The notes below the pieces were generated by a model. The model was not told where the DNA came from, did no database searches, and saw only the letters and a program-made list of their open reading frames with translations. From Gilvimarinus chinensis DSM 19667 (GTDB lineage: Bacteria > Pseudomonadota > Gammaproteobacteria > Pseudomonadales > Cellvibrionaceae), in the NCBI RefSeq assembly GCF_000377745.1, contig NZ_KB898706.1:62001-126000 (forward strand): 64,000 nucleotides of DNA, given 5' to 3'. Positions 1 to 64,000 of this stretch are shown here, piece after piece (within the stretch, counting starts at the first letter, position 1; each line of letters starts with the position of its first letter). Both the position numbers and the translations under genes were made by a program.

Positions 1-1035
1 TGGATAATTAAAGAGGAATATTCCGACACTCTTGAGATTGCACAAATAATCACAGAACCCGAATCTTTGTTGTTAGGCCAAGTTACCGTAGATACTAACG
101 CCATTCGGCAGTCTAATGAATCTAGCCCTACATCCATAAGCAAGAAAGAGGATGATTCTGGTCAAGATCATCCTCTTATATCTCGATATCAAGGTAGCGC
201 TATTACGCATTACTTTCAGACTGAGTTTGCCGAGGTACGTCTTGCCACTGGTGTTGTGGATGAGAACGATAAAGTACCGCACCTAAACCTGAAAGGTAAA
301 TCGACTCTAATTGGCTATGCAGCCTCTAAAGATCAGTCAACATTGCAAGTGTTCGAGAATTATCTCGATGCGCTAAAAAAATCTGGTTTTGAAATTTTAT
401 TTCAGTGTGAGCATAGATCATGCGGGGATGAACAAATACAGCACTTGTGGAGCGGTTCATCACAAAGTGGGCGCTTTGGTAATGCGATAACCACAAGCAC
501 TTATGCTAATGATGATTACCGTATGCTTACGGCAAAAAAAGAGATTGGCAACAAAGAGGTTTATTTATCCGTCTATATATATAAAGGCGGCGCCATTGAT
601 GAAGTTGAAATCGTACACGATATTGTAGAGCCCACCCAAATGACCACCGATCGAGTTAGTATTAATACTGAATACTTGGAAGACTCCCTCGCCCGGGAGG
701 GTAAAGTGGTTTTGCACGGCTTAAACTTTGATACCGGTAAAGCAGAATTACTGTCTAGCTCACAGCAAGCGCTTGACGTTATTGTGGCATACCTAGAGTC
801 GGCGCCCGAGCAACAGTTTTACGTAGTGGGCCATACGGACACTAGGGGAGATCATGCGCTTAATATGCAATTATCGAAAGATCGCGCCGAGAGTATTCGC
901 GGGGCGTTAGTGGAGCAAGGCGTAACAGCGGATCGCTTAATGGCCGCCGGTGTTGGCGCCATGGCGCCGGTTAGCACCAACGGATCGGACGATGGTCGCG
1001 CGAAAAACCGCCGGGTAGAGTTGGTGTTGCATTAA
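1..1035 (+). CDS. DUF4892 / OmpA-like domain protein, 5' end outside window
   Basis: The reading frame is open from the first base of the window, so the gene is cut at its 5' end; the TTG at 67 is probably not the real start. The N-terminal part resembles the DUF4892 family (aromatic/acidic stretch, then a Cys-containing EHRSCG segment). The last 110 residues are an OmpA C-terminal domain, with the GHTDTRGD motif, the LSKDRAESI helix and the terminal GRAKNRRVEL motif that binds peptidoglycan meso-DAP. The product is probably an envelope protein tied to peptidoglycan. The DUF4892 part has no known function. The call is secure for the OmpA domain and less so for the N-terminal domain. Confidence 0.85.
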   Translation, partial: WIIKEEYSDTLEIAQIITEPESLLLGQVTVDTNAIRQSNESSPTSISKKEDDSGQDHPLISRYQGSAITHYFQTEFAEVRLATGVVDENDKVPHLNLKGKSTLIGYAASKDQSTLQVFENYLDALKKSGFEILFQCEHRSCGDEQIQHLWSGSSQSGRFGNAITTSTYANDDYRMLTAKKEIGNKEVYLSVYIYKGGAIDEVEIVHDIVEPTQMTTDRVSINTEYLEDSLAREGKVVLHGLNFDTGKAELLSSSQQALDVIVAYLESAPEQQFYVVGHTDTRGDHALNMQLSKDRAESIRGALVEQGVTADRLMAAGVGAMAPVSTNGSDDGRAKNRRVELVLH

Positions 1036-1239
1036 TCGTCGTGAGGCTCACTGGGTAATTTTAACGCTTAAAAGCTGCCGAGACGCAGATTTTGAGCTTT
1101 AACTTTACCTAAAGAGGCGCATCGTAGCCCGTTATGCCAACAAATCGACGAATTTCTGGCTCGGCGGGACAGGCCTGTGTACAAACTCTAGTCGGCACCG
1201 CAAAATACGGTTAAAAGGTGCCTAAATACGGAGTTATTG

Positions 1240-1488
1240 ATGCGATCTCTTGTTATCATTCTGGTGATGTTGGGGCTGTGCTGGTTTTTAACTGATGTGC
1301 GCTCCGAGAATAGTTTTTTTAACCTCTTTATGCCTTTATGCGGAGTGCTGTTTGGCCTGGCGTTAATGGTTTGGCTGGTGTTCGCCTTAGCCTCACGCCG
1401 TAGTTCCGGCCCAGAGCCCACAGCCTATGACATGCTGGACTCCCACGACCACGGAAGTGGCGATAGCGGCGGCTCGGGTAGTGATTAA
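1240..1488 (+). CDS. Small two-helix membrane protein, unknown function
   Basis: The product is an 82-residue protein with two hydrophobic segments (about residues 3-18 and 29-50) and a hydrophilic tail rich in Asp, Ser, Gly and His. I chose the ATG at 1240 rather than the in-frame TTG at 1237, because GGAG at 1230-1233 gives it a proper Shine-Dalgarno spacing. It stands alone, 200 bp after the OmpA-domain gene. I do not recognise the family. It is probably an inner-membrane protein with a soluble C-terminal tail. Confidence 0.6.
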   Translation: MRSLVIILVMLGLCWFLTDVRSENSFFNLFMPLCGVLFGLALMVWLVFALASRRSSGPEPTAYDMLDSHDHGSGDSGGSGSD

Positions 1489-1492
1489 CAGA

Positions 1493-1521
1493 CAAAAAAA
1501 TGGGTAGCCGGAAGGCTACCC
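1493..1521 (-). terminator. Probable Rho-independent terminator for the nir operon
   Basis: A perfect 8-bp stem (GGGTAGCC at 1502-1509, GGCTACCC at 1514-1521) closes a GGAA loop. On the minus strand it is followed by a run of seven T, the form expected for transcription arriving from nirD, whose stop is 275 bp away. On the plus strand the stem is followed only by TTAA, so it would end the small membrane-protein gene less efficiently. Confidence 0.6.
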
Positions 1522-1620
1522 TTAAGTCCGATATCATTAAACTATCGGGGGAAGAAACCGTTTAAGCGAGTTATCTTAATTTTTACTCGGCAACCCGCCT
1601 CTGCAAATTATTACAATTTT

Positions 1621-1690
1621 GTTCAGCGTTCAGCGTTCAGCGTTCAGCGTTCAGCGTTCAGCGTTCAGCGTTCAGCGTTCAGCGTTCAGC
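1621..1690. repeat. Ten perfect tandem copies of the heptamer GTTCAGC
   Basis: Ten uninterrupted, identical copies of GTTCAGC fill 70 bp exactly. They lie between the putative nir terminator and the nirD stop, in the rest of a 308-bp stretch (1489-1796) where I see no gene. A plus-strand frame through the repeat would encode a repetitive Phe-Ser-Val-Gln-Arg-Ser-Ala peptide, but it has no ribosome binding site and reads on into the antisense of nirD. The tract should vary in copy number by slipped-strand replication. Confidence 0.95.
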
Positions 1691-1796
1691 CCATTCTCCG
1701 TCTCCCGTCCACCCTTCTCCATAGTAAGAGCCGGTGGCAGCGCCTTCCTGCGCCGCGATTCTGCCATTATCAGTCTAGAGGGACTCAACGGAAGCG

Positions 1797-2150
1797 TTAA
1801 ACGGCAACGCAGACTTTGCCGTTTTCAACTTTTACTGCATAGGCGGTAATGCTGTGCTCAGGGCTTTCGAGGCACTCGCCGGTTCTCAGGTCGTAATGTT
1901 CTTTGTACAGCGGTGAGGCAACGCAAATGCGCTCGCCCTGAGTGCCGATGATGCCCCGCGACAGGACATTGGCTTTGCCAATGGGGTCGTAGTTGTCGAT
2001 GGCGAAAACCTCGTCCAACTTGCCGACATAAAAAATGGCGATTTGTTTGCCGTCGATCAGGGCACAGACACCGGTATCGGCGTCCAGCGCGTTTTTGTCA
2101 CACACTTCTACCCACTGGGTCTGTTGGCTGCTTGCTGCGTTTTCACTCAT
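1797..2150 (-). CDS. nirD: Assimilatory nitrite reductase small subunit
   Basis: This 117-residue NirD works with NirB to reduce nitrite to ammonium with NAD(P)H in the cytoplasm. The fold is Rieske-like, but the cluster-binding Cys and His pairs are absent, as is normal for NirD. The ICVASPLYKEHYDLRTGECL segment matches the family. The start has a good Shine-Dalgarno (AAGGAG), and the gene follows nirB after 13 bp, so the two are co-transcribed and probably translated in step. It is the last gene of the cobA-nirB-nirD unit. Confidence 0.95.
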   Translation of the reverse strand: MSENAASSQQTQWVEVCDKNALDADTGVCALIDGKQIAIFYVGKLDEVFAIDNYDPIGKANVLSRGIIGTQGERICVASPLYKEHYDLRTGECLESPEHSITAYAVKVENGKVCVAV

Positions 2151-2163
2151 TGTCTGTTGCTCC

Positions 2164-4710
2164 TTAAGCCGTCACTTCGACGGTGGGAATGTGGTTCTCG
2201 CGTTCTTTTTCGTTGGCGGGGCGGCGCTGATCGCGCTCGACCACATAGGCCAGGTTGCTGTCGGTTTCGTCGCTGTTAACAAAGTGACGGAAGCGCTTGA
2301 GTTTCTCGGGGTTCTCGATGGTGGTTTTCCACTCGCACTGATATTTGCCGATGTTGCTGGTCATATCGTCTTCCAGTTCTTGACCAATGCTCAGCTTGTC
2401 ATCGATGACCACTTCGCGCAGATAATCCAAACCGCCTTCTAAGTTCTCCAGCCACACCGAGGTGCGCTGCAAGCGGTCGGCGGTGCGAATGTAGAACATC
2501 AACACTCGGTCGATATATTTCACCAGTGTTTCATCGTCCAGGTCAGTGGCAAAAAGATCGCCGTGGCGCGGACGCATACCGCCATTACCGCATACATACA
2601 GATTCCAGCCGTTTTCGGTGGCGATAACGCCAATGTCCTTGGACTGTGCTTCGGCGCATTCGCGAGTACAGCCCGATACCGCAAACTTAATTTTGTGAGG
2701 TGAGCGCAAACCTTTGTAGCGATTTTCTAAAGCGATGGCCATGCCTACACTGTCTTGCACCCCGTAGCGACACCAGGTACTACCCACACAGGATTTAACG
2801 GTACGCAGTGATTTACCGTAGGCGTGGCCGGTTTCAAAACCGGCATCTACCAGCTTTTTCCAGATGGCGGGTAACTCGTGCAATTGTGCGCCGAATAAAT
2901 CGATACGCTGACCGCCGGTAATTTTGGTGTACAGGTCGTACTCTTTGGCAACTTCACCCAACACAATTAACTTATCGGGGGTAATTTCACCGCCAGCCAC
3001 TCGGGGCACAATAGAGTAGGTGCCGTCCTTTTGCATATTGCCCAGGTAAATGTCGTTGGTATCCTGCAGCCCCATGTGCTTGTCTTCCAGCACATAATCG
3101 TTCCAGAAAGACGCTAAAATGGAACCTACAGTGGGCTTACAAATTTCACAGCCCAGGCCGCCGTTGCCGTGGCTTTCCAGCAGCTCGTCGAATGACTCGA
3201 TCTTTTTCACCCGGACAATATCGGCCAGCTCGGCGCGCGAGTAACTAAAGTGTTCGCAGAGGTGGTTGTTCACTTCCACGCCCAGATTTTTCAGCTCATT
3301 GTCCATCACGCTTTTCACCAGCGCGGCGCAGCCACCACAGCCGGTAGAGGCTTCGGTTTTGGCTTTAATGTCACCCATGGTACAGCAGCCACCCTGTACC
3401 GCCTCAACGATATCGCCTTTGGTCACATCCAGGCAGGAGCATAATTGTGCAGTATCGGGCAGAGCGTCTACACCCATGGCGGCACCGGCGCTGCCGTCCG
3501 AGGTGGGCAGAATTAATTGCTCCGGTGCGTCGGGTAAATCCATGCTGTTGACGCACATTTGTTGCAAGGTGCCGTAGGCTTCTACATCACCCACTAATAC
3601 TGCGCCCAATAATTTCTTGCGATCTTCGCTGACAATCAGGCGTTTGTAGACTTCGTTCACGCCGTCTTCGTAGGTGTAAGTTTGCGCACCGGGGGTGCGG
3701 GCATGGGCATCGCCCACACTGGCAACGTCCACGCCCAGCAATTTGAGCTTGGTGCTCATATCGGCGCCGGTAAATTGTTCTTCGCCGCCGTCAATGTGCG
3801 AAAAGGCGACCTTGGCCATTTGATAGCCGGGGGCCACCAAGCCGAAAATTTTGCTGTCCCACAAAGCGCACTCACCGATGGCGTAAATGTCTTCCACTGA
3901 GGTGCGGCAGAAGTTATCGATGACAATACCGCCGCGCTCGCCTACATCAATGCCACAGTTACGCGCCAGTTCGTCTTGGGGGCGAATACCGGCTGAGAAT
4001 AAAATCATGTCGGTTTCTAAATAGCTGCCGTCGGCGAACTCCATCCGGTAGCGGTGTTTTTCGCCTGCGGTGATGTGCTTGGTGTTCTTTTCGGTGTGAA
4101 CGTTTACATCCAGCGCTTCGACTTTACGGCGCAAGAGGTTGCCGCCGCCCTCGTCCAACTGTACGGCCATCAAGCGCGGGGCGAACTCAACCACGTGAGT
4201 TTCCAGGCCTAGGTTTTTTAACGCATTGGCCGCTTCCAGGCCCAGCAGGCCGCCACCGACCACCACGCCCACTTTGCTTTCTTGCGCTGAAGCGGTGATG
4301 TCTTCTAAATCTTCAATGGTACGATACACCAGGCAGTGGGGCTGATCTTTGCCGGGAATGGGCGGCACAAAAGGGTACGAGCCTGTGGCCAGAATCAGTT
4401 TGTCGTAACCCTCTACTTTGCCCGACGCCAGTTTTACGGTTTTGCTGTCGTGGTCTATATCTACAACTTTGTCATTGAGGGTGTAAACCACACCCGCGCT
4501 TTGGTAATGCTCTTCACTGGTAAGCATCAAGTCATCAACGGTAGACCCTGAGAAATAACTGGACAGTTTTACCCGGTCGTAGGCCAGACGCGGCTCTTCC
4601 GAAAAAGTCAGAATTTCGTAGTTTTCGGCATGATCACTGTTGATAATGCCGTCGATAAATTTGTGGCCGACCATACCATTGCCGACGACGATAACGCGTT
4701 GTTTACTCAT
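2164..4710 (-). CDS. nirB: Assimilatory NAD(P)H nitrite reductase large subunit
   Basis: NirB reduces nitrite to ammonium in the cytoplasm using FAD, iron-sulfur clusters and siroheme. At 848 residues it has the usual length. Domains in order: FAD-binding N-terminus with GNGMVG near residue 10; NAD(P)-binding GGGLLG near 155; a BFD-like [2Fe-2S] domain with CSC, GGCC and CGGC motifs around 420-460; then the ferredoxin-like and sulfite-reductase-type domain. Siroheme/[4Fe-4S] cysteines appear as CVGSTWC (Cys-x5-Cys) near 640 and CTREC (Cys-x3-Cys) about 40 residues later. All expected cofactor residues are present. The gene lies between cobA, which supplies siroheme, and nirD. Confidence 0.97.
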   Translation of the reverse strand: MSKQRVIVVGNGMVGHKFIDGIINSDHAENYEILTFSEEPRLAYDRVKLSSYFSGSTVDDLMLTSEEHYQSAGVVYTLNDKVVDIDHDSKTVKLASGKVEGYDKLILATGSYPFVPPIPGKDQPHCLVYRTIEDLEDITASAQESKVGVVVGGGLLGLEAANALKNLGLETHVVEFAPRLMAVQLDEGGGNLLRRKVEALDVNVHTEKNTKHITAGEKHRYRMEFADGSYLETDMILFSAGIRPQDELARNCGIDVGERGGIVIDNFCRTSVEDIYAIGECALWDSKIFGLVAPGYQMAKVAFSHIDGGEEQFTGADMSTKLKLLGVDVASVGDAHARTPGAQTYTYEDGVNEVYKRLIVSEDRKKLLGAVLVGDVEAYGTLQQMCVNSMDLPDAPEQLILPTSDGSAGAAMGVDALPDTAQLCSCLDVTKGDIVEAVQGGCCTMGDIKAKTEASTGCGGCAALVKSVMDNELKNLGVEVNNHLCEHFSYSRAELADIVRVKKIESFDELLESHGNGGLGCEICKPTVGSILASFWNDYVLEDKHMGLQDTNDIYLGNMQKDGTYSIVPRVAGGEITPDKLIVLGEVAKEYDLYTKITGGQRIDLFGAQLHELPAIWKKLVDAGFETGHAYGKSLRTVKSCVGSTWCRYGVQDSVGMAIALENRYKGLRSPHKIKFAVSGCTRECAEAQSKDIGVIATENGWNLYVCGNGGMRPRHGDLFATDLDDETLVKYIDRVLMFYIRTADRLQRTSVWLENLEGGLDYLREVVIDDKLSIGQELEDDMTSNIGKYQCEWKTTIENPEKLKRFRHFVNSDETDSNLAYVVERDQRRPANEKERENHIPTVEVTA

Positions 4711-4735
4711 GGCTTACTTCCTCTGCTAATACGGG

Positions 4736-5575
4736 TTAGGCGCTCAGGCTCTGGTAGTGGCTAGCGTCTTTTAGTTGTGATTCGATGACGTTAAGCTGCT
4801 GCGCTAAGTTAACCACGTCACCCACCATAATCAGCGCGGGAGACTTAACGTTATGCTCGCTGACAGCGTCGCTCAGCGTGCCAAGTTCGGTGGTAATAAC
4901 GCGCTGGTTGTCGCGACAACCGTTTTCGATAATGGCCGCCGGTGTCTTCGCGCTCAGGCCGGCGTTGGTCAGTTGCTGGCTGATTAATCCGGCGCGAGTG
5001 ACGCCCATATAAAACACCAGAGTATGGTTAAGGCCTGCCAACGCTTGCCAGTTAAGGTTTAACTCTTTTTCACCGTGCCCGGTGACCAGCGTGCAACCTT
5101 GAGAGACACCGCGGTGGGTGAGCGGGATATCCGCTGACGTTGCGCAACCGGAAGCGGCGGTAATACCGGGAATGACCTCTGCCTCACAGCCGGCCTGGCG
5201 CAGCTCCAACAGCTCTTCACCGCCGCGACCAAACACAAACGGATCGCCGCCTTTTATTCGGCACACGTTTAGGCCTCGCTGAGCGTGCTCTACCAGCATT
5301 TGATTTAGGTCGCTCTGGGCAACGCTGTGGCAGTTTTTAACTTTGCCTACGTAAATCGCGGGAACCTGCTTGGGGAATAGCTCTCGAATGTCACCGCTGA
5401 CTAATTGATCGAAAAAAATAACATCGGCACTTTCAATGGCGCGCACAGCTTTTACGGTGAGTAAATCAGCATCCCCCGGTCCCGCGCCTACCAACCAGAC
5501 TTTACCTTGCTGGTGAGAGGCTTTGTTGTTAAGGCTGACTACAGTTGAGGCTTTTTGTGTGCGTTGATTGTGCAT
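4736..5575 (-). CDS. cobA: Uroporphyrinogen-III C-methyltransferase (siroheme synthesis)
   Basis: The enzyme methylates uroporphyrinogen III twice with S-adenosylmethionine to give precorrin-2, the entry to siroheme. The 279-residue protein has only the methyltransferase half; the dehydrogenase/ferrochelatase part of CysG is missing. Family motifs are VGAGPGD near the N-terminus, the GRGGEEL segment, and the VIPGITAA and DIPLTHRG motifs. It is the first gene of the nir operon, 25 bp before nirB, which fits supply of siroheme to NirB. It reads from the sigma-54 promoter at 5641-5655. Confidence 0.93.
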   Translation of the reverse strand: MHNQRTQKASTVVSLNNKASHQQGKVWLVGAGPGDADLLTVKAVRAIESADVIFFDQLVSGDIRELFPKQVPAIYVGKVKNCHSVAQSDLNQMLVEHAQRGLNVCRIKGGDPFVFGRGGEELLELRQAGCEAEVIPGITAASGCATSADIPLTHRGVSQGCTLVTGHGEKELNLNWQALAGLNHTLVFYMGVTRAGLISQQLTNAGLSAKTPAAIIENGCRDNQRVITTELGTLSDAVSEHNVKSPALIMVGDVVNLAQQLNVIESQLKDASHYQSLSA

Positions 5576-5640
5576 GGTGCATTCTCGTGATGGTTCGGCT
5601 CGTAAAATTCAAAAAGCGATTTGTGTTGTCATGGGTAAGA

Positions 5641-5655
5641 GCAAAGAGGGTGCCA
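5641..5655 (-). promoter_or_regulatory. Sigma-54 promoter of cobA-nirB-nirD
   Basis: The minus strand reads TGGCACCCTCTTTGC: TGGCAC, then TTTGC, with exactly ten bases between the invariant GG (-24) and GC (-12). It matches the RpoN consensus at every strongly conserved position and points at cobA. Transcription should start near 5630, leaving a leader of about 55 nt. No other promoter is needed to explain the operon. Confidence 0.85.
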
Positions 5656-5785
5656 GACGATGAAATAAATTTTTCAATCGAAATTATGTTTTTAAAAACA
5701 TGGGGTTACATTTGAGGGTGACTCTGAGAATACAGCGGAGGAGAAATTTACGGTGCCTTACAGTGGGGCGCTATGCACCGCAATA

Positions 5786-5802
5786 AGCACCACAATAGTG
5801 TC
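5786..5802 (-). promoter_or_regulatory. NtrC-like binding site
   Basis: The minus strand reads GACACTATTGTGGTGCT, matching the core of the NtrC palindrome TGCACTA-N3-TGGTGCA at the central CACTA and TGGTGC blocks. It lies about 155-170 bp upstream of the predicted start at 5630, a usual enhancer distance for sigma-54 promoters. It implies induction of nirBD under nitrogen limitation. Confidence 0.6.
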
Positions 5803-5820
5803 GTTTAAGGTTTTTTGATG

Positions 5821-5837
5821 TGTGTTATTTTGGTGCG
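5821..5837 (+). promoter_or_regulatory. Second NtrC-like site (one good half)
   Basis: TGTGTTATTTTGGTGCG has a complete TGGTGC half-site with the TA and first TG in register, but the left half is degenerate. Two further matches flank it in the same spacer, so it is more likely to be part of an enhancer cluster than chance. Confidence 0.4.
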
Positions 5838-5871
5838 AATTTATTGTTTCTACCCAGTGCTGCCCTTTGTT

Positions 5872-5888
5872 TGGTCTATTTTGGTGCT
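5872..5888 (+). promoter_or_regulatory. Third NtrC-like site
   Basis: TGGTCTATTTTGGTGCT keeps CTA-N3-TGGTGC in register with the NtrC consensus. It is about 240-260 bp upstream of the predicted nir start and about 145 bp upstream of the moaA start. The cluster could therefore act on either side of this divergent spacer, although a sigma-54 promoter is visible only on the nir side. Confidence 0.45.
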
Positions 5889-6030
5889 CTCTGGTTTTTA
5901 ATTCCAATCGTCTGCCGCAGTATCTGCGCACTCTAGTGCTCGTGGTATACAATGGCTCGGATGGGTTTGGATATTGCTAGCTGATGCGATCAGGCACGGT
6001 TACGCCCTTCGTTTTTCAATAGGTTTGGTG

Positions 6031-7032
6031 ATGTCTTCTACGAATATGCTGGTCGATAAATTTGGCCGCACAGTCAATTATTTACGCATGTCGGTGACGG
6101 ACCGGTGTGATTTGCGTTGTGTCTATTGCATGGCTGAAGAGATGACATTTCTTCCGCGTAATCAGGTGTTAAGCCTAGAGGAGCTGGAACGCTTGGCTGC
6201 GGCGTTTACTCGTCTCGGTGTACGAAAACTACGCCTGACAGGGGGGGAGCCTTTGGTCCGGCAAGGGCTGGTGGGTTTAGTGGCGAAGTTACGTCAACTG
6301 CCAGACTTGGAGGAGTTGTGTTTAACCACCAATGGCACTCGGCTTGAGGACTGTGCAGCTGAGTTGAAAAAAGCCGGCTTAGATCGTCTTAATGTCAGTC
6401 TGGACACCTTGAATGCCGATAAATTTCGAGAGTTGACCCGCTTTGGTGACGTTCGCAAAGTGCTTAAGGGTATTGTCGCCGCACAAAAGGCGGGCTTTAA
6501 ACGCATAAAAATAAACTGCGTAGCATTGAAAAACCGCAATGCCGATGAGGTGGTATCGTTGGTTCGCTACGCCTTAGATCAGGGATTGGACATCAGTTTT
6601 ATTGAGGAGATGCCGCTGGGGAAGATTGATAGCCACGGGCGGGCGGCTGAATTTATCGCCAGTGCTGAACTGCGGAAAATAATCAGCGCGTACTTTCCTT
6701 TAGTCCCTTCTAGTTCTTCAAGTGGTGGGCCAGCAAGATACTGGATGAGCCCAGGGTTTGATTCGCGCATCGGATTTATATCGCCTCACAGTAATAATTT
6801 CTGTGCCAGTTGCAACCGGGTGCGGTTGACGGCTACTGGGCGTCTGTTGCTTTGCTTAGGGCAAGAGTACAGTACGGATTTACGCGCTGTACTGCGAGAA
6901 TTTCCTAACGATGAAGCAAGGCTGGAAGAGGTCATTGTGGCGTCTATGGCACTAAAGCCCAAAGAACACTCCTTTGATATCACTACAGATGAGCCGCAAA
7001 TTGTGCGGTTTATGAATACCACCGGAGGTTAG
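6031..7032 (+). CDS. moaA: GTP 3',8-cyclase (molybdenum cofactor synthesis)
   Basis: MoaA is a radical-SAM enzyme that, with MoaC, converts GTP to cyclic pyranopterin monophosphate. I start at the ATG at 6031 (333 residues), where the family's LVDKFGRTVNYLRMSVTDRC opening begins; the longer frame from 5974 has an unrelated N-terminus. Cys26, Cys30 and Cys33 form the SAM-cluster CxxxCxxC motif. Cys258, Cys261 and Cys275 bind the second [4Fe-4S] cluster. The protein ends in Gly-Gly, as needed for activity in MoaA enzymes. It heads moaA-moaB-moeA, divergent from nirBD. The molybdoenzyme it serves (probably nitrate reductase) is not in the window. Confidence 0.96.
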   Translation: MSSTNMLVDKFGRTVNYLRMSVTDRCDLRCVYCMAEEMTFLPRNQVLSLEELERLAAAFTRLGVRKLRLTGGEPLVRQGLVGLVAKLRQLPDLEELCLTTNGTRLEDCAAELKKAGLDRLNVSLDTLNADKFRELTRFGDVRKVLKGIVAAQKAGFKRIKINCVALKNRNADEVVSLVRYALDQGLDISFIEEMPLGKIDSHGRAAEFIASAELRKIISAYFPLVPSSSSSGGPARYWMSPGFDSRIGFISPHSNNFCASCNRVRLTATGRLLLCLGQEYSTDLRAVLREFPNDEARLEEVIVASMALKPKEHSFDITTDEPQIVRFMNTTGG

Positions 7033-7069
7033 ACCCGGTGGTTTGACCTTTTTGCTTTCTGGATTTTAT

Positions 7070-7573
7070 ATGTCAGCTAATCATAACTTTGTTGCTTTGA
7101 ATATCGCTGTTCTTACTGTTTCTGATACCCGGACTCACGACACGGACACATCGGGGCAGGCGTTGCAAGACTTACTGTCTGGCTGTGGCCACACTTTGGT
7201 AGAACGGGATTTAGTCAAAGATGATGTTTACCAAATTCGTGCGGTGGTGTCTAAGTGGATTGCCTCGCCTAAGGTGCAAGTAGTGCTCATTACCGGCGGT
7301 ACCGGTTTTGCCGGGCGAGATTCTACGGTGGAAGCTATGACGCCATTGTTTGATAAAACCGTCGTGGGTTTTGGCGAGTTGTTTCGCCAGGTGTCCTACC
7401 AAGAAATTGGCACGTCCACCATCCAGTCTCGCGCCACAGCGGGCCTTGCCAATCGCACATTGCTCTTTTGCCTGCCGGGCTCGACCGGTGCTTGCAAAAC
7501 CGCTTGGAGTATTATCGAAAGCCAACTGGATGCTCGTCACAAACCCTGTAATTTTGTTGGCCAGCTGCTATGA
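7070..7573 (+). CDS. moaB: Molybdenum cofactor biosynthesis protein B
   Basis: The product is 167 residues of the MoaB/MogA molybdopterin-binding fold, with VLTVSDTRT near the start, the GGTG substrate loop (ITGGTGFAGRDSTVEA) and LFCLPGSTGACKTAW near the end. MoaB-type proteins adenylylate molybdopterin or are close homologues of those that do. The ATG at 7070 is preferred to the earlier TTG-led frame because the family begins about ten residues before the VLTVSD motif. Its stop overlaps the moeA start (ATGA), which indicates translational coupling. Confidence 0.93.
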   Translation: MSANHNFVALNIAVLTVSDTRTHDTDTSGQALQDLLSGCGHTLVERDLVKDDVYQIRAVVSKWIASPKVQVVLITGGTGFAGRDSTVEAMTPLFDKTVVGFGELFRQVSYQEIGTSTIQSRATAGLANRTLLFCLPGSTGACKTAWSIIESQLDARHKPCNFVGQLL

Positions 7574-8778
7574 AGAGTCAATTAGCGGTTAATGACGCCC
7601 GGCGGCGACTGCTTGACGCTGTGCGCAGTCGACAGCTGAGCGAGAGTGAAAGTGTTGGGCTAAATGAAGCGGCTGGTAGGGTTTTAGCCGAGGACGTGAG
7701 AGCGCAGATTAATGTCCCACCTGCTGCTAACAGCGCCATGGATGGCTATGCATTAAGGTTTGCCGAGGGTCAAAAGGGCGCTGTGCTGCCCGTTAGTCAA
7801 ACAGTTGCGGCAGGTTCGGCACCTCAGCCCCTACAACCTGGTAGCGCAGCGCGTATTCTTACTGGTGCTGAAATACCCCCTGGCGCGGATAGCGTGATTA
7901 TCCAGGAAAACGTTAAACGTGTAAGAAGCGAGCAGGGCGAACATATCACGTTGAATACCGAAGCGGAGCTTGGTGCCAATATACGCCCTCAGGGGCAGGA
8001 CATCGCTAAAGGTAATCTTGTACTGGCACGCGGAAGCCTGCTCACCCCCGCCCATATAGGTCTTTTGGCGTCGGTAGGGGTGGTGGAGGCCTGTGTTTAT
8101 AAGCCGCTAAAAGTGGCGTTAATATCAACCGGTGATGAGCTAGTGGAGCCTGGATGCGAACTGGGGGTGGGGCAGATTTACAATTCCAATCAGCCTATGT
8201 TAGCCGCCTTAGTTCGTGAAATGGGTGCTAGGGTGGTGCTGCAGCAACGGGTGGTGGATAACTATGATCGGACGGTGAGCGCTTTGCGTGAAGCGGCGGA
8301 GCTTGCGGATATTATTATCAGTTGTGGTGGTGTGTCGGTGGGAGACGAGGACCATGTGAAAGCGGCGCTGCAAACTTTGGGCGAGCTCAGTCTCTGGAAA
8401 GTGGCTATGAAGCCCGGAAAGCCTCTTGCCTTTGGTCGCGTGGAGGATAAACCCTTTGTGGGCTTACCGGGCAATCCGGTATCGGCCTGGGTTACCTTCC
8501 AGCTTATGGTACGCCCTGCCTTAAAAGCCATGATGGGCGGGCAGGAAACAGAGCTGATGGCCGTAAGCTGTGCAGCTTGTTTTGAGCGTGCTAAGCCTGG
8601 TACGCGCGATGAGTATGCCAGGGGCCGGCTAGTGGACGGCGGTGTTGAGCTATATGGGCAGCAAAGCTCGGGTGTTTTATCCTCGGTTGCCTGGGCCGAT
8701 TGTCTGGTGCTCTTGCCTGCCGGGGAAGCGATTAAAAAAGGTCAGAGTGTTCAGGTGTACCCCTTTGCTCAGTGGTGA
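7570..8778 (+). CDS. moeA: Molybdopterin molybdenumtransferase
   Basis: MoeA inserts molybdenum into adenylylated molybdopterin. The length of 402 residues is normal. Recognisable motifs are SAMDGYAL near residue 57, ARILTGAEIPPGADSVI, STGDELVEPG, GGVSVGDEDHVK (the MoCF domain loop) and FVGLPGNPVSAWVTFQ. The start codon overlaps the moaB stop by four bases. With moaA and moaB this forms a partial molybdopterin operon; moaC, moaD, moaE and mobA are not in the window. Confidence 0.95.
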   Translation: MKSQLAVNDARRRLLDAVRSRQLSESESVGLNEAAGRVLAEDVRAQINVPPAANSAMDGYALRFAEGQKGAVLPVSQTVAAGSAPQPLQPGSAARILTGAEIPPGADSVIIQENVKRVRSEQGEHITLNTEAELGANIRPQGQDIAKGNLVLARGSLLTPAHIGLLASVGVVEACVYKPLKVALISTGDELVEPGCELGVGQIYNSNQPMLAALVREMGARVVLQQRVVDNYDRTVSALREAAELADIIISCGGVSVGDEDHVKAALQTLGELSLWKVAMKPGKPLAFGRVEDKPFVGLPGNPVSAWVTFQLMVRPALKAMMGGQETELMAVSCAACFERAKPGTRDEYARGRLVDGGVELYGQQSSGVLSSVAWADCLVLLPAGEAIKKGQSVQVYPFAQW

Positions 8779-8816
8779 GGGTAGCTCTTGCTGCTGATGG
8801 CAGGGCAAGTATCGCT

Positions 8817-9050
8817 TTACCAGCACCACGAGGTGGGTAGCTGCTTCAGCAACTGTTTTCGGCTGTGGATCAATTCTTTGTATGAAGCCATTAGCGAGAA
8901 ATCTACGGCTTGACCGGCCAGCTTTAACTCGTGCACTTGACGTTCGAGTCCGGTGATTTCGGAAATTAGCTTCTGGCGTAGTTCGCCTGTGTGATTAATA
9001 TTAATTGATACGCCGAAACTGGCAATATTGCGGGCACGTGCATGTGACAT
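8817..9050 (-). CDS. Small hypothetical protein, predicted helical
   Basis: The product has 77 residues, no signal peptide and a central stretch of mixed charge (EITGLERQVHELKLAG) that looks like a short coiled coil. A GGGAG Shine-Dalgarno six bases before the ATG supports translation. It converges on moeA with 38 bp between the stops. I do not recognise the family and cannot assign a role. Confidence 0.55.
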   Translation of the reverse strand: MSHARARNIASFGVSININHTGELRQKLISEITGLERQVHELKLAGQAVDFSLMASYKELIHSRKQLLKQLPTSWCW

Positions 9051-9173
9051 AACAATCTCCCTTTATCGTCACTATTGATAGACAGTAAAAGCCTAGCACG
9101 GTGCTCGAATGCGCGTTAGATTATTTTGCGTTTTACCAATAGCGAGTGCTCGCGTTGTGGTATATGCCCGCGC

Positions 9174-9719
9174 TTATTGAGACTCCAGCCACGCCTTGGC
9201 CATAAACAAGGCCGCAATGGTTCGCCCTTCGATGACTTCATCGCGCATAACCAGAGCCAGTAAATCATCAATGTTACAAGGTACAACCTCAATGGGTTCC
9301 GGCTCGTCGCCCGGTAGTTTTTCGGCATAGAGGTCGCGCATCAGCAGCACATTGATTTTATGTTCCATATAGGCCGGCGACAGATGAATGCTTTTTAGCC
9401 AGTGAATCTTGCCCGCGCCGTATCCCACCTCTTCTTTTAGTTCGCGGTTGGCGGCTTGTTCGGGCGTCTCGCCTTTATCGATGGCGCCTTTGGGTAGCGC
9501 CAGATGGTAATCCTCCAGGCCGCCAGCGTACTCACGCACCATCAACACCGTTGAGTCATCAAGCATAGGCACCATCAGCACGGCTCCGGGGCCGCCGCTG
9601 CACAGCTTTTCGTAAATACGTTGCTCGCCGTTACTGAACTTCAGGTGTAACTCATCGGCGCGAAACAGACGACTTTTGGCGACTGTATTGCGTTTAAGAA
9701 TCTCGGGCTTGGTAGGCAT
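9174..9719 (-). CDS. nudE: Nudix hydrolase, ADP-compounds hydrolase type
   Basis: A complete Nudix box is present: GAIDKGE, seven residues, then RELKEEVGYG, which fits GX5EX7REUXEEXGU. The N-terminus (ILKRNTVAKSRLFRADELHL) and the tail (TIAALFMAKAWLESQ) resemble NudE, which hydrolyses ADP-ribose, AP3A and NADH to AMP. I use the ATG at 9719 (181 residues) because NudE proteins begin shortly before this conserved region; the ATG at 9767 adds sixteen unrelated residues. It reads alone and diverges from the ABC exporter operon. Confidence 0.88.
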   Translation of the reverse strand: MPTKPEILKRNTVAKSRLFRADELHLKFSNGEQRIYEKLCSGGPGAVLMVPMLDDSTVLMVREYAGGLEDYHLALPKGAIDKGETPEQAANRELKEEVGYGAGKIHWLKSIHLSPAYMEHKINVLLMRDLYAEKLPGDEPEPIEVVPCNIDDLLALVMRDEVIEGRTIAALFMAKAWLESQ

Positions 9720-9849
9720 TGGGGCTTGGCTTCGTTTTGTGTGAGTGGTTAGCCGCCATGGTAGCATAGCAGCCGACGCAACTTTATTGGTATCCGCCGC
9801 GTCTTACTGACAATAACAAGGCAACGCCATACAAAAAGGAAGGCTCGCC

Positions 9850-10542
9850 ATGATCCGTTTAGACAATATTCACAAGTCCTACCACACGGGGGATCAGCAC
9901 CTGCATGTCCTAAAGGGTGTCGATATGCATATCCGTGAAGGCGAGTTAGTCTCCATTATGGGGTCCTCCGGCTCGGGCAAGTCTACCCTGCTGAATATTC
10001 TCGGGGTTTTGGATTCTCACGATACGGGCCACTACTATCTGGCAGGCCAGGAAATCCGCCATTTAAAAGAGCGTCAGGCCGCACACCTGCGCAATGCGTT
10101 TATTGGCTTTGTCTTTCAGTCATTCAATTTGCTGCCGTTTAAATCGGCGTTAGAGAACGTGGCCCTGCCTTTGTATTATCAGAAAGTTGGCCGGCGTGAG
10201 CGCAACCGTCGGGCGGCAGAGTATTTGGATATGGTGGGGCTGGCGGATCGCGCTGAGCATATGCCAAATCAGCTATCGGGTGGCCAGAAGCAACGGGTCG
10301 CAATGGCCCGCGCGCTGGTGACGCAACCGAAAGTCATTCTTGCCGATGAGCCGACAGGGGCCCTCGATAGCAAAACCACGGATGAAGTGATGCAGATCAT
10401 GAAACGTGTGCATGAGCTGGGTAATACCATCGTTATTGTCACCCACGAGCAAGACATTGCAGATCAAACAGAGCGCTGCATCGTACTGCGTGATGGTTTG
10501 GTGGTGGACGATGAAACTCAAACCGCCGGAGCGCTGGCGTGA
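9850..10542 (+). CDS. MacB/LolD-type ABC exporter, ATP-binding protein
   Basis: This 230-residue ATPase drives the membrane complex encoded just downstream. It has Walker A GSSGSGKST near residue 38, signature LSGGQKQRVAMARAL near 142, and Walker B VILADEPTGALD near 163. The size and DEPTGALD motif place it in the MacB/LolD/FtsE group, which uses mechanotransmission rather than moving substrate through the membrane. The gene is preceded by AAGGAAGG and overlaps the first permease gene by four bases. Substrate unknown. Confidence 0.92.
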   Translation: MIRLDNIHKSYHTGDQHLHVLKGVDMHIREGELVSIMGSSGSGKSTLLNILGVLDSHDTGHYYLAGQEIRHLKERQAAHLRNAFIGFVFQSFNLLPFKSALENVALPLYYQKVGRRERNRRAAEYLDMVGLADRAEHMPNQLSGGQKQRVAMARALVTQPKVILADEPTGALDSKTTDEVMQIMKRVHELGNTIVIVTHEQDIADQTERCIVLRDGLVVDDETQTAGALA

Positions 10543-11777
10543 TTGATGGCTTACAGGAAATACTCTATACCCTGCGGCGTAACAAGCTGCGCACCGCGTT
10601 GACAGCCTTCGGGGTCTTCTGGGGTATATTCATGCTGATTTTACTGCTGGGCGCGGGCCGCGGTATGCAAAACGGGGTGATGGATAGCTTTGCCGACAAT
10701 GCGCTCGACACCATTATTATTTGGAGTGGCACCACCTCGGTGGCGTATCAGGGGCAAGGGTTGGGGCGGCGCATTGGCTACACCGAAGATGACATCATTG
10801 CGTTACGCCAGCAGGTAGAAGGGCTTAGATTTATCACCGGTGCCAACTCTATGGGGCAGGGTACGGTGACATTCGGCAATAAAACCGGATTTTTCGATCT
10901 TTACGGAATTGATGATACGTATTTCAAAATCCGCGATCAGATTCCTTTCCCTTCCGGGCGCACCATTAACTACTTGGACGATGCTGAAACCCGCAAGGTT
11001 GCCGTAATTGGCACCAGCGTGCGAGATCGCTTGTTCGGCTCAGGCGTAAACCCTGAAGGAAAGATGATTCAGGTGAATAATATTAATCTGACCGTTATTG
11101 GTGTTTTCCATGATCGAAATAATAACGGTCGGGACTCTGAGCGAGTATTTGTTCCTTACAGTACTTTTACCAAAACCTTCGGCCGGGGCAACCAAGTGCA
11201 CGTGATATGGGCTCGCCCTAAGGCCGGTGTCGATGGCTTTGCGTTGGAAGAGCAAGTCGTTGATCTATTAAAGAAGCGCCACAATGTTGCGCCTGAAGAC
11301 AAGCGGGCCATTCAAACTTTTAACTTCGCTGAACCTGCAAAAATGGTCAAGGGGTTGTTTGTTGCCATTAATGGTTTTATCTGGTTCGTGGGCTTGGGTA
11401 CGTTAACGGCCGGTATTGTGGGCATCAGCAATATTATGATTATTACCGTAAAAGAGCGCACCCGCGAAATTGGTATCCGCAAAGCGCTGGGGGCTACCCC
11501 TTTTTCCATTGTCAGTACGCTGCTGCTTGAATCTATTTTGGTAACCGGCATTGCTGGTTACGCAGGTTTGGTCATGGGCGTGGGGCTGGTAGAGCTAATG
11601 GCATACGGCTTACAGGTGAGCGGTGCGCAAATGGAATTTTTTAAACGCCCCGAAGTGAATTTTTCGGCAGCCGTTACCGCTCTTGTGTTACTGATTATGG
11701 TTGGCGCTCTGGCCGGGTTGATGCCCGCTATTCGGGCTGCTCGTATACCGCCTGTTGAAGCGATGAGAGCAGAATAA
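10539..11777 (+). CDS. MacB-type ABC exporter, permease A
   Basis: The product is a 412-residue MacB-like permease: an N-terminal transmembrane helix (about residues 18-40, GVFWGIFMLILLLGAGRG), a large periplasmic MacB_PCD domain (about 45-270), and three helices forming an FtsX domain with the KERTREIGIRKALGA motif near residue 305. The start overlaps the ATPase gene. It is paralogous to the next gene: same opening helix, same KERTREIG motif, different periplasmic domain. The two probably form a heterodimer. Confidence 0.9.
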   Translation: MIDGLQEILYTLRRNKLRTALTAFGVFWGIFMLILLLGAGRGMQNGVMDSFADNALDTIIIWSGTTSVAYQGQGLGRRIGYTEDDIIALRQQVEGLRFITGANSMGQGTVTFGNKTGFFDLYGIDDTYFKIRDQIPFPSGRTINYLDDAETRKVAVIGTSVRDRLFGSGVNPEGKMIQVNNINLTVIGVFHDRNNNGRDSERVFVPYSTFTKTFGRGNQVHVIWARPKAGVDGFALEEQVVDLLKKRHNVAPEDKRAIQTFNFAEPAKMVKGLFVAINGFIWFVGLGTLTAGIVGISNIMIITVKERTREIGIRKALGATPFSIVSTLLLESILVTGIAGYAGLVMGVGLVELMAYGLQVSGAQMEFFKRPEVNFSAAVTALVLLIMVGALAGLMPAIRAARIPPVEAMRAE

Positions 11778-13042
11778 TGACCTTGGTGGATGTTGATAAG
11801 TGGCGAGAGATTTTTACCACATTGGGGCAGCATAAACTGCGCACCACCCTGACGGCTTTTGGCGTTTTTTGGGGAATCTTTATGCTCTCTGTTTTACTGG
11901 GGGCAGCAAAGGGCTTGGAAAATGGTGTGATGGCGGGCTTTCCGCAGGTTCCTAACGGTGTGTTTATCTGGTCGGCCAGTGAAACGCAAATGCCGTATAA
12001 AGGCCACGGTATTGGTCGGCGTATCAGGTTATTGCCCGAGGATGTCAACGCCGTAGAAAAAAATGTAGCCAGCGTGGGTTTTGTTCGCGGTCAAAACAGT
12101 ATTGGTATCTGGGGGGGAACGCCGCCTTACACCGTATACGAAGATAAAAATGGCACCTTCTTTGTTCAGGGGTCGCATGAGGGAATGGCTCTTATGCACT
12201 CGCTGGAAGTCACTTCCGGCCGTTACCTAAACAAAATTGATACACAGGAAAAACGTAAGGTTGCCGTCATTGGTGCTCGGGTAAAACAGCAGTTGTTTGC
12301 TGAAAGTGACAAGGTATTGGGTGAATACATCACCATAAATGGTATTAGCTTTCAGGTAGTGGGAACCTTTAAGTCCTTGTCCAAGGGAAATACAACACAG
12401 GAAGAGGAAAAAATTTACATCCCCAATAACACTCTACGACATGCGTTTAATCAGGTGGGCTGGATAGGCAGTTTAACCATACTGCCCGCTGACGGCGTAC
12501 ATGCGTCGCAAGCTGAGCAAGAGGTACTCGCGTTTTTGAAAGAGCGGAAAAAAGTGCATCCTGACGATGCGGGAGTGTTGGGAAGTTTTAATCTGCAAAA
12601 AGAGTTCGACAAAATTCAGGGGCTGTTTCTGGGGATCGGATTTTTCAGTTGGTTGGTCGCTGTGGGTACGATCATGGCGGGGGCGATAGGTGTCGGTAAT
12701 ATCATGCTGATTGTGGTGAAGGAGCGCACCCGTGAAATTGGCGTACGTAAGGCATTGGGTGCCACCCCTGCTTCGATTGTCACGATGATTATTCAGGAGT
12801 CTGTTCTGATTACCGCTGTGTCGGGTTATCTGGGCTTAGTCATCGGGGTTGTTATTCTTGAGGGAGTCTCAGCTGCTATTGAAATGTCTGGTGGCTCCGA
12901 TATGTTCCTTAACCCCTCGGTAGATTTTAATACAGCGATGTTGGCCGTGTTTATTTTGATCATTTCAGGCTTGCTGGCAGCGTTATTACCCGCGACAAAA
13001 GCCGCTCGGGTAAACCCGATTGTTGCACTACAGGATGAATAA
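11777..13042 (+). CDS. MacB-type ABC exporter, permease B
   Basis: This second 421-residue permease of the same architecture shares the N-terminal FGVFWGIFML helix and the C-terminal KERTREIGVRKALGATPASI motif with permease A. Its periplasmic domain differs clearly. The start overlaps the preceding stop by one base. Having two distinct half-permeases rather than one MacB is common in the heterodimeric exporters of this family. The pair may export a peptide, lipid or antibiotic-like compound, but nothing here shows which. Confidence 0.9.
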   Translation: MTLVDVDKWREIFTTLGQHKLRTTLTAFGVFWGIFMLSVLLGAAKGLENGVMAGFPQVPNGVFIWSASETQMPYKGHGIGRRIRLLPEDVNAVEKNVASVGFVRGQNSIGIWGGTPPYTVYEDKNGTFFVQGSHEGMALMHSLEVTSGRYLNKIDTQEKRKVAVIGARVKQQLFAESDKVLGEYITINGISFQVVGTFKSLSKGNTTQEEEKIYIPNNTLRHAFNQVGWIGSLTILPADGVHASQAEQEVLAFLKERKKVHPDDAGVLGSFNLQKEFDKIQGLFLGIGFFSWLVAVGTIMAGAIGVGNIMLIVVKERTREIGVRKALGATPASIVTMIIQESVLITAVSGYLGLVIGVVILEGVSAAIEMSGGSDMFLNPSVDFNTAMLAVFILIISGLLAALLPATKAARVNPIVALQDE

Positions 13043-13058
13043 TAACTGGACGATAATT

Positions 13059-14132
13059 ATGAAAAAATTCTTTTTAATTGTGCTTGGCTTCATCGTCTTG
13101 CTGGTGTTTATCGGTACGGCTGTTTTTTTGTATAAAAAGTCGCAGGAGCAGCCAGAGGTTTTTGAGGTGGATGCGCCTTTCGTGACCACCATTATCCAAA
13201 AAACTGTCGCCACCGGTAAGGTGGTGCCCCGTAAAGAGGTGAATGTTACCTCACAGGTGTCAGGTGTTGTGGATGCTTTGTTCGTGACGGCGGGGCAGAC
13301 CGTAAAAAAAGGCGATGTCATAGCCAAAATATCACTCGCGCCCAGTATGGTGGTGATTAACAATGCTGAGTCGCAACTGGAAAGCGCTAGAATTAGTCTG
13401 AACAACGCGCGCCAGGAACTGGAGCGGCAAAAGAACTTAATGCAGAAAAAGCTCATTTCTGAATCTGAATACAATCGTTTTTTATTGGACTTTGAGCTGA
13501 AGCAGCAGGCGGTCAACTCGGCCGAGAATAATTTATTGCTGATTCGTGAAGGCGCAACGAAAAAGTCGGACTTAGTATCAAATGTTATTCACGCCACCAG
13601 TGATGGCATGATTCTCGACGTGCCTCATAAAGAGGGTGCGTTTATTGTTGAGTCCAGTACTTATGGGGCGGGTACGGCGATTGCCACATTAGCCGATATG
13701 CAAGATATGATTTTTGAAGGCATGGTGGACGAGGCTGAGGTGGGAAAAATTAGCGAAGGCATGGAATTACTGCTGGACGTTGGAGCTCTTGAAGGTGAGC
13801 CGTTTAGTGCGGAGCTTGAGTACATTTCGCCCAAAGGCGTCGAGGACCAGGGGACCATAAAATTTGAAATTCGCGCGGCTATTGATCTGCAGGAGCACTT
13901 GTTTTTGCGTGCTAACTACAGTGCCAATGCGGATATCGTTCTTGCCAGGCGCGACAATGTACTCGCTATCAATGAGGGAAACCTGATTATCGAAGACGAT
14001 AAGCGCTATGTAGAAGTACAAACAGCGCCGCAGCAGTTTCGTAGGCAAGAGGTGGAAACAGGGCTTTCCGATGGTATTAATATCGAGATTGTGTCTGGCC
14101 TGAGTGAAAGTGATAAAATCAAGCGCTTGTAA
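13059..14132 (+). CDS. HlyD/MacA-family periplasmic adaptor of the ABC exporter
   Basis: The adaptor links the exporter to an outer-membrane channel. It has an N-terminal membrane anchor (about residues 4-24), a split lipoyl/barrel-sandwich domain (VTSQVSGVVDALFVTAGQTV and later SDGMILDVP), a short coiled-coil hairpin (about 100-165) and a beta-barrel region. I start at the ATG at 13059 (357 residues), which has a GGA Shine-Dalgarno at 13048-13050; the ATG at 13035 sits directly against its AGG. No TolC-like gene is nearby, so a shared outer-membrane channel is likely. Confidence 0.88.
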   Translation: MKKFFLIVLGFIVLLVFIGTAVFLYKKSQEQPEVFEVDAPFVTTIIQKTVATGKVVPRKEVNVTSQVSGVVDALFVTAGQTVKKGDVIAKISLAPSMVVINNAESQLESARISLNNARQELERQKNLMQKKLISESEYNRFLLDFELKQQAVNSAENNLLLIREGATKKSDLVSNVIHATSDGMILDVPHKEGAFIVESSTYGAGTAIATLADMQDMIFEGMVDEAEVGKISEGMELLLDVGALEGEPFSAELEYISPKGVEDQGTIKFEIRAAIDLQEHLFLRANYSANADIVLARRDNVLAINEGNLIIEDDKRYVEVQTAPQQFRRQEVETGLSDGINIEIVSGLSESDKIKRL

Positions 14133-14171
14133 TCTAGGCAATGGACCGGGGCGCCCGGTTAGAGGTGAACT

Positions 14172-14834
14172 ATGGTTAACTGGCAGTCGATAGATACCGT
14201 CATGCTTGATATGGATGGCACGCTGCTGGATTTGCATTTCGATAACTACTTTTGGGTAGAGTATCTGCCGCAACGCTATGCGGAAATACATGGGCGTGAC
14301 TTTGCCTTGGTGCGCGATGAGCTGGCGAGTCAGATTGCCTCCTACGAGGGTAGCTTGCAGTGGTACTGCCTGGACTTCTGGTCTGATACCCTGGCATTAG
14401 ATATCCGCGCATTGAAAGAAGAGGTGAAGCATAAAATCAGTGTTCGGCCCCATGTGGTTAACTTTTTAGCCTGGCTGCGGGCAATGAACAAAAAGGTCAT
14501 GTTGGTAACCAACGCCCACCCGAAGGTGATGACCCTGAAGTTTGAGGTGACGCAAATCGATAAACACTTTGATTTGATTGTCTCGTCTCACGAGTTTAGT
14601 CACCCCAAAGAGGCGCAAGAATTTTGGCATGGCCTGGCGGCCAGAGAGCCTTTCGATCCGGCACGTACTTTATTTGTCGATGATACTTTACGGGTGTTGG
14701 ATTCGGCGCGTGACTATGGCATCGCGCACTTATTGGCAATTCACCAGCCGGATAGCCGAATTGAACGCCGCGTGAGCGGTTATCCAGCCATTGAGCACTT
14801 TGATGAAATCATGCCCACGCAAGAGAGCCGCTAG
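14172..14834 (+). CDS. yrfG: HAD-family GMP/IMP nucleotidase
   Basis: The N-terminal LDMDGTLLDLHFDNYFW motif carries the HAD nucleophile Asp and is characteristic of YrfG, which dephosphorylates GMP and IMP. The LVTNAHP motif II and LFVDDTLRVLD motif III/IV follow in order. The length of 220 residues is typical. The gene overlaps hslR by one base, and the order yrfG-hslR-hslO matches Escherichia coli, which supports the name. Confidence 0.9.
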   Translation: MVNWQSIDTVMLDMDGTLLDLHFDNYFWVEYLPQRYAEIHGRDFALVRDELASQIASYEGSLQWYCLDFWSDTLALDIRALKEEVKHKISVRPHVVNFLAWLRAMNKKVMLVTNAHPKVMTLKFEVTQIDKHFDLIVSSHEFSHPKEAQEFWHGLAAREPFDPARTLFVDDTLRVLDSARDYGIAHLLAIHQPDSRIERRVSGYPAIEHFDEIMPTQESR

Positions 14835-15226
14835 TGGAAAAAGTTCGTATTGATAAGTGGCTGTGGGCCGCGCGATTTTTCAAAACCCGCAGTATCGCAA
14901 AACAGGCTATAGAGGGTGGTAAAATCACCGCTGACGGTCAGCGTATAAAACCCAGTCGTGAAATTACGACCGGTGTGAGCCTGACCATTCGCCAGGGGTG
15001 GGACGATAAAACCGTCGAGGTTCTGGTGTTATCCGACCAGCGACGCGGTGCTCCTGAGGCGCAAAAGTTGTATCGTGAGACGGAGCAAAGTATTGCGTTA
15101 CGAGAGCAGCGCGCGGCCGAGCGCAAAGCAGGTTTAGGGTCTTTTATTGTCAGCGAGCACCGGCCCAACAAAAAGCAGCGTCGGCAAATTCACAGATTTA
15201 AGCGCGATATGGATGAAACCCCCTAA
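14834..15226 (+). CDS. hslR: Ribosome-associated heat shock protein Hsp15
   Basis: Hsp15 is an S4-domain RNA-binding protein that recycles stalled 50S subunits carrying peptidyl-tRNA. The S4 motif (VRIDKWLWAARFFKTRSIAKQ) opens the protein, and a basic tail rich in Lys and Arg ends it. The start is a GTG whose first base is the last base of the yrfG stop. The length of 130 residues matches the family. Confidence 0.93.
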   Translation: MEKVRIDKWLWAARFFKTRSIAKQAIEGGKITADGQRIKPSREITTGVSLTIRQGWDDKTVEVLVLSDQRRGAPEAQKLYRETEQSIALREQRAAERKAGLGSFIVSEHRPNKKQRRQIHRFKRDMDETP

Positions 15227-15265
15227 CCAATGGGGACGTAAGGCTTACTGGCCAAGGAGACAAGA

Positions 15266-15700
15266 ATGAAACTTTACGTGATGTTGCTGACGTGTGCATG
15301 GACCCTCACGGCCCAGGCAGAGCTGTACCGCTGGACGGATGCTGATGGCAAGGTGCACTTCAGTGATCGCAAACCGGACGCCGCGCAAACGCAGGGGGCG
15401 GAGGTAAGCGAAGAAAAAATTAAGGCCGTGAATATTCAGGATAGTAAAGCCGCAGAAGAGGCGATGCGCCAGGTGTTTCCCAATGAAAACACCGCTCCTG
15501 TACAGCAGCATAACGGTCGTGAACAGGAGCTGGCTGAGCGCAAAGAGGCGCATTGCCGAGAGGCAAGGGAGTATTTACGAAAAGTCAGTGGACGAGTTCA
15601 GTTTATTGATAAAGATGGCAAAATGGTTCACGTTTCCGAGCGCGAACGCCAAGAGCGTCAGGCAAAAATGGAAACTTACGTAAAAGAGCACTGTTCCTGA
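15266..15700 (+). CDS. DUF4124 periplasmic protein
   Basis: A signal peptide (MKLYVMLLTCAWTLTAQA) is followed at once by the DUF4124 signature LYRWTDADGKVHFSDRKP, common in small secreted proteobacterial proteins of unknown role. The rest is charged and helical with a Cys near the C-terminus. The gene is inserted between hslR and hslO, and its stop directly abuts the hslO ATG, so it is part of that operon here. Confidence 0.88.
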   Translation: MKLYVMLLTCAWTLTAQAELYRWTDADGKVHFSDRKPDAAQTQGAEVSEEKIKAVNIQDSKAAEEAMRQVFPNENTAPVQQHNGREQELAERKEAHCREAREYLRKVSGRVQFIDKDGKMVHVSERERQERQAKMETYVKEHCS

Positions 15701-16576
15701 ATGAAGTCTAACGATTTACTACACCGGTTTATTTTTGATCAATGCGATATTCGCGGCGAAATTGTCACTCTTGAGCAAAGCTATCAGCAGGTTTTGGATA
15801 ACAATCCTTATCCGACTGCGGTACGCGAACTGTTAGGGGAGTTTTTGGCAGCGGTTTCGTTGTTATCCAGCACGCTTAAGTTCGACGGTGTTATCACTTT
15901 GCAGGCACGGGGTGAGGGGGCGATTTCGCTGATAATGGCAGAGTGCAGTCATCATAACGATGTTCGTGCCATCGTGCGCCCACAGCCTGGCCAACCTATG
16001 CCAGAAAGCTTTATTAGCTTGCCTGAACTGTTGAGTAATGGCGTGTTGGTTATAACGCTCGATCCGGCAATCGGCGAGCGCTATCAGGGCATTGTCCCTC
16101 TTGAAGCAGATACTCTGGCGGGCTGTCTTGAGCATTATTTTAAACAGTCTGAGCAGCTGGCAACACGTTTTTGGTTGGCGGCGAATGAGCGGGCGTGCGG
16201 CGGCTTGTTAATTCAAGCGCTGCCGTTGCAGGTGGCCAGCAGCGAAGATGTTAACCGTGAGCAGTGGGAGACAGCCATCGCCCTTGCCGACACGGTGACA
16301 GCGGATGAGTTATTGGGCATTGGCCACGATCAGCTGTTATATCGTTTATTCAACGAACAGCCCGTCCGGTTATTCAGTCCGGCGGCGCTAAAATTTCACT
16401 GCAGTTGCTCCGAGGAGCGCAGCGTCGAAGCATTGCAGTCTTTGGGGCGGGATGAGGTCGAGCAGTTGCTGGTGGAGAAAGGCGTGATCACTATTGATTG
16501 TCAGTTTTGTAATCAAGTTTATCGATTCGATGCCGCCGCAGTACGTGCCTTATTTGGCCAATCTACCTTACACTGA
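15701..16576 (+). CDS. hslO: Redox-regulated holdase chaperone Hsp33
   Basis: Hsp33 is a cytoplasmic chaperone activated by oxidation and unfolding. The four zinc-binding cysteines are present as Cys234-x-Cys236 and Cys267-x2-Cys270 in the C-terminal switch domain. The length of 291 residues is normal. It begins on the base after the stop of the DUF4124 gene. With yrfG and hslR it makes a conserved stress-response block. Confidence 0.95.
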   Translation: MKSNDLLHRFIFDQCDIRGEIVTLEQSYQQVLDNNPYPTAVRELLGEFLAAVSLLSSTLKFDGVITLQARGEGAISLIMAECSHHNDVRAIVRPQPGQPMPESFISLPELLSNGVLVITLDPAIGERYQGIVPLEADTLAGCLEHYFKQSEQLATRFWLAANERACGGLLIQALPLQVASSEDVNREQWETAIALADTVTADELLGIGHDQLLYRLFNEQPVRLFSPAALKFHCSCSEERSVEALQSLGRDEVEQLLVEKGVITIDCQFCNQVYRFDAAAVRALFGQSTLH

Positions 16577-16578
16577 TT

Positions 16579-17370
16579 ATGAAGCGATTTTATATTTTAG
16601 CGTTATGCTTGATCCCTGCATTGGCGCAGTCCACCGAAGAGACAGCAGAAAAACGCTGGGAGTTGGGCATAGGTGTTGGTGGTATTTACGCGCCGGACTA
16701 TAAAGGTTCAAAAAGCTATCGTGACTATGTGGCACCCATTCCTTATGTGGTGTACCGAGGGCCAGTAATACGCACAGATCGTGACGGTGTACGCGGCGAC
16801 TTTCTGCGAACCAATGCCTATGAGTTTACCGCGAGTATGGCAGTTTCAGTGACCCCGGACAGTGATAAAAACGCATTGCGTGAAGGCATGCCCGAGCTTA
16901 CCTCTACGCTTGAGCTGGGGCCCGCCGTTAATGTGAATTTAAGTGGCGAGGATTTTTCACAGGGGCTTTCCCTTACCTTGCCCGTCAGGGCTGTAGTCGC
17001 TTTAGGTGACGGCTCGCCAGACTATATCGGATTGGTCAGTGCCCCGTCAGTGGTACACCGAGGCAGCTTTAAAGGCGGGTGGAAATCGACCCTTAGGGCA
17101 GGCCCCGTGTTTGCCAGTGGTAAATACCACGATTATTACTATTCTGTGGCACCAAAGTACGCTTTGCCCGATCGACCGGAATACAATGCTTCCAGTGGTT
17201 ACAACGGCTTTAACCTGCAGGGGGCGCTGAGCCGTCGGTTTTCCGATTACTGGTACGCCTTTTATATTCGCTATTCAAATATTCAGGGGGTGAACTTTGA
17301 TGACAGCCCGCTGGTAGAGACGGAACACAATGTATCCGGCGGCTTCGCCATCAGTTGGGTGTTTTTATAA
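16579..17370 (+). CDS. MipA/OmpV-family outer-membrane protein
   Basis: A signal peptide (about residues 1-16) is followed by the family pattern WELGIGVGGIYAPDYKGS, then FLRTNAYEFT and a C-terminal beta-strand ending in aromatic residues (SGGFAISWVFL), as expected for a 10-12-strand barrel. The length is 263 residues. MipA-like proteins scaffold murein enzymes in some species and are simple porin-like proteins in others; I cannot tell which applies. It follows hslO by two bases. Confidence 0.85.
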   Translation: MKRFYILALCLIPALAQSTEETAEKRWELGIGVGGIYAPDYKGSKSYRDYVAPIPYVVYRGPVIRTDRDGVRGDFLRTNAYEFTASMAVSVTPDSDKNALREGMPELTSTLELGPAVNVNLSGEDFSQGLSLTLPVRAVVALGDGSPDYIGLVSAPSVVHRGSFKGGWKSTLRAGPVFASGKYHDYYYSVAPKYALPDRPEYNASSGYNGFNLQGALSRRFSDYWYAFYIRYSNIQGVNFDDSPLVETEHNVSGGFAISWVFL

Positions 17371-17376
17371 ACGCCC

Positions 17377-17841
17377 TTACAGGGCGTCGTCAGCCCGAAG
17401 CCAAGTTTGGCTGCGGCCAAACAGCGAAATACCGATAAAACCACGTACCGTGAGAGTGTTATTGTCTTCGGCTAAGGACGCCTTGGCTTTGTAGACTTTG
17501 CCCGATTTTGGGTCGAGGATTTTCCCCTCGGACCATTCTCCAGGGCCTTCCTGATTTAAGCCCCACATAAACGTCATTCCTTCTATGGGTTTGTTATTGA
17601 ATTCCCCTGGGCATTTCTTGCACACCTTGCCGCGGCTTTCAGGTTGCAGCAAAGACTCAATCTTGCCTTCTAACTGCCCCTGATCATTAACCAGCAATAC
17701 CACAATACTCTTCTTGCTGCCGTCAGAATCGTCGATAGTAACCCAGCGCCCTTCAATTGGAGCTGCATGCAATTGATTTGACCAGCTGAGCAGGCCGCTG
17801 AGTAAAATAAAAGCACGGATTAACCGAATCGTAGAATTCAT
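17377..17841 (-). CDS. DUF2147 secreted protein
   Basis: A signal peptide ending in HAA precedes a 125-residue domain with the family hallmarks: GRWVTIDDSDG near the start, a CKKC pair in the middle, and a GRSQTWLRA ending. DUF2147 proteins are small periplasmic beta-rich proteins of unknown role. The start has a strong GGAGG Shine-Dalgarno. The gene converges on the MipA-like gene with six bases between them. Confidence 0.85.
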   Translation of the reverse strand: MNSTIRLIRAFILLSGLLSWSNQLHAAPIEGRWVTIDDSDGSKKSIVVLLVNDQGQLEGKIESLLQPESRGKVCKKCPGEFNNKPIEGMTFMWGLNQEGPGEWSEGKILDPKSGKVYKAKASLAEDNNTLTVRGFIGISLFGRSQTWLRADDAL

Positions 17842-17940
17842 CGCAAGTCCTCCATTGAGGAGTAACTATAGCGCTCGATCCTGCTGGATGCCAGTTAGGG
17901 TAATGGAGGAGTGGTAAAGCGAAGAGCCGCCAGGCGAAGC

Positions 17941-18381
17941 CTAGCGACGCATAGGTACGGGCACATCTTTTGGTTTTATCAGAGCCGGTTCGGCATGAAA
18001 TCGCTCGTATGCTTGAGCGTGAACCACGGCAATACGTTCAACGGCCTGAGTCAATTTGGGGTCGTGGCAACCCTCAATGTTAGCAAACAGTTTCTCGATA
18101 GTGTCTTTAGCGTTTTGTCTCAAATCGGATTTATTCATTTGAGTCATAAATTGAATATAAGACTCAATGCCGATTTTGTTTTGCATTTCTTGCTCTACTT
18201 TGGGTTTTTTTACCATTTCTGGGTATTCAAACTCCGGGCACTTTTCCCGGATAAAAGTGAGCATTGCATAATTGGATTCTAATCTTCGGTAATCCGCTCC
18301 TAATTCTCTTGGGCCAGCGGTTGCCGATGTGCACATAGTGACCAAACTGCCGATTAAGAGAAACTTGGAAAATAACTGCAT
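17941..18381 (-). CDS. Secreted hypothetical protein
   Basis: This 146-residue protein has a clear signal peptide (ending near TSATA). The mature part is helical and has two Cys, near residues 48 and 104, that could form a disulfide in the periplasm. I do not recognise the family. It lies in a run of minus-strand genes for exported proteins, between the DUF885 gene (62 bp) and the DUF2147 gene (99 bp). Confidence 0.6.
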   Translation of the reverse strand: MQLFSKFLLIGSLVTMCTSATAGPRELGADYRRLESNYAMLTFIREKCPEFEYPEMVKKPKVEQEMQNKIGIESYIQFMTQMNKSDLRQNAKDTIEKLFANIEGCHDPKLTQAVERIAVVHAQAYERFHAEPALIKPKDVPVPMRR

Positions 18382-18443
18382 AGCTTGTTCTTACCTGGTT
18401 GATATGAAGGTGGCTAATGTTATCACTCTCAGTGGTTACTGTA

Positions 18444-20261
18444 TCAATTGATAGAGGGCTGTAACTGAATTTTTGATTGTATCCACTGTTGGACACGCAT
18501 TTGCAGTACATCCAGAGGCAGTGCTCCACCTTCTAAAACAACGTCATGAAACTCTTTCAGCTCAAAGTCCGAACCCAGTGCCTGCTCAGCCTGGGAGCGG
18601 AGTGACAGAATTTTCTCCATACCCACTTTATACGCTGTTGCTTGGCCGGGCATTACAAAATAGCGTTCTACTTCACGGGTAGCGTCGGCGTGGGTCATGG
18701 GTGAATTGTCAGTAAAATACGCTATAGCCTGTTCTCGGCTCCAGCGGTAGCGGTGAATTCCTGTGTCGACTACAAGTCGGATGGAGCGCCAAAGCTCGAA
18801 GCTAAGGCGACCGAAATCTGAATAAGGGTCTGAGTAAAAACCTAGTTCTTTGGGGATCAGCTCTGCGTATAAACCCCAGCCCTCAATGTAGGCGGTATAG
18901 TGTCCATGGCGGCGAAACTCAGGAAGGGCTTTTAATTCCTGGGCAATAGCAATTTGCATATGATGACCAGGCAGGGCTTCATGGTAAGCCAGTGCCTCCA
19001 TTTGATACTTAGGCATGGCACTTAAGTCATGCAGATTGATATAGTAGATTCCAGGTCGTGAGCCATCCTCTGCGGGAGGCTGGTAAAAAGCTTTTCCCGC
19101 TGATTGCTCCCGAAAAGCTTCGACAGCTTTAACCTGCAAACCCGCTCTGGGTAAATGACCAAAGAGTTCCGGTAGCCTTTTTTCCATGGCTGTAATAATC
19201 GCTCGAGTATCGGTCAGATAGTCGCTTCTGCCTGTTTGCGTATCCGGGTAATAGTGCTGATTGTTTTCTTTTAATTCCAAGAAAAATTGCTGAAGCGAGC
19301 CGGTAAAATCCATTTGCTGCAACAGTGCGCGCATTTCTCCATGTATACGTGAGACTTCGCTCAAACCAAGTTGATGGATTTGTTGTGCGGTCAAAGTCGT
19401 GGTGGTTATTGCCTGAAGTTTATCGGCATAAAATTGCTCACCATCGGGGAGACTCCAAACGCCGTTGTTTTGATCGGACACCCTGTGAAGCTTTTGTAAC
19501 GTTTTGATTAATTGTTGGTAGGCAGGTTGGACATTGTTTAAGAGCGCGTGGCGGGCACTTTGCAGGAGTTTTTCCTGCTGTTTTTTATCGATGTTTAGTT
19601 GCTTAACCTTGCTGGAAATGTCGCTCCAAAGCGGGCTGACGCCAGAGCTGGTGAACGGAGCGCCTTGGAGAATGTTCTCGCTATCGGCAATCACATAAGG
19701 GTACACAAACTCAGGTGCAAGAATTCCTTTGCTGGCACGGCGGTTTAAGTTGGCTCTTAATTGTTCAAACAGCGGTTGTATACCTTGTAACCTTTGAATA
19801 TAGGCAAGGGCATCGGCGGTGCTGTCAATTTGATGGGTGTTAATTAAAAAAGAGACGACACCCGCGTGGAGGCCAAACATTTGGTTAACAGGGTAGTTGT
19901 GATCACGCCATGGAAAATGATTAAGCTGTTGTTCTAAGTCGCGGCTGAGCAAAACAACATTTAACTGGTTTTCTTGGCTCAATAAACGTGTATCCAACTG
20001 CGTCAAGCGTTGTAGTTGGTCTTCGGCTAGGCGCTGCCACAATTCGTCCGCTGCAGGGCTGATATCATCCCACTCGCCATAGTGTGTCTTTCGCCCTAGC
20101 TGGGCTTGATACATGGGACTGAGTGATACCTGCTCTTCAAAAATATGTTTGAAGAGTAACTCGGCGTCTGCATTCTCGGAAGCTTCTTCCGTGACAGCTA
20201 GTGTGCTGACGGTAAAAAAAGAGAATAAAAGGCTGACTGCAAGTATCAGAGAAAGGCGCAT
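18444..20261 (-). CDS. DUF885 family protein, peptidase-like, secreted
   Basis: A signal peptide (about residues 1-22) leads a 605-residue protein of the DUF885 family, related to zinc carboxypeptidases of the gluzincin fold. The family motif appears as YHEALPGHHMQIAIAQE around residue 430, with further conserved acidic residues in YIEGWGLYAE. These are the probable zinc ligands and catalytic Glu. The likely role is periplasmic peptide hydrolysis, inferred from the family; substrate unknown. It is the fourth gene of a minus-strand run starting at the GH5 gene. Confidence 0.85.
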   Translation of the reverse strand: MRLSLILAVSLLFSFFTVSTLAVTEEASENADAELLFKHIFEEQVSLSPMYQAQLGRKTHYGEWDDISPAADELWQRLAEDQLQRLTQLDTRLLSQENQLNVVLLSRDLEQQLNHFPWRDHNYPVNQMFGLHAGVVSFLINTHQIDSTADALAYIQRLQGIQPLFEQLRANLNRRASKGILAPEFVYPYVIADSENILQGAPFTSSGVSPLWSDISSKVKQLNIDKKQQEKLLQSARHALLNNVQPAYQQLIKTLQKLHRVSDQNNGVWSLPDGEQFYADKLQAITTTTLTAQQIHQLGLSEVSRIHGEMRALLQQMDFTGSLQQFFLELKENNQHYYPDTQTGRSDYLTDTRAIITAMEKRLPELFGHLPRAGLQVKAVEAFREQSAGKAFYQPPAEDGSRPGIYYINLHDLSAMPKYQMEALAYHEALPGHHMQIAIAQELKALPEFRRHGHYTAYIEGWGLYAELIPKELGFYSDPYSDFGRLSFELWRSIRLVVDTGIHRYRWSREQAIAYFTDNSPMTHADATREVERYFVMPGQATAYKVGMEKILSLRSQAEQALGSDFELKEFHDVVLEGGALPLDVLQMRVQQWIQSKIQLQPSIN

Positions 20262-20279
20262 AGGTGGCGGTTCGTTGGG

Positions 20280-20714
20280 TTAAGAGTTTGTGTTGCGATG
20301 AGAGTCCAAAGCGATATCGCCTCGGCTTTTTAATTTTTCTTTCTGGCGTATGTTCGCAAAAGGGTCGTGCTCTGGCTCAATGGATGGGGTGGGCCCGTTG
20401 TGTTGCTTTTGCTTGTGGGGATGTTTTTGACGGGATGTATTCGCTTGAGGCGCTTTTACTTCTTTGGGGGCCAATACTAACTTGAGGTAAAAGTAATACA
20501 ACGCCGTAATAACGATTAACCCTGTCCATTTTGCGATGTAGGACAGCCAGAGTAATTTTGTGTCTTGCGCGCCTTGAGCATAGTCCACGTAATCGCCGTG
20601 AATCATGGAAATCAGGAAGTACCCTAATAGTAGCGCAAGGGTGGCGAGAATGACCCGGTGGTAACGTTTCCAAATAAGGGTAGCTATGGCCGATTTGGCA
20701 AAAAATCTGAACAT
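20280..20714 (-). CDS. Two-helix membrane protein with charged tail
   Basis: The 144-residue protein has hydrophobic segments at about 20-40 and 58-80, then a basic, His- and Pro-rich tail predicted to be disordered. No family recognised. It lies 18 bp before the DUF885 gene and 21 bp after the 92-residue gene, so co-transcription is likely. Confidence 0.55.
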   Translation of the reverse strand: MFRFFAKSAIATLIWKRYHRVILATLALLLGYFLISMIHGDYVDYAQGAQDTKLLWLSYIAKWTGLIVITALYYFYLKLVLAPKEVKAPQANTSRQKHPHKQKQHNGPTPSIEPEHDPFANIRQKEKLKSRGDIALDSHRNTNS

Positions 20715-20735
20715 AAGTGAGTTGCTGCTATAGAT

Positions 20736-21014
20736 TTAAGGAAACAAACTGATTCCCAGCGCCGCTACCAGTGCGACCAGACCGCGGGATTTGTATTCGC
20801 TGATGATTTTGTCCTCTTCCTCTTTGACGATGGATTCGAGAATGTCTGGCTCGTAATCCTCGGGTTTACGCCCGTGTAGGTAAATGCGCGTTTTGGCCCG
20901 TTCAATCGCTTTGTGGCGAATTTTTCCGGCGTACTTACGCTTTACTTTGTCGTAACTGCGTCGCAGAACGTTATGGCGTTTGTCCGGTTTTAATTCGTTT
21001 TCTGGTAGTGTCAT
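20736..21014 (-). CDS. Small basic protein with C-terminal hydrophobic segment
   Basis: The 92-residue protein is strongly basic over its first 50 residues (RRSYDKVKRKYAGKIRHK), then acidic, and ends in a short hydrophobic segment (LVALVAALGISLFP) that could anchor it in the membrane. I do not recognise the family. It is 42 bp downstream of the GH5 gene and 21 bp upstream of the two-helix membrane protein gene. Confidence 0.55.
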   Translation of the reverse strand: MTLPENELKPDKRHNVLRRSYDKVKRKYAGKIRHKAIERAKTRIYLHGRKPEDYEPDILESIVKEEEDKIISEYKSRGLVALVAALGISLFP

Positions 21015-21056
21015 AGATCGCTCGGTTTACTGGGTGATTCACCCTTTGACAATGGG

Positions 21057-22052
21057 TTATTGCCTGCCGTTCATAATGCATTCCCAGTCGGGTTTCACGG
21101 CATTTTTGGCAATAGCGTAGTTTTCGTCCAGCATAATTTCACGCCCCCAACCCGTCAGGCCTTCAACCGAGCCGTCTTCGGTCATATCCAGGTGCTTTTG
21201 CGGGTTGTTGCCCGGGCCCCACGACCAGGGAAGGAAACTGATGTTGTATTCCAGTGCCGTTTTGATAATGGTGCGGTAGGGAATAGCGCCACCTTCAGAG
21301 TCGTCCCAGCGGTCGCCGAACTCGCCAATAATTAAAGGCAGTTCAGCTTCTACTGATTCGATGATTTCGGCACGCACGCGGGCGTCGTTATAGCCCCACA
21401 TGGCCGGCCACCACATGTGCACTGAGAGCAATAGGTTGTGTTTCGGGTCTGCGTCAATCAACTTCGGCCCGGCTACCTGTAGGGTATCAATGTCTTTACC
21501 CCAGCCGGGGGCGTCGATCATCAGCGGGGTTTTATAACCCGCTTCACGAAGACGTTTTATGGCTTTACTGTACCCGGCAATGTAGTCGTCAAGAGCGACC
21601 TTATCACCTACCTCATTGCCGATATTGACGATGGTGTAAGCCTCGTGCCTGGCGATCACCGCGGCAATATCAGGGCGAGTCCAGTAGTCCACCAGAAGTT
21701 TCAGTTTGCTCCAGTCACCAGTGGCGTCGTGCAGCTCGATAATCGGTACCAGCTCAAAGCGACGCGCATTTTTAAGAACGGTGTCGAGCTCGGTGGGCTT
21801 GCCCTCTACGCTCCATACGATGCGCACGGCATTGGATTGGGTTTTCGCTATTTCACTGAAGCTGGACAGGCCCGTGCGATCCAGCCAATAGACCATGCGG
21901 TTGGGCCCCATAAGCACTATGCGGGCGTCGCACGCATCGTACAGGTGTCGGCCTTTTACATAAAAGCCGGGGGTGGAGTCTGTGGCAGCCCAGGTGTGGT
22001 TACCTAGCAGGCTTAATAATACGGCGGTAAGCGGGAGTAAGCGTGTCAGCAT
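21057..22052 (-). CDS. Secreted glycoside hydrolase family 5 (endo-mannanase/endoglucanase type)
   Basis: A signal peptide ending in TWAA leads a single GH5 (beta/alpha)8 catalytic domain of 331 residues with no carbohydrate-binding module. The acid/base is Glu147 in NIGNE, and the nucleophile is Glu244 in IIGEFGD. The opening GFYVKGRHLYDACDARIVLMG and the compact length recall the GH5 subfamily 8 beta-mannanases, but an endoglucanase activity cannot be excluded from sequence reading alone. It heads a run of minus-strand exported-protein genes and is the clearest sign of a polysaccharide-degrading lifestyle. Confidence 0.85.
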   Translation of the reverse strand: MLTRLLPLTAVLLSLLGNHTWAATDSTPGFYVKGRHLYDACDARIVLMGPNRMVYWLDRTGLSSFSEIAKTQSNAVRIVWSVEGKPTELDTVLKNARRFELVPIIELHDATGDWSKLKLLVDYWTRPDIAAVIARHEAYTIVNIGNEVGDKVALDDYIAGYSKAIKRLREAGYKTPLMIDAPGWGKDIDTLQVAGPKLIDADPKHNLLLSVHMWWPAMWGYNDARVRAEIIESVEAELPLIIGEFGDRWDDSEGGAIPYRTIIKTALEYNISFLPWSWGPGNNPQKHLDMTEDGSVEGLTGWGREIMLDENYAIAKNAVKPDWECIMNGRQ

Positions 22053-22100
22053 AGAGCACTCAAAATAACCGGTTGAGTCTCTAGTGTAACCTCTGAAGGG

Positions 22101-23405
22101 CTACTTGTCCGCTGGGCGCAGACCGGTGCGGCCGTCGTTGGTGGGGAACACACAGGTAAACACACTGCCTTTACCCACTTCGCTGTTAATTTGCAGTTCG
22201 GCGTCGTGGCGCAGTAGAACGTGCTTAACAATGGCCAGGCCTAAGCCTGTGCCCCCGGTTTTGCTGTTACGGCTGGCGTCCACGCGGTAAAAACGCTCGG
22301 TTAAATGAGGTATGTGCTTGGTTTCAAAGCCCATGCCGTTATCCGTGACCGAGAAATACACGCTGGGCCCACTGCGCCATAAGCGCATAGCGATTTTGCC
22401 TTTCTCCGGGGTGTACTTAACCGCGTTGATGACTAGATTGGAAAAAGCACTGTGCAGCTCTTTTTCGTTGCCGACGATGCTGATGGGCTCATCGCAGTGG
22501 AAACTGAGCTCCTGTTGCTTTTCACTTGCCAGCACCCAGGCCTCGGATTTGACCGTTTGCAGTAACGGCTCCAGTGGCATGCTTTTTTGGTTAAATCCCG
22601 TGTCGGCGGTTTCGAGCTTAGAGAGCATAATCAGGTCGTTAATCAGCAGCGACATACGTTTGGATTGCTGCTGCATTTGCTCTAAGGGCTTGTCCCAGGT
22701 GGGAACTGTATTGTTGTCGGCAAGGGTTTCCAGGTAGCCGCTGATAACGGTAAGGGGGGTGCGCAGCTCATGGGAGACGTTGGCCACAAAGTCTTTGCGC
22801 ATCTGCTCAAGGTGGTAAATCTGGGTAATGTCACGCACCACAATCAGCCGTTCATTTTTACCAAAGCGGGTAATTTGAAATTGCAGGCGTTTATCGGGAA
22901 AGCGCGGCGAGGGAATATCTAAAGGCTCAGCGTAGTCACCTGCCTCAAAGTAATCGACAAAGCGCGGGTGACGAATGAAGTTGATTACCGACTGACCCTG
23001 GTCTGAGTTGTAAAATCCGAGTAGTCTCTGAGCGGAGGGGTTCCACCAGTCCAGGTAGCCGCGCCAATCCAGCAAAATGACACCATCTTTTAGCGCCGAG
23101 GTCGTTTCTTGAACGCGGTTAATCACCGCTTGAAGGTTTTTCTTCTCCCGCTTTTGGCGGCGTTGCAGGTGGTAAATTGCGTCGAAAACATCGCCCCACA
23201 AGCCCGTTGACTCGGGCGGTTGCGCTTTGCGTTTGCCCTGCAGCCAAATATTCAGGCGCAGCATCTGCCACAGGTTCCAGCCTATGTACCAGAAGGTGCA
23301 GGCCACCAGAGTCCAGGCGAGTTGATCGAGCAAAAGGCCGATAACGAAAGCGATGGCCAGTACAACGGCCAGACGTTTGAGCTCGGCGTGAAATCCCTGT
23401 AGCAA
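22101..23405 (-). CDS. phoR: Phosphate regulon sensor histidine kinase
   Basis: The 434-residue protein has the PhoR layout: two N-terminal membrane helices (about 12-48), a charged linker, a PAS domain (about 100-190), the HisKA box FVANVSHELRTPL (phospho-acceptor His near 210), then the HATPase domain with NLVINAVKYTP, DNGMGF and GTGLGLAIVKH. It phosphorylates PhoB under phosphate starvation. The start is a TTG with AGG seven bases upstream. It follows phoB by 53 bp. Confidence 0.93.
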   Translation of the reverse strand: MLQGFHAELKRLAVVLAIAFVIGLLLDQLAWTLVACTFWYIGWNLWQMLRLNIWLQGKRKAQPPESTGLWGDVFDAIYHLQRRQKREKKNLQAVINRVQETTSALKDGVILLDWRGYLDWWNPSAQRLLGFYNSDQGQSVINFIRHPRFVDYFEAGDYAEPLDIPSPRFPDKRLQFQITRFGKNERLIVVRDITQIYHLEQMRKDFVANVSHELRTPLTVISGYLETLADNNTVPTWDKPLEQMQQQSKRMSLLINDLIMLSKLETADTGFNQKSMPLEPLLQTVKSEAWVLASEKQQELSFHCDEPISIVGNEKELHSAFSNLVINAVKYTPEKGKIAMRLWRSGPSVYFSVTDNGMGFETKHIPHLTERFYRVDASRNSKTGGTGLGLAIVKHVLLRHDAELQINSEVGKGSVFTCVFPTNDGRTGLRPADK

Positions 23406-23458
23406 AGCGGAACCTATTGGAAAATCGGAGCCCGGTCAGTCCGGGCGTTCGGTGGAGC

Positions 23459-24154
23459 TTAACCCGCTTTGGTTGAAAAGCGGTAGCCAGTGCCGCGCAC
23501 AGTTTGCACTAAGTTTTCGTGTTGGTCGACGGTTAAGGCTTTGCGCAGGCGACGGATGTGAACATCCACGGTGCGCTCCTCAACGTAGACATTGCCACCC
23601 CAGACGTGATCCAACAGCTGGCTGCGTGTGTAGGCGCGCTCTTGGTGGGTAAGAAAAAACTGTAACAGACGAAACTCGGTTGGCCCCATATCCACTTCGC
23701 GATCATTGATGGTCACGCGGTGGCTGGCAGGGTCCAGGCACAGCCCCTGAACTTTAATGGGCTGGCCGGAGGATTGCGGATCGGCGCGGCGCAGAACCGC
23801 TTTTAAGCGTGCCACCAACTCTCGTGGCGAAAAAGGTTTGGTGATGTAGTCATCCGCACCGACTTCCAGCCCTTGAATTTTGTTGTCTTCTTCGCCTTTG
23901 GCGGTGAGCATGATGATGGGGATGTTTGCCGTCACTTCATCGCGCTTTAAGCGACGTGCCAGCTCAATACCGCTGGTACCGGGCATCATCCAGTCGAGCA
24001 GGATTAAATCTGGTTTTTCGTCGACGATAAGGCCGTGGGCATCCTGCGCGTTTGACGCTTCTAAACACCGGTATTCAGCCATTTCCAGGGCGATACGTAA
24101 CATATCGCGAATGGCGGATTCGTCATCAACGATAAGGATGGTGCGACTTGTCAT
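23459..24154 (-). CDS. phoB: Phosphate regulon response regulator
   Basis: This is an OmpR-family regulator of 231 residues. The receiver domain has Asp54 in ILLDWMMPG as phospho-acceptor and Lys in the ITKPF motif. The C-terminal winged helix has ERTVDVHIRRLRKAL and the ending VRGTGYRFS. It activates Pho-box promoters when phosphorylated by PhoR. It is followed by phoR on the same strand. A single CTGTCAT Pho half-box lies about 146 bp upstream. Confidence 0.95.
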   Translation of the reverse strand: MTSRTILIVDDESAIRDMLRIALEMAEYRCLEASNAQDAHGLIVDEKPDLILLDWMMPGTSGIELARRLKRDEVTANIPIIMLTAKGEEDNKIQGLEVGADDYITKPFSPRELVARLKAVLRRADPQSSGQPIKVQGLCLDPASHRVTINDREVDMGPTEFRLLQFFLTHQERAYTRSQLLDHVWGGNVYVEERTVDVHIRRLRKALTVDQHENLVQTVRGTGYRFSTKAG

Positions 24155-24299
24155 ATTGCCTGCCTGTGATCCAACTTTTATGTAGCGGAAATTCGAAGAG
24201 GAAGAACCTTACCTGGTCTATCGCAGCGCTATGCGGTTGTTTTTTCCGCCGGGGGCTCCTCCGTGCAAGCGTATTTAATGTATTAATTGTTGCATATTT

Positions 24300-24306
24300 A
24301 TGACAG
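24300..24306 (-). promoter_or_regulatory. Possible Pho-box half-site upstream of phoB
   Basis: The minus strand carries a perfect CTGTCAT followed by AAAT, as in Pho boxes. The expected second CTGTCAT eleven bases on is poor (ATGCAAC), and a weak CTGTAAA lies twenty bases the other way. This may be a partial autoregulatory box. Confidence 0.25.
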
Positions 24307-24336
24307 TTCGGCGTTCATTTTTACAGATTGTGCGTC

Positions 24337-25209
24337 TCAGTTGATATTCAGTGTGCTCAGCACAATACCTGTAAAAACCGCCATGCCAACCCAGTTATTG
24401 TTTAAAAATGCTTTAAAGCAGGGGCCGCGTTGGCGGTAACGAATCAGTTTTTGCTGGTAGATAAAGAGCCCGGCCGCCGTTGCAACGCCTAAATAATAAA
24501 GGTCGTTAAGTTCAAAACGGCTTTTCATCATCAGCAGGCCAAGAATCACCAAAGCCTGCAGGGTGGCGGTAATAAGCCTGTCCTGATCACCAAACAATAC
24601 GGCGGTAGATTTTATACCCACTCGTACATCGTCATCCCGATCTACCATGGCGTAGAAGGTGTCGTACACCACGGTCCAGATCAGAACGGTAAAGTAAATC
24701 AGCCAAGCCTCGGCGGGCACGGTGTTGCGCGCACTGGCGAAGGCCATGGGTATGCCCCAGGCAAAGGCCGCGCCCAGTACTACCTGGGGTAAATGGGTGT
24801 AGCGCTTCATAAAGGGGTAAGTGCAGGCCAGGGCCAGTCCCCCAAAAGCGAGCCATAGAGTAAGGGTGTTGGTGAGTAAAACCAAAATAAAAGCGATGCA
24901 AACCAGAGCGGCAAAGACAGCCCAGGCTTCGCTTAGCGTTATTTTGCCGGTGGCTAAAGGGCGATCCTGGGTTCGCTTCACATGTCCGTCCAGGTTGCGG
25001 TCGGCGAAATCGTTTATCACGCAGCCCGCCGAGCGCATAGTGATGGCGCCCAGAGTGTAAATAATCAATAAATCCAGCTTGGGAAAGCCGCCAGAGGCAA
25101 GCCAGAGGCCCCACAGTGTTGGCCACAACACTAATAACCAGCCGATAGGCCGGTTTAGCCGTGTAAGTTGCGCGTAGAGCTTCAGCCGCTCAAGGCTGGT
25201 GTTCTGCAT
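24337..25209 (-). CDS. ubiA: 4-hydroxybenzoate octaprenyltransferase
   Basis: UbiA attaches the polyprenyl chain to 4-hydroxybenzoate in ubiquinone synthesis, in the inner membrane. The Asp-rich motifs are NDFADRNLDGHVKRTQ and DRDDDVRVGIKS, separated by several membrane helices. I use the ATG at 25209 (290 residues), with an AGGAGA Shine-Dalgarno; the longer frame runs antisense-like through ubiC sequence. The start overlaps the ubiC end by 20 bp, so the two are coupled. Confidence 0.95.
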   Translation of the reverse strand: MQNTSLERLKLYAQLTRLNRPIGWLLVLWPTLWGLWLASGGFPKLDLLIIYTLGAITMRSAGCVINDFADRNLDGHVKRTQDRPLATGKITLSEAWAVFAALVCIAFILVLLTNTLTLWLAFGGLALACTYPFMKRYTHLPQVVLGAAFAWGIPMAFASARNTVPAEAWLIYFTVLIWTVVYDTFYAMVDRDDDVRVGIKSTAVLFGDQDRLITATLQALVILGLLMMKSRFELNDLYYLGVATAAGLFIYQQKLIRYRQRGPCFKAFLNNNWVGMAVFTGIVLSTLNIN

Positions 25210-25801
25210 GGCAGTTATCTCCTGACACTTGATGGACAAACTGAGGCAAAAAAACTTCGCTGACCAGAATGTGCCGACCATAAAGGCTAAAAACCGAGCG
25301 TCGCCCCCACAGCAGTTGATGTTGTTGCAAGGCTGCAGGTACGCCAGTGTTTTCTGGAATGGTGGCGATACTGATGGGCGAGCGTCCCAAATTTGGGTGG
25401 CTAAAAAGGTAGCCACCTAAGGGGCGGTTGTCCAGATGACGTAAATGCCTTAGCGAACCGGTCAGGCTCACGGCTGGAAACACGCTGCGTGCATAAACCC
25501 AGGGTATTTGTGACGGCCCTTGTAAAACCACTTCGCGAATCAGGCACATTTGGCCGGGCTTTTTCAATTTCAGTGCGCGGGCTTCACTTAAGCGCGGGCG
25601 CTCCCACACCTGTCGCAGCACTTTTACGTTTAATTGACCATTTCCAAAATCGCGCAGCTTTGCGGTGAGTGAGCGGCTGTCGAGCAACCAGGGCTCAAGT
25701 GCTCGTGGCAGAGCGTTCGGGCGCTTTACTGGCTGCCACAACCCAAGCCCTTGGCGAGCATAACGGCAGTCGCGGAAAATTTTGCTGGTGACTGGTGGCA
25801 A
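25190..25801 (-). CDS. ubiC: Chorismate pyruvate-lyase
   Basis: UbiC makes 4-hydroxybenzoate from chorismate, the first committed step of ubiquinone synthesis. The 203-residue protein has the family pattern: WLLDSRSLT near residue 40, IREVVLQG near 88 and PWVYARSVFP around 99. It is just upstream of and overlapping ubiA, the usual ubiC-ubiA order. Confidence 0.9.
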   Translation of the reverse strand: MPPVTSKIFRDCRYARQGLGLWQPVKRPNALPRALEPWLLDSRSLTAKLRDFGNGQLNVKVLRQVWERPRLSEARALKLKKPGQMCLIREVVLQGPSQIPWVYARSVFPAVSLTGSLRHLRHLDNRPLGGYLFSHPNLGRSPISIATIPENTGVPAALQQHQLLWGRRSVFSLYGRHILVSEVFLPQFVHQVSGDNCHAEHQP

Positions 25802-25929
25802 AAAAACCTCGGGGTACCCAAAAGCGGAGGCGCTATTCTAGCAGTCAGAGGCGAGTACGCCCACTTTACTCACGTGACTTTACCCGCTTTCGGGAGCTTG
25901 GTTTAATGGGGCAACACAACAGAAGGATA

Positions 25930-25980
25930 ATGAATATGATTGATACAAGCCGCGCGTCTTGCAGCGGAGGTTGGCTGTGA
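25930..25980 (+). CDS. Short upstream ORF (16 codons) coupled to the symporter gene
   Basis: ATG at 25930 is preceded by AGAAGGA. It opens a 16-codon frame, MNMIDTSRASCSGGWL, whose TGA (25978-25980) overlaps the GTG start of the symporter (25977). The GGAGG Shine-Dalgarno of the symporter lies inside its last codons. The arrangement looks like a translated leader coupled to the main gene. It is too short for protein-level evidence and was found by reading the start region. Confidence 0.45.
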   Translation: MNMIDTSRASCSGGWL

Positions 25981-27236
25981 CTCTTACGAAGCGAATTCTA
26001 TTGGCAATGGTTTTGGGTATTGCTGTTGGGCTGGTGCTGAACCTGGTCTATACGCCCGGTGGCTGGCTGGATCGTTTTATTGTGCACGGCGCATTCGATA
26101 TCGTTGGAACCATCTTTGTTAACTCCCTGAAGCTTCTGGTGGTGCCCCTGGTGTTTGTGTCGCTGGTGTGTGGTACGGCCTCTTTAGGGGCGCAGAGTCG
26201 CATGGGGCCCATGGCGGCAAAAACCATTGGCCTGTACGTGTTGACTACAGCTATAGCGATTACCTTGGCGATTGCTGTGGCCAGTGTGTTGGGGCCTGGG
26301 AAAAGCCTCGGGCTGACCGCTTCAGGTGTTGCTGATGCCAGCTTCAGCGTTTCATTGAAAGACACTATTATCAATATCTTTCCCTCCAACCCCGTGCAAG
26401 CCATGGCCGACGGGGTCATGTTACAAGTGATTGTGTTTGCGGTGCTTTTTGGTATCGCCATCAGCCGCACGGGTGAGAAAGGCAAGCCAGTCGCCAGCTT
26501 TTTTAACAACCTCAATGAGGTTGTGATGCAAATGATTCTGATGCTGGTGCAGCTGGCCCCTTATGGTGTGTTTTGCTTGTTGGCAAAGCTGTTTGCCAGT
26601 ATGGGGTTTGAGGTGTTTGAAGATTTACTGTTTTATTTCTTTACGGTTATCGGGGTGTTACTGCTGCAGTGTTTTGTCGTGTACCCCGCGCTGCTAAAAG
26701 CTTTTGCCGGGCTGAATCCGCTGGTGTTTTTCCGCAAAATGTATCCGGTTCAAGTGTTTGCCTTCAGCACAGCATCAAGCAACGCGACCTTGCCCTACAC
26801 CCTCAGCACTGTAGAGAAAAAACTGGGGGTGGATAATAAAGTGGCCTCTTTTACTCTGCCTTTGGGCGCCACCATCAACATGGACGGTACATCAATAATG
26901 CAGGGGGTCGCGACGGTGTTTATCGCGCAGGCCTACGGCGTTGATGTGGGTCTTACCGGGTATCTGATGGTGGTATTAACAGCAACCTTAGCCTCTATTG
27001 GTACGGCAGGGGTGCCAGGGGTTGGTATGGTGACGTTGACCATGGTGCTACAGCAGGCGGGCTTACCGATTGAAGAGGGGATTGCACTGATTATCGGGGT
27101 CGACAGGTTACTGGATATGTTGCGAACTTCGGTAAATGTGACAGGAGACGCAACAGTGACGACAGTGGTTGCTAAAAGTGAAGCCCTGCTTGAGCCTGAT
27201 ATTTATAACGCTGACATGGCGGAAGTTCGCCAATAA
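25977..27236 (+). CDS. Dicarboxylate/amino acid:cation symporter (DAACS family)
   Basis: The 419-residue GltP/DctA-type transporter takes up dicarboxylates or acidic amino acids with H+ or Na+. The family signature spans SSNATLPYTLSTVEKKLG, the LPLGATINMDGTSIMQG motif and the DRLLDMLRTSVNVTGDA helix with substrate-contact Asp and Asn. Eight hydrophobic segments plus two re-entrant loops are expected. I use the GTG at 25977 because GGAGG lies six bases upstream; the TTG at 25959 lacks one. The gene is single and ends at a strong terminator. Confidence 0.9.
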   Translation: MTLTKRILLAMVLGIAVGLVLNLVYTPGGWLDRFIVHGAFDIVGTIFVNSLKLLVVPLVFVSLVCGTASLGAQSRMGPMAAKTIGLYVLTTAIAITLAIAVASVLGPGKSLGLTASGVADASFSVSLKDTIINIFPSNPVQAMADGVMLQVIVFAVLFGIAISRTGEKGKPVASFFNNLNEVVMQMILMLVQLAPYGVFCLLAKLFASMGFEVFEDLLFYFFTVIGVLLLQCFVVYPALLKAFAGLNPLVFFRKMYPVQVFAFSTASSNATLPYTLSTVEKKLGVDNKVASFTLPLGATINMDGTSIMQGVATVFIAQAYGVDVGLTGYLMVVLTATLASIGTAGVPGVGMVTLTMVLQQAGLPIEEGIALIIGVDRLLDMLRTSVNVTGDATVTTVVAKSEALLEPDIYNADMAEVRQ

Positions 27237-27237
27237 A

Positions 27238-27259
27238 AAAACCGGCCTAAGCCGGTTTT
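27238..27259. terminator. Bidirectional Rho-independent terminator
   Basis: A 9-bp stem (AAAACCGGC at 27238-27246, GCCGGTTTT at 27251-27259) closes a CTAA loop. T runs follow on both strands. It lies between the stops of the convergent symporter and HDOD genes and can serve both. Confidence 0.85.
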
Positions 27260-27278
27260 AGGTGCGCCCTGTCAGCCT

Positions 27279-28679
27279 TTAGTTAGGTGACAGGGCGCCA
27301 GCAATATGTTCAAGCTCTTCGGTGGACTCAATAATATTAAGTATGGCCGCTTCGGCTTTATCCCGGCTTAAACCCAGCTCATTGAACAGTGAGTCGGGGA
27401 TAGCCACTTTAGGCCCGATGATAACTCCTTGTTGTCGCAATAGGGCGTTTGCAATATAAACCAGCTTCGCGTAAGCAGAGTGTTCGCCTTGGTAGTGGGC
27501 ATTGTTCTGCTCGCGCAAACCGATGACGACCTCATCGGGCATATTCCACAACTCCATTAATGTACTGGCAATCTGGTCGCGGGTAATACCCAAAAGGTGG
27601 CGCTCTATACTCTGCGGAGTGACGTGGGGATTGGCCTCGCTTAAACGGCAGTACTGTGAGTAATAGGGAGGGAAAACTTCGGCCATAACCAGTGCGCCGA
27701 AATTATGCAGCAGGCCTGTTAAATACGCCATGCCAAAACTGGGGCGTTGTTCGCGGGGTATGGCGGCTACCAACCCTTCAATAGTGGCGGCCATATATAC
27801 CGCTTGTTGCCAATATTTTAGCTCGCCCTCCGGGCCGTCTTTGGGTAAGGATATGGTTTTGCCCAACGCGAGACCAAGGGCCAGGTTGAGTACCATATCG
27901 AAGCCTAGTACGCGAACAATGGCATCGTGTATGGATTTGATTTTGCCAGGGGCAGAATAATAAGGGGAGGCGGCCCAGCTGACCACTTGAGCCGCTAAGC
28001 TGGGGTCTGTTTCTACAATTTGCGCTAAATCGGAAATGTCTGCGTTTGGATCCACCCGTAGTTTAATAATACGTTGTGCCGTGTCCGATAACGGCGGTAG
28101 CTCTAACGTTTCTTCAAGGCGCTGCTTAATTCGCAAACTGGTAAAATTACGAACGGCATTTTCGATCTGCTGGGTTTGATTGGCGCTGGGTGGCGCACTT
28201 TCCAACGGGGGTAGGGGAATCGTGATATCACAAATAATGGCGTCTGTGAGCGTTTGTTGAAACTCAGACCCTAACACCCGAATCAGTTGAGACTCGTCGC
28301 CCGAGTCCAGTAGTAAGTCATCGCGCTGTAGCAAGTTTTGGTCAACGAGGGTGAGCAGGCCCGCTACCTGAGGTAAAGCCGGTACGGAGTTACACTGATG
28401 AGTGTCGTAAAATTTCTGTAAGGCCTGCTCGCCTGCGGCTCTTAGGTTGCGGTTGAGGTGATGATTAATAGCACTGATGTCGAGCAGGCTATCGGCTGAA
28501 AACACCACTTGAACCTGGCCAATATCATCTTGCAGCAGGATTGAGCGAGCTGCCCCGACACTGCGCAGGTGCTCATCATGCCAGATGAGTGAGTTACCTT
28601 CTTGTACGGGGGTGGCGGTCAGGTCGTAACGAATATTCTGGTTACTGAGTAACGTTTCGACATTGGTGGGTACTGGCAC
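27279..28679 (-). CDS. HDOD-domain protein with N-terminal YbaK-like domain
   Basis: The C-terminal part (about residues 205-400) is an HDOD domain: LPPLSDTAQRIIKLRVDPNA, ETDPSLAAQVVSWAASPYY and YLTGLLHNFGALVMAEVFP. HDOD proteins lack HD phosphohydrolase activity and act as signalling scaffolds. The first 150 residues (VPTNVETLLSNQNIRYDL) resemble the YbaK/aminoacyl-tRNA-editing fold. I place the start at the GTG at 28679, nine bases after AGGAG (466 residues); the longer frame adds 62 residues without family character. It probably links to c-di-GMP or stress signalling, but no partner is visible. Confidence 0.8.
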   Translation of the reverse strand: MPVPTNVETLLSNQNIRYDLTATPVQEGNSLIWHDEHLRSVGAARSILLQDDIGQVQVVFSADSLLDISAINHHLNRNLRAAGEQALQKFYDTHQCNSVPALPQVAGLLTLVDQNLLQRDDLLLDSGDESQLIRVLGSEFQQTLTDAIICDITIPLPPLESAPPSANQTQQIENAVRNFTSLRIKQRLEETLELPPLSDTAQRIIKLRVDPNADISDLAQIVETDPSLAAQVVSWAASPYYSAPGKIKSIHDAIVRVLGFDMVLNLALGLALGKTISLPKDGPEGELKYWQQAVYMAATIEGLVAAIPREQRPSFGMAYLTGLLHNFGALVMAEVFPPYYSQYCRLSEANPHVTPQSIERHLLGITRDQIASTLMELWNMPDEVVIGLREQNNAHYQGEHSAYAKLVYIANALLRQQGVIIGPKVAIPDSLFNELGLSRDKAEAAILNIIESTEELEHIAGALSPN

Positions 28680-28898
28680 GTGAAAAATCTCCTGTGAACT
28701 AGCCGCGCGACCATTTTTGGGGTCGTCTCTTACCGTGTTTTGTTTCGTTCTGGTGGTAAGTGAATGGCATTCTATGCAGAGTAGCAGTAAATATAGTGGC
28801 TTATAGAGCTTAATACTACGCTTGACGTGAATTAGTGCATATTTTTCGGAAAAATGCCGTTGCAACCGGAAAGTGCTGGTTTCTTTTTAAACACCCAT

Positions 28899-30986
28899 TT
28901 AAGCCCCCAGATATTGTTCACGGCCACCTAGCCAGCGTTCTACAACTGCGGCGGCTTGTTCGGGGTAATGCGCTACCATCAGTTCGGCCGCCTCGCGTAC
29001 GGCAGGTAAAAGGTGACTATCGCGGGCAAGATCGGCAATGCGAAATTCCATCTCACCTGTTTGCTTCGTGCCCAGCACTTCGCCAGGGCCGCGCAGTTCC
29101 AAGTCTTGTTCGGCAATATAAAAGCCATCGTTGCTTTCGCGCATAACTCGCAAGCGGGATTTGGCGTGCTTCGATAACGGCGAGCCGTACAGTAATACGC
29201 AGGCACTGGCAGCTGCTCCTCGACCCACTCGGCCACGCAATTGATGCAACTGTGACAGCCCCAGGCGCTCGGGGTTTTCAATAATCATCAGACTGGCGTT
29301 GGGCACATCCACGCCGACTTCGATGACCGTAGTGGCGACCAATAGCTGGGTGTTTCCGGCTTTAAAATCACTCATAACGGCGTCTTTCTCGGCGCCTTTC
29401 ATACGTCCGTGTACCAAGGCCACATTAAGCCCCGGCAGTTGTTGCTGCAAGGTGGCGGCGGTGGCTTCGGCGGCTTGAGCTTCAAGGGCTTCAGATTCTT
29501 CAATTAAGGTGCACACCCAGTACGCTTGACGGCCCGAGGCGCAGGCAGCGCGCACTCGCTGGATAACTTGATCGCGTCGATCGTCCGCGATTACCGCTGT
29601 AGCGACCGGGGTGCGGCCGGGAGGCAGTTCATCAATCACGGAACAATCCAAGTCGGCATAAGCACTCATGGCAAGGGTGCGTGGAATTGGCGTTGCGGTC
29701 ATGATCAATTGATGTGGCGTGAAGCCCTGTGGTGCTTTATTGCTTAGCGCTAAACGCTGATGAACACCGAAGCGGTGTTGTTCATCGATAATCGCGAGGG
29801 CTAAATCTGCAAAGGTGACATCGTCTTGAAAAAGCGCATGGGTTCCGATCACCAATTGCGCTTCACCGCTGGCAATGGCCGCTAAGGCCTCACGTTTTTC
29901 TTTAGCCCGCATGCGACCGCTGAGAAAAACGGGCGTGATGCCGAGAGGGGCGAGCCAGGCACTGAAGTTGAGGCGGTGCTGTTCGGCGAGAATTTCGGTG
30001 GGCGCCATGACCGCCGCCTGTTTGCCACAGGCTATGGCACTTAGCGCAGCAAGTGCCGCGACGATGGTTTTTCCTGAGCCGACATCCCCCTGCACCAGAC
30101 GCAGCATAGGCTCGCGTTTGTTGAGATCCGTTGCGATCTCTGCGTTAACACGCTCCTGTGCCCGGGTCAGCGAGAAAGGTAAGTGTGCTTTCAGCTGTTC
30201 GCCCAGCCTTTGTTGGTCAGTGAGCGGGGGCGCTCTGTGTTGTTTTGCCCTGGCGCGAAATTGCAACATGCTCAGCTGTTGGGCCAACAGCTCTTCAAAG
30301 GCCAGGCGCTGCTGATAGGGGTGTATGCCGTCCGCCAGCTGTTGCAGGTTGGCATCGGCCGGCGGTTGGTGTAACAGGCGCAGTGCATCGGCCAGCGGGA
30401 TCTGATGCAGCTGGCGGCGCACTGGCTCGGGCAGTAACTCCTCAATGGGGGTGTACTGCAATTGCTCCAGCGCCTGTTGCGTCAGGGTTCGCAGGCGCGG
30501 CTGGGTTAATCCCTCTGTTGTCGGATAGTGAGGAGTCAGGCTGCCCGCGAGAGGCGTAGGCTGCGTCTGATCCAGCAGTTCGTATTCAGGGTGCACCATT
30601 TCCAGCCCGTTTGCACCGCGCCTGGCTTCGCCAAAACAGCGCAGTTTTGCACCCGCAACCAAGCGTTGTTTTTGCGCAGCATTAAAATGAAAAAAGCGTA
30701 AGCTCAGCGTACCTGTGCCATCCTGAATTCGGCACAGCAGTGAGCGGCGCTTGCCATACACAACATCCGCGGCGCGGACGTCACCCTCCACCACGGCGCT
30801 TATTGACGGCTGCAGAGCCCCGATGGGGAGAACGCGAGTGCGGTCAGCGTAGCGCCCCGGCAAGTGAAAGAGCAGCTGCTGCACCGTGAAGATACCCAGC
30901 TTTTCTAGCTTGCCTTGCAGCGCCGGCCCCACGCCTTTGAGGGCGCTGACAGGTAGGGTGGCGAGGCCGTCGCCCGATTTGACCAA
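28899..30986 (-). CDS. recG: ATP-dependent DNA helicase RecG
   Basis: RecG remodels stalled replication forks and branch-migrates Holliday junctions. The 695-residue length is normal. In order: an N-terminal wedge/OB domain, Walker A GDVGSGKT near residue 300, the DEQHRFG box, TATPIPRTLAM, then helicase C motifs (VHGRMKGAEKD, TTVIEVGVDVPNAS, QLRGRVGRG). The gene follows oxyR by ten bases, an arrangement also known from Pseudomonas. Confidence 0.96.
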   Translation of the reverse strand: MVKSGDGLATLPVSALKGVGPALQGKLEKLGIFTVQQLLFHLPGRYADRTRVLPIGALQPSISAVVEGDVRAADVVYGKRRSLLCRIQDGTGTLSLRFFHFNAAQKQRLVAGAKLRCFGEARRGANGLEMVHPEYELLDQTQPTPLAGSLTPHYPTTEGLTQPRLRTLTQQALEQLQYTPIEELLPEPVRRQLHQIPLADALRLLHQPPADANLQQLADGIHPYQQRLAFEELLAQQLSMLQFRARAKQHRAPPLTDQQRLGEQLKAHLPFSLTRAQERVNAEIATDLNKREPMLRLVQGDVGSGKTIVAALAALSAIACGKQAAVMAPTEILAEQHRLNFSAWLAPLGITPVFLSGRMRAKEKREALAAIASGEAQLVIGTHALFQDDVTFADLALAIIDEQHRFGVHQRLALSNKAPQGFTPHQLIMTATPIPRTLAMSAYADLDCSVIDELPPGRTPVATAVIADDRRDQVIQRVRAACASGRQAYWVCTLIEESEALEAQAAEATAATLQQQLPGLNVALVHGRMKGAEKDAVMSDFKAGNTQLLVATTVIEVGVDVPNASLMIIENPERLGLSQLHQLRGRVGRGAAASACVLLYGSPLSKHAKSRLRVMRESNDGFYIAEQDLELRGPGEVLGTKQTGEMEFRIADLARDSHLLPAVREAAELMVAHYPEQAAAVVERWLGGREQYLGA

Positions 30987-30996
30987 GGTTTAGCCC

Positions 30997-31932
30997 CTAA
31001 TTTACAAGCTCGATCAGCGGGTTATCACGCTGGCTACGGCGAATCGCGCTGCGCAGGGCATCTACGGCTTTGAAGCGCGGAAAGCTGGCTCGCCAGGCCA
31101 AAGCTACTGTGCGCTGCGGCCCTTGGCCGCTAAACGGCCGGGTTACCAGTACGTCCTCGCTGTAACCGGCGGTGCTTGCTGCCGAGACAGGCAGTATGGT
31201 GATGCCCAGGCCAGAGGCTACCATGTGACGCAGAGTTTCCAGTGAGCTTCCTTCCGCCGCGGTTCGCACTTTGCCCTTACCCGCTTCTAGCGAGGGTTGC
31301 AGGTTGGGACAGGTCTCGAGTACCTGATCGCGGAAGCAGTGGCCCTCGCCCAGCAGTAAGACTTCTTCGTCGTCCAGCGCGCGTGGGTCAACGGTCTCGT
31401 TGGCTGCTAGCGGGTGGTCTTTGCGCAGAAGCACTACAAACGGTTCTTCATAAAGTGGTTGGGTAACGACATCCGCCTCTGTAAAAGGCAGGGCGACGAT
31501 AATAACGTCCAGCTCGCCTTTGCGTAGCTTGGTACGCAGGGTGCCTGTGTACCCTTCCTCTACATACAGGGGCATGGCGGAGGCTTCTTTTTGCAACTCG
31601 GGAATAAAATAGGGCAGCAAATAGGGGCCAATGGTAAAAATGGCCCCCACAGCCAGCGGGCTGGATAGCTGATCTTTACCTTCATTGGCGATATCTTTAA
31701 TCGCGGATGTTTGCTCTAGCACCAAATTGGCCTGGGCGACGATTTTTTCCCCCAGAGGTGTGGCGGACACACGGGATTTAGAACGCTCGAAAAGGGCCAC
31801 GCCCAATTCCTCTTCCAGCTTTTTGACCGCAATGCTAAGGGTGGGCTGACTAACGAAGCAGCGTTCCGCTGCGCGGCCGAAGTGTTGCTCCTGGGCGAGG
31901 GTGACGATATAGCGCAATTCTGTCAGAGTCAT
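30997..31932 (-). CDS. oxyR: Hydrogen peroxide-sensing LysR regulator OxyR
   Basis: OxyR activates antioxidant genes when its two cysteines form a disulfide. The ATG at 31932 puts the redox cysteines at Cys199 (GEGHCFRDQ) and Cys208, the same numbers as in Escherichia coli OxyR, so I prefer it to the TTG three codons earlier. The N-terminal helix-turn-helix (FGRAAERCFVSQPTLS) is typical. It is 10 bp upstream of recG and divergent from the epimerase-like gene. Confidence 0.95.
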   Translation of the reverse strand: MTLTELRYIVTLAQEQHFGRAAERCFVSQPTLSIAVKKLEEELGVALFERSKSRVSATPLGEKIVAQANLVLEQTSAIKDIANEGKDQLSSPLAVGAIFTIGPYLLPYFIPELQKEASAMPLYVEEGYTGTLRTKLRKGELDVIIVALPFTEADVVTQPLYEEPFVVLLRKDHPLAANETVDPRALDDEEVLLLGEGHCFRDQVLETCPNLQPSLEAGKGKVRTAAEGSSLETLRHMVASGLGITILPVSAASTAGYSEDVLVTRPFSGQGPQRTVALAWRASFPRFKAVDALRSAIRRSQRDNPLIELVN

Positions 31933-31976
31933 GGGCTTCAAATCATTAAGTGAACGATGGGTAGCAATCTAGCAAA

Positions 31977-32801
31977 ATGGATAGAAAAAAACTATTGATA
32001 ATCGGCTGTGGAGATCTGGGAGAGCGTTTGGCCAACCAGGTAAGTGATGATTTTGAGGTGTACGGCTTGCGCCGTAAGCCTCCCTTGAGGGGCGCTGAGT
32101 GTATCCACTACTTGCGTGGAGATGCGTCAGACGAAAACACCATGCGTTCCGTGTTGGCGAGAGAATTTGCCGCGATAGTGCTTACCCTCACTCCTTCGGC
32201 TCGCAGCGATGAGGGATATCGACACGGTTATGTCGAGCCTTGCCAGGCGTTGGTGCGGGCGCTGGCAGGGCGTTCGCCGCGGGTAATCATGGTCAGCAGC
32301 ACGGCGGTTTACGGCCAGAGTGACGGACAGTGGGTGGATGAGACCTCATTAGCGACGCCACCTCGCTATAACGGAACGCGTTTACTAGAAGCCGAATCGG
32401 TTTTAGCCGATGCAAAGCTACCATTGGTAACCCTGCGTTTAGCGGGTATTTACGGGCCGGGCCGGACCCGGTTGCTGCAATCGGTGGCCGAAGGTAACGC
32501 TAAGGCATCCCCTGCCTTTACCAATCGAATTCACGCGGATGATTGTGCGGGATTTATGGCTTGGGTTCTGCGTATGGAAAACCCCTTGCCGCTCTACCTG
32601 GTGAGTGATGGTGAGGCGCCCACCAAAGCGGAGGTGGTGAGTTGGTTGGCCAGTGAGATGGGGGTGGCAACTCCGCCGACGGAGGTTGTCGATAATATGA
32701 ACAAACGGGTCGATAACCGGCGCATGTTGGCCACCGGTTATACATTGAGGTATCAGGATTTTAGAGCCGGATTTGCCTCGGTTATCCCGCGCTCACCATA
32801 A
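31977..32801 (+). CDS. NAD(P)-dependent epimerase-like protein (YeeZ type)
   Basis: A Rossmann start ([16 protein letters not shown]) and the loop [12 protein letters not shown] mark an extended SDR fold. The region after it ([27 protein letters not shown]) matches YeeZ-like proteins, which lack a proven substrate. The usual YxxxK pair is not obvious ([10 protein letters not shown]), so it may not be a standard epimerase. Its 3' end overlaps the end of ridA by 20 bp, tail to tail. Confidence 0.8.
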
Positions 32802-33171
32802 TGCCGTCGGCTTCAATCTGCGCCCCTTTCGGTAATTGGCTGATACCGATCGCGGCGCGAGCCGGGTAGGGCTCAGTGAAATACTGCGCCATTACCTCGT
32901 TAACGGTAGGGAAGTTACCCAGGTCGGTCAGGTAAATGTTCAGCTTCACAATATCTTGTAAGCCACCCCCCGCTTCGGTACACACCGCCTGCAAATTTTT
33001 AAATACCTGATGAGCCTCGGCAGCAAAGTCACCGCTTACCATTTCCATGGTTTCGGGAATCAGGGGGATTTGGCCGGACAGATAAACCGTGCCGTTTACC
33101 TTAACTGCTTGCGAGTAAGTTCCGATCGCTTCGGGGGCGTTATCTGTGTGGATGATAGCTTTATTGGGCAT
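32782..33171 (-). CDS. ridA: Enamine/imine deaminase RidA
   Basis: RidA hydrolyses reactive 2-aminoacrylate and related enamines made by PLP enzymes. The ATG at 33171 gives 129 residues with the family motifs [24 protein letters not shown] and the C-terminal [21 protein letters not shown], including the substrate-binding Arg. The longer frame only adds unrelated upstream residues. It follows spoT by 95 bp, as in other gammaproteobacteria (gmk-rpoZ-spoT-ridA). A second RidA is encoded at 44041. Confidence 0.95.
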
Positions 33172-33266
33172 GAGGGTTCCGTCTTTCCAAAAGAGGCCGA
33201 GTATACCGCCTTGCTCGGCCACTCGCCAAGTTGAGGCAGGTGGCGAAACTGGATACACCCTAGGGC

Positions 33267-35381
33267 TTAGTTCTTCGCCCGCTGGATGCGAATGACAAAA
33301 CTTAAATTGCGAATGCGGCGCATAATATTGGCCAAGTGAATGCGGTTTTGTACACCGATACACAGGTTGATCACGCTGTTGTGTGCGTCACGTTCGTTGA
33401 CGTGAATGTGCTCGATGTTGCCACCTTGTTCGGTAACGCGTGTTGCTAGGGTGGCGATAATACCGCGTTCGGACTCCACCTCGACGCGAATATCCACTAA
33501 AAATTCACCCGAGACCGTCGGTGCCCAGTTCACATGGTTGATCTTTTCCGGGTTATGCCGGATTTCAGCGAGGTTGTGGCAGGTTTCCTGATGAATCACC
33601 AGGCCCTTACCCGAACTGATATGGCCGATGATTGGATCGCCTGGAATAGGGCGGCAGCATTTTGCGAAAGTAATGAGTACGCCGTCTGAGCTGTCGATGG
33701 TCAGCGGCGAGTAGATACTGCCACCGGGGGGCGTGATGTTCGCATCGGGCTGTACCAATTTGGCCACCGCGTAAGCGATACGATTTCCCAGGCCAATATC
33801 TTCACATACCGCTTCCAGTGAGCTTAATCCGGTGCCAGCGAGTAGCTTTTGTTCGTGATCTTCGCTCAGGTTATCGATATCCACCTCAATTTCAGCCAGC
33901 GCGCGGCCTAGCATCTTTTTGCCCAGGGCTACAGAGTGGTGGTGTCGCTGATTTTTCAAAAAGTGGCGAATCGCACTGCGTGCCTTACCCGAGACTGAAA
34001 AATTGAGCCAGTTAGGGTTTGGCTGCGCGCCCGGCGCAGTGATGATGGTGACTTTTTGCCCGCTTTGCAGGGGCTGCGATAAAGGCGCTAAGCGTCCATT
34101 AATGCGGCAGGCGACGCAAGTGTTGCCGATATCCGTATGCACGGCGTAGGCAAAGTCGATCGCGGTAGCGCCGTGGGGCAGCTCTACAATCCGACCTTTG
34201 GGGGTGAAAACATACACTTCATCTGGAAACAGATCGATTTTAACGTTTTCAATAAATTCCAGGGAGTCGCCCGCACGACGCTGCATCTCCAGCAGCCCCT
34301 GAACCCATTGCCGGGCGCGACTATGGCTGCTGCTGAGGGCATCGTCGCTGTTGGATTTATACAAAAAATGCGCGGCAATACCGGTGTTGGCCATTTCGTC
34401 CATTTCTTTGGTGCGAATTTGCACCTCAATGGGAACGCCGTGCATGCCCACCAATACCGTATGCAGTGATTGATAGCCATTGGCTTTCGGGATGGCAATA
34501 TAATCTTTAAACTCCCCCGCCACCGGCTTGTAAAGATTATGGATAACGCCAAGGGTGCGGTAACAGGCGTCTATGCTATCGACAATAATGCGAAAAGCGT
34601 AAACGTCCATGATTTCTTTAAAGAATTTTTTCTTCTGCCGCATTTTTTGATAAATGCTGTACAGGTGTTTTTCTCTACCAATAACGACCGCGTTTAAGGC
34701 CTCACGCCCCAGGCGTTTTTCAATGGCTGTTTGAATCTGTTCGACCAGCTCTTTGCGGTTGCCCCGCGCCGTTTTTAAGGCCGCTTGCATTCGGGTTGCC
34801 CGCAGGGGGTGCATGGCGTAAAAGCCGCGGTCTTCAAACTCCAGACGCAGATCATTCATGCCCAGCCGATGGGCGATGGGGGCATAAATTTCTAAGGTTT
34901 CTTTGGCAATGCGCCGTTTTTTGTGGGGCGGCATGGCGCCCAAGGTACGCATGTTGTGCAGCCGGTCGGCCAATTTGACTAGAATAACCCGCAGGTCATC
35001 GGCCATGGCGAGCGCCATCTTCTGGAAGTTTTCAGCCTGTTTCTCGGCCTGGGATTCGAACTCAATCTGGGTGAGCTTGCTCACCCCATCAACCAGCTCG
35101 GCTACGGTGTCGCCAAACTGTGCGGAAATGGCTTTTTTGGGGATACCGGTGTCTTCAATGACATCGTGCAGCATGGCGGCCATCAAACTTTGGTGGTCCA
35201 TGTGCATGCCGGAGAGAATATCGGCGACCGCTAGCGGGTGAGTAATATAGTCTTCACCCGAACGACGCTTTTGCCCGTCGTGGGCTTGTTCGGCATAAAA
35301 ATAGGCGCGCCTGACCTGATCGATCTGAGGGGGTTCCAAATAAGACGAAAGCCGATGGCTCAGTGCCTCAATGGTTAACAA
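33267..35381 (-). CDS. spoT: Bifunctional (p)ppGpp synthetase/hydrolase
   Basis: SpoT makes and degrades the alarmone (p)ppGpp. It has 704 residues. The hydrolase HD domain ([11 protein letters not shown], then LHDVIEDT) is intact, so hydrolysis is expected. The synthetase domain ([33 protein letters not shown]) follows, then TGS ([18 protein letters not shown]), the CCRPIPGD zinc-finger region and a C-terminal ACT domain. It sits between rpoZ and ridA. Confidence 0.97.
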
Positions 35382-35416
35382 AGTCTTCCTCCGATCCGGT
35401 TAAAGCGCGCGCGGTA

Positions 35417-35674
35417 TTATATTTGCGGGTCGAAATTGGGTTCTTCAAGTTGCGGCGTGGGTGCCGGCTCGTCGCGTTCAGCCAAAATGCTGGCGTCGAT
35501 AAAACCTTCTTCGATTTCGCGCAGAGCGATTACGGTAGGCTTGTCGTTCTCTTCAGGAACATGGGGCTCTTTGCCGCCCACGGCGATTTGACGGGCGCGT
35601 TTGCTGCCCACCATCACTAATTCAAAGCGGTTGTCGACGTGGTCGAGGCAATCTTCAACTGTAATACGTGCCAT
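35417..35674 (-). CDS. rpoZ: RNA polymerase omega subunit
   Basis: The 85-residue omega subunit helps assemble RNA polymerase and forms part of a ppGpp site. [19 protein letters not shown] and [12 protein letters not shown] are the family hallmarks. It lies 35 bp upstream of spoT and 168 bp downstream of gmk. Confidence 0.97.
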
Positions 35675-35842
35675 AGGTTGTCCGTTACTGATCTGAAAAA
35701 AATCGGGAGCTCGCGAGAATCGCGGCCTTTGGGGCTATTATGCGCGAGATTGGCGCCAAGAGCCAGTGAGGGCGGTCGCGAGCGGGGGCGCTATTGTACA
35801 CAAATTGCCCAAGGGTGGAAGTGCCAACCGGGTTACATTGCG

Positions 35843-36475
<633 letters not shown>

Positions 36476-36552
36476 TTAGATGGGGTAAGTCATTGAAAAC
36501 GGTTATTATGGCACAAGCTAAATGATTACGAACACCGGCCCGAGGAGCCCTT

Positions 36553-36762
36553 ATGTCAAACAGGTTTACCGTCGCACAAGCTGCCGACTATCTGAAGGTT
36601 AGTGAAGCCTTTGTGCAAACCATGGTGGCTAAAGGTCGCCTGGTTGCCGATGCCGATGGCTTGTATGAGCAGCAACAACTGGACGCCTTGGCGACATTAA
36701 TAGAAAAACTAAAAGGTGAAGGCATCGCTGCTATGGTGGCGACGGTTGAACAGCAGCTGTAA
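36553..36762 (+). CDS. Small excisionase-like HTH protein
   Basis: The 69-residue protein opens with a MerR/excisionase-type helix-turn-helix (FTVAQAADYLKVSEAFVQTMVAKGRL written in two helices, residues 5-30), then a helical tail. There is an AGGAG-like Shine-Dalgarno. It stands alone, with no integrase or toxin partner nearby. It may be a small regulator or an orphan antitoxin-like protein. Confidence 0.65.
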   Translation: MSNRFTVAQAADYLKVSEAFVQTMVAKGRLVADADGLYEQQQLDALATLIEKLKGEGIAAMVATVEQQL

Positions 36763-36911
36763 AAAGTGGCTAATTTTTTACCGTTAGGATGCCACGAAGA
36801 ATACGCGCTCACCTCCGCATCATTCCAATGCCGACTGTCAGTACCACCGCACTGAAAACACTCCGAACTGAGCGCGGGTCGGTAAAGCACGTGAACTAGG
36901 TATAACCTAAA

Positions 36912-36948
36912 ATCACAGGGCAACCCTCATGGTGGCTTACCCTGTGAT
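36912..36948 (-). terminator. Hairpin terminator after the lactonase-like gene
   Basis: Perfect 9-bp arms (ATCACAGGG at 36912-36920 and CCCTGTGAT at 36940-36948) close a 19-nt loop. On the minus strand the arm runs into TTTT, so it best serves the SMP-30-like gene ending at 36966. Confidence 0.6.
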
Positions 36949-36965
36949 CTAAACGTGCGACTGAG

Positions 36966-37892
36966 TTATTTAAGCGTTTTTGCCTGACTTTTTGCCTGCA
37001 TCTTACTCCAGTCAGAGCCCGGCAAATCATTCATAAAAGACTCTATATTGCCGCGTTTTTGCATGGTGACAAATGCGCGTTTGCCGTCCGGCCCGCCGAA
37101 AGTAATGTTGGTGGGGTGTTGTCCTGTTAACTCGATTTCTTTTAGCAGCAAGCCCGATGGAGTCAGTACCGCTATCGTTCCCGCGCCATAGCGGGCGATG
37201 TACACGTTGCCTTCGGTGTCTGTCGACATCCCATCCATACCGTGATCGGAAAAACGGAAAAACTCGCGTTTGTTGCTTACGCTACCGTCTGTATTAACGT
37301 CGTAAGCCCAGACGACTCGTTGCACGCTCTCGTTGACGTAAAGGGTTTGACCGTTGGGCGAGAGTTCAATGCCATTGGTGGTGCCCATGTCGCTTTCCAG
37401 TAACTCGGTGACACCGTCAGGTTTTATCAGCCAAAGGTTACCTGTGTTATCGGCCCAATTGGGGTCGGATGCGTAAATTAAACCGTTATCAGCCACGACT
37501 ATGTCGTTGGGTTGATTCATCTGGTCGTTATGAGCCAGGACGCTCAGATTTTTGCTGGCGGGATCAATCGATAAAATATTGTGCGCCGAGTAATCGGCTA
37601 CCAGCATTTTTCCCTCTGGAGAGAAGCGCAGGGCATTACCGGTACTCCCCTCGGGCAAAGTAAGCCACAAAGAGGCGGAATTTTTTCCCTTTACGGCACC
37701 AATGGCTCCCTCTGTTGCAAAATTCACGGCGTACAGGGTGCCGTCGGGACCCACCACAGGACCTTCTACGCCCTGTGTGAAGGTTTGCTCGGCCACCCAG
37801 TCTTCGCTGGCCCCATGGGTGAAGCCGCTGCTTAACGTGCAGCTAATCACCAACGGACTTAACAGTGCGGGGAATACTCGGTTTTTCCTCAT
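36966..37892 (-). CDS. SMP-30/gluconolactonase-like protein, exported
   Basis: This six-bladed beta-propeller of the SMP-30/gluconolaconase/LRE family has 308 residues. Blade repeats such as GTLYAVNFA, VVADNGLIYASDPN, NGIELSPNGQTLYVNES and DGMSTDTEGNVYIARYG include the Glu/Asn/Asp metal ligands expected of sugar lactonases. The N-terminus is a signal sequence that may carry a lipobox (LVIS-Cys). The ATG at 37892 follows AAAGGA and is preferred to the GTG 18 bp earlier. It follows the GH20 gene by 14 bp, so it probably handles a product of that locus. Confidence 0.82.
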   Translation of the reverse strand: MRKNRVFPALLSPLVISCTLSSGFTHGASEDWVAEQTFTQGVEGPVVGPDGTLYAVNFATEGAIGAVKGKNSASLWLTLPEGSTGNALRFSPEGKMLVADYSAHNILSIDPASKNLSVLAHNDQMNQPNDIVVADNGLIYASDPNWADNTGNLWLIKPDGVTELLESDMGTTNGIELSPNGQTLYVNESVQRVVWAYDVNTDGSVSNKREFFRFSDHGMDGMSTDTEGNVYIARYGAGTIAVLTPSGLLLKEIELTGQHPTNITFGGPDGKRAFVTMQKRGNIESFMNDLPGSDWSKMQAKSQAKTLK

Positions 37893-37906
37893 GATCGTTC
37901 CTTTAT

Positions 37907-40282
37907 TCACGGATAGCGCCGGAGTGTTTGCACTCCATAAGCGGCGGCGATGATGACTTCATGTTGAATGTTAAGCGCATCGCTAAGGGTTTGGTTGTTG
38001 GGGGTGGGGCGCTGGGCTTTATTCGCAATACGCTTAACTTCCTGTAGGCCGATTTCACTCACCGCCAGCAGGCTTGCGCACAGCCGATTTAGCTCGTGAT
38101 GATTTTCGGTGACGGCGTGCAGTTCTTTGGCGGCATCGCGCCACATTTGCAGTTGAGCCACAATTTTGTTTTGTAGCTTTTGGTTGCTGGTGTTTTTCAG
38201 CCAGAGTTTAACGTCTTTATTAAAAACACGAACACTTTTGCTTTCGGCGGGCAGGCTATCAACAAAGCGGTCCAGCGGGTCGCGGCGCGAATAGGTTTCG
38301 TGGACAGATTTTTCATGATGGCGGTGGTAGTAATGTGCCGGCTCCATGGCAGAGCTTGCCGTCAGTAGTGTCTGCAGTGGCAGTGCTGGGTAGCGTTTTT
38401 TGAGCGCGTTTTTTTGCTCGATAAAATGTTGGAGTCCAACCGATTCTGCTGCCCACTGGCTGACATTGTCGAGCCTTTGGTACATGTTGCGTTCATCGCG
38501 TAAGTCTGCGGGCGACCAAAGCCTTTCGGCAACGACAAAAGCGCGCGGCCACAGCCGTAAATCGATGCTTTTCTCATCGATAATTTCCGCCCACAAAGCG
38601 GCTTCGCCACCCAGTAGTAGGTGCTCATTGTCAGGGCTGACGATATCTTTCGCTACCGGCGCAGGAATTGAGGAGCCGTTAATTGTGCTGCCTGCGGTTT
38701 TGCTGCCCGTGACCGCATAAGGCGCATTGCCGGTAATAAAAGTGCCCGACAGCGTCGTTTTGTTTGTTTGCAGGGTCGCGCTTACGGGGCCCATCCAGGT
38801 GTCCACCTCAAAGCTTAGGGTGTTATCGCGGTAGTGAATATTTCGCAGGACTTGGCGAGACTTGCTTTTAAAATCAACAAAGCCGCGCAGCGAATCCCGC
38901 TCGCCAATAATGGTTAACGTACCACTGATGGCGCTGCCGCGTTTGCGAGGAGCCGAAAACTCCCAACTGCTCCAGGCTTCTTTGTCGGCTGGCGTAGTGG
39001 CAATCGTTATTGGCTCGGGCAGTAAACGTACACGGTAGTGATAACTGGCGTACTGGGGCTGGTCTAGATAAAAACCGGTGGACAGCAAAGCCGGGTAGCC
39101 CATGTTGATTGCGCGCCCAAGCGCATCTGGCCCCTGCCAGGATTGCACCACGGTGCCCTGAGGTAAACCGGCATGCAGCACTTCATCCCAGCCAATCATC
39201 TTACGATTTAACGCGCCGAGTATGTCGGCCAAACGCTGATTAAAATAAGTGTGCAAGGCGTAGCTGTCGGTGAGGTTGTTGGCTTTGACGAACGCCTGGA
39301 TATCGGCGTTGCTTTCCCAGTGTTCCGGGTCTACTTCGTCGCCACCGATATGAACATAGGGGAAGGGAAACAGCTCGGCCACTTCGGTTAATATTTTTTC
39401 TGCAAAAATATAGACCTCCGGGTTGGCTGGATTCAGCAGTGGCTTGTGTACGCCCCAGCGGTCTTCGTGCTGGTAGGGGCCAGGGGCCGACATAAGCTCG
39501 GGGTAGGCAACGGCGATAGCGCTGGCGTGCCCGGGCATGTCTATTTCAGGCAGTACATAAATTCCCCGGGCGGCAGCGTAGGCGATCACCTCTTTCATTT
39601 GTGACTGTGTGTAAAAGTGTCCGTCTGCATTACTTTGCTGCAGTTTAGGGTAGGTTTTGGATTCGAAGCGCCAGCCCTGGTCATCGGTTAAGTGCCAGTG
39701 AAACACGTTCAGTTTTGCCGCCGCCATACCGTCCAGTTGTCGCTTGATGGTCTCAACCGAAAAGAAATGACGCGCTGAGTCCAGCAGCAGGCCTCGCCAC
39801 GCAAAACGCGGTGAATCCTCAATGCGAACGCCCGGTAATGAGTCGGTGTTATGGGCGGCAAGCTGTAGCAATGTTTGCAGCCCACGCATAGCGCCGATGG
39901 TGGTGTTGGCGCTCAGCTGAATGCCTTCTGCGTCAATGGCCAGTTGATAGGCTTCAGCGTCGGTTTCTAACAGCGCCGCTTTTGGCTCTTTTACCGAAAT
40001 GTGTAAGGTTGTTGTCGCTTCGCCTTGGGCTAAATTATTTTGCTGAGCCAGTTGCGCTTTAAATCGTGCAACTGCATTTTTCAGCTGTTCGCTGCTGTGC
40101 CCACTTATGTTTATCTGTGGGAGGGCAGTCAGTGGCAGCGAGTGTTGCGTCTGTTGCACCGAGCTGGGCCAGGGCATAAGAGGCAGAGGTGTATTGCTGG
40201 CTTTGGGGGTGTCGTCGGCATGCGACACAGCGGCAAGGCCGCTCGCTAACACGACAGAAAAAAGCAGAGTCTTTAGTTTCAT
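37907..40282 (-). CDS. Secreted GH20 beta-N-acetylhexosaminidase with inserted module
   Basis: A signal peptide ending SHADD leads a GH20b N-terminal domain (about 30-150), then the catalytic barrel. The catalytic pair is Asp315-Glu316 in HIGGDEVD, with WHLTDDQGWR and RRFAW-like family motifs before it. The enzyme removes terminal GlcNAc or GalNAc from glycans, chitin oligomers or muropeptides. Residues roughly 425-553 do not belong to the barrel; they read as a beta-rich module (SGTLTIIGERDSLRG) inserted before LLGGEAALWAEI. At 791 residues the protein is long for the family. It is followed by the lactonase-like gene. Confidence 0.9.
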   Translation of the reverse strand: MKLKTLLFSVVLASGLAAVSHADDTPKASNTPLPLMPWPSSVQQTQHSLPLTALPQINISGHSSEQLKNAVARFKAQLAQQNNLAQGEATTTLHISVKEPKAALLETDAEAYQLAIDAEGIQLSANTTIGAMRGLQTLLQLAAHNTDSLPGVRIEDSPRFAWRGLLLDSARHFFSVETIKRQLDGMAAAKLNVFHWHLTDDQGWRFESKTYPKLQQSNADGHFYTQSQMKEVIAYAAARGIYVLPEIDMPGHASAIAVAYPELMSAPGPYQHEDRWGVHKPLLNPANPEVYIFAEKILTEVAELFPFPYVHIGGDEVDPEHWESNADIQAFVKANNLTDSYALHTYFNQRLADILGALNRKMIGWDEVLHAGLPQGTVVQSWQGPDALGRAINMGYPALLSTGFYLDQPQYASYHYRVRLLPEPITIATTPADKEAWSSWEFSAPRKRGSAISGTLTIIGERDSLRGFVDFKSKSRQVLRNIHYRDNTLSFEVDTWMGPVSATLQTNKTTLSGTFITGNAPYAVTGSKTAGSTINGSSIPAPVAKDIVSPDNEHLLLGGEAALWAEIIDEKSIDLRLWPRAFVVAERLWSPADLRDERNMYQRLDNVSQWAAESVGLQHFIEQKNALKKRYPALPLQTLLTASSAMEPAHYYHRHHEKSVHETYSRRDPLDRFVDSLPAESKSVRVFNKDVKLWLKNTSNQKLQNKIVAQLQMWRDAAKELHAVTENHHELNRLCASLLAVSEIGLQEVKRIANKAQRPTPNNQTLSDALNIQHEVIIAAAYGVQTLRRYP

Positions 40283-40296
40283 AGTAAGTTGTACGG

Positions 40297-41538
40297 TTAA
40301 AAGCAGGTTTCGGTTTGCGCCACGATGGTGTAGTCGTCGTCAATAACGTGCAGCTCGCGCCACTTATCGAAGGTAAGGCAGGGGTGAGAGGTGGACAGCG
40401 CAATAATATCGCCTACCTGTATGTCTGCATCGGCGGGTATTTTCATAGCGCTGTGCTGGTCCATAATATGAAAAACCTGCCAGCTTTGTGGTGCAGAGTC
40501 AGGAGCGCTTTGGCCCGGGCGGTAGTGCAGTGCTGGTTGCGGCAGGCCTGCATCAAAAGCGCAGTCGCGTTTTCCTAGGGTTAAAATCGCCAGGCCGGGC
40601 TCGGGCAGAGATTGCACATAGGCCCACACCTCAAGCGCGGATTGTAAATCTCCGCTGACGCTGCAATCGTCGCCAAGACGTTCGCGCACCTGCTGCTGGG
40701 CTTCCATATAAATGCCTTTGTCGTGAATCAGATAACAGCCGGGGCGAATTACCGGAATCACTTTAGCGGCATTGGCATAGCCAAATACATCGGCGACCAG
40801 GTCGTACCACGCCGAACCTGCACCGGTAAGAATGGCCTTGTGTTCACCGAAGTAACCGCGGTTGTGCAGGTTTAATGTCAGGTCACGGACCTTCTCTAAA
40901 TGAGCGCGTATTTTTTGCGGCGCATCTGAGCCGCCGATAACGCCTTCGTAGGTTTCAATACCACTTAAGCGCAGCGATGAATGCTGGTCAATTAACTCGG
41001 CCAGCTCGCCTGCTTCGGCCTCATTGCGACAGCCGCAGCGTCCGCCGGGCACGCCCACTTCGATCAGTACATTCAGGGTCTGGCCGCGCCCATGAAAATA
41101 GCGGCCCAGCTCATTAATATTGTCTGCGCTATCCACCAGACAATGAAATTCCACATTGCCACGGGCAAGTAGCTGGCTAATTAACGCCATATTGGCTTTG
41201 CCCACTAACTGGTTCGCCATCAAGATACGTGTGATACCCGCATTGGCGGCAGCAACGGCTTGCGGCGCACTGGCCAGAGTTTGGGCCCAGGCACCAGCCT
41301 CTCGTTGTAGCTGAAAAAATTGCGGTGTCATGGTGGTTTTGCCATGCGGTGCCAGCTTCACGTTTTGGGCGTCGGCGAAGCTCTGCATCCAACGCACATT
41401 GTTGGCCAGGCGTGAGCGGTACACCACCGCCGCTGGCAGGCTGACGGATTCGTGCAGTAAACTCATCGTTCCTTCCGTATCCGAAACGGCCGCACCTTTA
41501 GTAGCACTGATGGGTTTGAGTGGTTGTTGTTGGTTCAT
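40297..41538 (-). CDS. PLP-dependent D-serine dehydratase/D-threonine aldolase-like enzyme
   Basis: The fold is an alanine-racemase-type PLP barrel with a C-terminal metal domain (DSD1/D-threonine aldolase group). The Schiff-base Lys lies in KLAPHGKTTMTP, and the Zn/Mn ligands His and Cys appear in STSHPCLTFDKW. Such enzymes dehydrate or cleave D-beta-hydroxy amino acids. I prefer the ATG at 41538 (413 residues) to the earlier start. The gene diverges from the RpiR regulator and is 14 bp upstream of GH20. Its dehydratase products (2-aminoacrylate) are substrates of RidA, encoded in the same locus. Confidence 0.82.
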   Translation of the reverse strand: MNQQQPLKPISATKGAAVSDTEGTMSLLHESVSLPAAVVYRSRLANNVRWMQSFADAQNVKLAPHGKTTMTPQFFQLQREAGAWAQTLASAPQAVAAANAGITRILMANQLVGKANMALISQLLARGNVEFHCLVDSADNINELGRYFHGRGQTLNVLIEVGVPGGRCGCRNEAEAGELAELIDQHSSLRLSGIETYEGVIGGSDAPQKIRAHLEKVRDLTLNLHNRGYFGEHKAILTGAGSAWYDLVADVFGYANAAKVIPVIRPGCYLIHDKGIYMEAQQQVRERLGDDCSVSGDLQSALEVWAYVQSLPEPGLAILTLGKRDCAFDAGLPQPALHYRPGQSAPDSAPQSWQVFHIMDQHSAMKIPADADIQVGDIIALSTSHPCLTFDKWRELHVIDDDYTIVAQTETCF

Positions 41539-41565
41539 GAAACACCTGAAGGAGTTTAGTTTGGG

Positions 41566-41618
41566 CCAATGATAGAAAATAACGTTTTCATTGGTCAATG
41601 CTTGTTAGTATATAACAA
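41566..41618. promoter_or_regulatory. Palindromes and promoter in the divergent PLP-enzyme/RpiR spacer
   Basis: Two dyads lie in this spacer: CCAATGA (41566-41572) with TCATTGG (41588-41594), and TTGTTA-N5-TAACAA (41602-41618). The first overlaps a minus-strand promoter-like pair, TTGACC and TATCAT spaced by 18, aimed at the PLP-enzyme gene. They are good candidates for operators of the adjacent RpiR protein. Confidence 0.5.
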
Positions 41619-41686
41619 AATGATTTACACTGCCCTGGCAGGCTTGAGCCGGGGCGTCATGGTAATGATAGAAAAGGAGCCCGGCA

Positions 41687-42553
41687 GTGAGTCACGAACC
41701 GGATATCGTCTCGCGTATTAATGCCTTGTTTGGTCAATTGCGCGATGCTGAACAAAAGATTGCCAGAGTCATTCTGGAAGATATTGAGTTCGCCTCCCAC
41801 GCCAGTATCAGCGAGCTGGCATTGCGCGCTGAGGTGAGTGAGGCAACCATAACCCGCTTTGCCCGCGCTGTGGATTGCAAAAATGTACGCGACCTAAAAT
41901 TGCGGTTGGCACAGTCGCTGGCCGTAGGGCAAAGGTTTTATACCGAAACACCCGTAGAGCCAGCAGGGCTGCACGCGGTGTATGAGGCGGTTAAAAGCGC
42001 ACTTGATCACAATGCGCGTTTGGTTACGGATGACGTGGTTGAGCCCGCAGTCGATGCCTTGGCCAATGCGCGGCAAATTCTTATTTTTGGCGTGGGTGGT
42101 GGCTCGACTGTCATGGCGCAGGAGTGCCAATACCGCCTTTTCCGTTTGGGGTTTACCGCCTCGGCCTATTCCGACCCTATGCTGATGCGGATGGCGGCGG
42201 CAGCGGTGGATACCACCGATGTTGTCATCGTGCTATCGGCCGGGGGGTACAGCCCCGATGTGCAAGAGGCGGCCGAAATTGCCCAGGAATATGGCGCAGC
42301 GGTAATTGCGATAACCACCGAAGGCTCGCCTTTGGCTGCTGCGGCTGATTATCTGGTGCCAATGGAGCCTATAGAAACGGATTATATTTTTAAACCCAGT
42401 GCATCGCGTTACGTCATGATGGCCGCAATTGATGTATTGGTTATGGAGTTGGCCGTAAGGCACAAACGTAAAAGTCGGGAAACACTCCGGCGCATTAAGC
42501 ACACTCTGGATAACCACAAACAAGGGGATGATCGTCTGCCATTAGGCGACTAA
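41687..42553 (+). CDS. RpiR/MurR-family transcriptional regulator
   Basis: The N-terminal HTH_6 domain (ASISELALRAEVSEATITRFARAV) and the C-terminal SIS domain (ILIFGVGGGSTVMAQE, VVIVLSAGGYSPDV) identify the family, which senses sugar phosphates or related effectors. It has 288 residues with a GTG start behind AAAAGGAG. The gene diverges from the PLP-enzyme gene and precedes the D-aminoacylase, RidA and symporter genes, which it most likely controls together with the minus-strand unit. Confidence 0.9.
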   Translation: MSHEPDIVSRINALFGQLRDAEQKIARVILEDIEFASHASISELALRAEVSEATITRFARAVDCKNVRDLKLRLAQSLAVGQRFYTETPVEPAGLHAVYEAVKSALDHNARLVTDDVVEPAVDALANARQILIFGVGGGSTVMAQECQYRLFRLGFTASAYSDPMLMRMAAAAVDTTDVVIVLSAGGYSPDVQEAAEIAQEYGAAVIAITTEGSPLAAAADYLVPMEPIETDYIFKPSASRYVMMAAIDVLVMELAVRHKRKSRETLRRIKHTLDNHKQGDDRLPLGD

Positions 42554-42590
42554 CCTTTGTCGCGGTAAACAGGGTGTAGAGGTAGAAGTT

Positions 42591-44024
42591 TTGTTCGACA
42601 CCCTGATTCGCAAAGCGCGCATAATTGATGGCAGTGGCGCACCTGCTTACCTTGCCGACATCGGAATAAAAGACGGAGTCATCGTTGCAATTGCCGATGC
42701 CCTCGACGACCAGGCCACCGACGTTATTGATGCGAAGGGGCTTTGGCTGGCGCCGGGTTTTATCGACGTGCACACCCACGACGACCTTAACGTTATTCAC
42801 AACCCCCACATGCTGGAAAAAATCAGCCAGGGTGTGACCACGGTGATCGTCGGAAATTGTGGTATCAGTGCCAGCCCCGCGGTGCTTGCCGGTGACCCGC
42901 CAGACCCGCTTAACCTGTTAGGTGATCAAGCCGCTTTTTGCTACCCACGCTTTTCTCAGTATGCCGAGGCCGTTGCGCAAGCATCACCCTCGGTGAATGT
43001 GGGGGCGTTGGTGGGGCACACCGCTATCCGCAACAACCACATGGATGATTTGCAGCGCAGCGCTACCACTACCGAGTTAGAGGCCATGTGCAGTGATTTG
43101 CGCGGTGCCCTCAAAGATGGGGCGCTCGGCATGAGTTCGGGACTTGCCTATGGCAGCGCCAAGCAATCCAGCACCGACGAAGTCATTGCGCTGGTTAAAG
43201 AACTGGGCGCAGCAGAGGCGGTTTACACCACCCACCTTCGCACAGAGTTTGACGGCATTGTCGAGGCAATGAACGAAGCATTTCTGACTGCACGCAGCGG
43301 GAAAGTGCCGTTGGTGATCTCTCATTTAAAGTGTGCGGGCAAAGGAAACTGGGGCCGCAGTGGCGAACTTTTACAGCATCTTGAGCAGGCGGCTTTATCG
43401 CAACATGTGGCTTGTGACTGCTACCCCTACGCGGCCAGCTCCAGCACACTCGATTTAGCTCAAGTCACCGATGAAACGGCTATTTTTATTACCTGGTCTG
43501 AACCCCATGGCGAGCAAGCCGAGCGCTATCTGGCCGACATCGCCAACGATTGGAAGGTAAGCCTGATGGATGCGGCGCGGCGATTAATGCCTGCCGGTGC
43601 GGTGTATTACTGCATGAGTGAAGACGATGTGGAAAACATTGTTAGCTATCCCAAGTCGATGATCGGCTCTGACGGCTTACCTAATGACCCCCACCCGCAC
43701 CCGCGTTTATGGGGCGCTTTCCCCCGGGTTTTAGGCCACTACTGCCGCGAAAAAGGCGCGCTCTCTCTGCCAATGGCCGTGCACAAAATGACGGGCTTAT
43801 CGGCCGGGGAATTTCGCTTGCACAACCGCGGTTTAATTCGCGAGGGCTATTGCGCCGACTTGGTGTTGTTTGATGCCGAGCGTGTTATCGACAGTGCCAC
43901 CTTTATCAAACCGCGCCAGGCCGCCGAAGGCATCGAAAAGGTGTGGGTGAACGGGGTCTTAAGTTATCAGCCAGGCGCGACCCAAACCGGCCGCGCCGGG
44001 CAATTTTTGTATCGACAATCTTGA
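42591..44024 (+). CDS. N-acyl-D-amino-acid deacylase
   Basis: This is a zinc amidohydrolase of the D-aminoacylase family. It has FIDVHTHDD with the HxH ligands near residue 62, the GNCGIS motif, a probable metal site in VISHLKCAGKGNWG, and a C-terminal EGYCADLVLFDAERV typical of amidohydrolases. It releases D-amino acids from N-acylated forms. The gene starts with TTG at 42591, 37 bp after the regulator gene, and is followed by ridA after 16 bp. The D-amino acid set free is the likely substrate of the PLP enzyme encoded opposite. Confidence 0.9.
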   Translation: MFDTLIRKARIIDGSGAPAYLADIGIKDGVIVAIADALDDQATDVIDAKGLWLAPGFIDVHTHDDLNVIHNPHMLEKISQGVTTVIVGNCGISASPAVLAGDPPDPLNLLGDQAAFCYPRFSQYAEAVAQASPSVNVGALVGHTAIRNNHMDDLQRSATTTELEAMCSDLRGALKDGALGMSSGLAYGSAKQSSTDEVIALVKELGAAEAVYTTHLRTEFDGIVEAMNEAFLTARSGKVPLVISHLKCAGKGNWGRSGELLQHLEQAALSQHVACDCYPYAASSSTLDLAQVTDETAIFITWSEPHGEQAERYLADIANDWKVSLMDAARRLMPAGAVYYCMSEDDVENIVSYPKSMIGSDGLPNDPHPHPRLWGAFPRVLGHYCREKGALSLPMAVHKMTGLSAGEFRLHNRGLIREGYCADLVLFDAERVIDSATFIKPRQAAEGIEKVWVNGVLSYQPGATQTGRAGQFLYRQS

Positions 44025-44040
44025 GTAGGAGTAAGTAATT

Positions 44041-44430
44041 GTGAGTATTAAACGTTATGGCGCCGAAGGCAGTGTAGGTACTGGTGGTCAGCACCTGCCG
44101 TTCTCAATGGCGACTGAAGCGGCCGGTTGGTTGTATGTGTCAGGGCAAACGCCCATGTTAGACGGCGAAGTGGTTGAGGGCTCAGTGGTTGAGCAATCGC
44201 AGTTGGCGATCGACAACTGCTTGAAAATTATGAAAAACGCCGGTTACGGCAAAGAAGATGTGGTGCATCTGACGGTTATTTTGACCGATGCCCGTTACTT
44301 CCAATCTTTTAATAAAGTGTTTAAAGAAAACTTTGGCGAACACCCGCCCGCGCGCATCTGTTCGGTGTGTGACTTGGTGGTGGACTGCAAAGTCGAAGTG
44401 GGTGTGGTGTGCTACAAAAAGCCTGAGTAA
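44041..44430 (+). CDS. RidA-family protein, second paralogue
   Basis: The 129-residue YjgF/RidA protein has LPFSMATEAAGWLYVSGQTP at its start and HPPARICSVCDLVVDCKVEV at its end; the family's substrate-binding Arg is present. It differs clearly from the housekeeping RidA at 32782. A GTG start follows TAGGAG. Placed between a D-aminoacylase and a symporter and opposite a PLP dehydratase-like gene, it probably hydrolyses the enamine intermediates of that pathway. Confidence 0.9.
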   Translation: MSIKRYGAEGSVGTGGQHLPFSMATEAAGWLYVSGQTPMLDGEVVEGSVVEQSQLAIDNCLKIMKNAGYGKEDVVHLTVILTDARYFQSFNKVFKENFGEHPPARICSVCDLVVDCKVEVGVVCYKKPE

Positions 44431-44445
44431 GCCCGACAGAAAAAT

Positions 44446-44481
44446 GTTGCCAGTGCTCTGTGAAGTTTCTGGCAACCTTTT
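44446..44481 (+). terminator. Hairpin between ridA paralogue and symporter gene
   Basis: Perfect 8-bp arms GTTGCCAG (44446-44453) and CTGGCAAC (44469-44476) close a 15-nt loop and are followed by CTTTT. It may attenuate transcription into the symporter gene. It also covers the alternative GTG start at 44460, which is another reason to prefer 44538. Confidence 0.55.
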
Positions 44482-44537
44482 CGACGCTAAAGTCACTTGT
44501 TAAACACGTTACTTTTTTTATTACAATAAATTTGCTT

Positions 44538-45989
44538 ATGAACGCCAGTCTGTTTTTAACCGCACTCACCGCCTACATCGTTTTTCTGATCGCTTTAAGC
44601 TGGTATGTATCGCGCAACAATAAAAGCGGCGAAGATTTTTTGCTGGCCGGTCGTGGCCTGCCGGTTTTCTTAACCATTGGCACCACAGTGGCGACCATGG
44701 TGGGCACTGGTTCATCCATGGGCGCAGTGGGTTTTGGTTACGCCAATGGCTGGGGCGGTATGCTGTATGGCGTTGGTGGCGCTATCGGCATTTTGTTACT
44801 GGGATTGTGGTTTGCGCCAGTACGAAAACTTGAGTTTATGACCATGAGCGAAGAGTTGTCTTACTACGTAGGCGCTAATCGCTGGGTAAAAAATATTGTC
44901 GCGCTGCTGATTTTTATTGCCAGTATCGGCTGGTTAGGGGCGCATATTCTGGGGGGCGGGTTGTACCTGGCCTGGATTGCGGACATTGATTTGCAACTGG
45001 CGAAAGTCATTATCGCCATCAGCTTTGCCATTTATGTGGTTATCGGTGGTTACAACGCCGTGGTGTGGACAGATACGTTACAGGCCATTGTTTTATTTAT
45101 CGGTTTTATTTTAATGGCGGTGTTGGCGGTGGATGCCGCCGGAGGTTGGAGTGCACTGATGGCGGCGCAGCCAGCTGAAAATGTTTCACTCTTGGCGATT
45201 GAGTCCATCGGCGGTTTGCACGCTCTGTCACTGGCGTTGGTGGTGGCGGTGGGTGTACTGGCCACGCCCTCGTTTCGCCAGCGTATTTATTCCTCTCACG
45301 ATGTCGCTTCGGTGCGCAAATCGTTTTATACCTCTGGTAGTTTGTACCTGTTGTTTTCGTGCGTGCCTGCCATTATCGGTATGGGCGCTTACGCCTTAAG
45401 CCCTGAGTTGGACAACCGCAACTTCGCCTTTCCGTTTTTAGCGGTTGAGGTTTTACCCCTGGCGGTAGGGGTTGTGGTGCTAATTGCCGGCTTGTCGGCG
45501 ACTATGTCATCCGCCAGCTCAGATGCCATTGCCGGGGTGGCTGTGTTGCTGCGCGATATTTACATTCTCGTTACCGGCAAAATGCCTCCGCGCGACAAAG
45601 TCATTCAGTATTCGCGCCTGTCGCTGGTGTTGGTCATCGCCATCGCGCTCACGTTTGCGCTACTTTCAAACGACGTTATTAGCTACATCACCACCATGAT
45701 TTCCACAGTTATGGCGGGTTTGTTTGTGTGTGGGTTGTTGGGGCGCTTTTGGCCGCGCTACAACGCGCCGGGTGCAATTGCCTCGTTGCTGGCCGCCTCT
45801 ATTGCTTCGCTGATTGTGGTGAACTTTTTTAAAGAGTTTTGGGGTAACCCGGTAATACCGGCGGTGCTTAGCGCATTGGTCGCCGGGGTGGTGGTGTCAC
45901 TCGTGAGCAAGCCCAGCCGCTTAACCCCCGAGCAAGCGCTTAAAGTGCTGGACGACGAGCGCCGCGCCATGGAAGGAGTTGAATTGTAA
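44538..45989 (+). CDS. Sodium:solute symporter (SSS family)
   Basis: This 483-residue membrane protein with about 13 helices is in the SSS (PutP-like) family, which couples Na+ to uptake of amino acids, sugars or acids. Family features are the first helix, the DFLLAGRGLPVFLTIGTTVATMVG start written across residues 32-55, a WTDTLQAIV segment and the SATMSSASSDAIAG Na+-site motif near 325. I use the ATG at 44538 because the hydrophobic N-terminus begins there. Position suggests uptake of the N-acyl-D-amino acid or its precursor. Confidence 0.88.
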   Translation: MNASLFLTALTAYIVFLIALSWYVSRNNKSGEDFLLAGRGLPVFLTIGTTVATMVGTGSSMGAVGFGYANGWGGMLYGVGGAIGILLLGLWFAPVRKLEFMTMSEELSYYVGANRWVKNIVALLIFIASIGWLGAHILGGGLYLAWIADIDLQLAKVIIAISFAIYVVIGGYNAVVWTDTLQAIVLFIGFILMAVLAVDAAGGWSALMAAQPAENVSLLAIESIGGLHALSLALVVAVGVLATPSFRQRIYSSHDVASVRKSFYTSGSLYLLFSCVPAIIGMGAYALSPELDNRNFAFPFLAVEVLPLAVGVVVLIAGLSATMSSASSDAIAGVAVLLRDIYILVTGKMPPRDKVIQYSRLSLVLVIAIALTFALLSNDVISYITTMISTVMAGLFVCGLLGRFWPRYNAPGAIASLLAASIASLIVVNFFKEFWGNPVIPAVLSALVAGVVVSLVSKPSRLTPEQALKVLDDERRAMEGVEL

Positions 45990-46012
45990 GCGTGAAAGAG
46001 TAGCCTGTAGGC

Positions 46013-46429
46013 ATGAGCTACGACATACGCTTTAAACGCATTTACCAGCAGGCCGATTCGTCCGATGGCACCCGTATTCTGGTGGATCGGCTCTGGCCTC
46101 GCGGCCAGAGCAAAGACGATGTGCCCATGGATGACTGGTACAAAGAGGCCTCTCCCTCAAGCGACTTACGCCGCTGCTGGCACCGCGGCGAACTCACAGA
46201 GGATGCCTTCAGCCACGCCTATCGCCACCAGTTGGACAAAGCCCCCGAAACACTTTTGCCACTTCTGCGGGCCGCGCGCCAAGGCACCGTCACTTTGCTG
46301 ACGGCCAGCCGCGAGCCTGAACACTCCCACTTGCCGGTACTACGCCGTGCCTTGCTGGATGCGCTGGAAGTCGAAGACGCTGCCGACCAAAGTGAGCCCG
46401 CCTCTGCGGTGTGCTACCAAAAGCACTAA
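46013..46429 (+). CDS. DUF488 family protein
   Basis: The 138-residue protein carries the DUF488 hallmarks: TRILVDRLWPRGQSKDD, WYKEASPSSDLRRCW and VTLLTASREPEHSH. The family has no settled function, though some members are linked to uracil-DNA-like or nucleotide biology by context only. It starts 23 bp after the symporter stop and may be co-transcribed. Confidence 0.9.
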   Translation: MSYDIRFKRIYQQADSSDGTRILVDRLWPRGQSKDDVPMDDWYKEASPSSDLRRCWHRGELTEDAFSHAYRHQLDKAPETLLPLLRAARQGTVTLLTASREPEHSHLPVLRRALLDALEVEDAADQSEPASAVCYQKH

Positions 46430-46447
46430 CCTGTCCATGGTAAAATG

Positions 46448-46471
46448 CCCGTTTTGATGACAGAAAACGGG
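46448..46471 (+). promoter_or_regulatory. Hairpin directly before the FKBP start codon
   Basis: CCCGTTTT (46448-46455) and AAAACGGG (46464-46471) form a perfect 8-bp stem with an 8-nt loop. It ends one base before the ATG at 46473 and occupies the usual Shine-Dalgarno position, where no AGGAG-like sequence is seen. It could control translation or end upstream transcripts. Confidence 0.45.
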
Positions 46472-46472
46472 T

Positions 46473-46898
46473 ATGGCAAAGAAGAAACTCAACAAAGGCT
46501 CCTCGGGCCAGAATCGTGCGGCAAGCGACAGCTTCATGGATAAATACCGTCAAAAAGACGGTGTACAGGAAACCGCCAGTGGCTTGTTATATCGGGTGAT
46601 CGAGGAGGGTGACGGCATGACCCCCACCGAAGCGGACAGCGTTGAAGTGAATCAGCGCATTCAGTTGGTGGGTGGTAAAGTCATCGGCGACACTTACAAA
46701 GAAGGCATGCCCGACGAGTTCAGCATGAAAGAAGCCATTCCCGGCATTCGCGAAGGCCTGCAGTTGATGCAAGAGGGAGCGCGCTACGAGTTCGTGGTGC
46801 CGCCGGATTTAGCCTGGGGTAAGAAAGGCGTGGGCAATAAAATTGGTCCCAATGCCGTGCTGATTTTTGATTTAAGATTAATGAAAGTACGGTTTTAA
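46473..46898 (+). CDS. FKBP-type peptidyl-prolyl isomerase
   Basis: The 141-residue protein has a short charged N-terminus and an FKBP domain: GLLYRVIEEGDG, VNQRIQLVGGKVIGDTY, AIPGIREGLQLMQEGARYEFVVPPDLAWG and the ending AVLIFDLRLMKV. It catalyses proline cis/trans isomerisation and has no signal peptide, so it is cytoplasmic. The start lacks a clear Shine-Dalgarno and follows a hairpin. It ends 15 bp before the end of the convergent LysR gene. Confidence 0.88.
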   Translation: MAKKKLNKGSSGQNRAASDSFMDKYRQKDGVQETASGLLYRVIEEGDGMTPTEADSVEVNQRIQLVGGKVIGDTYKEGMPDEFSMKEAIPGIREGLQLMQEGARYEFVVPPDLAWGKKGVGNKIGPNAVLIFDLRLMKVRF

Positions 46899-46913
46899 TT
46901 TATTTTGAAGAAT

Positions 46914-47822
46914 TTACGGTGTCTTGCTGAGCCTGTCCCAATAGGGGTGGTCAGTAAACACCGCCGCGAAATAATCAATAAAGGCTCGCACCTTCGGCGC
47001 CAGCTGGCGTGAACTTGGGTACACCGCCCAAAGGGCTGTGTTAGACACCAGTGGGTAGTCTTGCAGAATGTGTATCAAGCTTCCTTGCTGCAGGTGTTGA
47101 TAGGCACTCCAGGTGGAGTTGATGGTGATGCCCAGGCCCAGTGCGCAGGCGTCGCGCACGGCTTCGCCGTTGTCGGTGCGCAGGCGGCTCTTCACTTTAA
47201 TAACTTGGTTACCTGCTGGGCCTGAGAATGACCAAGTATCCAGACCGGTAAGCGTCAGGCAGTGGTGGTCGGTAAGTTCTTGCGGTGTTTGCGGGGTGCC
47301 GTACTCTGCCAAGTAATCGGGTGAGGCGCAAAGTATGCGATTATCCGGCGCTAGTTTGCGCGCAATTAAGCTGGAGCTTTTAAGTTCTGCGTTGCGGATG
47401 GCAATGTCGAAACCGCCTTCAACCAAATCCACAATAGAATCAGAAAAGCGGCAGTCTAGGGTGAGGTTGGGGTAGGCCTGCATAAACCCTTTCATTTGCG
47501 GCATTAAATGCATACGTCCAAAGGAGGCCGGTGCGGTCAGGCGCAGGGTGCCGGCCGGGGAGTGGTTGCCGATGCCCACCGATGCCTGTGCAGCCTCCAC
47601 GCTTGCCAGCACATCTTCCGCATGAGGTAGAAAGGCCTCTCCGTCTTCGGTCAGCGAAACGTGCCGTGTGGTGCGATGCACCAGTCGGGTTCCCACGCTT
47701 TTTTCCAGCTTATTGATGTAACTACTGGCCACCGCAGGCGATAGGTTTTGTTCTTCGCCGGCCTGGCTGATGTTGTGGGTGCTGGCAACTCTAACGAATA
47801 GGCGCAGGTGGTCAATATTCAT
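46914..47822 (-). CDS. LysR-family transcriptional regulator
   Basis: This is a standard LTTR of 302 residues: HTH near the N-terminus (NISQAGEEQNLSPAVASSYINKLE), then an effector domain with LTAPASFGRMHLMP and PLVSNTALWAVYPSSR, as in regulators of the AaeR/DsdC-like crp group. I use the ATG at 47822, where the family's MNIDHLRLF begins, not the TTG upstream. It is divergent from the luciferase-like monooxygenase gene (112 bp apart) and probably controls it. Confidence 0.88.
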   Translation of the reverse strand: MNIDHLRLFVRVASTHNISQAGEEQNLSPAVASSYINKLEKSVGTRLVHRTTRHVSLTEDGEAFLPHAEDVLASVEAAQASVGIGNHSPAGTLRLTAPASFGRMHLMPQMKGFMQAYPNLTLDCRFSDSIVDLVEGGFDIAIRNAELKSSSLIARKLAPDNRILCASPDYLAEYGTPQTPQELTDHHCLTLTGLDTWSFSGPAGNQVIKVKSRLRTDNGEAVRDACALGLGITINSTWSAYQHLQQGSLIHILQDYPLVSNTALWAVYPSSRQLAPKVRAFIDYFAAVFTDHPYWDRLSKTP

Positions 47823-47934
47823 CGTATTTTCAACCAAAAATATAAAGTCATTGTGTTTTAATCGATATTATCATTGCATTGGGTGGCAAATACACTGTTC
47901 CTATGTGGAAAACAGAACTTAGGAAGTGTAAGCC

Positions 47935-48915
47935 GTGAATACGCCCATCAATGCCAGCTCTTTTGCTGAACTCAATCACGCCTACAATCGCGTGTTCAAG
48001 CCTGCGCGGTTAACCGTGGGGCTGGTGGCGCCGCTTGAGCGCTACGCGCAGACATCTGTGCCGAGTATGCAGCCACATATTGACCGGGTGCGGCTGGCCG
48101 AATCCCTGGGCTTTACCGCCGTGTGGTTGCGTGACGTGCCGTTTAATGTGCCGTCCTTTGGCGACGCAGGGCAGGCGTTTGACCCCTTTGTGTATTTGGG
48201 TTTTCTTGCGGCGCGCACATCGCAAATCGCCCTGGGCGTTTCCAGCATTGTGCTGCCCCTGCGTCATCCCGCTCATGTGGCGAAGGCGGCGGCCAGCGCT
48301 GATGTGCTCAGTCAGGGCCGTGTGTTAATGGGGGTGGCGTCCGGAGATCGACCTGAAGAGTACCCTGCCTTGAATAAGTCATTTGACAGCCGGGGCGAAC
48401 GTTTTCGCGATGCCATTTCTTATATCCAAAGCCTGTGGCAAAACCCCGCTCAGGTAAATAACCACTATGGCAACGTCAGTCCTGAGCTGGAGCTCTTACC
48501 CAAGCCAGTTGCGGGGCAAGTGCCGCTGCTGTTGACGGGCGGCAGCCAGCAATCACCCCAATGGCTTGCGCAACATGGTGACGGCTGGATGTTGTACCCG
48601 CGCGCCATCGAGCAACAGCAGGTGATTATCAATAAGTGGCGAGCGCGAGTGAAGGCGTTCGGGCGTTCGGCGCAACCGGTCATGCAGCCATTGTATATCG
48701 ATTTGCTGCCTGATCCGGATGCTCCGCCCGCGCCAATACACCTGGGACTGCGGGTAGGCAGCCGATACTTGCGAGAGCACTTACACCGTTTGCAGGCTAT
48801 TGGCGTCAATCATGTTGCGCTTAATTTACGCTTTAACCAGGCACCCATCGAGCCGACACTTGAAAAAATTGCGCGCGAGATTTTGCAAGAATTTCCCACC
48901 AATGAAATCCATTAA
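47935..48915 (+). CDS. Luciferase-like flavin monooxygenase (BA3436 family)
   Basis: The 326-residue LLM-class enzyme has LTVGLVAPLERYA, the VWLRDVPFNVPSFGDAGQ motif, IALGVSSIVLPLRHPAHVAKA and LMGVASGDRPEEYP, which are typical of the TIGR03571-type subfamily. It probably uses reduced FMN (F420 is unlikely in this group) to oxidise an unknown substrate. The start is GTG. The next gene follows within 32 bp. Confidence 0.85.
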   Translation: MNTPINASSFAELNHAYNRVFKPARLTVGLVAPLERYAQTSVPSMQPHIDRVRLAESLGFTAVWLRDVPFNVPSFGDAGQAFDPFVYLGFLAARTSQIALGVSSIVLPLRHPAHVAKAAASADVLSQGRVLMGVASGDRPEEYPALNKSFDSRGERFRDAISYIQSLWQNPAQVNNHYGNVSPELELLPKPVAGQVPLLLTGGSQQSPQWLAQHGDGWMLYPRAIEQQQVIINKWRARVKAFGRSAQPVMQPLYIDLLPDPDAPPAPIHLGLRVGSRYLREHLHRLQAIGVNHVALNLRFNQAPIEPTLEKIAREILQEFPTNEIH

Positions 48916-48947
48916 TGTTTAATTATTTTTCACATGAGGATGACCCC

Positions 48948-49937
48948 ATGAAAGCGATGACACTCAACGAATATGGCAGCAGCAAACATTTTACCGCGAG
49001 CGAGGTAGCAAAGCCTCAGGTTAAGGCAGGCCAGGTGCTGGTAAAAATTGCGGCCACCAGCGTTAACCCGGTGGATTACAAAATTCGCAGCGCCGGTGAA
49101 GACTTACCTTTCGCACCCGCTTTGCCTGCAATTTTAGGTATGGATTTCGCCGGTACTGTCGAGGCTGTAGGCGAAGGCGTTACCCATTTTGCTGTGGGTG
49201 ACGAAGTGTACGGCTGCGCCGGAGGCTTGGCCGATCTGCCCGGCACCCTGGCTGAATACATCAGTGCTGATGCACGCTTAATGGCTAAAAAACCGAAGAA
49301 CTTAAGTATGCAAGAAGCCGCCGCTTTACCTCTGGTAAGCATTACGGCGTATGAGGGCCTAACCCGCGCTGGAGTTAAAGCCGGAAGCAAAGTGCTTGTG
49401 CATGGTGGCTCGGGCGGTGTGGGTCATATCGCCGTGCAACTCGCCAAACACATGGGCGCTGATGTTTATGCTACGGGCGGAGGCGATAAACAACTCGAAT
49501 TGATTGCCTCATTAGGCGCTACCGGCATTAACTATAAAACCGAAAGCGTCGACGAATATGTTAATCAATATACGGACGGCAATGGGTTTGACGTTATTTA
49601 CGACACAGTAGGCGAAGCAAACTTACTAAACTCATTTCAAGCGATTGGGTTAAATGGACAGATAGCCACAACTTCAACCATGTCTGCCATTGATTTGACG
49701 ATGGCGCACATCAAAGGCGCAACTTTGCACGTGGTTTTTATGCTGCTGCCCATGCTGCATAACACCGGGCGGGAAGTGCATGGTCAGATTTTACAACAGG
49801 TCGCTGAGATCGCCGAATCGGACAGCCTTACACCTGTGCTGACGGAACAACAATTTACCTTGGAAAATACCGGGGCTGCGCACGACTACGCCGAAAGCGG
49901 TCAGGGTATGGGAAAGGTCGTAATTAGCATCGCGTAA
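48948..49937 (+). CDS. Zn-independent MDR: NADPH quinone reductase-like
   Basis: This is a medium-chain dehydrogenase/reductase of 329 residues: GroES-like N-terminus (ATSVNPVDYKIRSAGED), ILGMDFAGTVEAVGEGV, then the Rossmann loop HGGSGGVGHIAVQLAK. The Cys and His zinc ligands of alcohol dehydrogenases are missing, as in quinone reductases. The ATG at 48948 has GAGGA upstream. It is the second gene of the LysR-linked cluster. Confidence 0.85.
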   Translation: MKAMTLNEYGSSKHFTASEVAKPQVKAGQVLVKIAATSVNPVDYKIRSAGEDLPFAPALPAILGMDFAGTVEAVGEGVTHFAVGDEVYGCAGGLADLPGTLAEYISADARLMAKKPKNLSMQEAAALPLVSITAYEGLTRAGVKAGSKVLVHGGSGGVGHIAVQLAKHMGADVYATGGGDKQLELIASLGATGINYKTESVDEYVNQYTDGNGFDVIYDTVGEANLLNSFQAIGLNGQIATTSTMSAIDLTMAHIKGATLHVVFMLLPMLHNTGREVHGQILQQVAEIAESDSLTPVLTEQQFTLENTGAAHDYAESGQGMGKVVISIA

Positions 49938-49958
49938 CGATTAGCGCAGGAGTGCACA

Positions 49959-50762
49959 ATGACAAAAACTATTTTAATTACCGGTGCCACGGATGGCATT
50001 GGTTTATTAACCGCAAAAAAACTGGCCGCACAGGGACATCAGCTATGGGTCCACGGGCGCAACGCAAGCAAGCTTCAGCAAGTGGCCCAAACGCTATTTG
50101 AGTTGGGCGCGGGTGTTGTTGAAACCTATGTGGCGGACTTTTCCGATTTAGACCAGGTAAAAGCATTGGCGGGCGAGCTTAATCAATGTCATTCCCGGCT
50201 TGATGTGGTGATCAACAATGCCGGAGTTTACAAAACCTCCCAGCCGTTAAACAGCAAAGCGCAGGATATTCGGTTTGTGGTCAATACCTTGGCACCCTAC
50301 CTATTAACACAATCGCTATTGCCGCTAATGTCATCGGACGGGCGTGTGGTCAATGTAGTATCGGCCGCCCAAGCGCCAGTGAATGTTAAGGCGCTGTTAG
50401 GTGAAGTACACCTGCAAGATGATTTTTCTGCTTACGCGCAAAGCAAGCTCGCGCTAACCATTTGGTCGCGTCAAATGGCTCACGAGTTGCAGGGCAACGG
50501 GCCTGCGATTATTGCGGTAAACCCCGGTTCGCTGCTGGCCAGTAAAATGGTGCGTGAAGGGTTTGGTGTGGCCGGACACGATTTGGCAAAGGGTGCTGAT
50601 ATCCTCATTAAGGCCGCGCTCGGCGATAGTTTTTCTCAGGCATCGGGCTTGTATTTCGATAATGATCAAGGCGACTTTTCGCCGCCTCACAACGATGCGC
50701 TTGATGAACGAAAGAGTTTTTTAGTCATAGCCGCACTACAGAAAGTTCTCAATCAAGGGTAA
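49959..50762 (+). CDS. Short-chain dehydrogenase/reductase
   Basis: The 267-residue SDR has TGATDGIGLLTAKKL (cofactor loop), NNAGVYKT, the catalytic Ser region VVNVVSAAQ and Tyr-x3-Lys in YAQSKLAL. It lies 21 bp after the MDR gene, so both reductases and the monooxygenase probably act on one small molecule. Substrate unknown. It ends 168 bp before the guanidine riboswitch. Confidence 0.87.
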   Translation: MTKTILITGATDGIGLLTAKKLAAQGHQLWVHGRNASKLQQVAQTLFELGAGVVETYVADFSDLDQVKALAGELNQCHSRLDVVINNAGVYKTSQPLNSKAQDIRFVVNTLAPYLLTQSLLPLMSSDGRVVNVVSAAQAPVNVKALLGEVHLQDDFSAYAQSKLALTIWSRQMAHELQGNGPAIIAVNPGSLLASKMVREGFGVAGHDLAKGADILIKAALGDSFSQASGLYFDNDQGDFSPPHNDALDERKSFLVIAALQKVLNQG

Positions 50763-50929
50763 AGGCTTCGTTGTTACGTTATTGGTGCGTCATTACGTTA
50801 TTGTGCACTGCATTGGATCCTGCGGTCTTGGCGGGTGCCTTGGTTAGAATTCAAAAGTGCGGAGTATCAGCGGTTGAAGCGCGTTCTCGCACATTGGTAT
50901 AAGCTTTGCTGATATAACGACAAGAAGCA

Positions 50930-50980
50930 TCCGGGACGACCCGGAGCGGCTTGCCGTTTCTTTTGTCTGGACGACCAGGC
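50930..50980 (+). promoter_or_regulatory. Guanidine-II (mini-ykkC) riboswitch
   Basis: Two hairpins with ACGA tetraloops lie in tandem. The first pairs CCGGG (50931-50935) with CCCGG (50940-50944) around loop 50936-50939, plus one flanking T-A pair. The second pairs GTCTGG (50965-50970) with CCAGGC (50975-50980) around loop 50971-50974, including one U-G pair. They are separated by 20 nt. Paired ACGR-loop hairpins are the defining features of the guanidine-II class, where each loop helps bind one guanidinium. The Shine-Dalgarno AGGAGG (51007-51012) of the oxygenase gene follows 26 nt later, which suits translational control. Confidence 0.9.
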
Positions 50981-51019
50981 GGCGTTTTGAATATTCAACT
51001 TTATTCAGGAGGTTGCCCA

Positions 51020-52054
51020 GTGCCAGACAATTCGCCATCCCCCCATACTGCGTTTACCGCATTGCCTTGCGTTGATATCGCGGGTTTGTTCAGTGCCAAT
51101 GTTGCTGATCGTCAGGCCGTGGCCGATGAACTCGGCCGCGCCGCTCGTGAGGTGGGGTTTTTATACATCACCGGCCATGGTGTCAGCCCAGAACTGCAGT
51201 CGCGTTTACTGTCCCGCGCTAAAGATTACTTTGCCCAGCCTTTAGACGAAAAAATGCGTTTTTACATCGGCCAATCCGAGAACCACAGCGGCTATGTGCC
51301 CGAAGGGGAGGAAAAGCTCGGTGATGGCGCGGTGGACTGTAAAGAAGCCTACGACGTTAACTACGACTACCGCGCCGAGCTCGGCCGTCGGCCCATGTTG
51401 GGGCCAACCCAGTGGCCAGATGCGCCCGGTTTTAAAGAGGATGTAAAAAGCTATTATCAGGCGGCTCTGAATGTAGCCGACGCATTATTTCGCGGTTTTG
51501 CTCTGGCCTTACAGCTTGATGAAAACGCGCTAAGCCGCCATGTTAACCATCCGCCGAGTCAGCTGCGGATGATTCACTACCCTTACAACGAGCAAGCGCC
51601 CTCGGACCGCCCGGGCATTGGCGCCCATACCGATTACGAATGCTTCACTATTTTGCTGCCTACCGCTCCGGGGCTTGAGGTATTAAACGGTGCGGGGGAA
51701 TGGATTGACGTTCCTCTCAAAGACAACGCGTTTGTGATCAACATTGGCGACATGCTGGAGGTGTTAAGTAATGGCCAGTTTGTGGCCACTTCTCACAGAG
51801 TGCGTAAGGTAAAAGAAGAGCGTTATTCCTTTCCACTGTTTTGCGCCTGCGATTACGACACCGAAATTGCGCCTATTGAATCGCTGACAAAAGCAAATCC
51901 GGACCGCGACTACATTTCCCTTAAATGCGGCGACCATTTATACGCGCAAACCATTCAAACGTTTACCTATTTGAAAAACAAACTCGCGCGCGGCGAAATC
52001 AGCCTGCCCGAAAACTCTCAATCGGTGGATAGCTTTGGCTATCACGGCCAATAG
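51020..52054 (+). CDS. 2-oxoglutarate/Fe(II)-dependent oxygenase, isopenicillin N synthase family
   Basis: This 344-residue oxygenase belongs to the DIOX_N/2OG-FeII_Oxy group. The Fe ligands are His203 and Asp205 (GAHTDYE) and His259 (TSHRVRK); Arg268 in RYSFPLF binds 2-oxoglutarate. The GTG start at 51020 sits seven bases after AGGAGG; the frame upstream runs through the riboswitch and is not coding. It is the first gene behind a guanidine-II riboswitch, so its product is expected to rise with guanidine. Known relatives hydroxylate amino acids, and one relative (ethylene-forming enzyme) makes guanidine, so several substrates remain possible: guanidine itself, alkylguanidines or an arginine-like compound. 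Confidence 0.88.
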   Translation: MPDNSPSPHTAFTALPCVDIAGLFSANVADRQAVADELGRAAREVGFLYITGHGVSPELQSRLLSRAKDYFAQPLDEKMRFYIGQSENHSGYVPEGEEKLGDGAVDCKEAYDVNYDYRAELGRRPMLGPTQWPDAPGFKEDVKSYYQAALNVADALFRGFALALQLDENALSRHVNHPPSQLRMIHYPYNEQAPSDRPGIGAHTDYECFTILLPTAPGLEVLNGAGEWIDVPLKDNAFVINIGDMLEVLSNGQFVATSHRVRKVKEERYSFPLFCACDYDTEIAPIESLTKANPDRDYISLKCGDHLYAQTIQTFTYLKNKLARGEISLPENSQSVDSFGYHGQ

Positions 52055-52063
52055 GAGCTGGGT

Positions 52064-53011
52064 ATGCATTTAGTAGACATAGTTAATAACCACGCCTCTG
52101 CTGCGAAAAGTGGCGTGCCCGATTGGATGCTGGGCTACTTTAAGCGTCGCAGCATCAGTTTTTCCAATGGCGAGACAGACACAAAAACCCATGTGTGCTG
52201 GCTGCAAAGCCGCAACTTCACCATTGATTTACGCCTGCCCATAGAAAGTGAGCAAGTTGTTAACAAGCCATTGCAAGAGTACAGCGCGGCGGAATTACGC
52301 ACCTTGGGTAACTATGAAGGCTGGGTGGCCGACAGCGTATGGAACGGTGAAACGTTAGCCTGGGAAAATGAAATCGCGCTGCAGCTGCACGGCCGCTGGC
52401 AAGAGCCTGCTTACCTGAAACGGGTTGGCAACTGCATGATGGAATTCTGCCCCAGCGACGCCTATGTAGAAGACTGGCGTTTGCAGCCAAGCGCGCCGGG
52501 CCCGCTGATTGGCTTGAGATTACTGCAAGAAAAAAACCTAAGCACACAAACCATTACTCGTAACAGCGGTGGTTTGATTATTTGCGGTGATTACGCAGCA
52601 CTGGTGCTGGGGCGGCCGGAGCCTATCATGGCCGATTCTGCTAATGCCTTGCGTGAAAAAGCGCAATCCGCGGTGGGCGATAAAGCAGCCTTAAGTCAGC
52701 TTTTCGATTTTGAAACTTCGGTTGCCAAAGGCTCAATGCAAAATGGCTTTGCGGTTTCCTTAAGTACTTGCCCCGAGCGCATTGGTAAAGAAATTTTTAG
52801 CCTGGATGGGTTCAGTATAAGTCCAGACTCAAAAACGCTTACGCAAAATTTTGCAGCTACCGATGGCAGTGTCGTAGAAAGAGTCTACGCGATCGATACC
52901 ATTGAATCGGGAGTTGAGTTTACTCAGACAACGCCAACCTGCGAACCATCAAAGCAGTGGTTTGACCGCGAAAGCGAAACCCTGTGCCGTTATACCCAAC
53001 CCTGTTATTAA
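52064..53011 (+). CDS. Uncharacterised protein in the guanidine-regulated operon
   Basis: The 315-residue protein has no signal peptide or membrane helix. The first 130 residues read as beta strands with WLQSRNFTIDLRLP, a tight GYFKRRSISF opening and WENEIALQLHGRW, then MEFCPSDAYVEDWRL. This recalls a group of uncharacterised bacterial proteins with a WLQ...DLR.P pattern, but I cannot name a family. Its start is 9 bp after the oxygenase stop, with AGGAG, so it is translated in the same operon. It ends 17 bp before the next gene's ATG. Confidence 0.7.
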   Translation: MHLVDIVNNHASAAKSGVPDWMLGYFKRRSISFSNGETDTKTHVCWLQSRNFTIDLRLPIESEQVVNKPLQEYSAAELRTLGNYEGWVADSVWNGETLAWENEIALQLHGRWQEPAYLKRVGNCMMEFCPSDAYVEDWRLQPSAPGPLIGLRLLQEKNLSTQTITRNSGGLIICGDYAALVLGRPEPIMADSANALREKAQSAVGDKAALSQLFDFETSVAKGSMQNGFAVSLSTCPERIGKEIFSLDGFSISPDSKTLTQNFAATDGSVVERVYAIDTIESGVEFTQTTPTCEPSKQWFDRESETLCRYTQPCY

Positions 53012-53028
53012 TGCCGAGAGGTCAAACG

Positions 53029-54123
53029 ATGAAAAAGCTCCTTAGTCTATTGAGTGTACACAGTAAAAAAATTACCGCTGCGTTGTGTTTTCTGGCGTTG
53101 ATGTTTGGTGCTGCATCCGTGCAAGCGGCCGAGAAAAAATCCTTTAAAGTTGCCTGGTCTATTTACGCGGGCTGGATGCCTTGGGCTTATGCCAACGACA
53201 AAGGCATTATTAAAAAATGGGCCGATAAATACGGCATTGAGATTGAAGTGGTGCAGATGAACGACTACATCGAATCCATTAACCAGTTTACGGCCGGTGA
53301 ATTTGACGCCTGCGCCATGACCAATATGGATGCGCTGACTATTCCGGCTGCTTACGGTGTGGATACCACCGGCTTGATTTTGGGTGACTACTCAAACGGT
53401 AACGATGGTCTTGTACTTAAAAACGCCGACAGCATCGCCGACATTAAAGGCCGTAACGTTAACCTGGTAGAGCTTTCTGTGTCTCACTACTTTTTGGCCC
53501 GTGCACTGGATATGAACGGCATGTCAGAGCGCGACGTGACCGTGGTGAACACTTCAGATGCGGATGCGGTGTCAACGTTTATGACCGATGACGTCACCGC
53601 CGCTGCCGTGTGGAACCCGCAGCTGGGGATTATTCTCGACCGTGCCGAAGATGCTACGGAAGTGTTCACCTCAAAAGAAATACCGGGTGAAATTATCGAC
53701 ATGATGGCCGCCAATACCGACACCCTGAAAGACAACCCTGCCTTTGGTAAAGCGCTGGTGGGTGCCTGGTTTGAAACTCTGGCCCTGATGCAGGGCGACT
53801 CGGAAGAAGCGAAGGCCGCGCGCAGCTATATGGCCGACCAAGCCGGTACCGATTTAGCCGGGTACGAAGCGCAGTTGGCCGACACCATGCTGTTCTACAC
53901 ACCTGCGTCGGCGTATGAGTTTGCCAGCAATAAGGATCTTCTGGGTTTTATGGATAAAGTGCGCCAGTTCTCTTTTGACAAAGGTCTGCTGGGCGAAGCC
54001 AGCCCAAGCCCGGATGTCGTCGGTATGGAGTTCGCCGATGGCGCCGTACTTGGCGACAAAAGCAACATTAAACTTCGCTTTGATGCCAGCTACGTGAAAA
54101 TGGCTGCGGATGGGAAACTGTAA
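53029..54123 (+). CDS. Periplasmic substrate-binding protein, urea-carboxylase-region type
   Basis: The 364-residue protein has a signal peptide ending VQAAE and the NMT1/TauA-type solute-binding fold (VAWSIYAGWMPWAYANDKGI, DACAMTNMDALTIPAAYG, GLILGDYSNGNDGL). It resembles the periplasmic proteins of ABC systems found beside urea/guanidine carboxylase genes (TIGR03427 type). The ATG at 53029 is preferred because the signal peptide starts there. A strong terminator follows, and no permease or ATPase gene is adjacent, so the transporter is incomplete here or uses components encoded elsewhere. Confidence 0.85.
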   Translation: MKKLLSLLSVHSKKITAALCFLALMFGAASVQAAEKKSFKVAWSIYAGWMPWAYANDKGIIKKWADKYGIEIEVVQMNDYIESINQFTAGEFDACAMTNMDALTIPAAYGVDTTGLILGDYSNGNDGLVLKNADSIADIKGRNVNLVELSVSHYFLARALDMNGMSERDVTVVNTSDADAVSTFMTDDVTAAAVWNPQLGIILDRAEDATEVFTSKEIPGEIIDMMAANTDTLKDNPAFGKALVGAWFETLALMQGDSEEAKAARSYMADQAGTDLAGYEAQLADTMLFYTPASAYEFASNKDLLGFMDKVRQFSFDKGLLGEASPSPDVVGMEFADGAVLGDKSNIKLRFDASYVKMAADGKL

Positions 54124-54147
54124 TCTCGATTTCTCTGTAAGTTCTTT

Positions 54148-54178
54148 GCCCGGGTGCGTTAAGCCCCGGGCTTTTTTT
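54148..54178 (+). terminator. Strong Rho-independent terminator of the guanidine operon
   Basis: GCCCGGG (54148-54154) pairs with CCCGGGC (54165-54171) around a 10-nt loop, followed by seven T. It lies 24 bp after the binding-protein stop and closes the three-gene unit. Confidence 0.9.
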
Positions 54179-54355
54179 CGGCTACCTTTTTATACTTGCT
54201 TATACCTATTCAATCTACCAAAACGGTTCATTCAAGAACTTCTCTTAGTTTTCACTTTTCATGTTGGCTTTCACAAACTTTTGTAAAGCCGGTTGAACTC
54301 TTTATCCGTCGCCTACACTGAAGTCTTACGTACTCGTTCAGTCGCAGGAGGCTTT

Positions 54356-55354
54356 ATGACCAGTTATACCGAAATCCGTCTCAAAGAATATTATCGCCAG
54401 GGCAAAATTACGCCCCAACTGTTTGATGTCGTCTCGGCCCCTGTGCCCGAGCCTGAGCAAGGGGAGGTGCTGATCAAACAAACGCACATGTCACTAGACC
54501 CGGCCATGCTGGGCTGGATGACGGACGACACCGAAAGCTACATACCGCCTGTACAGCTGGGTGAGGTAATGCGCAGTAATGGGATTGGTGAGGTAGTCGC
54601 CTCAAAACATTCTGATTTTGCCGAAGGTGACCGGGTAATGGGTATGCTGGGCTGGCGTGAATACGCCACCAGTGACGGTCAGGGGCTTACCAAACTGCAG
54701 CCGGGTGTAAGCGAAGAAATGGCGTTGAGCGTCCTGTCCCTTCCGGGGCTAACCGCGGTGCAGGGGCTGCTCAATATTGGCAAGCCAAAAGCGGGCGAGA
54801 CATTAGTAGTCACCGGGGCCGCCGGGTCGGTGGGCTCTATTGTTGGCCAACTGGGTAAAGCCAATGGCCTACGTGTGATAGGTGTCGTGGGCAGTGATGA
54901 AAAAGCAGATTGGATAGTTAACGAGCTGGGCTTTGACGGCGCCATTAACTACAACACGCCAAACCTTGGGGCTCAGCTAGAAGCGCTTACCCCAGATAAA
55001 ATCGATGTGTTTTTCGAAAACACGGGCGGGCCCATTCAAGATGACATCTTCAACCGGATGAACACCCATGGTCGGATTGTGGTATGCGGTATGATTGCCG
55101 ATTACCAAGCAGAGCAGCCTCGCCCAGGGCCGAATTGGATTCCACTGATCAAACAACGCATCACTATTCAGGGTTTTGCGATGCCAGATCATCTACACAA
55201 CGCCCCCCAGTTAATATCGCAACTGATGCCTTACGTTGAAGCCGGTAATATAAAATATCGCGCTCATACCCTCGAAGGGCTAAACAGTGCAATTGATGGG
55301 TTGAACTTGTTCTTTAGCGGTGAAAATAAAGGTAAGTTGCTGGTAGAGCTTTAA
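54356..55354 (+). CDS. CurA/YncB-like NADP-dependent reductase (MDR)
   Basis: The 332-residue zinc-free MDR has QTHMSLDPAMLGWMTDD, the cofactor loop VTGAAGSVGSIVGQLGKANG, and FENTGGPIQDDIFNRMN, which match the CurA/YncB/prostaglandin-reductase group. These enzymes reduce alpha,beta-unsaturated ketones with NADPH. The ATG at 54356 follows AGGAG, and the longer frame adds 21 unrelated residues. It has its own terminator, so it is a single gene. Confidence 0.88.
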   Translation: MTSYTEIRLKEYYRQGKITPQLFDVVSAPVPEPEQGEVLIKQTHMSLDPAMLGWMTDDTESYIPPVQLGEVMRSNGIGEVVASKHSDFAEGDRVMGMLGWREYATSDGQGLTKLQPGVSEEMALSVLSLPGLTAVQGLLNIGKPKAGETLVVTGAAGSVGSIVGQLGKANGLRVIGVVGSDEKADWIVNELGFDGAINYNTPNLGAQLEALTPDKIDVFFENTGGPIQDDIFNRMNTHGRIVVCGMIADYQAEQPRPGPNWIPLIKQRITIQGFAMPDHLHNAPQLISQLMPYVEAGNIKYRAHTLEGLNSAIDGLNLFFSGENKGKLLVEL

Positions 55355-55413
55355 AAGTAATTCTTCTTTCTTTTTATGAGTCTCTCTTTTCTGATTCACT
55401 GAAAAATCGAACC

Positions 55414-55441
55414 AAGGCGCTGTGTTATTCGCAGCGCTTTT
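55414..55441 (+). terminator. Rho-independent terminator after the CurA-like gene
   Basis: Stem AAGGCGCTG with CAGCGCTTT, loop TGTTATTCG, ends in TTTT. It lies 60 bp downstream of the stop. Confidence 0.75.
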
Positions 55442-55712
55442 CAATACGCCCTTTATTAAATACGTGCTTATGGAACATTAAATACTAATGCGGCATTAGG
55501 TGGTAATGACAGTTCTTTCTCTAATCGGGTGTAAAGATTTTATCGAGTCGGAGCATCTAAAGATGCCCGGTTTTGAAAAATGAAGCGCCATTGTGAAGCT
55601 ATGTGCGCCACTGTAATTCTCTGTAATTTTTTTGTGAAGCGATCAGCACTAGGCTTCAGGTGCGGATACATAAGCGTATCCAAATTTCACTTAACTACAG
55701 AGGAAGGAATCG
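55442..55712. other. AT-rich spacer upstream of the unknown 184-residue protein
   Basis: This stretch has no gene. It is visibly AT-richer than its flanks. It contains two small dyads, GCATCT/AGATGC around 55554 and GGATAC/GTATCC near 55665, and an AGAGGAAGG Shine-Dalgarno just before 55713. Promoter elements must be here, but I cannot place them with confidence. Confidence 0.5.
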
Positions 55713-56267
55713 ATGACATCTTTAAATATAGCTCCCATTGAAAATGCCATTGCCATGGCACCGACAAAAGCTGACGTTAACTCTTACCAGGTTTCTAAAA
55801 AGAAAGGGAATATCTCTGGTGTGGCCGTAAGTGTTTCGGGTGCTGGTGCCTGGGGCAAGTTAAGCGGCGGTTTTGATTTCAAAATTACCAATATTGAAAC
55901 GTCTAAAACTTATCAGGAAATGCGTAAAAGTTACGGTATTTCTGGTGGGATCTCCGCATTTTGGAGTTGGTTAGGCGTGCATGCAAATGCCGAAGCTCAC
56001 AAAGAAGAAATTAAAAAGGTATTTCATGAAGTTCAGCAATCCCAGCAGGTTAACGGCCATGTGAATGTAGACCTTGAAGTGACTGGTCAGTACCCGAACG
56101 TTGAAGTGACCGCCAGCGCTTTTATCTTTGTGCTGCAGATTAGCAGCGAAATGGGTAACACTTACGTCGCCTCCTCAGGTGATCCCAAAAGTGATGTGGG
56201 CGCCCAAGACGAGAATGGTGGCAACCTGCCTACCCGCAATAACGATAGCTCTATGACATTTAGCTAA
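55713..56267 (+). CDS. Unknown 184-residue protein
   Basis: The protein has no signal peptide and no clear membrane helix. It is rich in Gly, Ser, Val and Lys. Visible features are a beta-rich GVAVSVSGAGAWGKLSGGF segment, a Trp-containing GISAFWSWLGVHANAEAH, and VNVDLEVTGQYPNVEVTASA, ending in a polar tail. I do not recognise the family. A good Shine-Dalgarno and a downstream hairpin support a real gene. It is alone and its base composition differs from its neighbours. Confidence 0.7.
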   Translation: MTSLNIAPIENAIAMAPTKADVNSYQVSKKKGNISGVAVSVSGAGAWGKLSGGFDFKITNIETSKTYQEMRKSYGISGGISAFWSWLGVHANAEAHKEEIKKVFHEVQQSQQVNGHVNVDLEVTGQYPNVEVTASAFIFVLQISSEMGNTYVASSGDPKSDVGAQDENGGNLPTRNNDSSMTFS

Positions 56268-56279
56268 GGCTGTGAATAG

Positions 56280-56300
56280 CTGCCGACCCAGGGTCGGCAG
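56280..56300. terminator. Hairpin between convergent genes
   Basis: CTGCCGAC (56280-56287) pairs with GTCGGCAG (56293-56300), giving a strong stem between the stops of the unknown gene and the MFS gene. No long T run follows on either strand. Confidence 0.5.
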
Positions 56301-56316
56301 TAGTTTCGACTTTGAT

Positions 56317-57456
56317 TTACCGGCACGCTTTCGGGGCTGATAGTACTACCCCAAATAACAGTAGGGCTAGCATCCAGAAAGAAGTTGCTAGCCCTATATT
56401 CTGCGCAATAAATCCAATGGCCGCTGGGCCTAATAAAATACCGGCATAGCCTATAGTGGTAACACTGGCGATGGCCAGCGCCGGGGGCATAATGCTTTGC
56501 GTGCCCGCGCGGCGAAACAGCACGGGGACGATGTTGGCTAGCCCCAAGCCGATCAGTAAAAAACCGCTTAAGGCAATGTAAGTCTGCTGCACGCTAAGCA
56601 GTACTGCAAACCCTGCAATGGCCAGCATCGCGCTGATCAATAAAAGTTTAGTGTCACCCAGTTTTTCGGATAAGACATCGCCGCTGAACCGACCCACTAC
56701 CATCATTATCGCAAACAGCATGTAGCCAAGGCCGCCGCTGTGTTCGTTCACCAAGTTTGTCTCGGTAATCAACACCGCGCTCCAATCTAAAATCGCCCCT
56801 TCCACCAAAAAGGCAATGGCTGTAAGCGTCGCGAGTAACAATACGACTCCACGGGGAACGGCGAACAGCGTATCGCTGGCCTCGGGTTTATCGCGCAGTA
56901 ACCTTGGCGCCGTAAGGCCCATGGCCAGTAGCATAATAGCTGCACAGGCCAGGCTTGCGACCAGCAGCGGACTGCCCGTTGAGAGCAGTAGCGTCATCAG
57001 CCCCGCACCGAGGAACCCGCCCAGGCTAAACAGCGCATGAAAGCCAGACATCATGGGTTTATTGGCGGCTTGCTCTACTTCAACCGCGTGCAGGTTAATA
57101 GCAACATCTAACGAGCCCAGCGCCGCGCCAAAAGCCAGCAAAGCCGCACCTAAATACAGCGGGCCCGGTGCAAGCGTCAGCAACGGCAAAATAGCCAGAA
57201 GCGCAAAACCGCTGACAATAATCACCGGTCGGCTGCCGTGGCGTGTGGCAATCATGCCGGTCAGCACCATCGCCCCCACCGAACCAATACCAATACACAG
57301 CAGCAGGAGCCCCAGTAACGCATCGCTCAGGTTTAAGTGCTGCTTGGCAAAAGGCACCATAGGCGCCCAGCAGGCAATACCAAAACCCGCCACAAGAAAA
57401 CCAAGCCGGGTTGCTAAACGGGTAGCAGGGGTATTAGCCGAAGTTACGGACGTCAC
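56317..57456 (-). CDS. MFS transporter, FucP/YbjJ-like
   Basis: The 379-residue protein has twelve hydrophobic segments. LVAGFGIACWAPMVPFAKQHL opens it, the loop GMIATRHGSRP lies between helices 2 and 3, and DVAINLHAVEVE is characteristic of the FucP/YbjJ-type MFS. The start is GTG with GGAG upstream. Substrate unknown. It converges on the 184-residue gene. Confidence 0.82.
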   Translation of the reverse strand: MTSVTSANTPATRLATRLGFLVAGFGIACWAPMVPFAKQHLNLSDALLGLLLLCIGIGSVGAMVLTGMIATRHGSRPVIIVSGFALLAILPLLTLAPGPLYLGAALLAFGAALGSLDVAINLHAVEVEQAANKPMMSGFHALFSLGGFLGAGLMTLLLSTGSPLLVASLACAAIMLLAMGLTAPRLLRDKPEASDTLFAVPRGVVLLLATLTAIAFLVEGAILDWSAVLITETNLVNEHSGGLGYMLFAIMMVVGRFSGDVLSEKLGDTKLLLISAMLAIAGFAVLLSVQQTYIALSGFLLIGLGLANIVPVLFRRAGTQSIMPPALAIASVTTIGYAGILLGPAAIGFIAQNIGLATSFWMLALLLFGVVLSAPKACR

Positions 57457-57819
57457 ACAGAGCTCCAGGAAATAAATGTAGCGAGATTAGACACTGATAC
57501 AGTGGGAATACCAAGGGGTTGTGTGAAAGTATTTGTTAGTTGCTGACCTCATTTTTCTCCGCACAGTCATCTGTTGGTTTAGCTCAGCTATCATTGCGGA
57601 TTTTAAACACCTATTAATGTCTGATTTTAAACATGTGCTTGGCCACGCAGTATATTTTTCACCGCCGGGCAGAGACTTATACGAAAGGATAGGGAATCAA
57701 ACTCGGGTGGGGCTGTGGCTGGTTTATCATTGAGCTTAGCTGAGCGGATGCTGACTCTGGGGGTGAGCTTTCTGGAGCCGAATCCCGCCTTCTCATGCAG
57801 TGTTGCTAAACACAAAACC
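57457..57819. other. Spacer without recognisable gene
   Basis: These 363 bp hold only short frames on both strands without Shine-Dalgarno sequences or family character. No tRNA-like fold is apparent. The promoter of the MFS gene must lie at its left end. Confidence 0.5.
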
Positions 57820-59013
57820 TCAAACATACTGCCCCGCACAATACCCACTCGCCCACGCCCACTGAAAGTTATACCCGCCCAGCCAGCCGGTTACGTCCAG
57901 TACTTCGCCAATAAAGTACAAATTCGGTTCTGTTTTTGCCGCAAAGGTTTTGGAGGAAACGCCGTCGGTATCTATACCGCCCTTGGTGACTTCGGCGGTG
58001 CGGTAGCCTTCGGTGCCGGTCGGTTGCATGGGCCAGGCGCAGAGCACGTGGTTAAGGTTGTCGATGTCGCCGTTGCTCCAGTCCGCCAGTGACTTGGTTA
58101 GTAAATGTGGTAAGCCGTGATGCGCAAGCCACTGGGTAATAAACCGTTTGGCGAGCCAGGGGCTAAGCAGGGTTGTTAATTGTGATTTTTCGGCGCGCTG
58201 GCGCCAGGTGTGCAATTGTTGCGGTAAGTTCAGCTCGGGCAGCCAGTTAACGGTGACGGTGTCGCCCGGGTTCCAGTAGTTGGAAATTTGCAGTACGGCG
58301 GGGCCGCTGATGCCTTTGTGAGTAAACAGCAAGGCCTCGCGAAATACCTGACCATTACATTCCACGCTGGCATCGGCGGCAACGCCTGCCAACTGTTGTG
58401 CCAGCGTTAGCCAGTCGCCTTTAAAAGTAAACGGCACTAGGCTGGCGTTGCGGGCGGTCACTTTCAGGCCAAACTGTTTGGCAATGTCGTAACCAAAACC
58501 GGTGGCGCCCATGGTGGGAATGGACAAACCGCCGGTGGCAATAACCAGCGAGTCACACTGGTACAAGCCTAGCCCGGTAGTGATGACAAAACCGCCGTCG
58601 CTGTGCTTTTTAATTTCAAAAATTTCGCAGTGAGTGCGAATGTCCACACCGCCCAGCTCGCATTCGGCGAGTAATATGTTCAACAGATCGCGGGCTTTGT
58701 TATCGCAAAACAATTGCCCCAAGGTTTTTTCGTGGTAGGCGAGGCCGTGTTTTTCCACCAGCGCAATAAAATCCCACTGGGTAAAACGCGACAGGGCGGA
58801 TTTGCAAAAGTGCGGGTTGGCCGACAGGTAGTTGCTTGGGGTGATGTCGTAGTTGGTAAAGTTGCAGCGTCCGCCGCCGGACATAAGAATTTTTTTGCCC
58901 ACTTTATTGGCGTGGTCTAACAACGCGACGGTTCTGCCCCGCTGGCCTGCGGTAGCGGCGCACATTAAGCCAGCGGCGCCAGCGCCGATAATCACGCAAT
59001 CATAGTGGTTCAT
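57820..59013 (-). CDS. FAD-dependent flavoprotein, HI0933/YhiN family
   Basis: The 397-residue flavoprotein has GAGAAGLMCA near residue 10 and the family signature GKKILMSGGGRCNFTN near 40. Later motifs are LVIATGGLSIPTMGATGFGY, EVTKGGIDTD and LDVTGWLGGYNFQWAW. YhiN-type proteins bind FAD, but their reaction is unsettled; some relatives reduce bile acids. It reads alone, 36 bp downstream of flgT on the same strand. Confidence 0.92.
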   Translation of the reverse strand: MNHYDCVIIGAGAAGLMCAATAGQRGRTVALLDHANKVGKKILMSGGGRCNFTNYDITPSNYLSANPHFCKSALSRFTQWDFIALVEKHGLAYHEKTLGQLFCDNKARDLLNILLAECELGGVDIRTHCEIFEIKKHSDGGFVITTGLGLYQCDSLVIATGGLSIPTMGATGFGYDIAKQFGLKVTARNASLVPFTFKGDWLTLAQQLAGVAADASVECNGQVFREALLFTHKGISGPAVLQISNYWNPGDTVTVNWLPELNLPQQLHTWRQRAEKSQLTTLLSPWLAKRFITQWLAHHGLPHLLTKSLADWSNGDIDNLNHVLCAWPMQPTGTEGYRTAEVTKGGIDTDGVSSKTFAAKTEPNLYFIGEVLDVTGWLGGYNFQWAWASGYCAGQYV

Positions 59014-59049
59014 ACAACATCATGCCCGCAGAAAAACGGGCATGATACC

Positions 59050-60306
59050 TCAGTGTGCGACGGCCATGTACCTGAGGTACGGCTGCAGGGGGGCATCGAA
59101 GGTGCCGATGCTGTAGCCGGGGTAGGTTTGTGTGATCTGTAACTGGGCGCTGGTGTGGTCCAGCTTTTTGTAGGCCGAGGGCGCTAAGGCCATGGTGCCA
59201 AAGTGCTCGATATTGGCAAAGGGCGCCTCGCCTTCGGCGTAAATGTTAAAGGTGTCACCCACATTGACGCCACTGTTGGCACCGGCCAGTACGTACACCT
59301 GGCTGTCGCGGGCCGAAACTTTTACCGGCGCCATAAACGGCTGACACAGAGCTTTTTGCCCCAACTCCAGCGCAGCCTGGCTTAACAGCTTGTCGGCAGC
59401 CTGGCCGTAATCTGTGGCCCAGAAGCCCGGGCTGGCAAAGCCGGTGGCGGCGGTGTAGTCCGCATCCCACAGGCCACGGGTGGAGTAGGTTTTATCAAAA
59501 ATGCGGGTGCCGGTGACGCCATCGTGCAGCATCAGGCGAAAACTGAACTGGCGCTCGCGAATATCCGCCGGGTTGGCACCCACCCAGCTTTTCAGGGTGC
59601 TGCCGACGCGATTGCCCGTGCGCCCCAGACTGTTGTAACGGAAGTAGTCCGGGTTGGCCATAGACATATCTTCAATGGTGCCGGTAACCACGTATTGGGT
59701 TTGGTATTGGCTGGCCACCAGTTGCACCGCGTTAAACACTTCGTAGTGGTTACTGAGCAAACGGTTGCCGCTGGCCAGGGTCAGCTCGGGCTGGGTTTGC
59801 ACCTCCAGGTTTTGCTGCGGGTACAGGCGTTCGGCCAGAGTTTGCGCGATAGCGCTTTCGGCGTTGTACAGTTTGCCCACGCGCACCGACTGTGGTTTGC
59901 GATTGTTAAACGCCGTAACCAACAGCGATTTGCTGTAGGGCGCTACTGGGCACTCGGCGGCGTGAATGCTGCTATCGCGAATGTCCGCGTTCACCGTGAC
60001 CTGATAAATGCCTTTTTGCAGTGATTCGTCGATCACATCCATGGCTTGAATTTGGCCGCGTGTGCTCACGCGAATCTGGTCGTTTACCTCGGTCACGTTA
60101 ATCACGTTGGTGCTGCTGCGTAAATCAAAGCCCGCCTGCATCAGCGCTGTGCGAGCGGCGTCGCGGATGGCGGCCTGACGCGCGCCAGTAACATCCCCGT
60201 TCACCACACTGCTTTTACCCTGTGCGGTAATGATGTCGGCCTGCGCGGCGGCCGCGCCGATCAGCAAGGCTAAAAAAGTGGCTAGGTGAACGAAGGAGCG
60301 CAGCAT
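59050..60306 (-). CDS. flgT: Flagellar assembly protein T
   Basis: FlgT forms part of the H-ring around the flagellar basal body in Vibrio and helps fix the motor. The 418-residue protein has a signal peptide (to AQA), the N-terminal ARQAAIRDAARTALMQAG segment, the middle domain with YVVTGTIEDMSM, and a C-terminal domain with ANSGVNVGDTFNIYA. It lies six bases after the flgP-like gene, as in vibrios, and reads from the sigma-28 promoter. No other flagellar genes are in the window. Confidence 0.82.
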   Translation of the reverse strand: MLRSFVHLATFLALLIGAAAAQADIITAQGKSSVVNGDVTGARQAAIRDAARTALMQAGFDLRSSTNVINVTEVNDQIRVSTRGQIQAMDVIDESLQKGIYQVTVNADIRDSSIHAAECPVAPYSKSLLVTAFNNRKPQSVRVGKLYNAESAIAQTLAERLYPQQNLEVQTQPELTLASGNRLLSNHYEVFNAVQLVASQYQTQYVVTGTIEDMSMANPDYFRYNSLGRTGNRVGSTLKSWVGANPADIRERQFSFRLMLHDGVTGTRIFDKTYSTRGLWDADYTAATGFASPGFWATDYGQAADKLLSQAALELGQKALCQPFMAPVKVSARDSQVYVLAGANSGVNVGDTFNIYAEGEAPFANIEHFGTMALAPSAYKKLDHTSAQLQITQTYPGYSIGTFDAPLQPYLRYMAVAH

Positions 60307-60312
60307 AACGAT

Positions 60313-60951
60313 TTACCTGTTAGACAGTTGAGCGTAAGTGCCAATGTCAAAGTGCTTGGCGGTGACCGACGCGGTGCGAGGTTGCTCGGCTTTTGGCGCG
60401 GTTTTGTGGTACGCCGTGCCCGAGTTTTCAATGTCCGATTGCATGGCGCCGATAGGGTCGCGATAAAAATCGGTATCCAGTGACAGGGCCACGGTGGTTT
60501 CATAGTAGCCCTTGCGGTTAATGCCCTGGCTAATCACGCGGGATTTAACCAGCACAAAGGTGTCTACCAGTGCGTAAATACGGTCGTGTTCGGTTAAAAA
60601 GTCCGCCACCCGAGTGTCGGCGGTAATTTCTACACCGCGCACACGTTCGGCCAGGGTTCGGTAGGCTTCCACTTCCGAGGCGCGCAGCGCCATTAACTCT
60701 TGCTGCGGTGGGTTGCCCGCAAGGGCAGGGTCCAGCGCGCCATAGCCCACCGCAGTGATGGTAACGGGCGCAGGGTATAAGGTGGTGGTGCTTTGGGCGT
60801 TGGCACTGGCGGTTGCGCTGGCCGACGCCGTTGCCGAGGCATTGGCCGTACTGGCGTCATAGCCGCCGCAAATTTGGCATTCAATAATACCGCAGCCACT
60901 TAACAGGCTTGATAAAAACAGTGAAATCACGAGCAACAGGCGGCGGTTCAT
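60313..60951 (-). CDS. flgP: LPP20-family lipoprotein, FlgP-like
   Basis: The 212-residue lipoprotein has a lipobox LLSGC, a low-complexity Ala/Ser/Thr stretch (about residues 34-58), then an LPP20 domain with VGYGALDPA, ASEVEAYRTLAERVRG and GYYETTVALSLD. FlgP is an outer-membrane lipoprotein required for the basal body in Vibrio and Campylobacter. AAGGA precedes the ATG by six bases. It is followed by flgT. Confidence 0.78.
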   Translation of the reverse strand: MNRRLLLVISLFLSSLLSGCGIIECQICGGYDASTANASATASASATASANAQSTTTLYPAPVTITAVGYGALDPALAGNPPQQELMALRASEVEAYRTLAERVRGVEITADTRVADFLTEHDRIYALVDTFVLVKSRVISQGINRKGYYETTVALSLDTDFYRDPIGAMQSDIENSGTAYHKTAPKAEQPRTASVTAKHFDIGTYAQLSNR

Positions 60952-60985
60952 ACTGGGTCCTTGAAATCAATCGTCGATAGAACCC

Positions 60986-61012
60986 GTATCGGCCAGTGGC
61001 TGGAATTGTTTA
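60986..61012 (-). promoter_or_regulatory. Sigma-28 (FliA) promoter of flgP-flgT
   Basis: The minus strand reads TAAA (-35, 61012-61009), 15 bases, then GCCGATAC (-10, 60993-60986). The FliA consensus is TAAA-N15-GCCGATAA, so only the last base differs and spacing is exact. The start would be about 28 nt before the flgP ATG. Confidence 0.8.
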
Positions 61013-61050
61013 GCTGTCCGTTGAAAAACGGTCTGTTAGTCGTTTTATAT

Positions 61051-61686
61051 GCCCGTGTCGCCGGGCGTTGCGAGGTACTTTTGGTCTTGGCCAAAAGTAC
61101 CCAAAAGCCGCGCCCCAACATCTGGCCCTTCGGGTTCCCTCATTCCAATCGATTTTAGCGGGCCGTATCGACAGCGCGTCCATGCGCTGGCGATACTTGC
61201 GCAAACGTCCTGTTTGCTTACCCCCTAAAATCGATCTCCATTCGGCCTAGATGTAAACGGGGCAAAAACCCAGCCGGTTCTACGATTTCACCTCTGGTTA
61301 AAATCCATTTTTGCCCATGGCAGAGCCAAGCAAGTGTCTGCTGCGCAGCCGCGTTTTTGGCCCCGTAGAGCCCGCCGAACGGAAGTCTGTTTTTGGGGGT
61401 ACGCGCACAGGACGTGCGCACAAGCATCGTCTGGCCAGGGACAAGGTGAATTGCGTAGCAAGAGAGGGTGCCCTGGGGTAAGGCCTATCGATGAGGCCCG
61501 TAAAAACAGGCTGGAGTGAGGGGTGAGGTCTAGCGTTTGCAAAGCACTGCTTTGCGCGTCAGCCGAACGACAGGAAGCTGTGCTTGCTGGCCGGACGCTT
61601 CGCGCCGTAGGGCGGGATCTCCGGGGAAGGGTTTTTGGTTACTTTTTACCCCTAAAAAGTAACTCGCAACGCCCGGCGACACGGGC
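61051..61686. repeat. 636-bp non-coding element with perfect 24-bp terminal inverted repeats
   Basis: Positions 61051-61074 and 61663-61686 are exact inverted copies, both ending in GCCCGTGT-type sequence on the outside. Similarity continues inward for about 25 more bases, where each end carries its own hairpin (GTACTTTTGG/CCAAAAGTAC on the left, TTACTTTTTA/TAAAAAGTAA on the right). No ORF inside looks like a transposase. It is probably a dispersed non-autonomous repeat. It fills most of the 820-bp gene-free stretch 60952-61771. Confidence 0.85.
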
Positions 61687-61771
61687 TTATTAAAGTCTGA
61701 AATTCAATTTCAGCATCTGTTCCGAAAGCAGCGTGCGACACCAGGGGCGGACAAGACAGGAGTAATAACCC

Positions 61772-62362
61772 TTACCCTATCCAACCCGAGAGTAGGGTTT
61801 TACCCGGTTCGCTAAACAGAAAGAAAAACGCCGTTGCATTGAGGATTGTCAGCAGCCAGAAAATAAACCGGAAAGGTTGTTTGCGAGTTTTATGTCGGAA
61901 AAGGTGTCGGGCAACAAGACCACCCGGCCAGCCACCGGCGGCGGTTAACAGCAGTAGGTTGGCCTCGGGTACGCGGCGGCCGTTACGCGGTGCTTGAAAT
62001 TTATCCCAGCCGAATACCGCCAGGCTGAGGGCTGACGCCAGCAGGTAATAAACGCTGCTACCGGCATCGGCCCGCTGTTGATGTTCTAAAAAGTACACCA
62101 AAGAGAGCCAGGCAGCGGCCGCGAGCAGGGCGATAATGGGGGCAGAGAGGTTGAACCCGGTGGCGCGAATGTTTACCGCTTTGCTTTTGCCGTTTTTGCC
62201 TGGGGCGATGTTAAACGTAAATTCATCGCCCTCGGACGGGCGGCCCCTGCCTTTAAAGTCGCGAATGTGGGCGAAGAGTTCACCTTCAACACCGTTTTCT
62301 TCATAAGCCAAAAAGCCAAAGCCGCGTGCGTCGTTCCAGCGGATCAGTTTACCTCTGGCCAT
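61772..62362 (-). CDS. Cold-shock domain/DUF1294 membrane protein
   Basis: The first 65 residues are a cold-shock (CSD) domain with GKLIRWNDARGFGFLAYE and ELFAHIRDF, the RNP-like motifs for nucleic-acid binding. After a linker come membrane helices and the DUF1294 motif FGWDKFQAPRNGRRVPE, then GGWPGGLVARHLFRHKTRK. This fusion is common in proteobacteria; its role is unknown. The ATG at 62362 gives 196 residues. It begins four bases after the stop of the barrel protein gene. Confidence 0.85.
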   Translation of the reverse strand: MARGKLIRWNDARGFGFLAYEENGVEGELFAHIRDFKGRGRPSEGDEFTFNIAPGKNGKSKAVNIRATGFNLSAPIIALLAAAAWLSLVYFLEHQQRADAGSSVYYLLASALSLAVFGWDKFQAPRNGRRVPEANLLLLTAAGGWPGGLVARHLFRHKTRKQPFRFIFWLLTILNATAFFFLFSEPGKTLLSGWIG

Positions 62363-62366
62363 GGGC

Positions 62367-63557
62367 TTACCAGCTGGAACCGGCTTGAATGTAGTAAGCG
62401 GACTCTTCCGGCCCCCAGGCCACATCCACACCCATGGTAAAGCCGTAGCGCTTGGCGATCAGGTAGCGAAAGCCGGTGCCGTAGCTGTCTACGTCTTCGG
62501 CGTCGCTGGTTAAATTGCTCCAGCTGTCGGCCACAAAGCCCGCGCCGCCAAAGCCTTTAAGGTGCCAGCGTGGCGTAAACTTGTAGGTGGCTTCAATTTC
62601 GGTCAGAAACGCCTGGTTATTCTGGTAGCGGGCGGCGGGTACACCGCGCATGCGCAAACCGGGCAGGGCGTAGGGGGGCAGGGTTTCGCCGCTGGCGGCC
62701 TCAACGCTTTGGTAATCCAGGCGCAGGCCCAGGTTGAAGGTGTCGCTTAGCTTCCAGTAATTAAGCCCGGTAAATTGATACTGGGTGTAGTTCAAATCAC
62801 TGCCAATGGCGTCATCAAAGCGCACGGCCCGGGCGCGGTAGTTGTAGCCTGCCTCGGGGTTCATGGGGTTGTCGCGCGAATCATACTCAACCAATAACCC
62901 CAGGCCCGAGGTGTTTTCGCTGATGTTGAGGCGGTTTTGCAAAAAGGCCTCGACTTTTTCGTTCAGCTCATCGTTGGGCAGCAGGTCGATATTAAAATCG
63001 TCAGCGAGCCTGGTTTCCATGCGCTGATAGGTTTGGTAAAAGCCCGCAAACCATTTGCTGTCGCCCAGGCGAAAGGTGAGTTTTTGCAGTATGGCGGGCC
63101 CGCTCACATTCAGCTCAATGGGGTTTTGTAAATCCACATTGGCAATGCGGTAAAAATTCAGGTTCATATCCGGGTAGCCAATGCCGCCTTTGTAGCGAAT
63201 GGTGTCGTCGCGCCAAAACCCAATATGTCCGGCCCCGCCAAACATACTGCCGTTTTCGGTGGCTCCGGCGCCTAAAATAGTGATGTTCTCGGGGATGATG
63301 CCCGTGTTCTGCTTGTCTTGTTTTTGCGCCTCAGACTCGTGAAAAAATACACCCATAACCCCCAGGCCGTTACCCGTGGCCGGTTCGGTAATAATGATGG
63401 GCACGGGCAAAAAGCCCAGCATGCGCTGGCTCAAATACTGGCTGGCGTCCAGCATGCCGTCGTCTGGGTCGATAAACTCTTCGCTGATGGCAAAAACCTG
63501 AGGGGCGCTGAACGCAAGCAACAGGGGCGCTGCTTTAATGGGGGCTGGAAGCTTCAT
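62367..63557 (-). CDS. BamA/TamA-like outer-membrane barrel protein
   Basis: A signal peptide ending VFA is followed by a protein resembling the bacterial surface antigen (Omp85) barrel. LLVEYDSRDNPMNPEAGYNYRARAVRF (across residues 220-246) is the family's central motif, and the chain ends in Trp (IQAGSSW), as outer-membrane proteins do. No POTRA domains are visible in 396 residues, so it is a short, POTRA-less member. Role unknown. It precedes the CSD/DUF1294 gene. Confidence 0.82.
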   Translation of the reverse strand: MKLPAPIKAAPLLLAFSAPQVFAISEEFIDPDDGMLDASQYLSQRMLGFLPVPIIITEPATGNGLGVMGVFFHESEAQKQDKQNTGIIPENITILGAGATENGSMFGGAGHIGFWRDDTIRYKGGIGYPDMNLNFYRIANVDLQNPIELNVSGPAILQKLTFRLGDSKWFAGFYQTYQRMETRLADDFNIDLLPNDELNEKVEAFLQNRLNISENTSGLGLLVEYDSRDNPMNPEAGYNYRARAVRFDDAIGSDLNYTQYQFTGLNYWKLSDTFNLGLRLDYQSVEAASGETLPPYALPGLRMRGVPAARYQNNQAFLTEIEATYKFTPRWHLKGFGGAGFVADSWSNLTSDAEDVDSYGTGFRYLIAKRYGFTMGVDVAWGPEESAYYIQAGSSW

Positions 63558-63681
63558 AACCTATCCTTGTGGAGCACTGAGCGTAAATGGTAGCGGATCG
63601 GGTCAGGTAAGGATAGGCGCGCCCCGGTTAACGGGGCGCAAAAGTGTTATAGAACAGCTGGTATTGAAACAGCCAACGCGC

Positions 63682-63999
63682 TTAAAGCGGCTTGAGTTTG
63701 ATATTGCGAAACCAGACTTTATCGCCATGGTCTTGCAACACAATATGCCCTTCGTTGTTGTTGGCAAACTCGGGCCAGTCGGCAAACTTGCTGTTGCCAA
63801 TTAACTGCTGCCACTCGGGCGAGGTGGTATCCGCCTGCACCAGCTTGTAGCCGTTTAACCAGTGTTCAATTTTGCCGTTGTTCACCACCAGACGGGTGCG
63901 GTTCCACTGCCCGGCTGGCAGCACGGTCACGAACTTGGACTTAATCAAATCGTACAAATCGCCCGCGCGGTGTTTTTCGATTTTGCCGTCCGGGTGGCC
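63682..63999 (-). CDS. DUF1080 (3-keto-disaccharide hydrolase) domain protein, 5' end outside window
   Basis: The frame is open to the right edge of the window, so only the C-terminal 105 residues are seen. HPDGKIEKHRAGDLYDLI, GQWNRTRLVVNNGKIEHWLNG and GHIVLQDHGDKVWFRNIKL are clear DUF1080 motifs, a concanavalin-like fold often in secreted sugar-active proteins. The TTG at 63957 is internal and not the start. Confidence 0.88.
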   Translation of the reverse strand, partial: GHPDGKIEKHRAGDLYDLIKSKFVTVLPAGQWNRTRLVVNNGKIEHWLNGYKLVQADTTSPEWQQLIGNSKFADWPEFANNNEGHIVLQDHGDKVWFRNIKLKPL

Positions 64000-64000
64000 C

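Follow-up and report, generated by a model that had tools for sequence, protein, structure and literature searches.

The window, a 64,000-nt stretch of the Gilvimarinus chinensis genome, contains a three-gene operon consisting of mgdH, mgdL and a binding-protein gene, with two ACGA-loop hairpins upstream and a terminator at its end, all on the + strand. The first gene, mgdH (51020..52054), has a GTG start at 51020 and encodes a 2OG/Fe(II) dioxygenase of 344 aa, assigned from its domains, identity and tree placement; its ribosome site, AGGAGG, is found in the sequence at 51007-51012. The second gene, mgdL (52064..53011), encodes a long-type protein of 315 aa that, on the basis of conserved residues and a structure model, is a predicted N-(hydroxymethyl)guanidine lyase. 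The third gene (53029..54123) encodes a TIGR03427-family periplasmic binding protein of 364 aa, which its family score and clade make a predicted (methyl)guanidine binder. The intrinsic terminator (54148..54178), as read from the sequence, is formed by a stem in which 54148-54154 is paired with 54165-54171, followed by a T run; a terminator scanner reports only the inner part of this stem. The hairpins ahead of the AGGAGG of an oxygenase gene and the terminator behind the operon are as a sequence-only reading of this DNA had described them.

The chemistry of the enzyme pair is already known, MgdH and MgdL having been published in October 2025 (PMC12508155); where that chemistry is concerned, the statement in the earlier reading that it was aware of no such characterised operon has been overtaken. 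In the salt-loving bacterium Vreelandella boliviensis, which grows on methylguanidine, assays identified MgdH as a methylguanidine hydroxylase that also accepts N,N-dimethylguanidine and MgdL as an N-(hydroxymethyl)guanidine lyase, and the guanidine-II (Gd-II) switch of this organism binds methylguanidine (PMC12508155). The two V. boliviensis proteins bear the accessions A0A265DXP8 for MgdH and A0A265DXW6 for MgdL. There, the gca operon includes mgdHL, opens with Gd-I and carries Gd-II ahead of gca (PMC12508155). The window resembles this system in its gene pair and gene order, its 2OG/Fe residues, its catalytic Asp-x-Arg, its control by a guanidine riboswitch, and the presence of the downstream pathway genes in the genome. 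Unlike that system, it places mgdHL in an operon apart from gca, with a Gd-II of its own ahead of mgdH, a binding protein that belongs to the operon and a sigma-54-like site. Several features are new: mgdHL forms a stand-alone operon under a switch of its own, an arrangement that the sections of PMC12508155 consulted do not mention; MgdL is longer; the binding protein belongs to a clade found exclusively after mgdL; one hairpin both spans the ribosome site and has bases in common with the second riboswitch stem, P2; and many relatives retain a sigma-54-like promoter. Breadth as such is not new, since 216 MgdL homologues had already been counted in a database search (PMC12508155).

MgdH contains the DIOX_N and 2OG-FeII_Oxy domains, and its H-x-D...H motif and 2OG-binding Arg are intact. 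The residues that had been singled out from the sequence, His203, Asp205, His259 and Arg268, are present and invariant in 4/4 aligned rows. As published-type references for MgdH and MgdL we used two loci, L113 and L114, identified from their gene order and the numbering of their residues rather than from V. boliviensis sequences. L114 has the order cgd-cgd-[Gd-II]-gca-mgdH-mgdL, adjoining as published, and in L113 the genes follow this order too, except that gca and mgdH are ~0.9 kb apart; in neither locus does atzF directly follow mgdL. The window MgdH is 60% identical to the L114 oxygenase (410 bits, blastp) and 57% identical to that of L113, and all three fall in one tree, which also includes a 65-aa fragment (L013) whose placement is unsure. 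From these comparisons, MgdH is likely to be a methylguanidine hydroxylase.

The oxygenase had been taken for the only enzyme and the protein after it for an uncharacterised one, but this second protein looks like the lyase MgdL. Its Asp55 and Arg57 align with Asp49 and Arg51 of the short type, positions that in L114 match the published catalytic numbering, and Asp-x-Arg is present in 46/46 aligned MgdL sequences, in all of which D39, W46, D55, R57, W100, E127, E136 and W138 are invariant. The window protein differs from the short type in length (225 aa in L114) and is only ~29% identical to it. It has no Pfam or NCBIfam match, and a search of solved structures found nothing at E 1 or better. 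As to the beta-barrel fold that marks MgdL, the predicted model is beta-rich (pLDDT 96.4); Foldseek against the PDB found nothing at E 0.001 or better, a partial lipocalin-like match to 4qrl (TM 0.67 on target) having an E weaker than 0.001. Because the second protein looks like MgdL, the two enzymes would be expected to strip the methyl group from methylguanidine and set guanidine free. One search for relative loci kept 80 of the 127 that passed, with V. boliviensis not among them, and the MgdL alignments cover 42 and 44 of 84 loci. In 81 of the 84 mgdL loci, a set chosen by MgdL, mgdH adjoins mgdL upstream; many relatives are near-copies, so locus counts are not independent.

The riboswitch hairpins P1 (TCCGGG-ACGA-CCCGGA, 50930..50945) and P2 (TTGTCTGG-ACGA-CCAGGCGG, 50963..50982) were placed by sequence, Rfam match and covariation, and P2 also by folding. 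The guanidine-II class is characterized by ACGR loops, GG/CC closing pairs and a linker of 7-40 nt (PMC7544219); the window has ACGR-type loops, GG/CC closing pairs and a linker of 17 nt, and some relatives have a longer linker. RF01068 matches 50928-50979 over its full model length with 25.3 bits (E 0.037 for 4227 families against 4.1 kb; E 0.009 for the whole genome). Because this lies below the gathering score of 32, a curators' cut-off rather than a biological trait, a default Rfam search of the window lists nothing. Of the 62 relatives that carry a hairpin pair before mgdH, 60 likewise miss the cut-off and 2 exceed 32 bits; 49 match below it, 9 of them covering under 80% of the pair, and for the other 11 the RF01068 search found nothing at E 1 or better. 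In an alignment of 37 of 63 leaders, 93.7% of P1/P2 cells are paired, 12 core columns are invariant in 37/37 rows, and P1 and P2 covary, with double changes in 8/12 pairs, filling 56 cells where shuffles give 16.3; the choice of P1 in L062 is doubtful. Among 82 loci, 63 have the hairpin pair within 300 nt upstream of mgdH, in the same place in several families, and the remaining 19 mgdH genes have none upstream. In the same loci 18/7905 random 300-nt control stretches hold such a pair, some perhaps being gca-side switches.

Because 60/62 relatives likewise fall below the cut-off and both stems covary, we accept the window hairpin pair as a guanidine-II switch, with a ligand that we infer. The earlier assignment to this class thus stands on covariation and the 63 loci, although the covariance score itself came out below threshold, an outcome that reading had named as refuting it. 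The pair shares with RF01068 two ACGR-loop hairpins, the closing pairs and a position next to the Shine-Dalgarno site; it differs in its sub-cut-off score, in having the ribosome site on a separate hairpin, P3, and in the third P2 pair, which is U-A in 35/37 distinct mgdH-side switches and G-C in 19/19 hairpin pairs elsewhere in the loci, at gca or cgd genes. These switches would form a subgroup within guanidine-II, most of whose members fall short of the Rfam cut-off.

P3 (50978..51017), defined by folding and by pair counts in relatives, pairs 50978-50993 with 51002-51017 in 15/16 positions and covers the AGGAGG, and the outer 3' bases of P2 can pair in P3 instead. The counts were made in 31 distinct relatives, whose tails remained after 13/63 leaders without a clear P3 had been removed by eye, followed by identical tails. 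In these 31 tails 2 of 5 measures fail to beat shuffles; double-change pairs number 5 against 4.1 in shuffles, and further pair types 17 against 18.4. Forcing P1 and P2 to form raises the predicted accessibility of the ribosome site in the window only from 0.09 to 0.20, and lowers it or leaves it as it was in 8/48 P3 leaders. The shared pairing of P2 and P3 is supported by the comparison of relatives, and the ligand and the switching are putative.

Sigma-54 promoters have the consensus GG-N10-GC with TGGCAY...TTGCW. A candidate promoter of this type, TTGGTATAAGCTTTGCT (50894..50910), has GG at 50896-50897 and GC at 50908-50909 with exactly 10 nt between them, matches 5/8 of the non-fixed positions, and would place the transcript start at about 50921. 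A score of at least 5 is weak alone, since 9% of shuffles and 12% of other upstream regions reach it. Among relatives, 40/63 loci score at least 6 (against 1.5% of shuffles and 4.4% of other upstream regions), and in 45 of the 46 loci scoring at least 5 the site lies 15-70 nt before the P1 loop. The putative promoter thus draws its support from the set of relatives, the window by itself not being significant. An upstream scan for NtrC sites gave 9/14 in the window, near background, and at least 11 in 24/50 loci against 2.9% of controls, many of these loci being near-identical Pseudomonas. The genome itself has RpoN and NtrC genes, and the riboswitch sits directly downstream of what is likely a nitrogen-control promoter.

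The binding protein scores 521 bits against TIGR03427 (cut-off 334) over 328/328 profile positions, in agreement with its earlier description as urea-carboxylase-region-type. This score places it with the urea/guanidine ABC binding proteins of the family, but no permease or ATPase gene lies beside it, and it belongs to one clade of 30 mgdL-linked binding proteins that holds mgdL-linked copies only (17/60 rows of the tree are labelled 'other'). It is 59% identical to the gca-operon copy in the same genome, where Gd-I is followed by SBP-permease-ATPase-two cgd genes-[Gd-II]-carboxylase. This genome also carries AtzF (allophanate hydrolase), a glutathione-dependent formaldehyde dehydrogenase, and a Gd-II before a SugE-like SMR exporter gene.

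We are largely confident that the locus is a stand-alone methylguanidine demethylation operon under a guanidine-II switch. In the proposed mechanism, the sigma-54 promoter would yield transcript when nitrogen is scarce, and P3 in the leader would hide the ribosome site without ligand. Guanidine or methylguanidine binding to P1/P2 would stabilise P2 and, because P2 shares its outer 3' bases with P3, P3 would loosen and translation start. The binding protein would capture methylguanidine and probably dock on the gca-operon permease and ATPase elsewhere in the genome. MgdH and MgdL would then convert methylguanidine to guanidine and formaldehyde, freeing nitrogen for use. Gca, CgdAB and AtzF would take the guanidine on to ammonia, and the glutathione-dependent formaldehyde dehydrogenase would deal with the formaldehyde.

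The sequence-only reading had pictured an oxidative step on guanidine or a guanidino compound; such a step on a guanidino compound, with an uptake protein, is well supported, but guanidine itself is an unlikely substrate, since the adjoining MgdL-type lyase and the kinship of MgdH point to methylguanidine. It is also improbable, to a degree that leaves it only a small share of our belief, that the oxygenase acts on a larger compound, for instance arginine or homoarginine, and sets guanidine free in the manner of ethylene-forming enzyme or plant 2-ODD-C23, with the switch sensing the product. Guanidine-producing oxygenases of this kind exist (PMC12508155), they belong to the same superfamily, and the closest solved structure to MgdH is an ethylene/succinate-forming-enzyme chain, 9ovh. 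That enzyme, the one covered by our kinship test, was rejected as closest kin, its 172 bits (phmmer) standing against the 410 bits (blastp) and 60% identity to the oxygenase of a gca-mgdH-mgdL locus, two bit scales that differ. Moreover, an MgdL-type gene adjoins mgdH here as in most MgdL-chosen loci, and would be unneeded because hydroxylated arginine and homoarginine decay by themselves (PMC12508155).

Somewhat less remote, yet still unlikely, is that the main substrate of the pair is a different N-methylated guanidino compound, either N,N-dimethylguanidine or one yet to be described, with methylguanidine secondary. V. boliviensis MgdH takes dimethylguanidine, and the divergence of the long MgdL from the short type means that specificity may have shifted; against this, the V. 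boliviensis Gd-II switch was unresponsive to dimethylguanidine and its MgdL gave no faster decay of the hydroxylated compound (PMC12508155). Least probable is that the hairpin pair is a decayed or chance structure: its sub-cut-off Rfam score and the mgdH genes that lack it would fit, but the excess of double changes, the invariant core and the constant position before the same gene in several families argue for a working switch.

For the methylguanidine operon, the promoter, switch and other new features together suggest control by nitrogen starvation AND (methyl)guanidine. We propose more tentatively, as a possibility we lean against, that the mgdH-side switches, with their U-A third P2 pair and P3 expression platform, are a methylguanidine-tuned variant of the class and, with the sigma-54 promoter and a methylguanidine-specific binding protein that uses the guanidine importer, form a nitrogen-starvation AND methylguanidine gate; if true, Pseudomonas and its relatives would commonly have such gates, most of them scoring under the Rfam cut-off. 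The operon occurs in many Pseudomonas and relatives, and predicted methylguanidine use extends beyond the halophiles of the 2025 paper to Pseudomonas, Marinobacter, Haliea, Acinetobacter, Novosphingobium, Hyphomicrobium and others, a sign that methylguanidine may commonly serve as a nitrogen source in nature. The Pseudomonas members offer tractable systems for questions of ligand choice and uptake. Searches of class samples gave matches in 6/369 and 8/370 genomes, the genome of the window included, and MgdL relatives are also encoded in 3 plasmid records.

The gene at 51020-52054 (+), here called mgdH, encodes a 2OG/Fe(II) oxygenase whose iron and 2OG residues are intact, and the product of the following gene, mgdL (52064-53011, +), carries no annotation, both as the sequence-only reading had claimed. 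In Vreelandella boliviensis, according to Sinn et al. 2025 (PMC12508155), MgdH is a 2OG dioxygenase that hydroxylates methylguanidine, and MgdL, a "hypothetical protein" whose activity requires Asp49 and Arg51, cleaves the hydroxylated product to guanidine and formaldehyde. Two genomes close to the published operon, L114 and L113, served as stand-ins for the V. boliviensis sequences. L114 carries, consecutively, two cgd-type genes, a guanidine-II switch, gca (guanidine carboxylase), mgdH and mgdL, and its 225-aa MgdL has Asp49 and Arg51 at the exact published positions; L113 shares this order, but ~0.9 kb separates gca from mgdH, and in neither stretch does the allophanate hydrolase gene atzF directly follow mgdL. 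The window oxygenase is 60% identical to that of L114 (337 residues) and 57% identical to that of L113 (339 residues), and one tree holds all three. In an MgdL alignment that includes the window, L113 and L114 proteins, D39, W46, D55, R57, W100, E127, E136 and W138 are invariant (46/46). The window MgdL is longer than the short type of L114 (315 versus 225 residues, ~29% identity); its model is beta-rich (pLDDT 96.4), and sequence and model searches returned no closely related solved structure.

The operon is real and well-supported, and its core chemistry was already published in 2025. Among open-licence PMC papers, searches found only that one on MgdH and methylguanidine, and none that describes mgdHL as a stand-alone operon or deals with the promoter or binding protein of such an operon. 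The novelty lies in the variant, which has its own guanidine-II switch below the Rfam cut-off, an overlapping hairpin (P3) and a sigma-54-like site; the binding-protein clade, the long form of MgdL and the occurrence of mgdHL as a stand-alone operon in many relatives are new as well.

Searching GTDB genomes with an MgdL alignment gave 127 relatives; 80 were kept, and the window plus three plasmid loci bring the set to 84. An mgdH relative occurs in 82 of these and lies directly upstream of mgdL in 81; the exceptions are L056, where the order is reversed, L060, which starts inside mgdL, and L039, which has other genes there. The window's own genome holds no second relative of the oxygenase (E 1e-5) or of MgdL (E 0.001). 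One locus, L041, contains two MgdL-type genes, one long and one divergent (10001-10963 and 14171-14851).

The two ACGA-loop hairpins, P1 (50930-50945) and P2 (50963-50982), and the Shine-Dalgarno site lie where the sequence-only reading had placed them. The Rfam guanidine-II model aligns to the leader over its whole length and scores 25.3 bits, short of the gathering score of 32; this match ranks third genome-wide. The best (37.5 bits) precedes a urea-carboxylase-family gene, here read as a putative guanidine carboxylase gene, and the second (33.2 bits) precedes a SugE-like SMR gene that falls below the NCBIfam SugE cut-off (123.6 versus 126 bits) and above that of Pfam PF00893. Of the 62 relatives with a hairpin pair before mgdH, only 2 pass the Rfam cut-off; 49 give sub-threshold matches and 11 none at E 1 or better. 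The larger of these searches used stricter filters, by which weak matches were lost. In 63 of 82 loci, two ACGR hairpins are found in the 300 nt preceding mgdH, against 18 of 7905 random stretches, and 93.7% of P1 and P2 cells pair, with 56 double-change cells versus 16.3 in shuffles. Because the pair is enriched before mgdH and its stems covary, its proposed assignment to the guanidine-II class is accepted despite the cut-off.

Downstream of P2, bases 50978-50993 pair with 51002-51017 to form P3, which covers the AGGAGG. Among 31 distinct tails, 78.6% of P3 cells are paired, compared with a maximum of 55.7% for slid pairings and 73.6% for shuffles, and the covariation score is 0.396 versus 0.294 in shuffles; two further measures were no better than shuffles. 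Basal pairs 5-42 (GC 14, AU 11, UA 4) and 6-41 (UA 10, UG 10, CG 9, AU 1) covary, and the upper pairs are frequently broken. The 5' bases of P3 double as outer 3' bases of P2, where two of them pair in 37/37 and 36/37 rows and a third in 21/37, so that complete P2 and complete P3 are mutually exclusive. With P1 and P2 enforced, 40 of the 48 leaders show higher predicted ribosome-site accessibility (the median moves from 0.28 to 0.45); the rise in the window is only 0.09 to 0.20. Thirteen leaders without a clear P3, eight from Acinetobacter, were set aside and may work differently.

Immediately 5' of P1 lies a sigma-54-like site that in the window scores 5/8, weak alone. Scores of at least 6 occur in 40 of 63 loci, which are related to one another and so not independent trials; the corresponding rates are 1.5% among 1890 shuffles and 4.4% among 1072 other upstream regions. 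Of the set, 45 of 46 sites scoring at least 5 lie 15-70 nt upstream of the P1 loop. A score of 6 is also reached at three loci without the hairpin pair (L036, L055, L098), and such a site is absent from the loci of Acinetobacter and Oceanospirillaceae that the promoter scan lists. The genome encodes RpoN and NtrC, and a scan of 50700-54400 found no sigma-70-like site. In many leaders of Pseudomonas loci between L030 and L047, a GCACC...GGTGC palindrome lies 3' of the sigma-54-like site and 5' of P1; it may form a 5' hairpin or be bound by a protein.

The TIGR03427 binding protein (SBP; 53029-54123, +) and the terminator (54148-54178) that had been proposed after mgdL are both present. In a tree of 60 binding proteins, the 30 copies downstream of mgdL form one clade (support 97/95), all of whose loci have the hairpin pair before mgdH, and mgdL linkage requires one change versus 20.3 in shuffles. 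No permease or ATPase gene adjoins the window binding-protein gene. In the stretches examined of L028, L033, L034 and L037, a divergent gca operon has a permease and an ATPase and no SBP match, which suggests that the mgdL-linked clade serves a shared importer; its specificity would be for methylguanidine. The window genome's own gca operon runs guanidine-I switch, SBP-permease-ATPase, two cgd-type genes (TIGR03425, TIGR03424), guanidine-II switch and carboxylase (TIGR02712). Genes for allophanate hydrolase and glutathione-dependent formaldehyde dehydrogenase are also found, as is the SugE-like gene behind its own guanidine-II switch.

Other arrangements occur among the relatives. MgdL-type genes without MgdH adjoin FA_desaturase-family (PF00487) genes at L039:6138-15077, L016:4354-7160 and L112:3744-7473, and at L016 and L112 metallo-beta-lactamase-family genes (Pfam) as well; L039 and L016 have guanidine-I riboswitches, L039 a creatininase-family gene, and in L112 gca-atzF adjoins. 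At these loci a hydroxylase not homologous to MgdH may supply a lyase of the MgdL kind. The genome with the L114 gca-mgdH-mgdL operon (G365) also carries a divergent pair (L013:1097-8563; 39% to MgdH, 28% to MgdL). Genes close by encode an arginase-family protein, a PhyH-family oxygenase and a transporter, and this pair perhaps acts on another methylated guanidine. Four Hyphomicrobium loci (L084, L086, L088, L101) have, on one strand, SBP-mgdH-mgdL-permease-ATPase, a guanidine-II-like pair and cgd-cgd-gca-atzF, the SBP match of L101 being partial, at the locus start. In the window, 55713-56267 encodes a 184-aa protein with no Pfam match over cut-off. A plasmid of Acinetobacter sp. NCu2D-2, typed mobilizable, carries a guanidine-II-like pair before mgdH-mgdL, with an SMR transporter gene immediately after them (L018:8994-11220).
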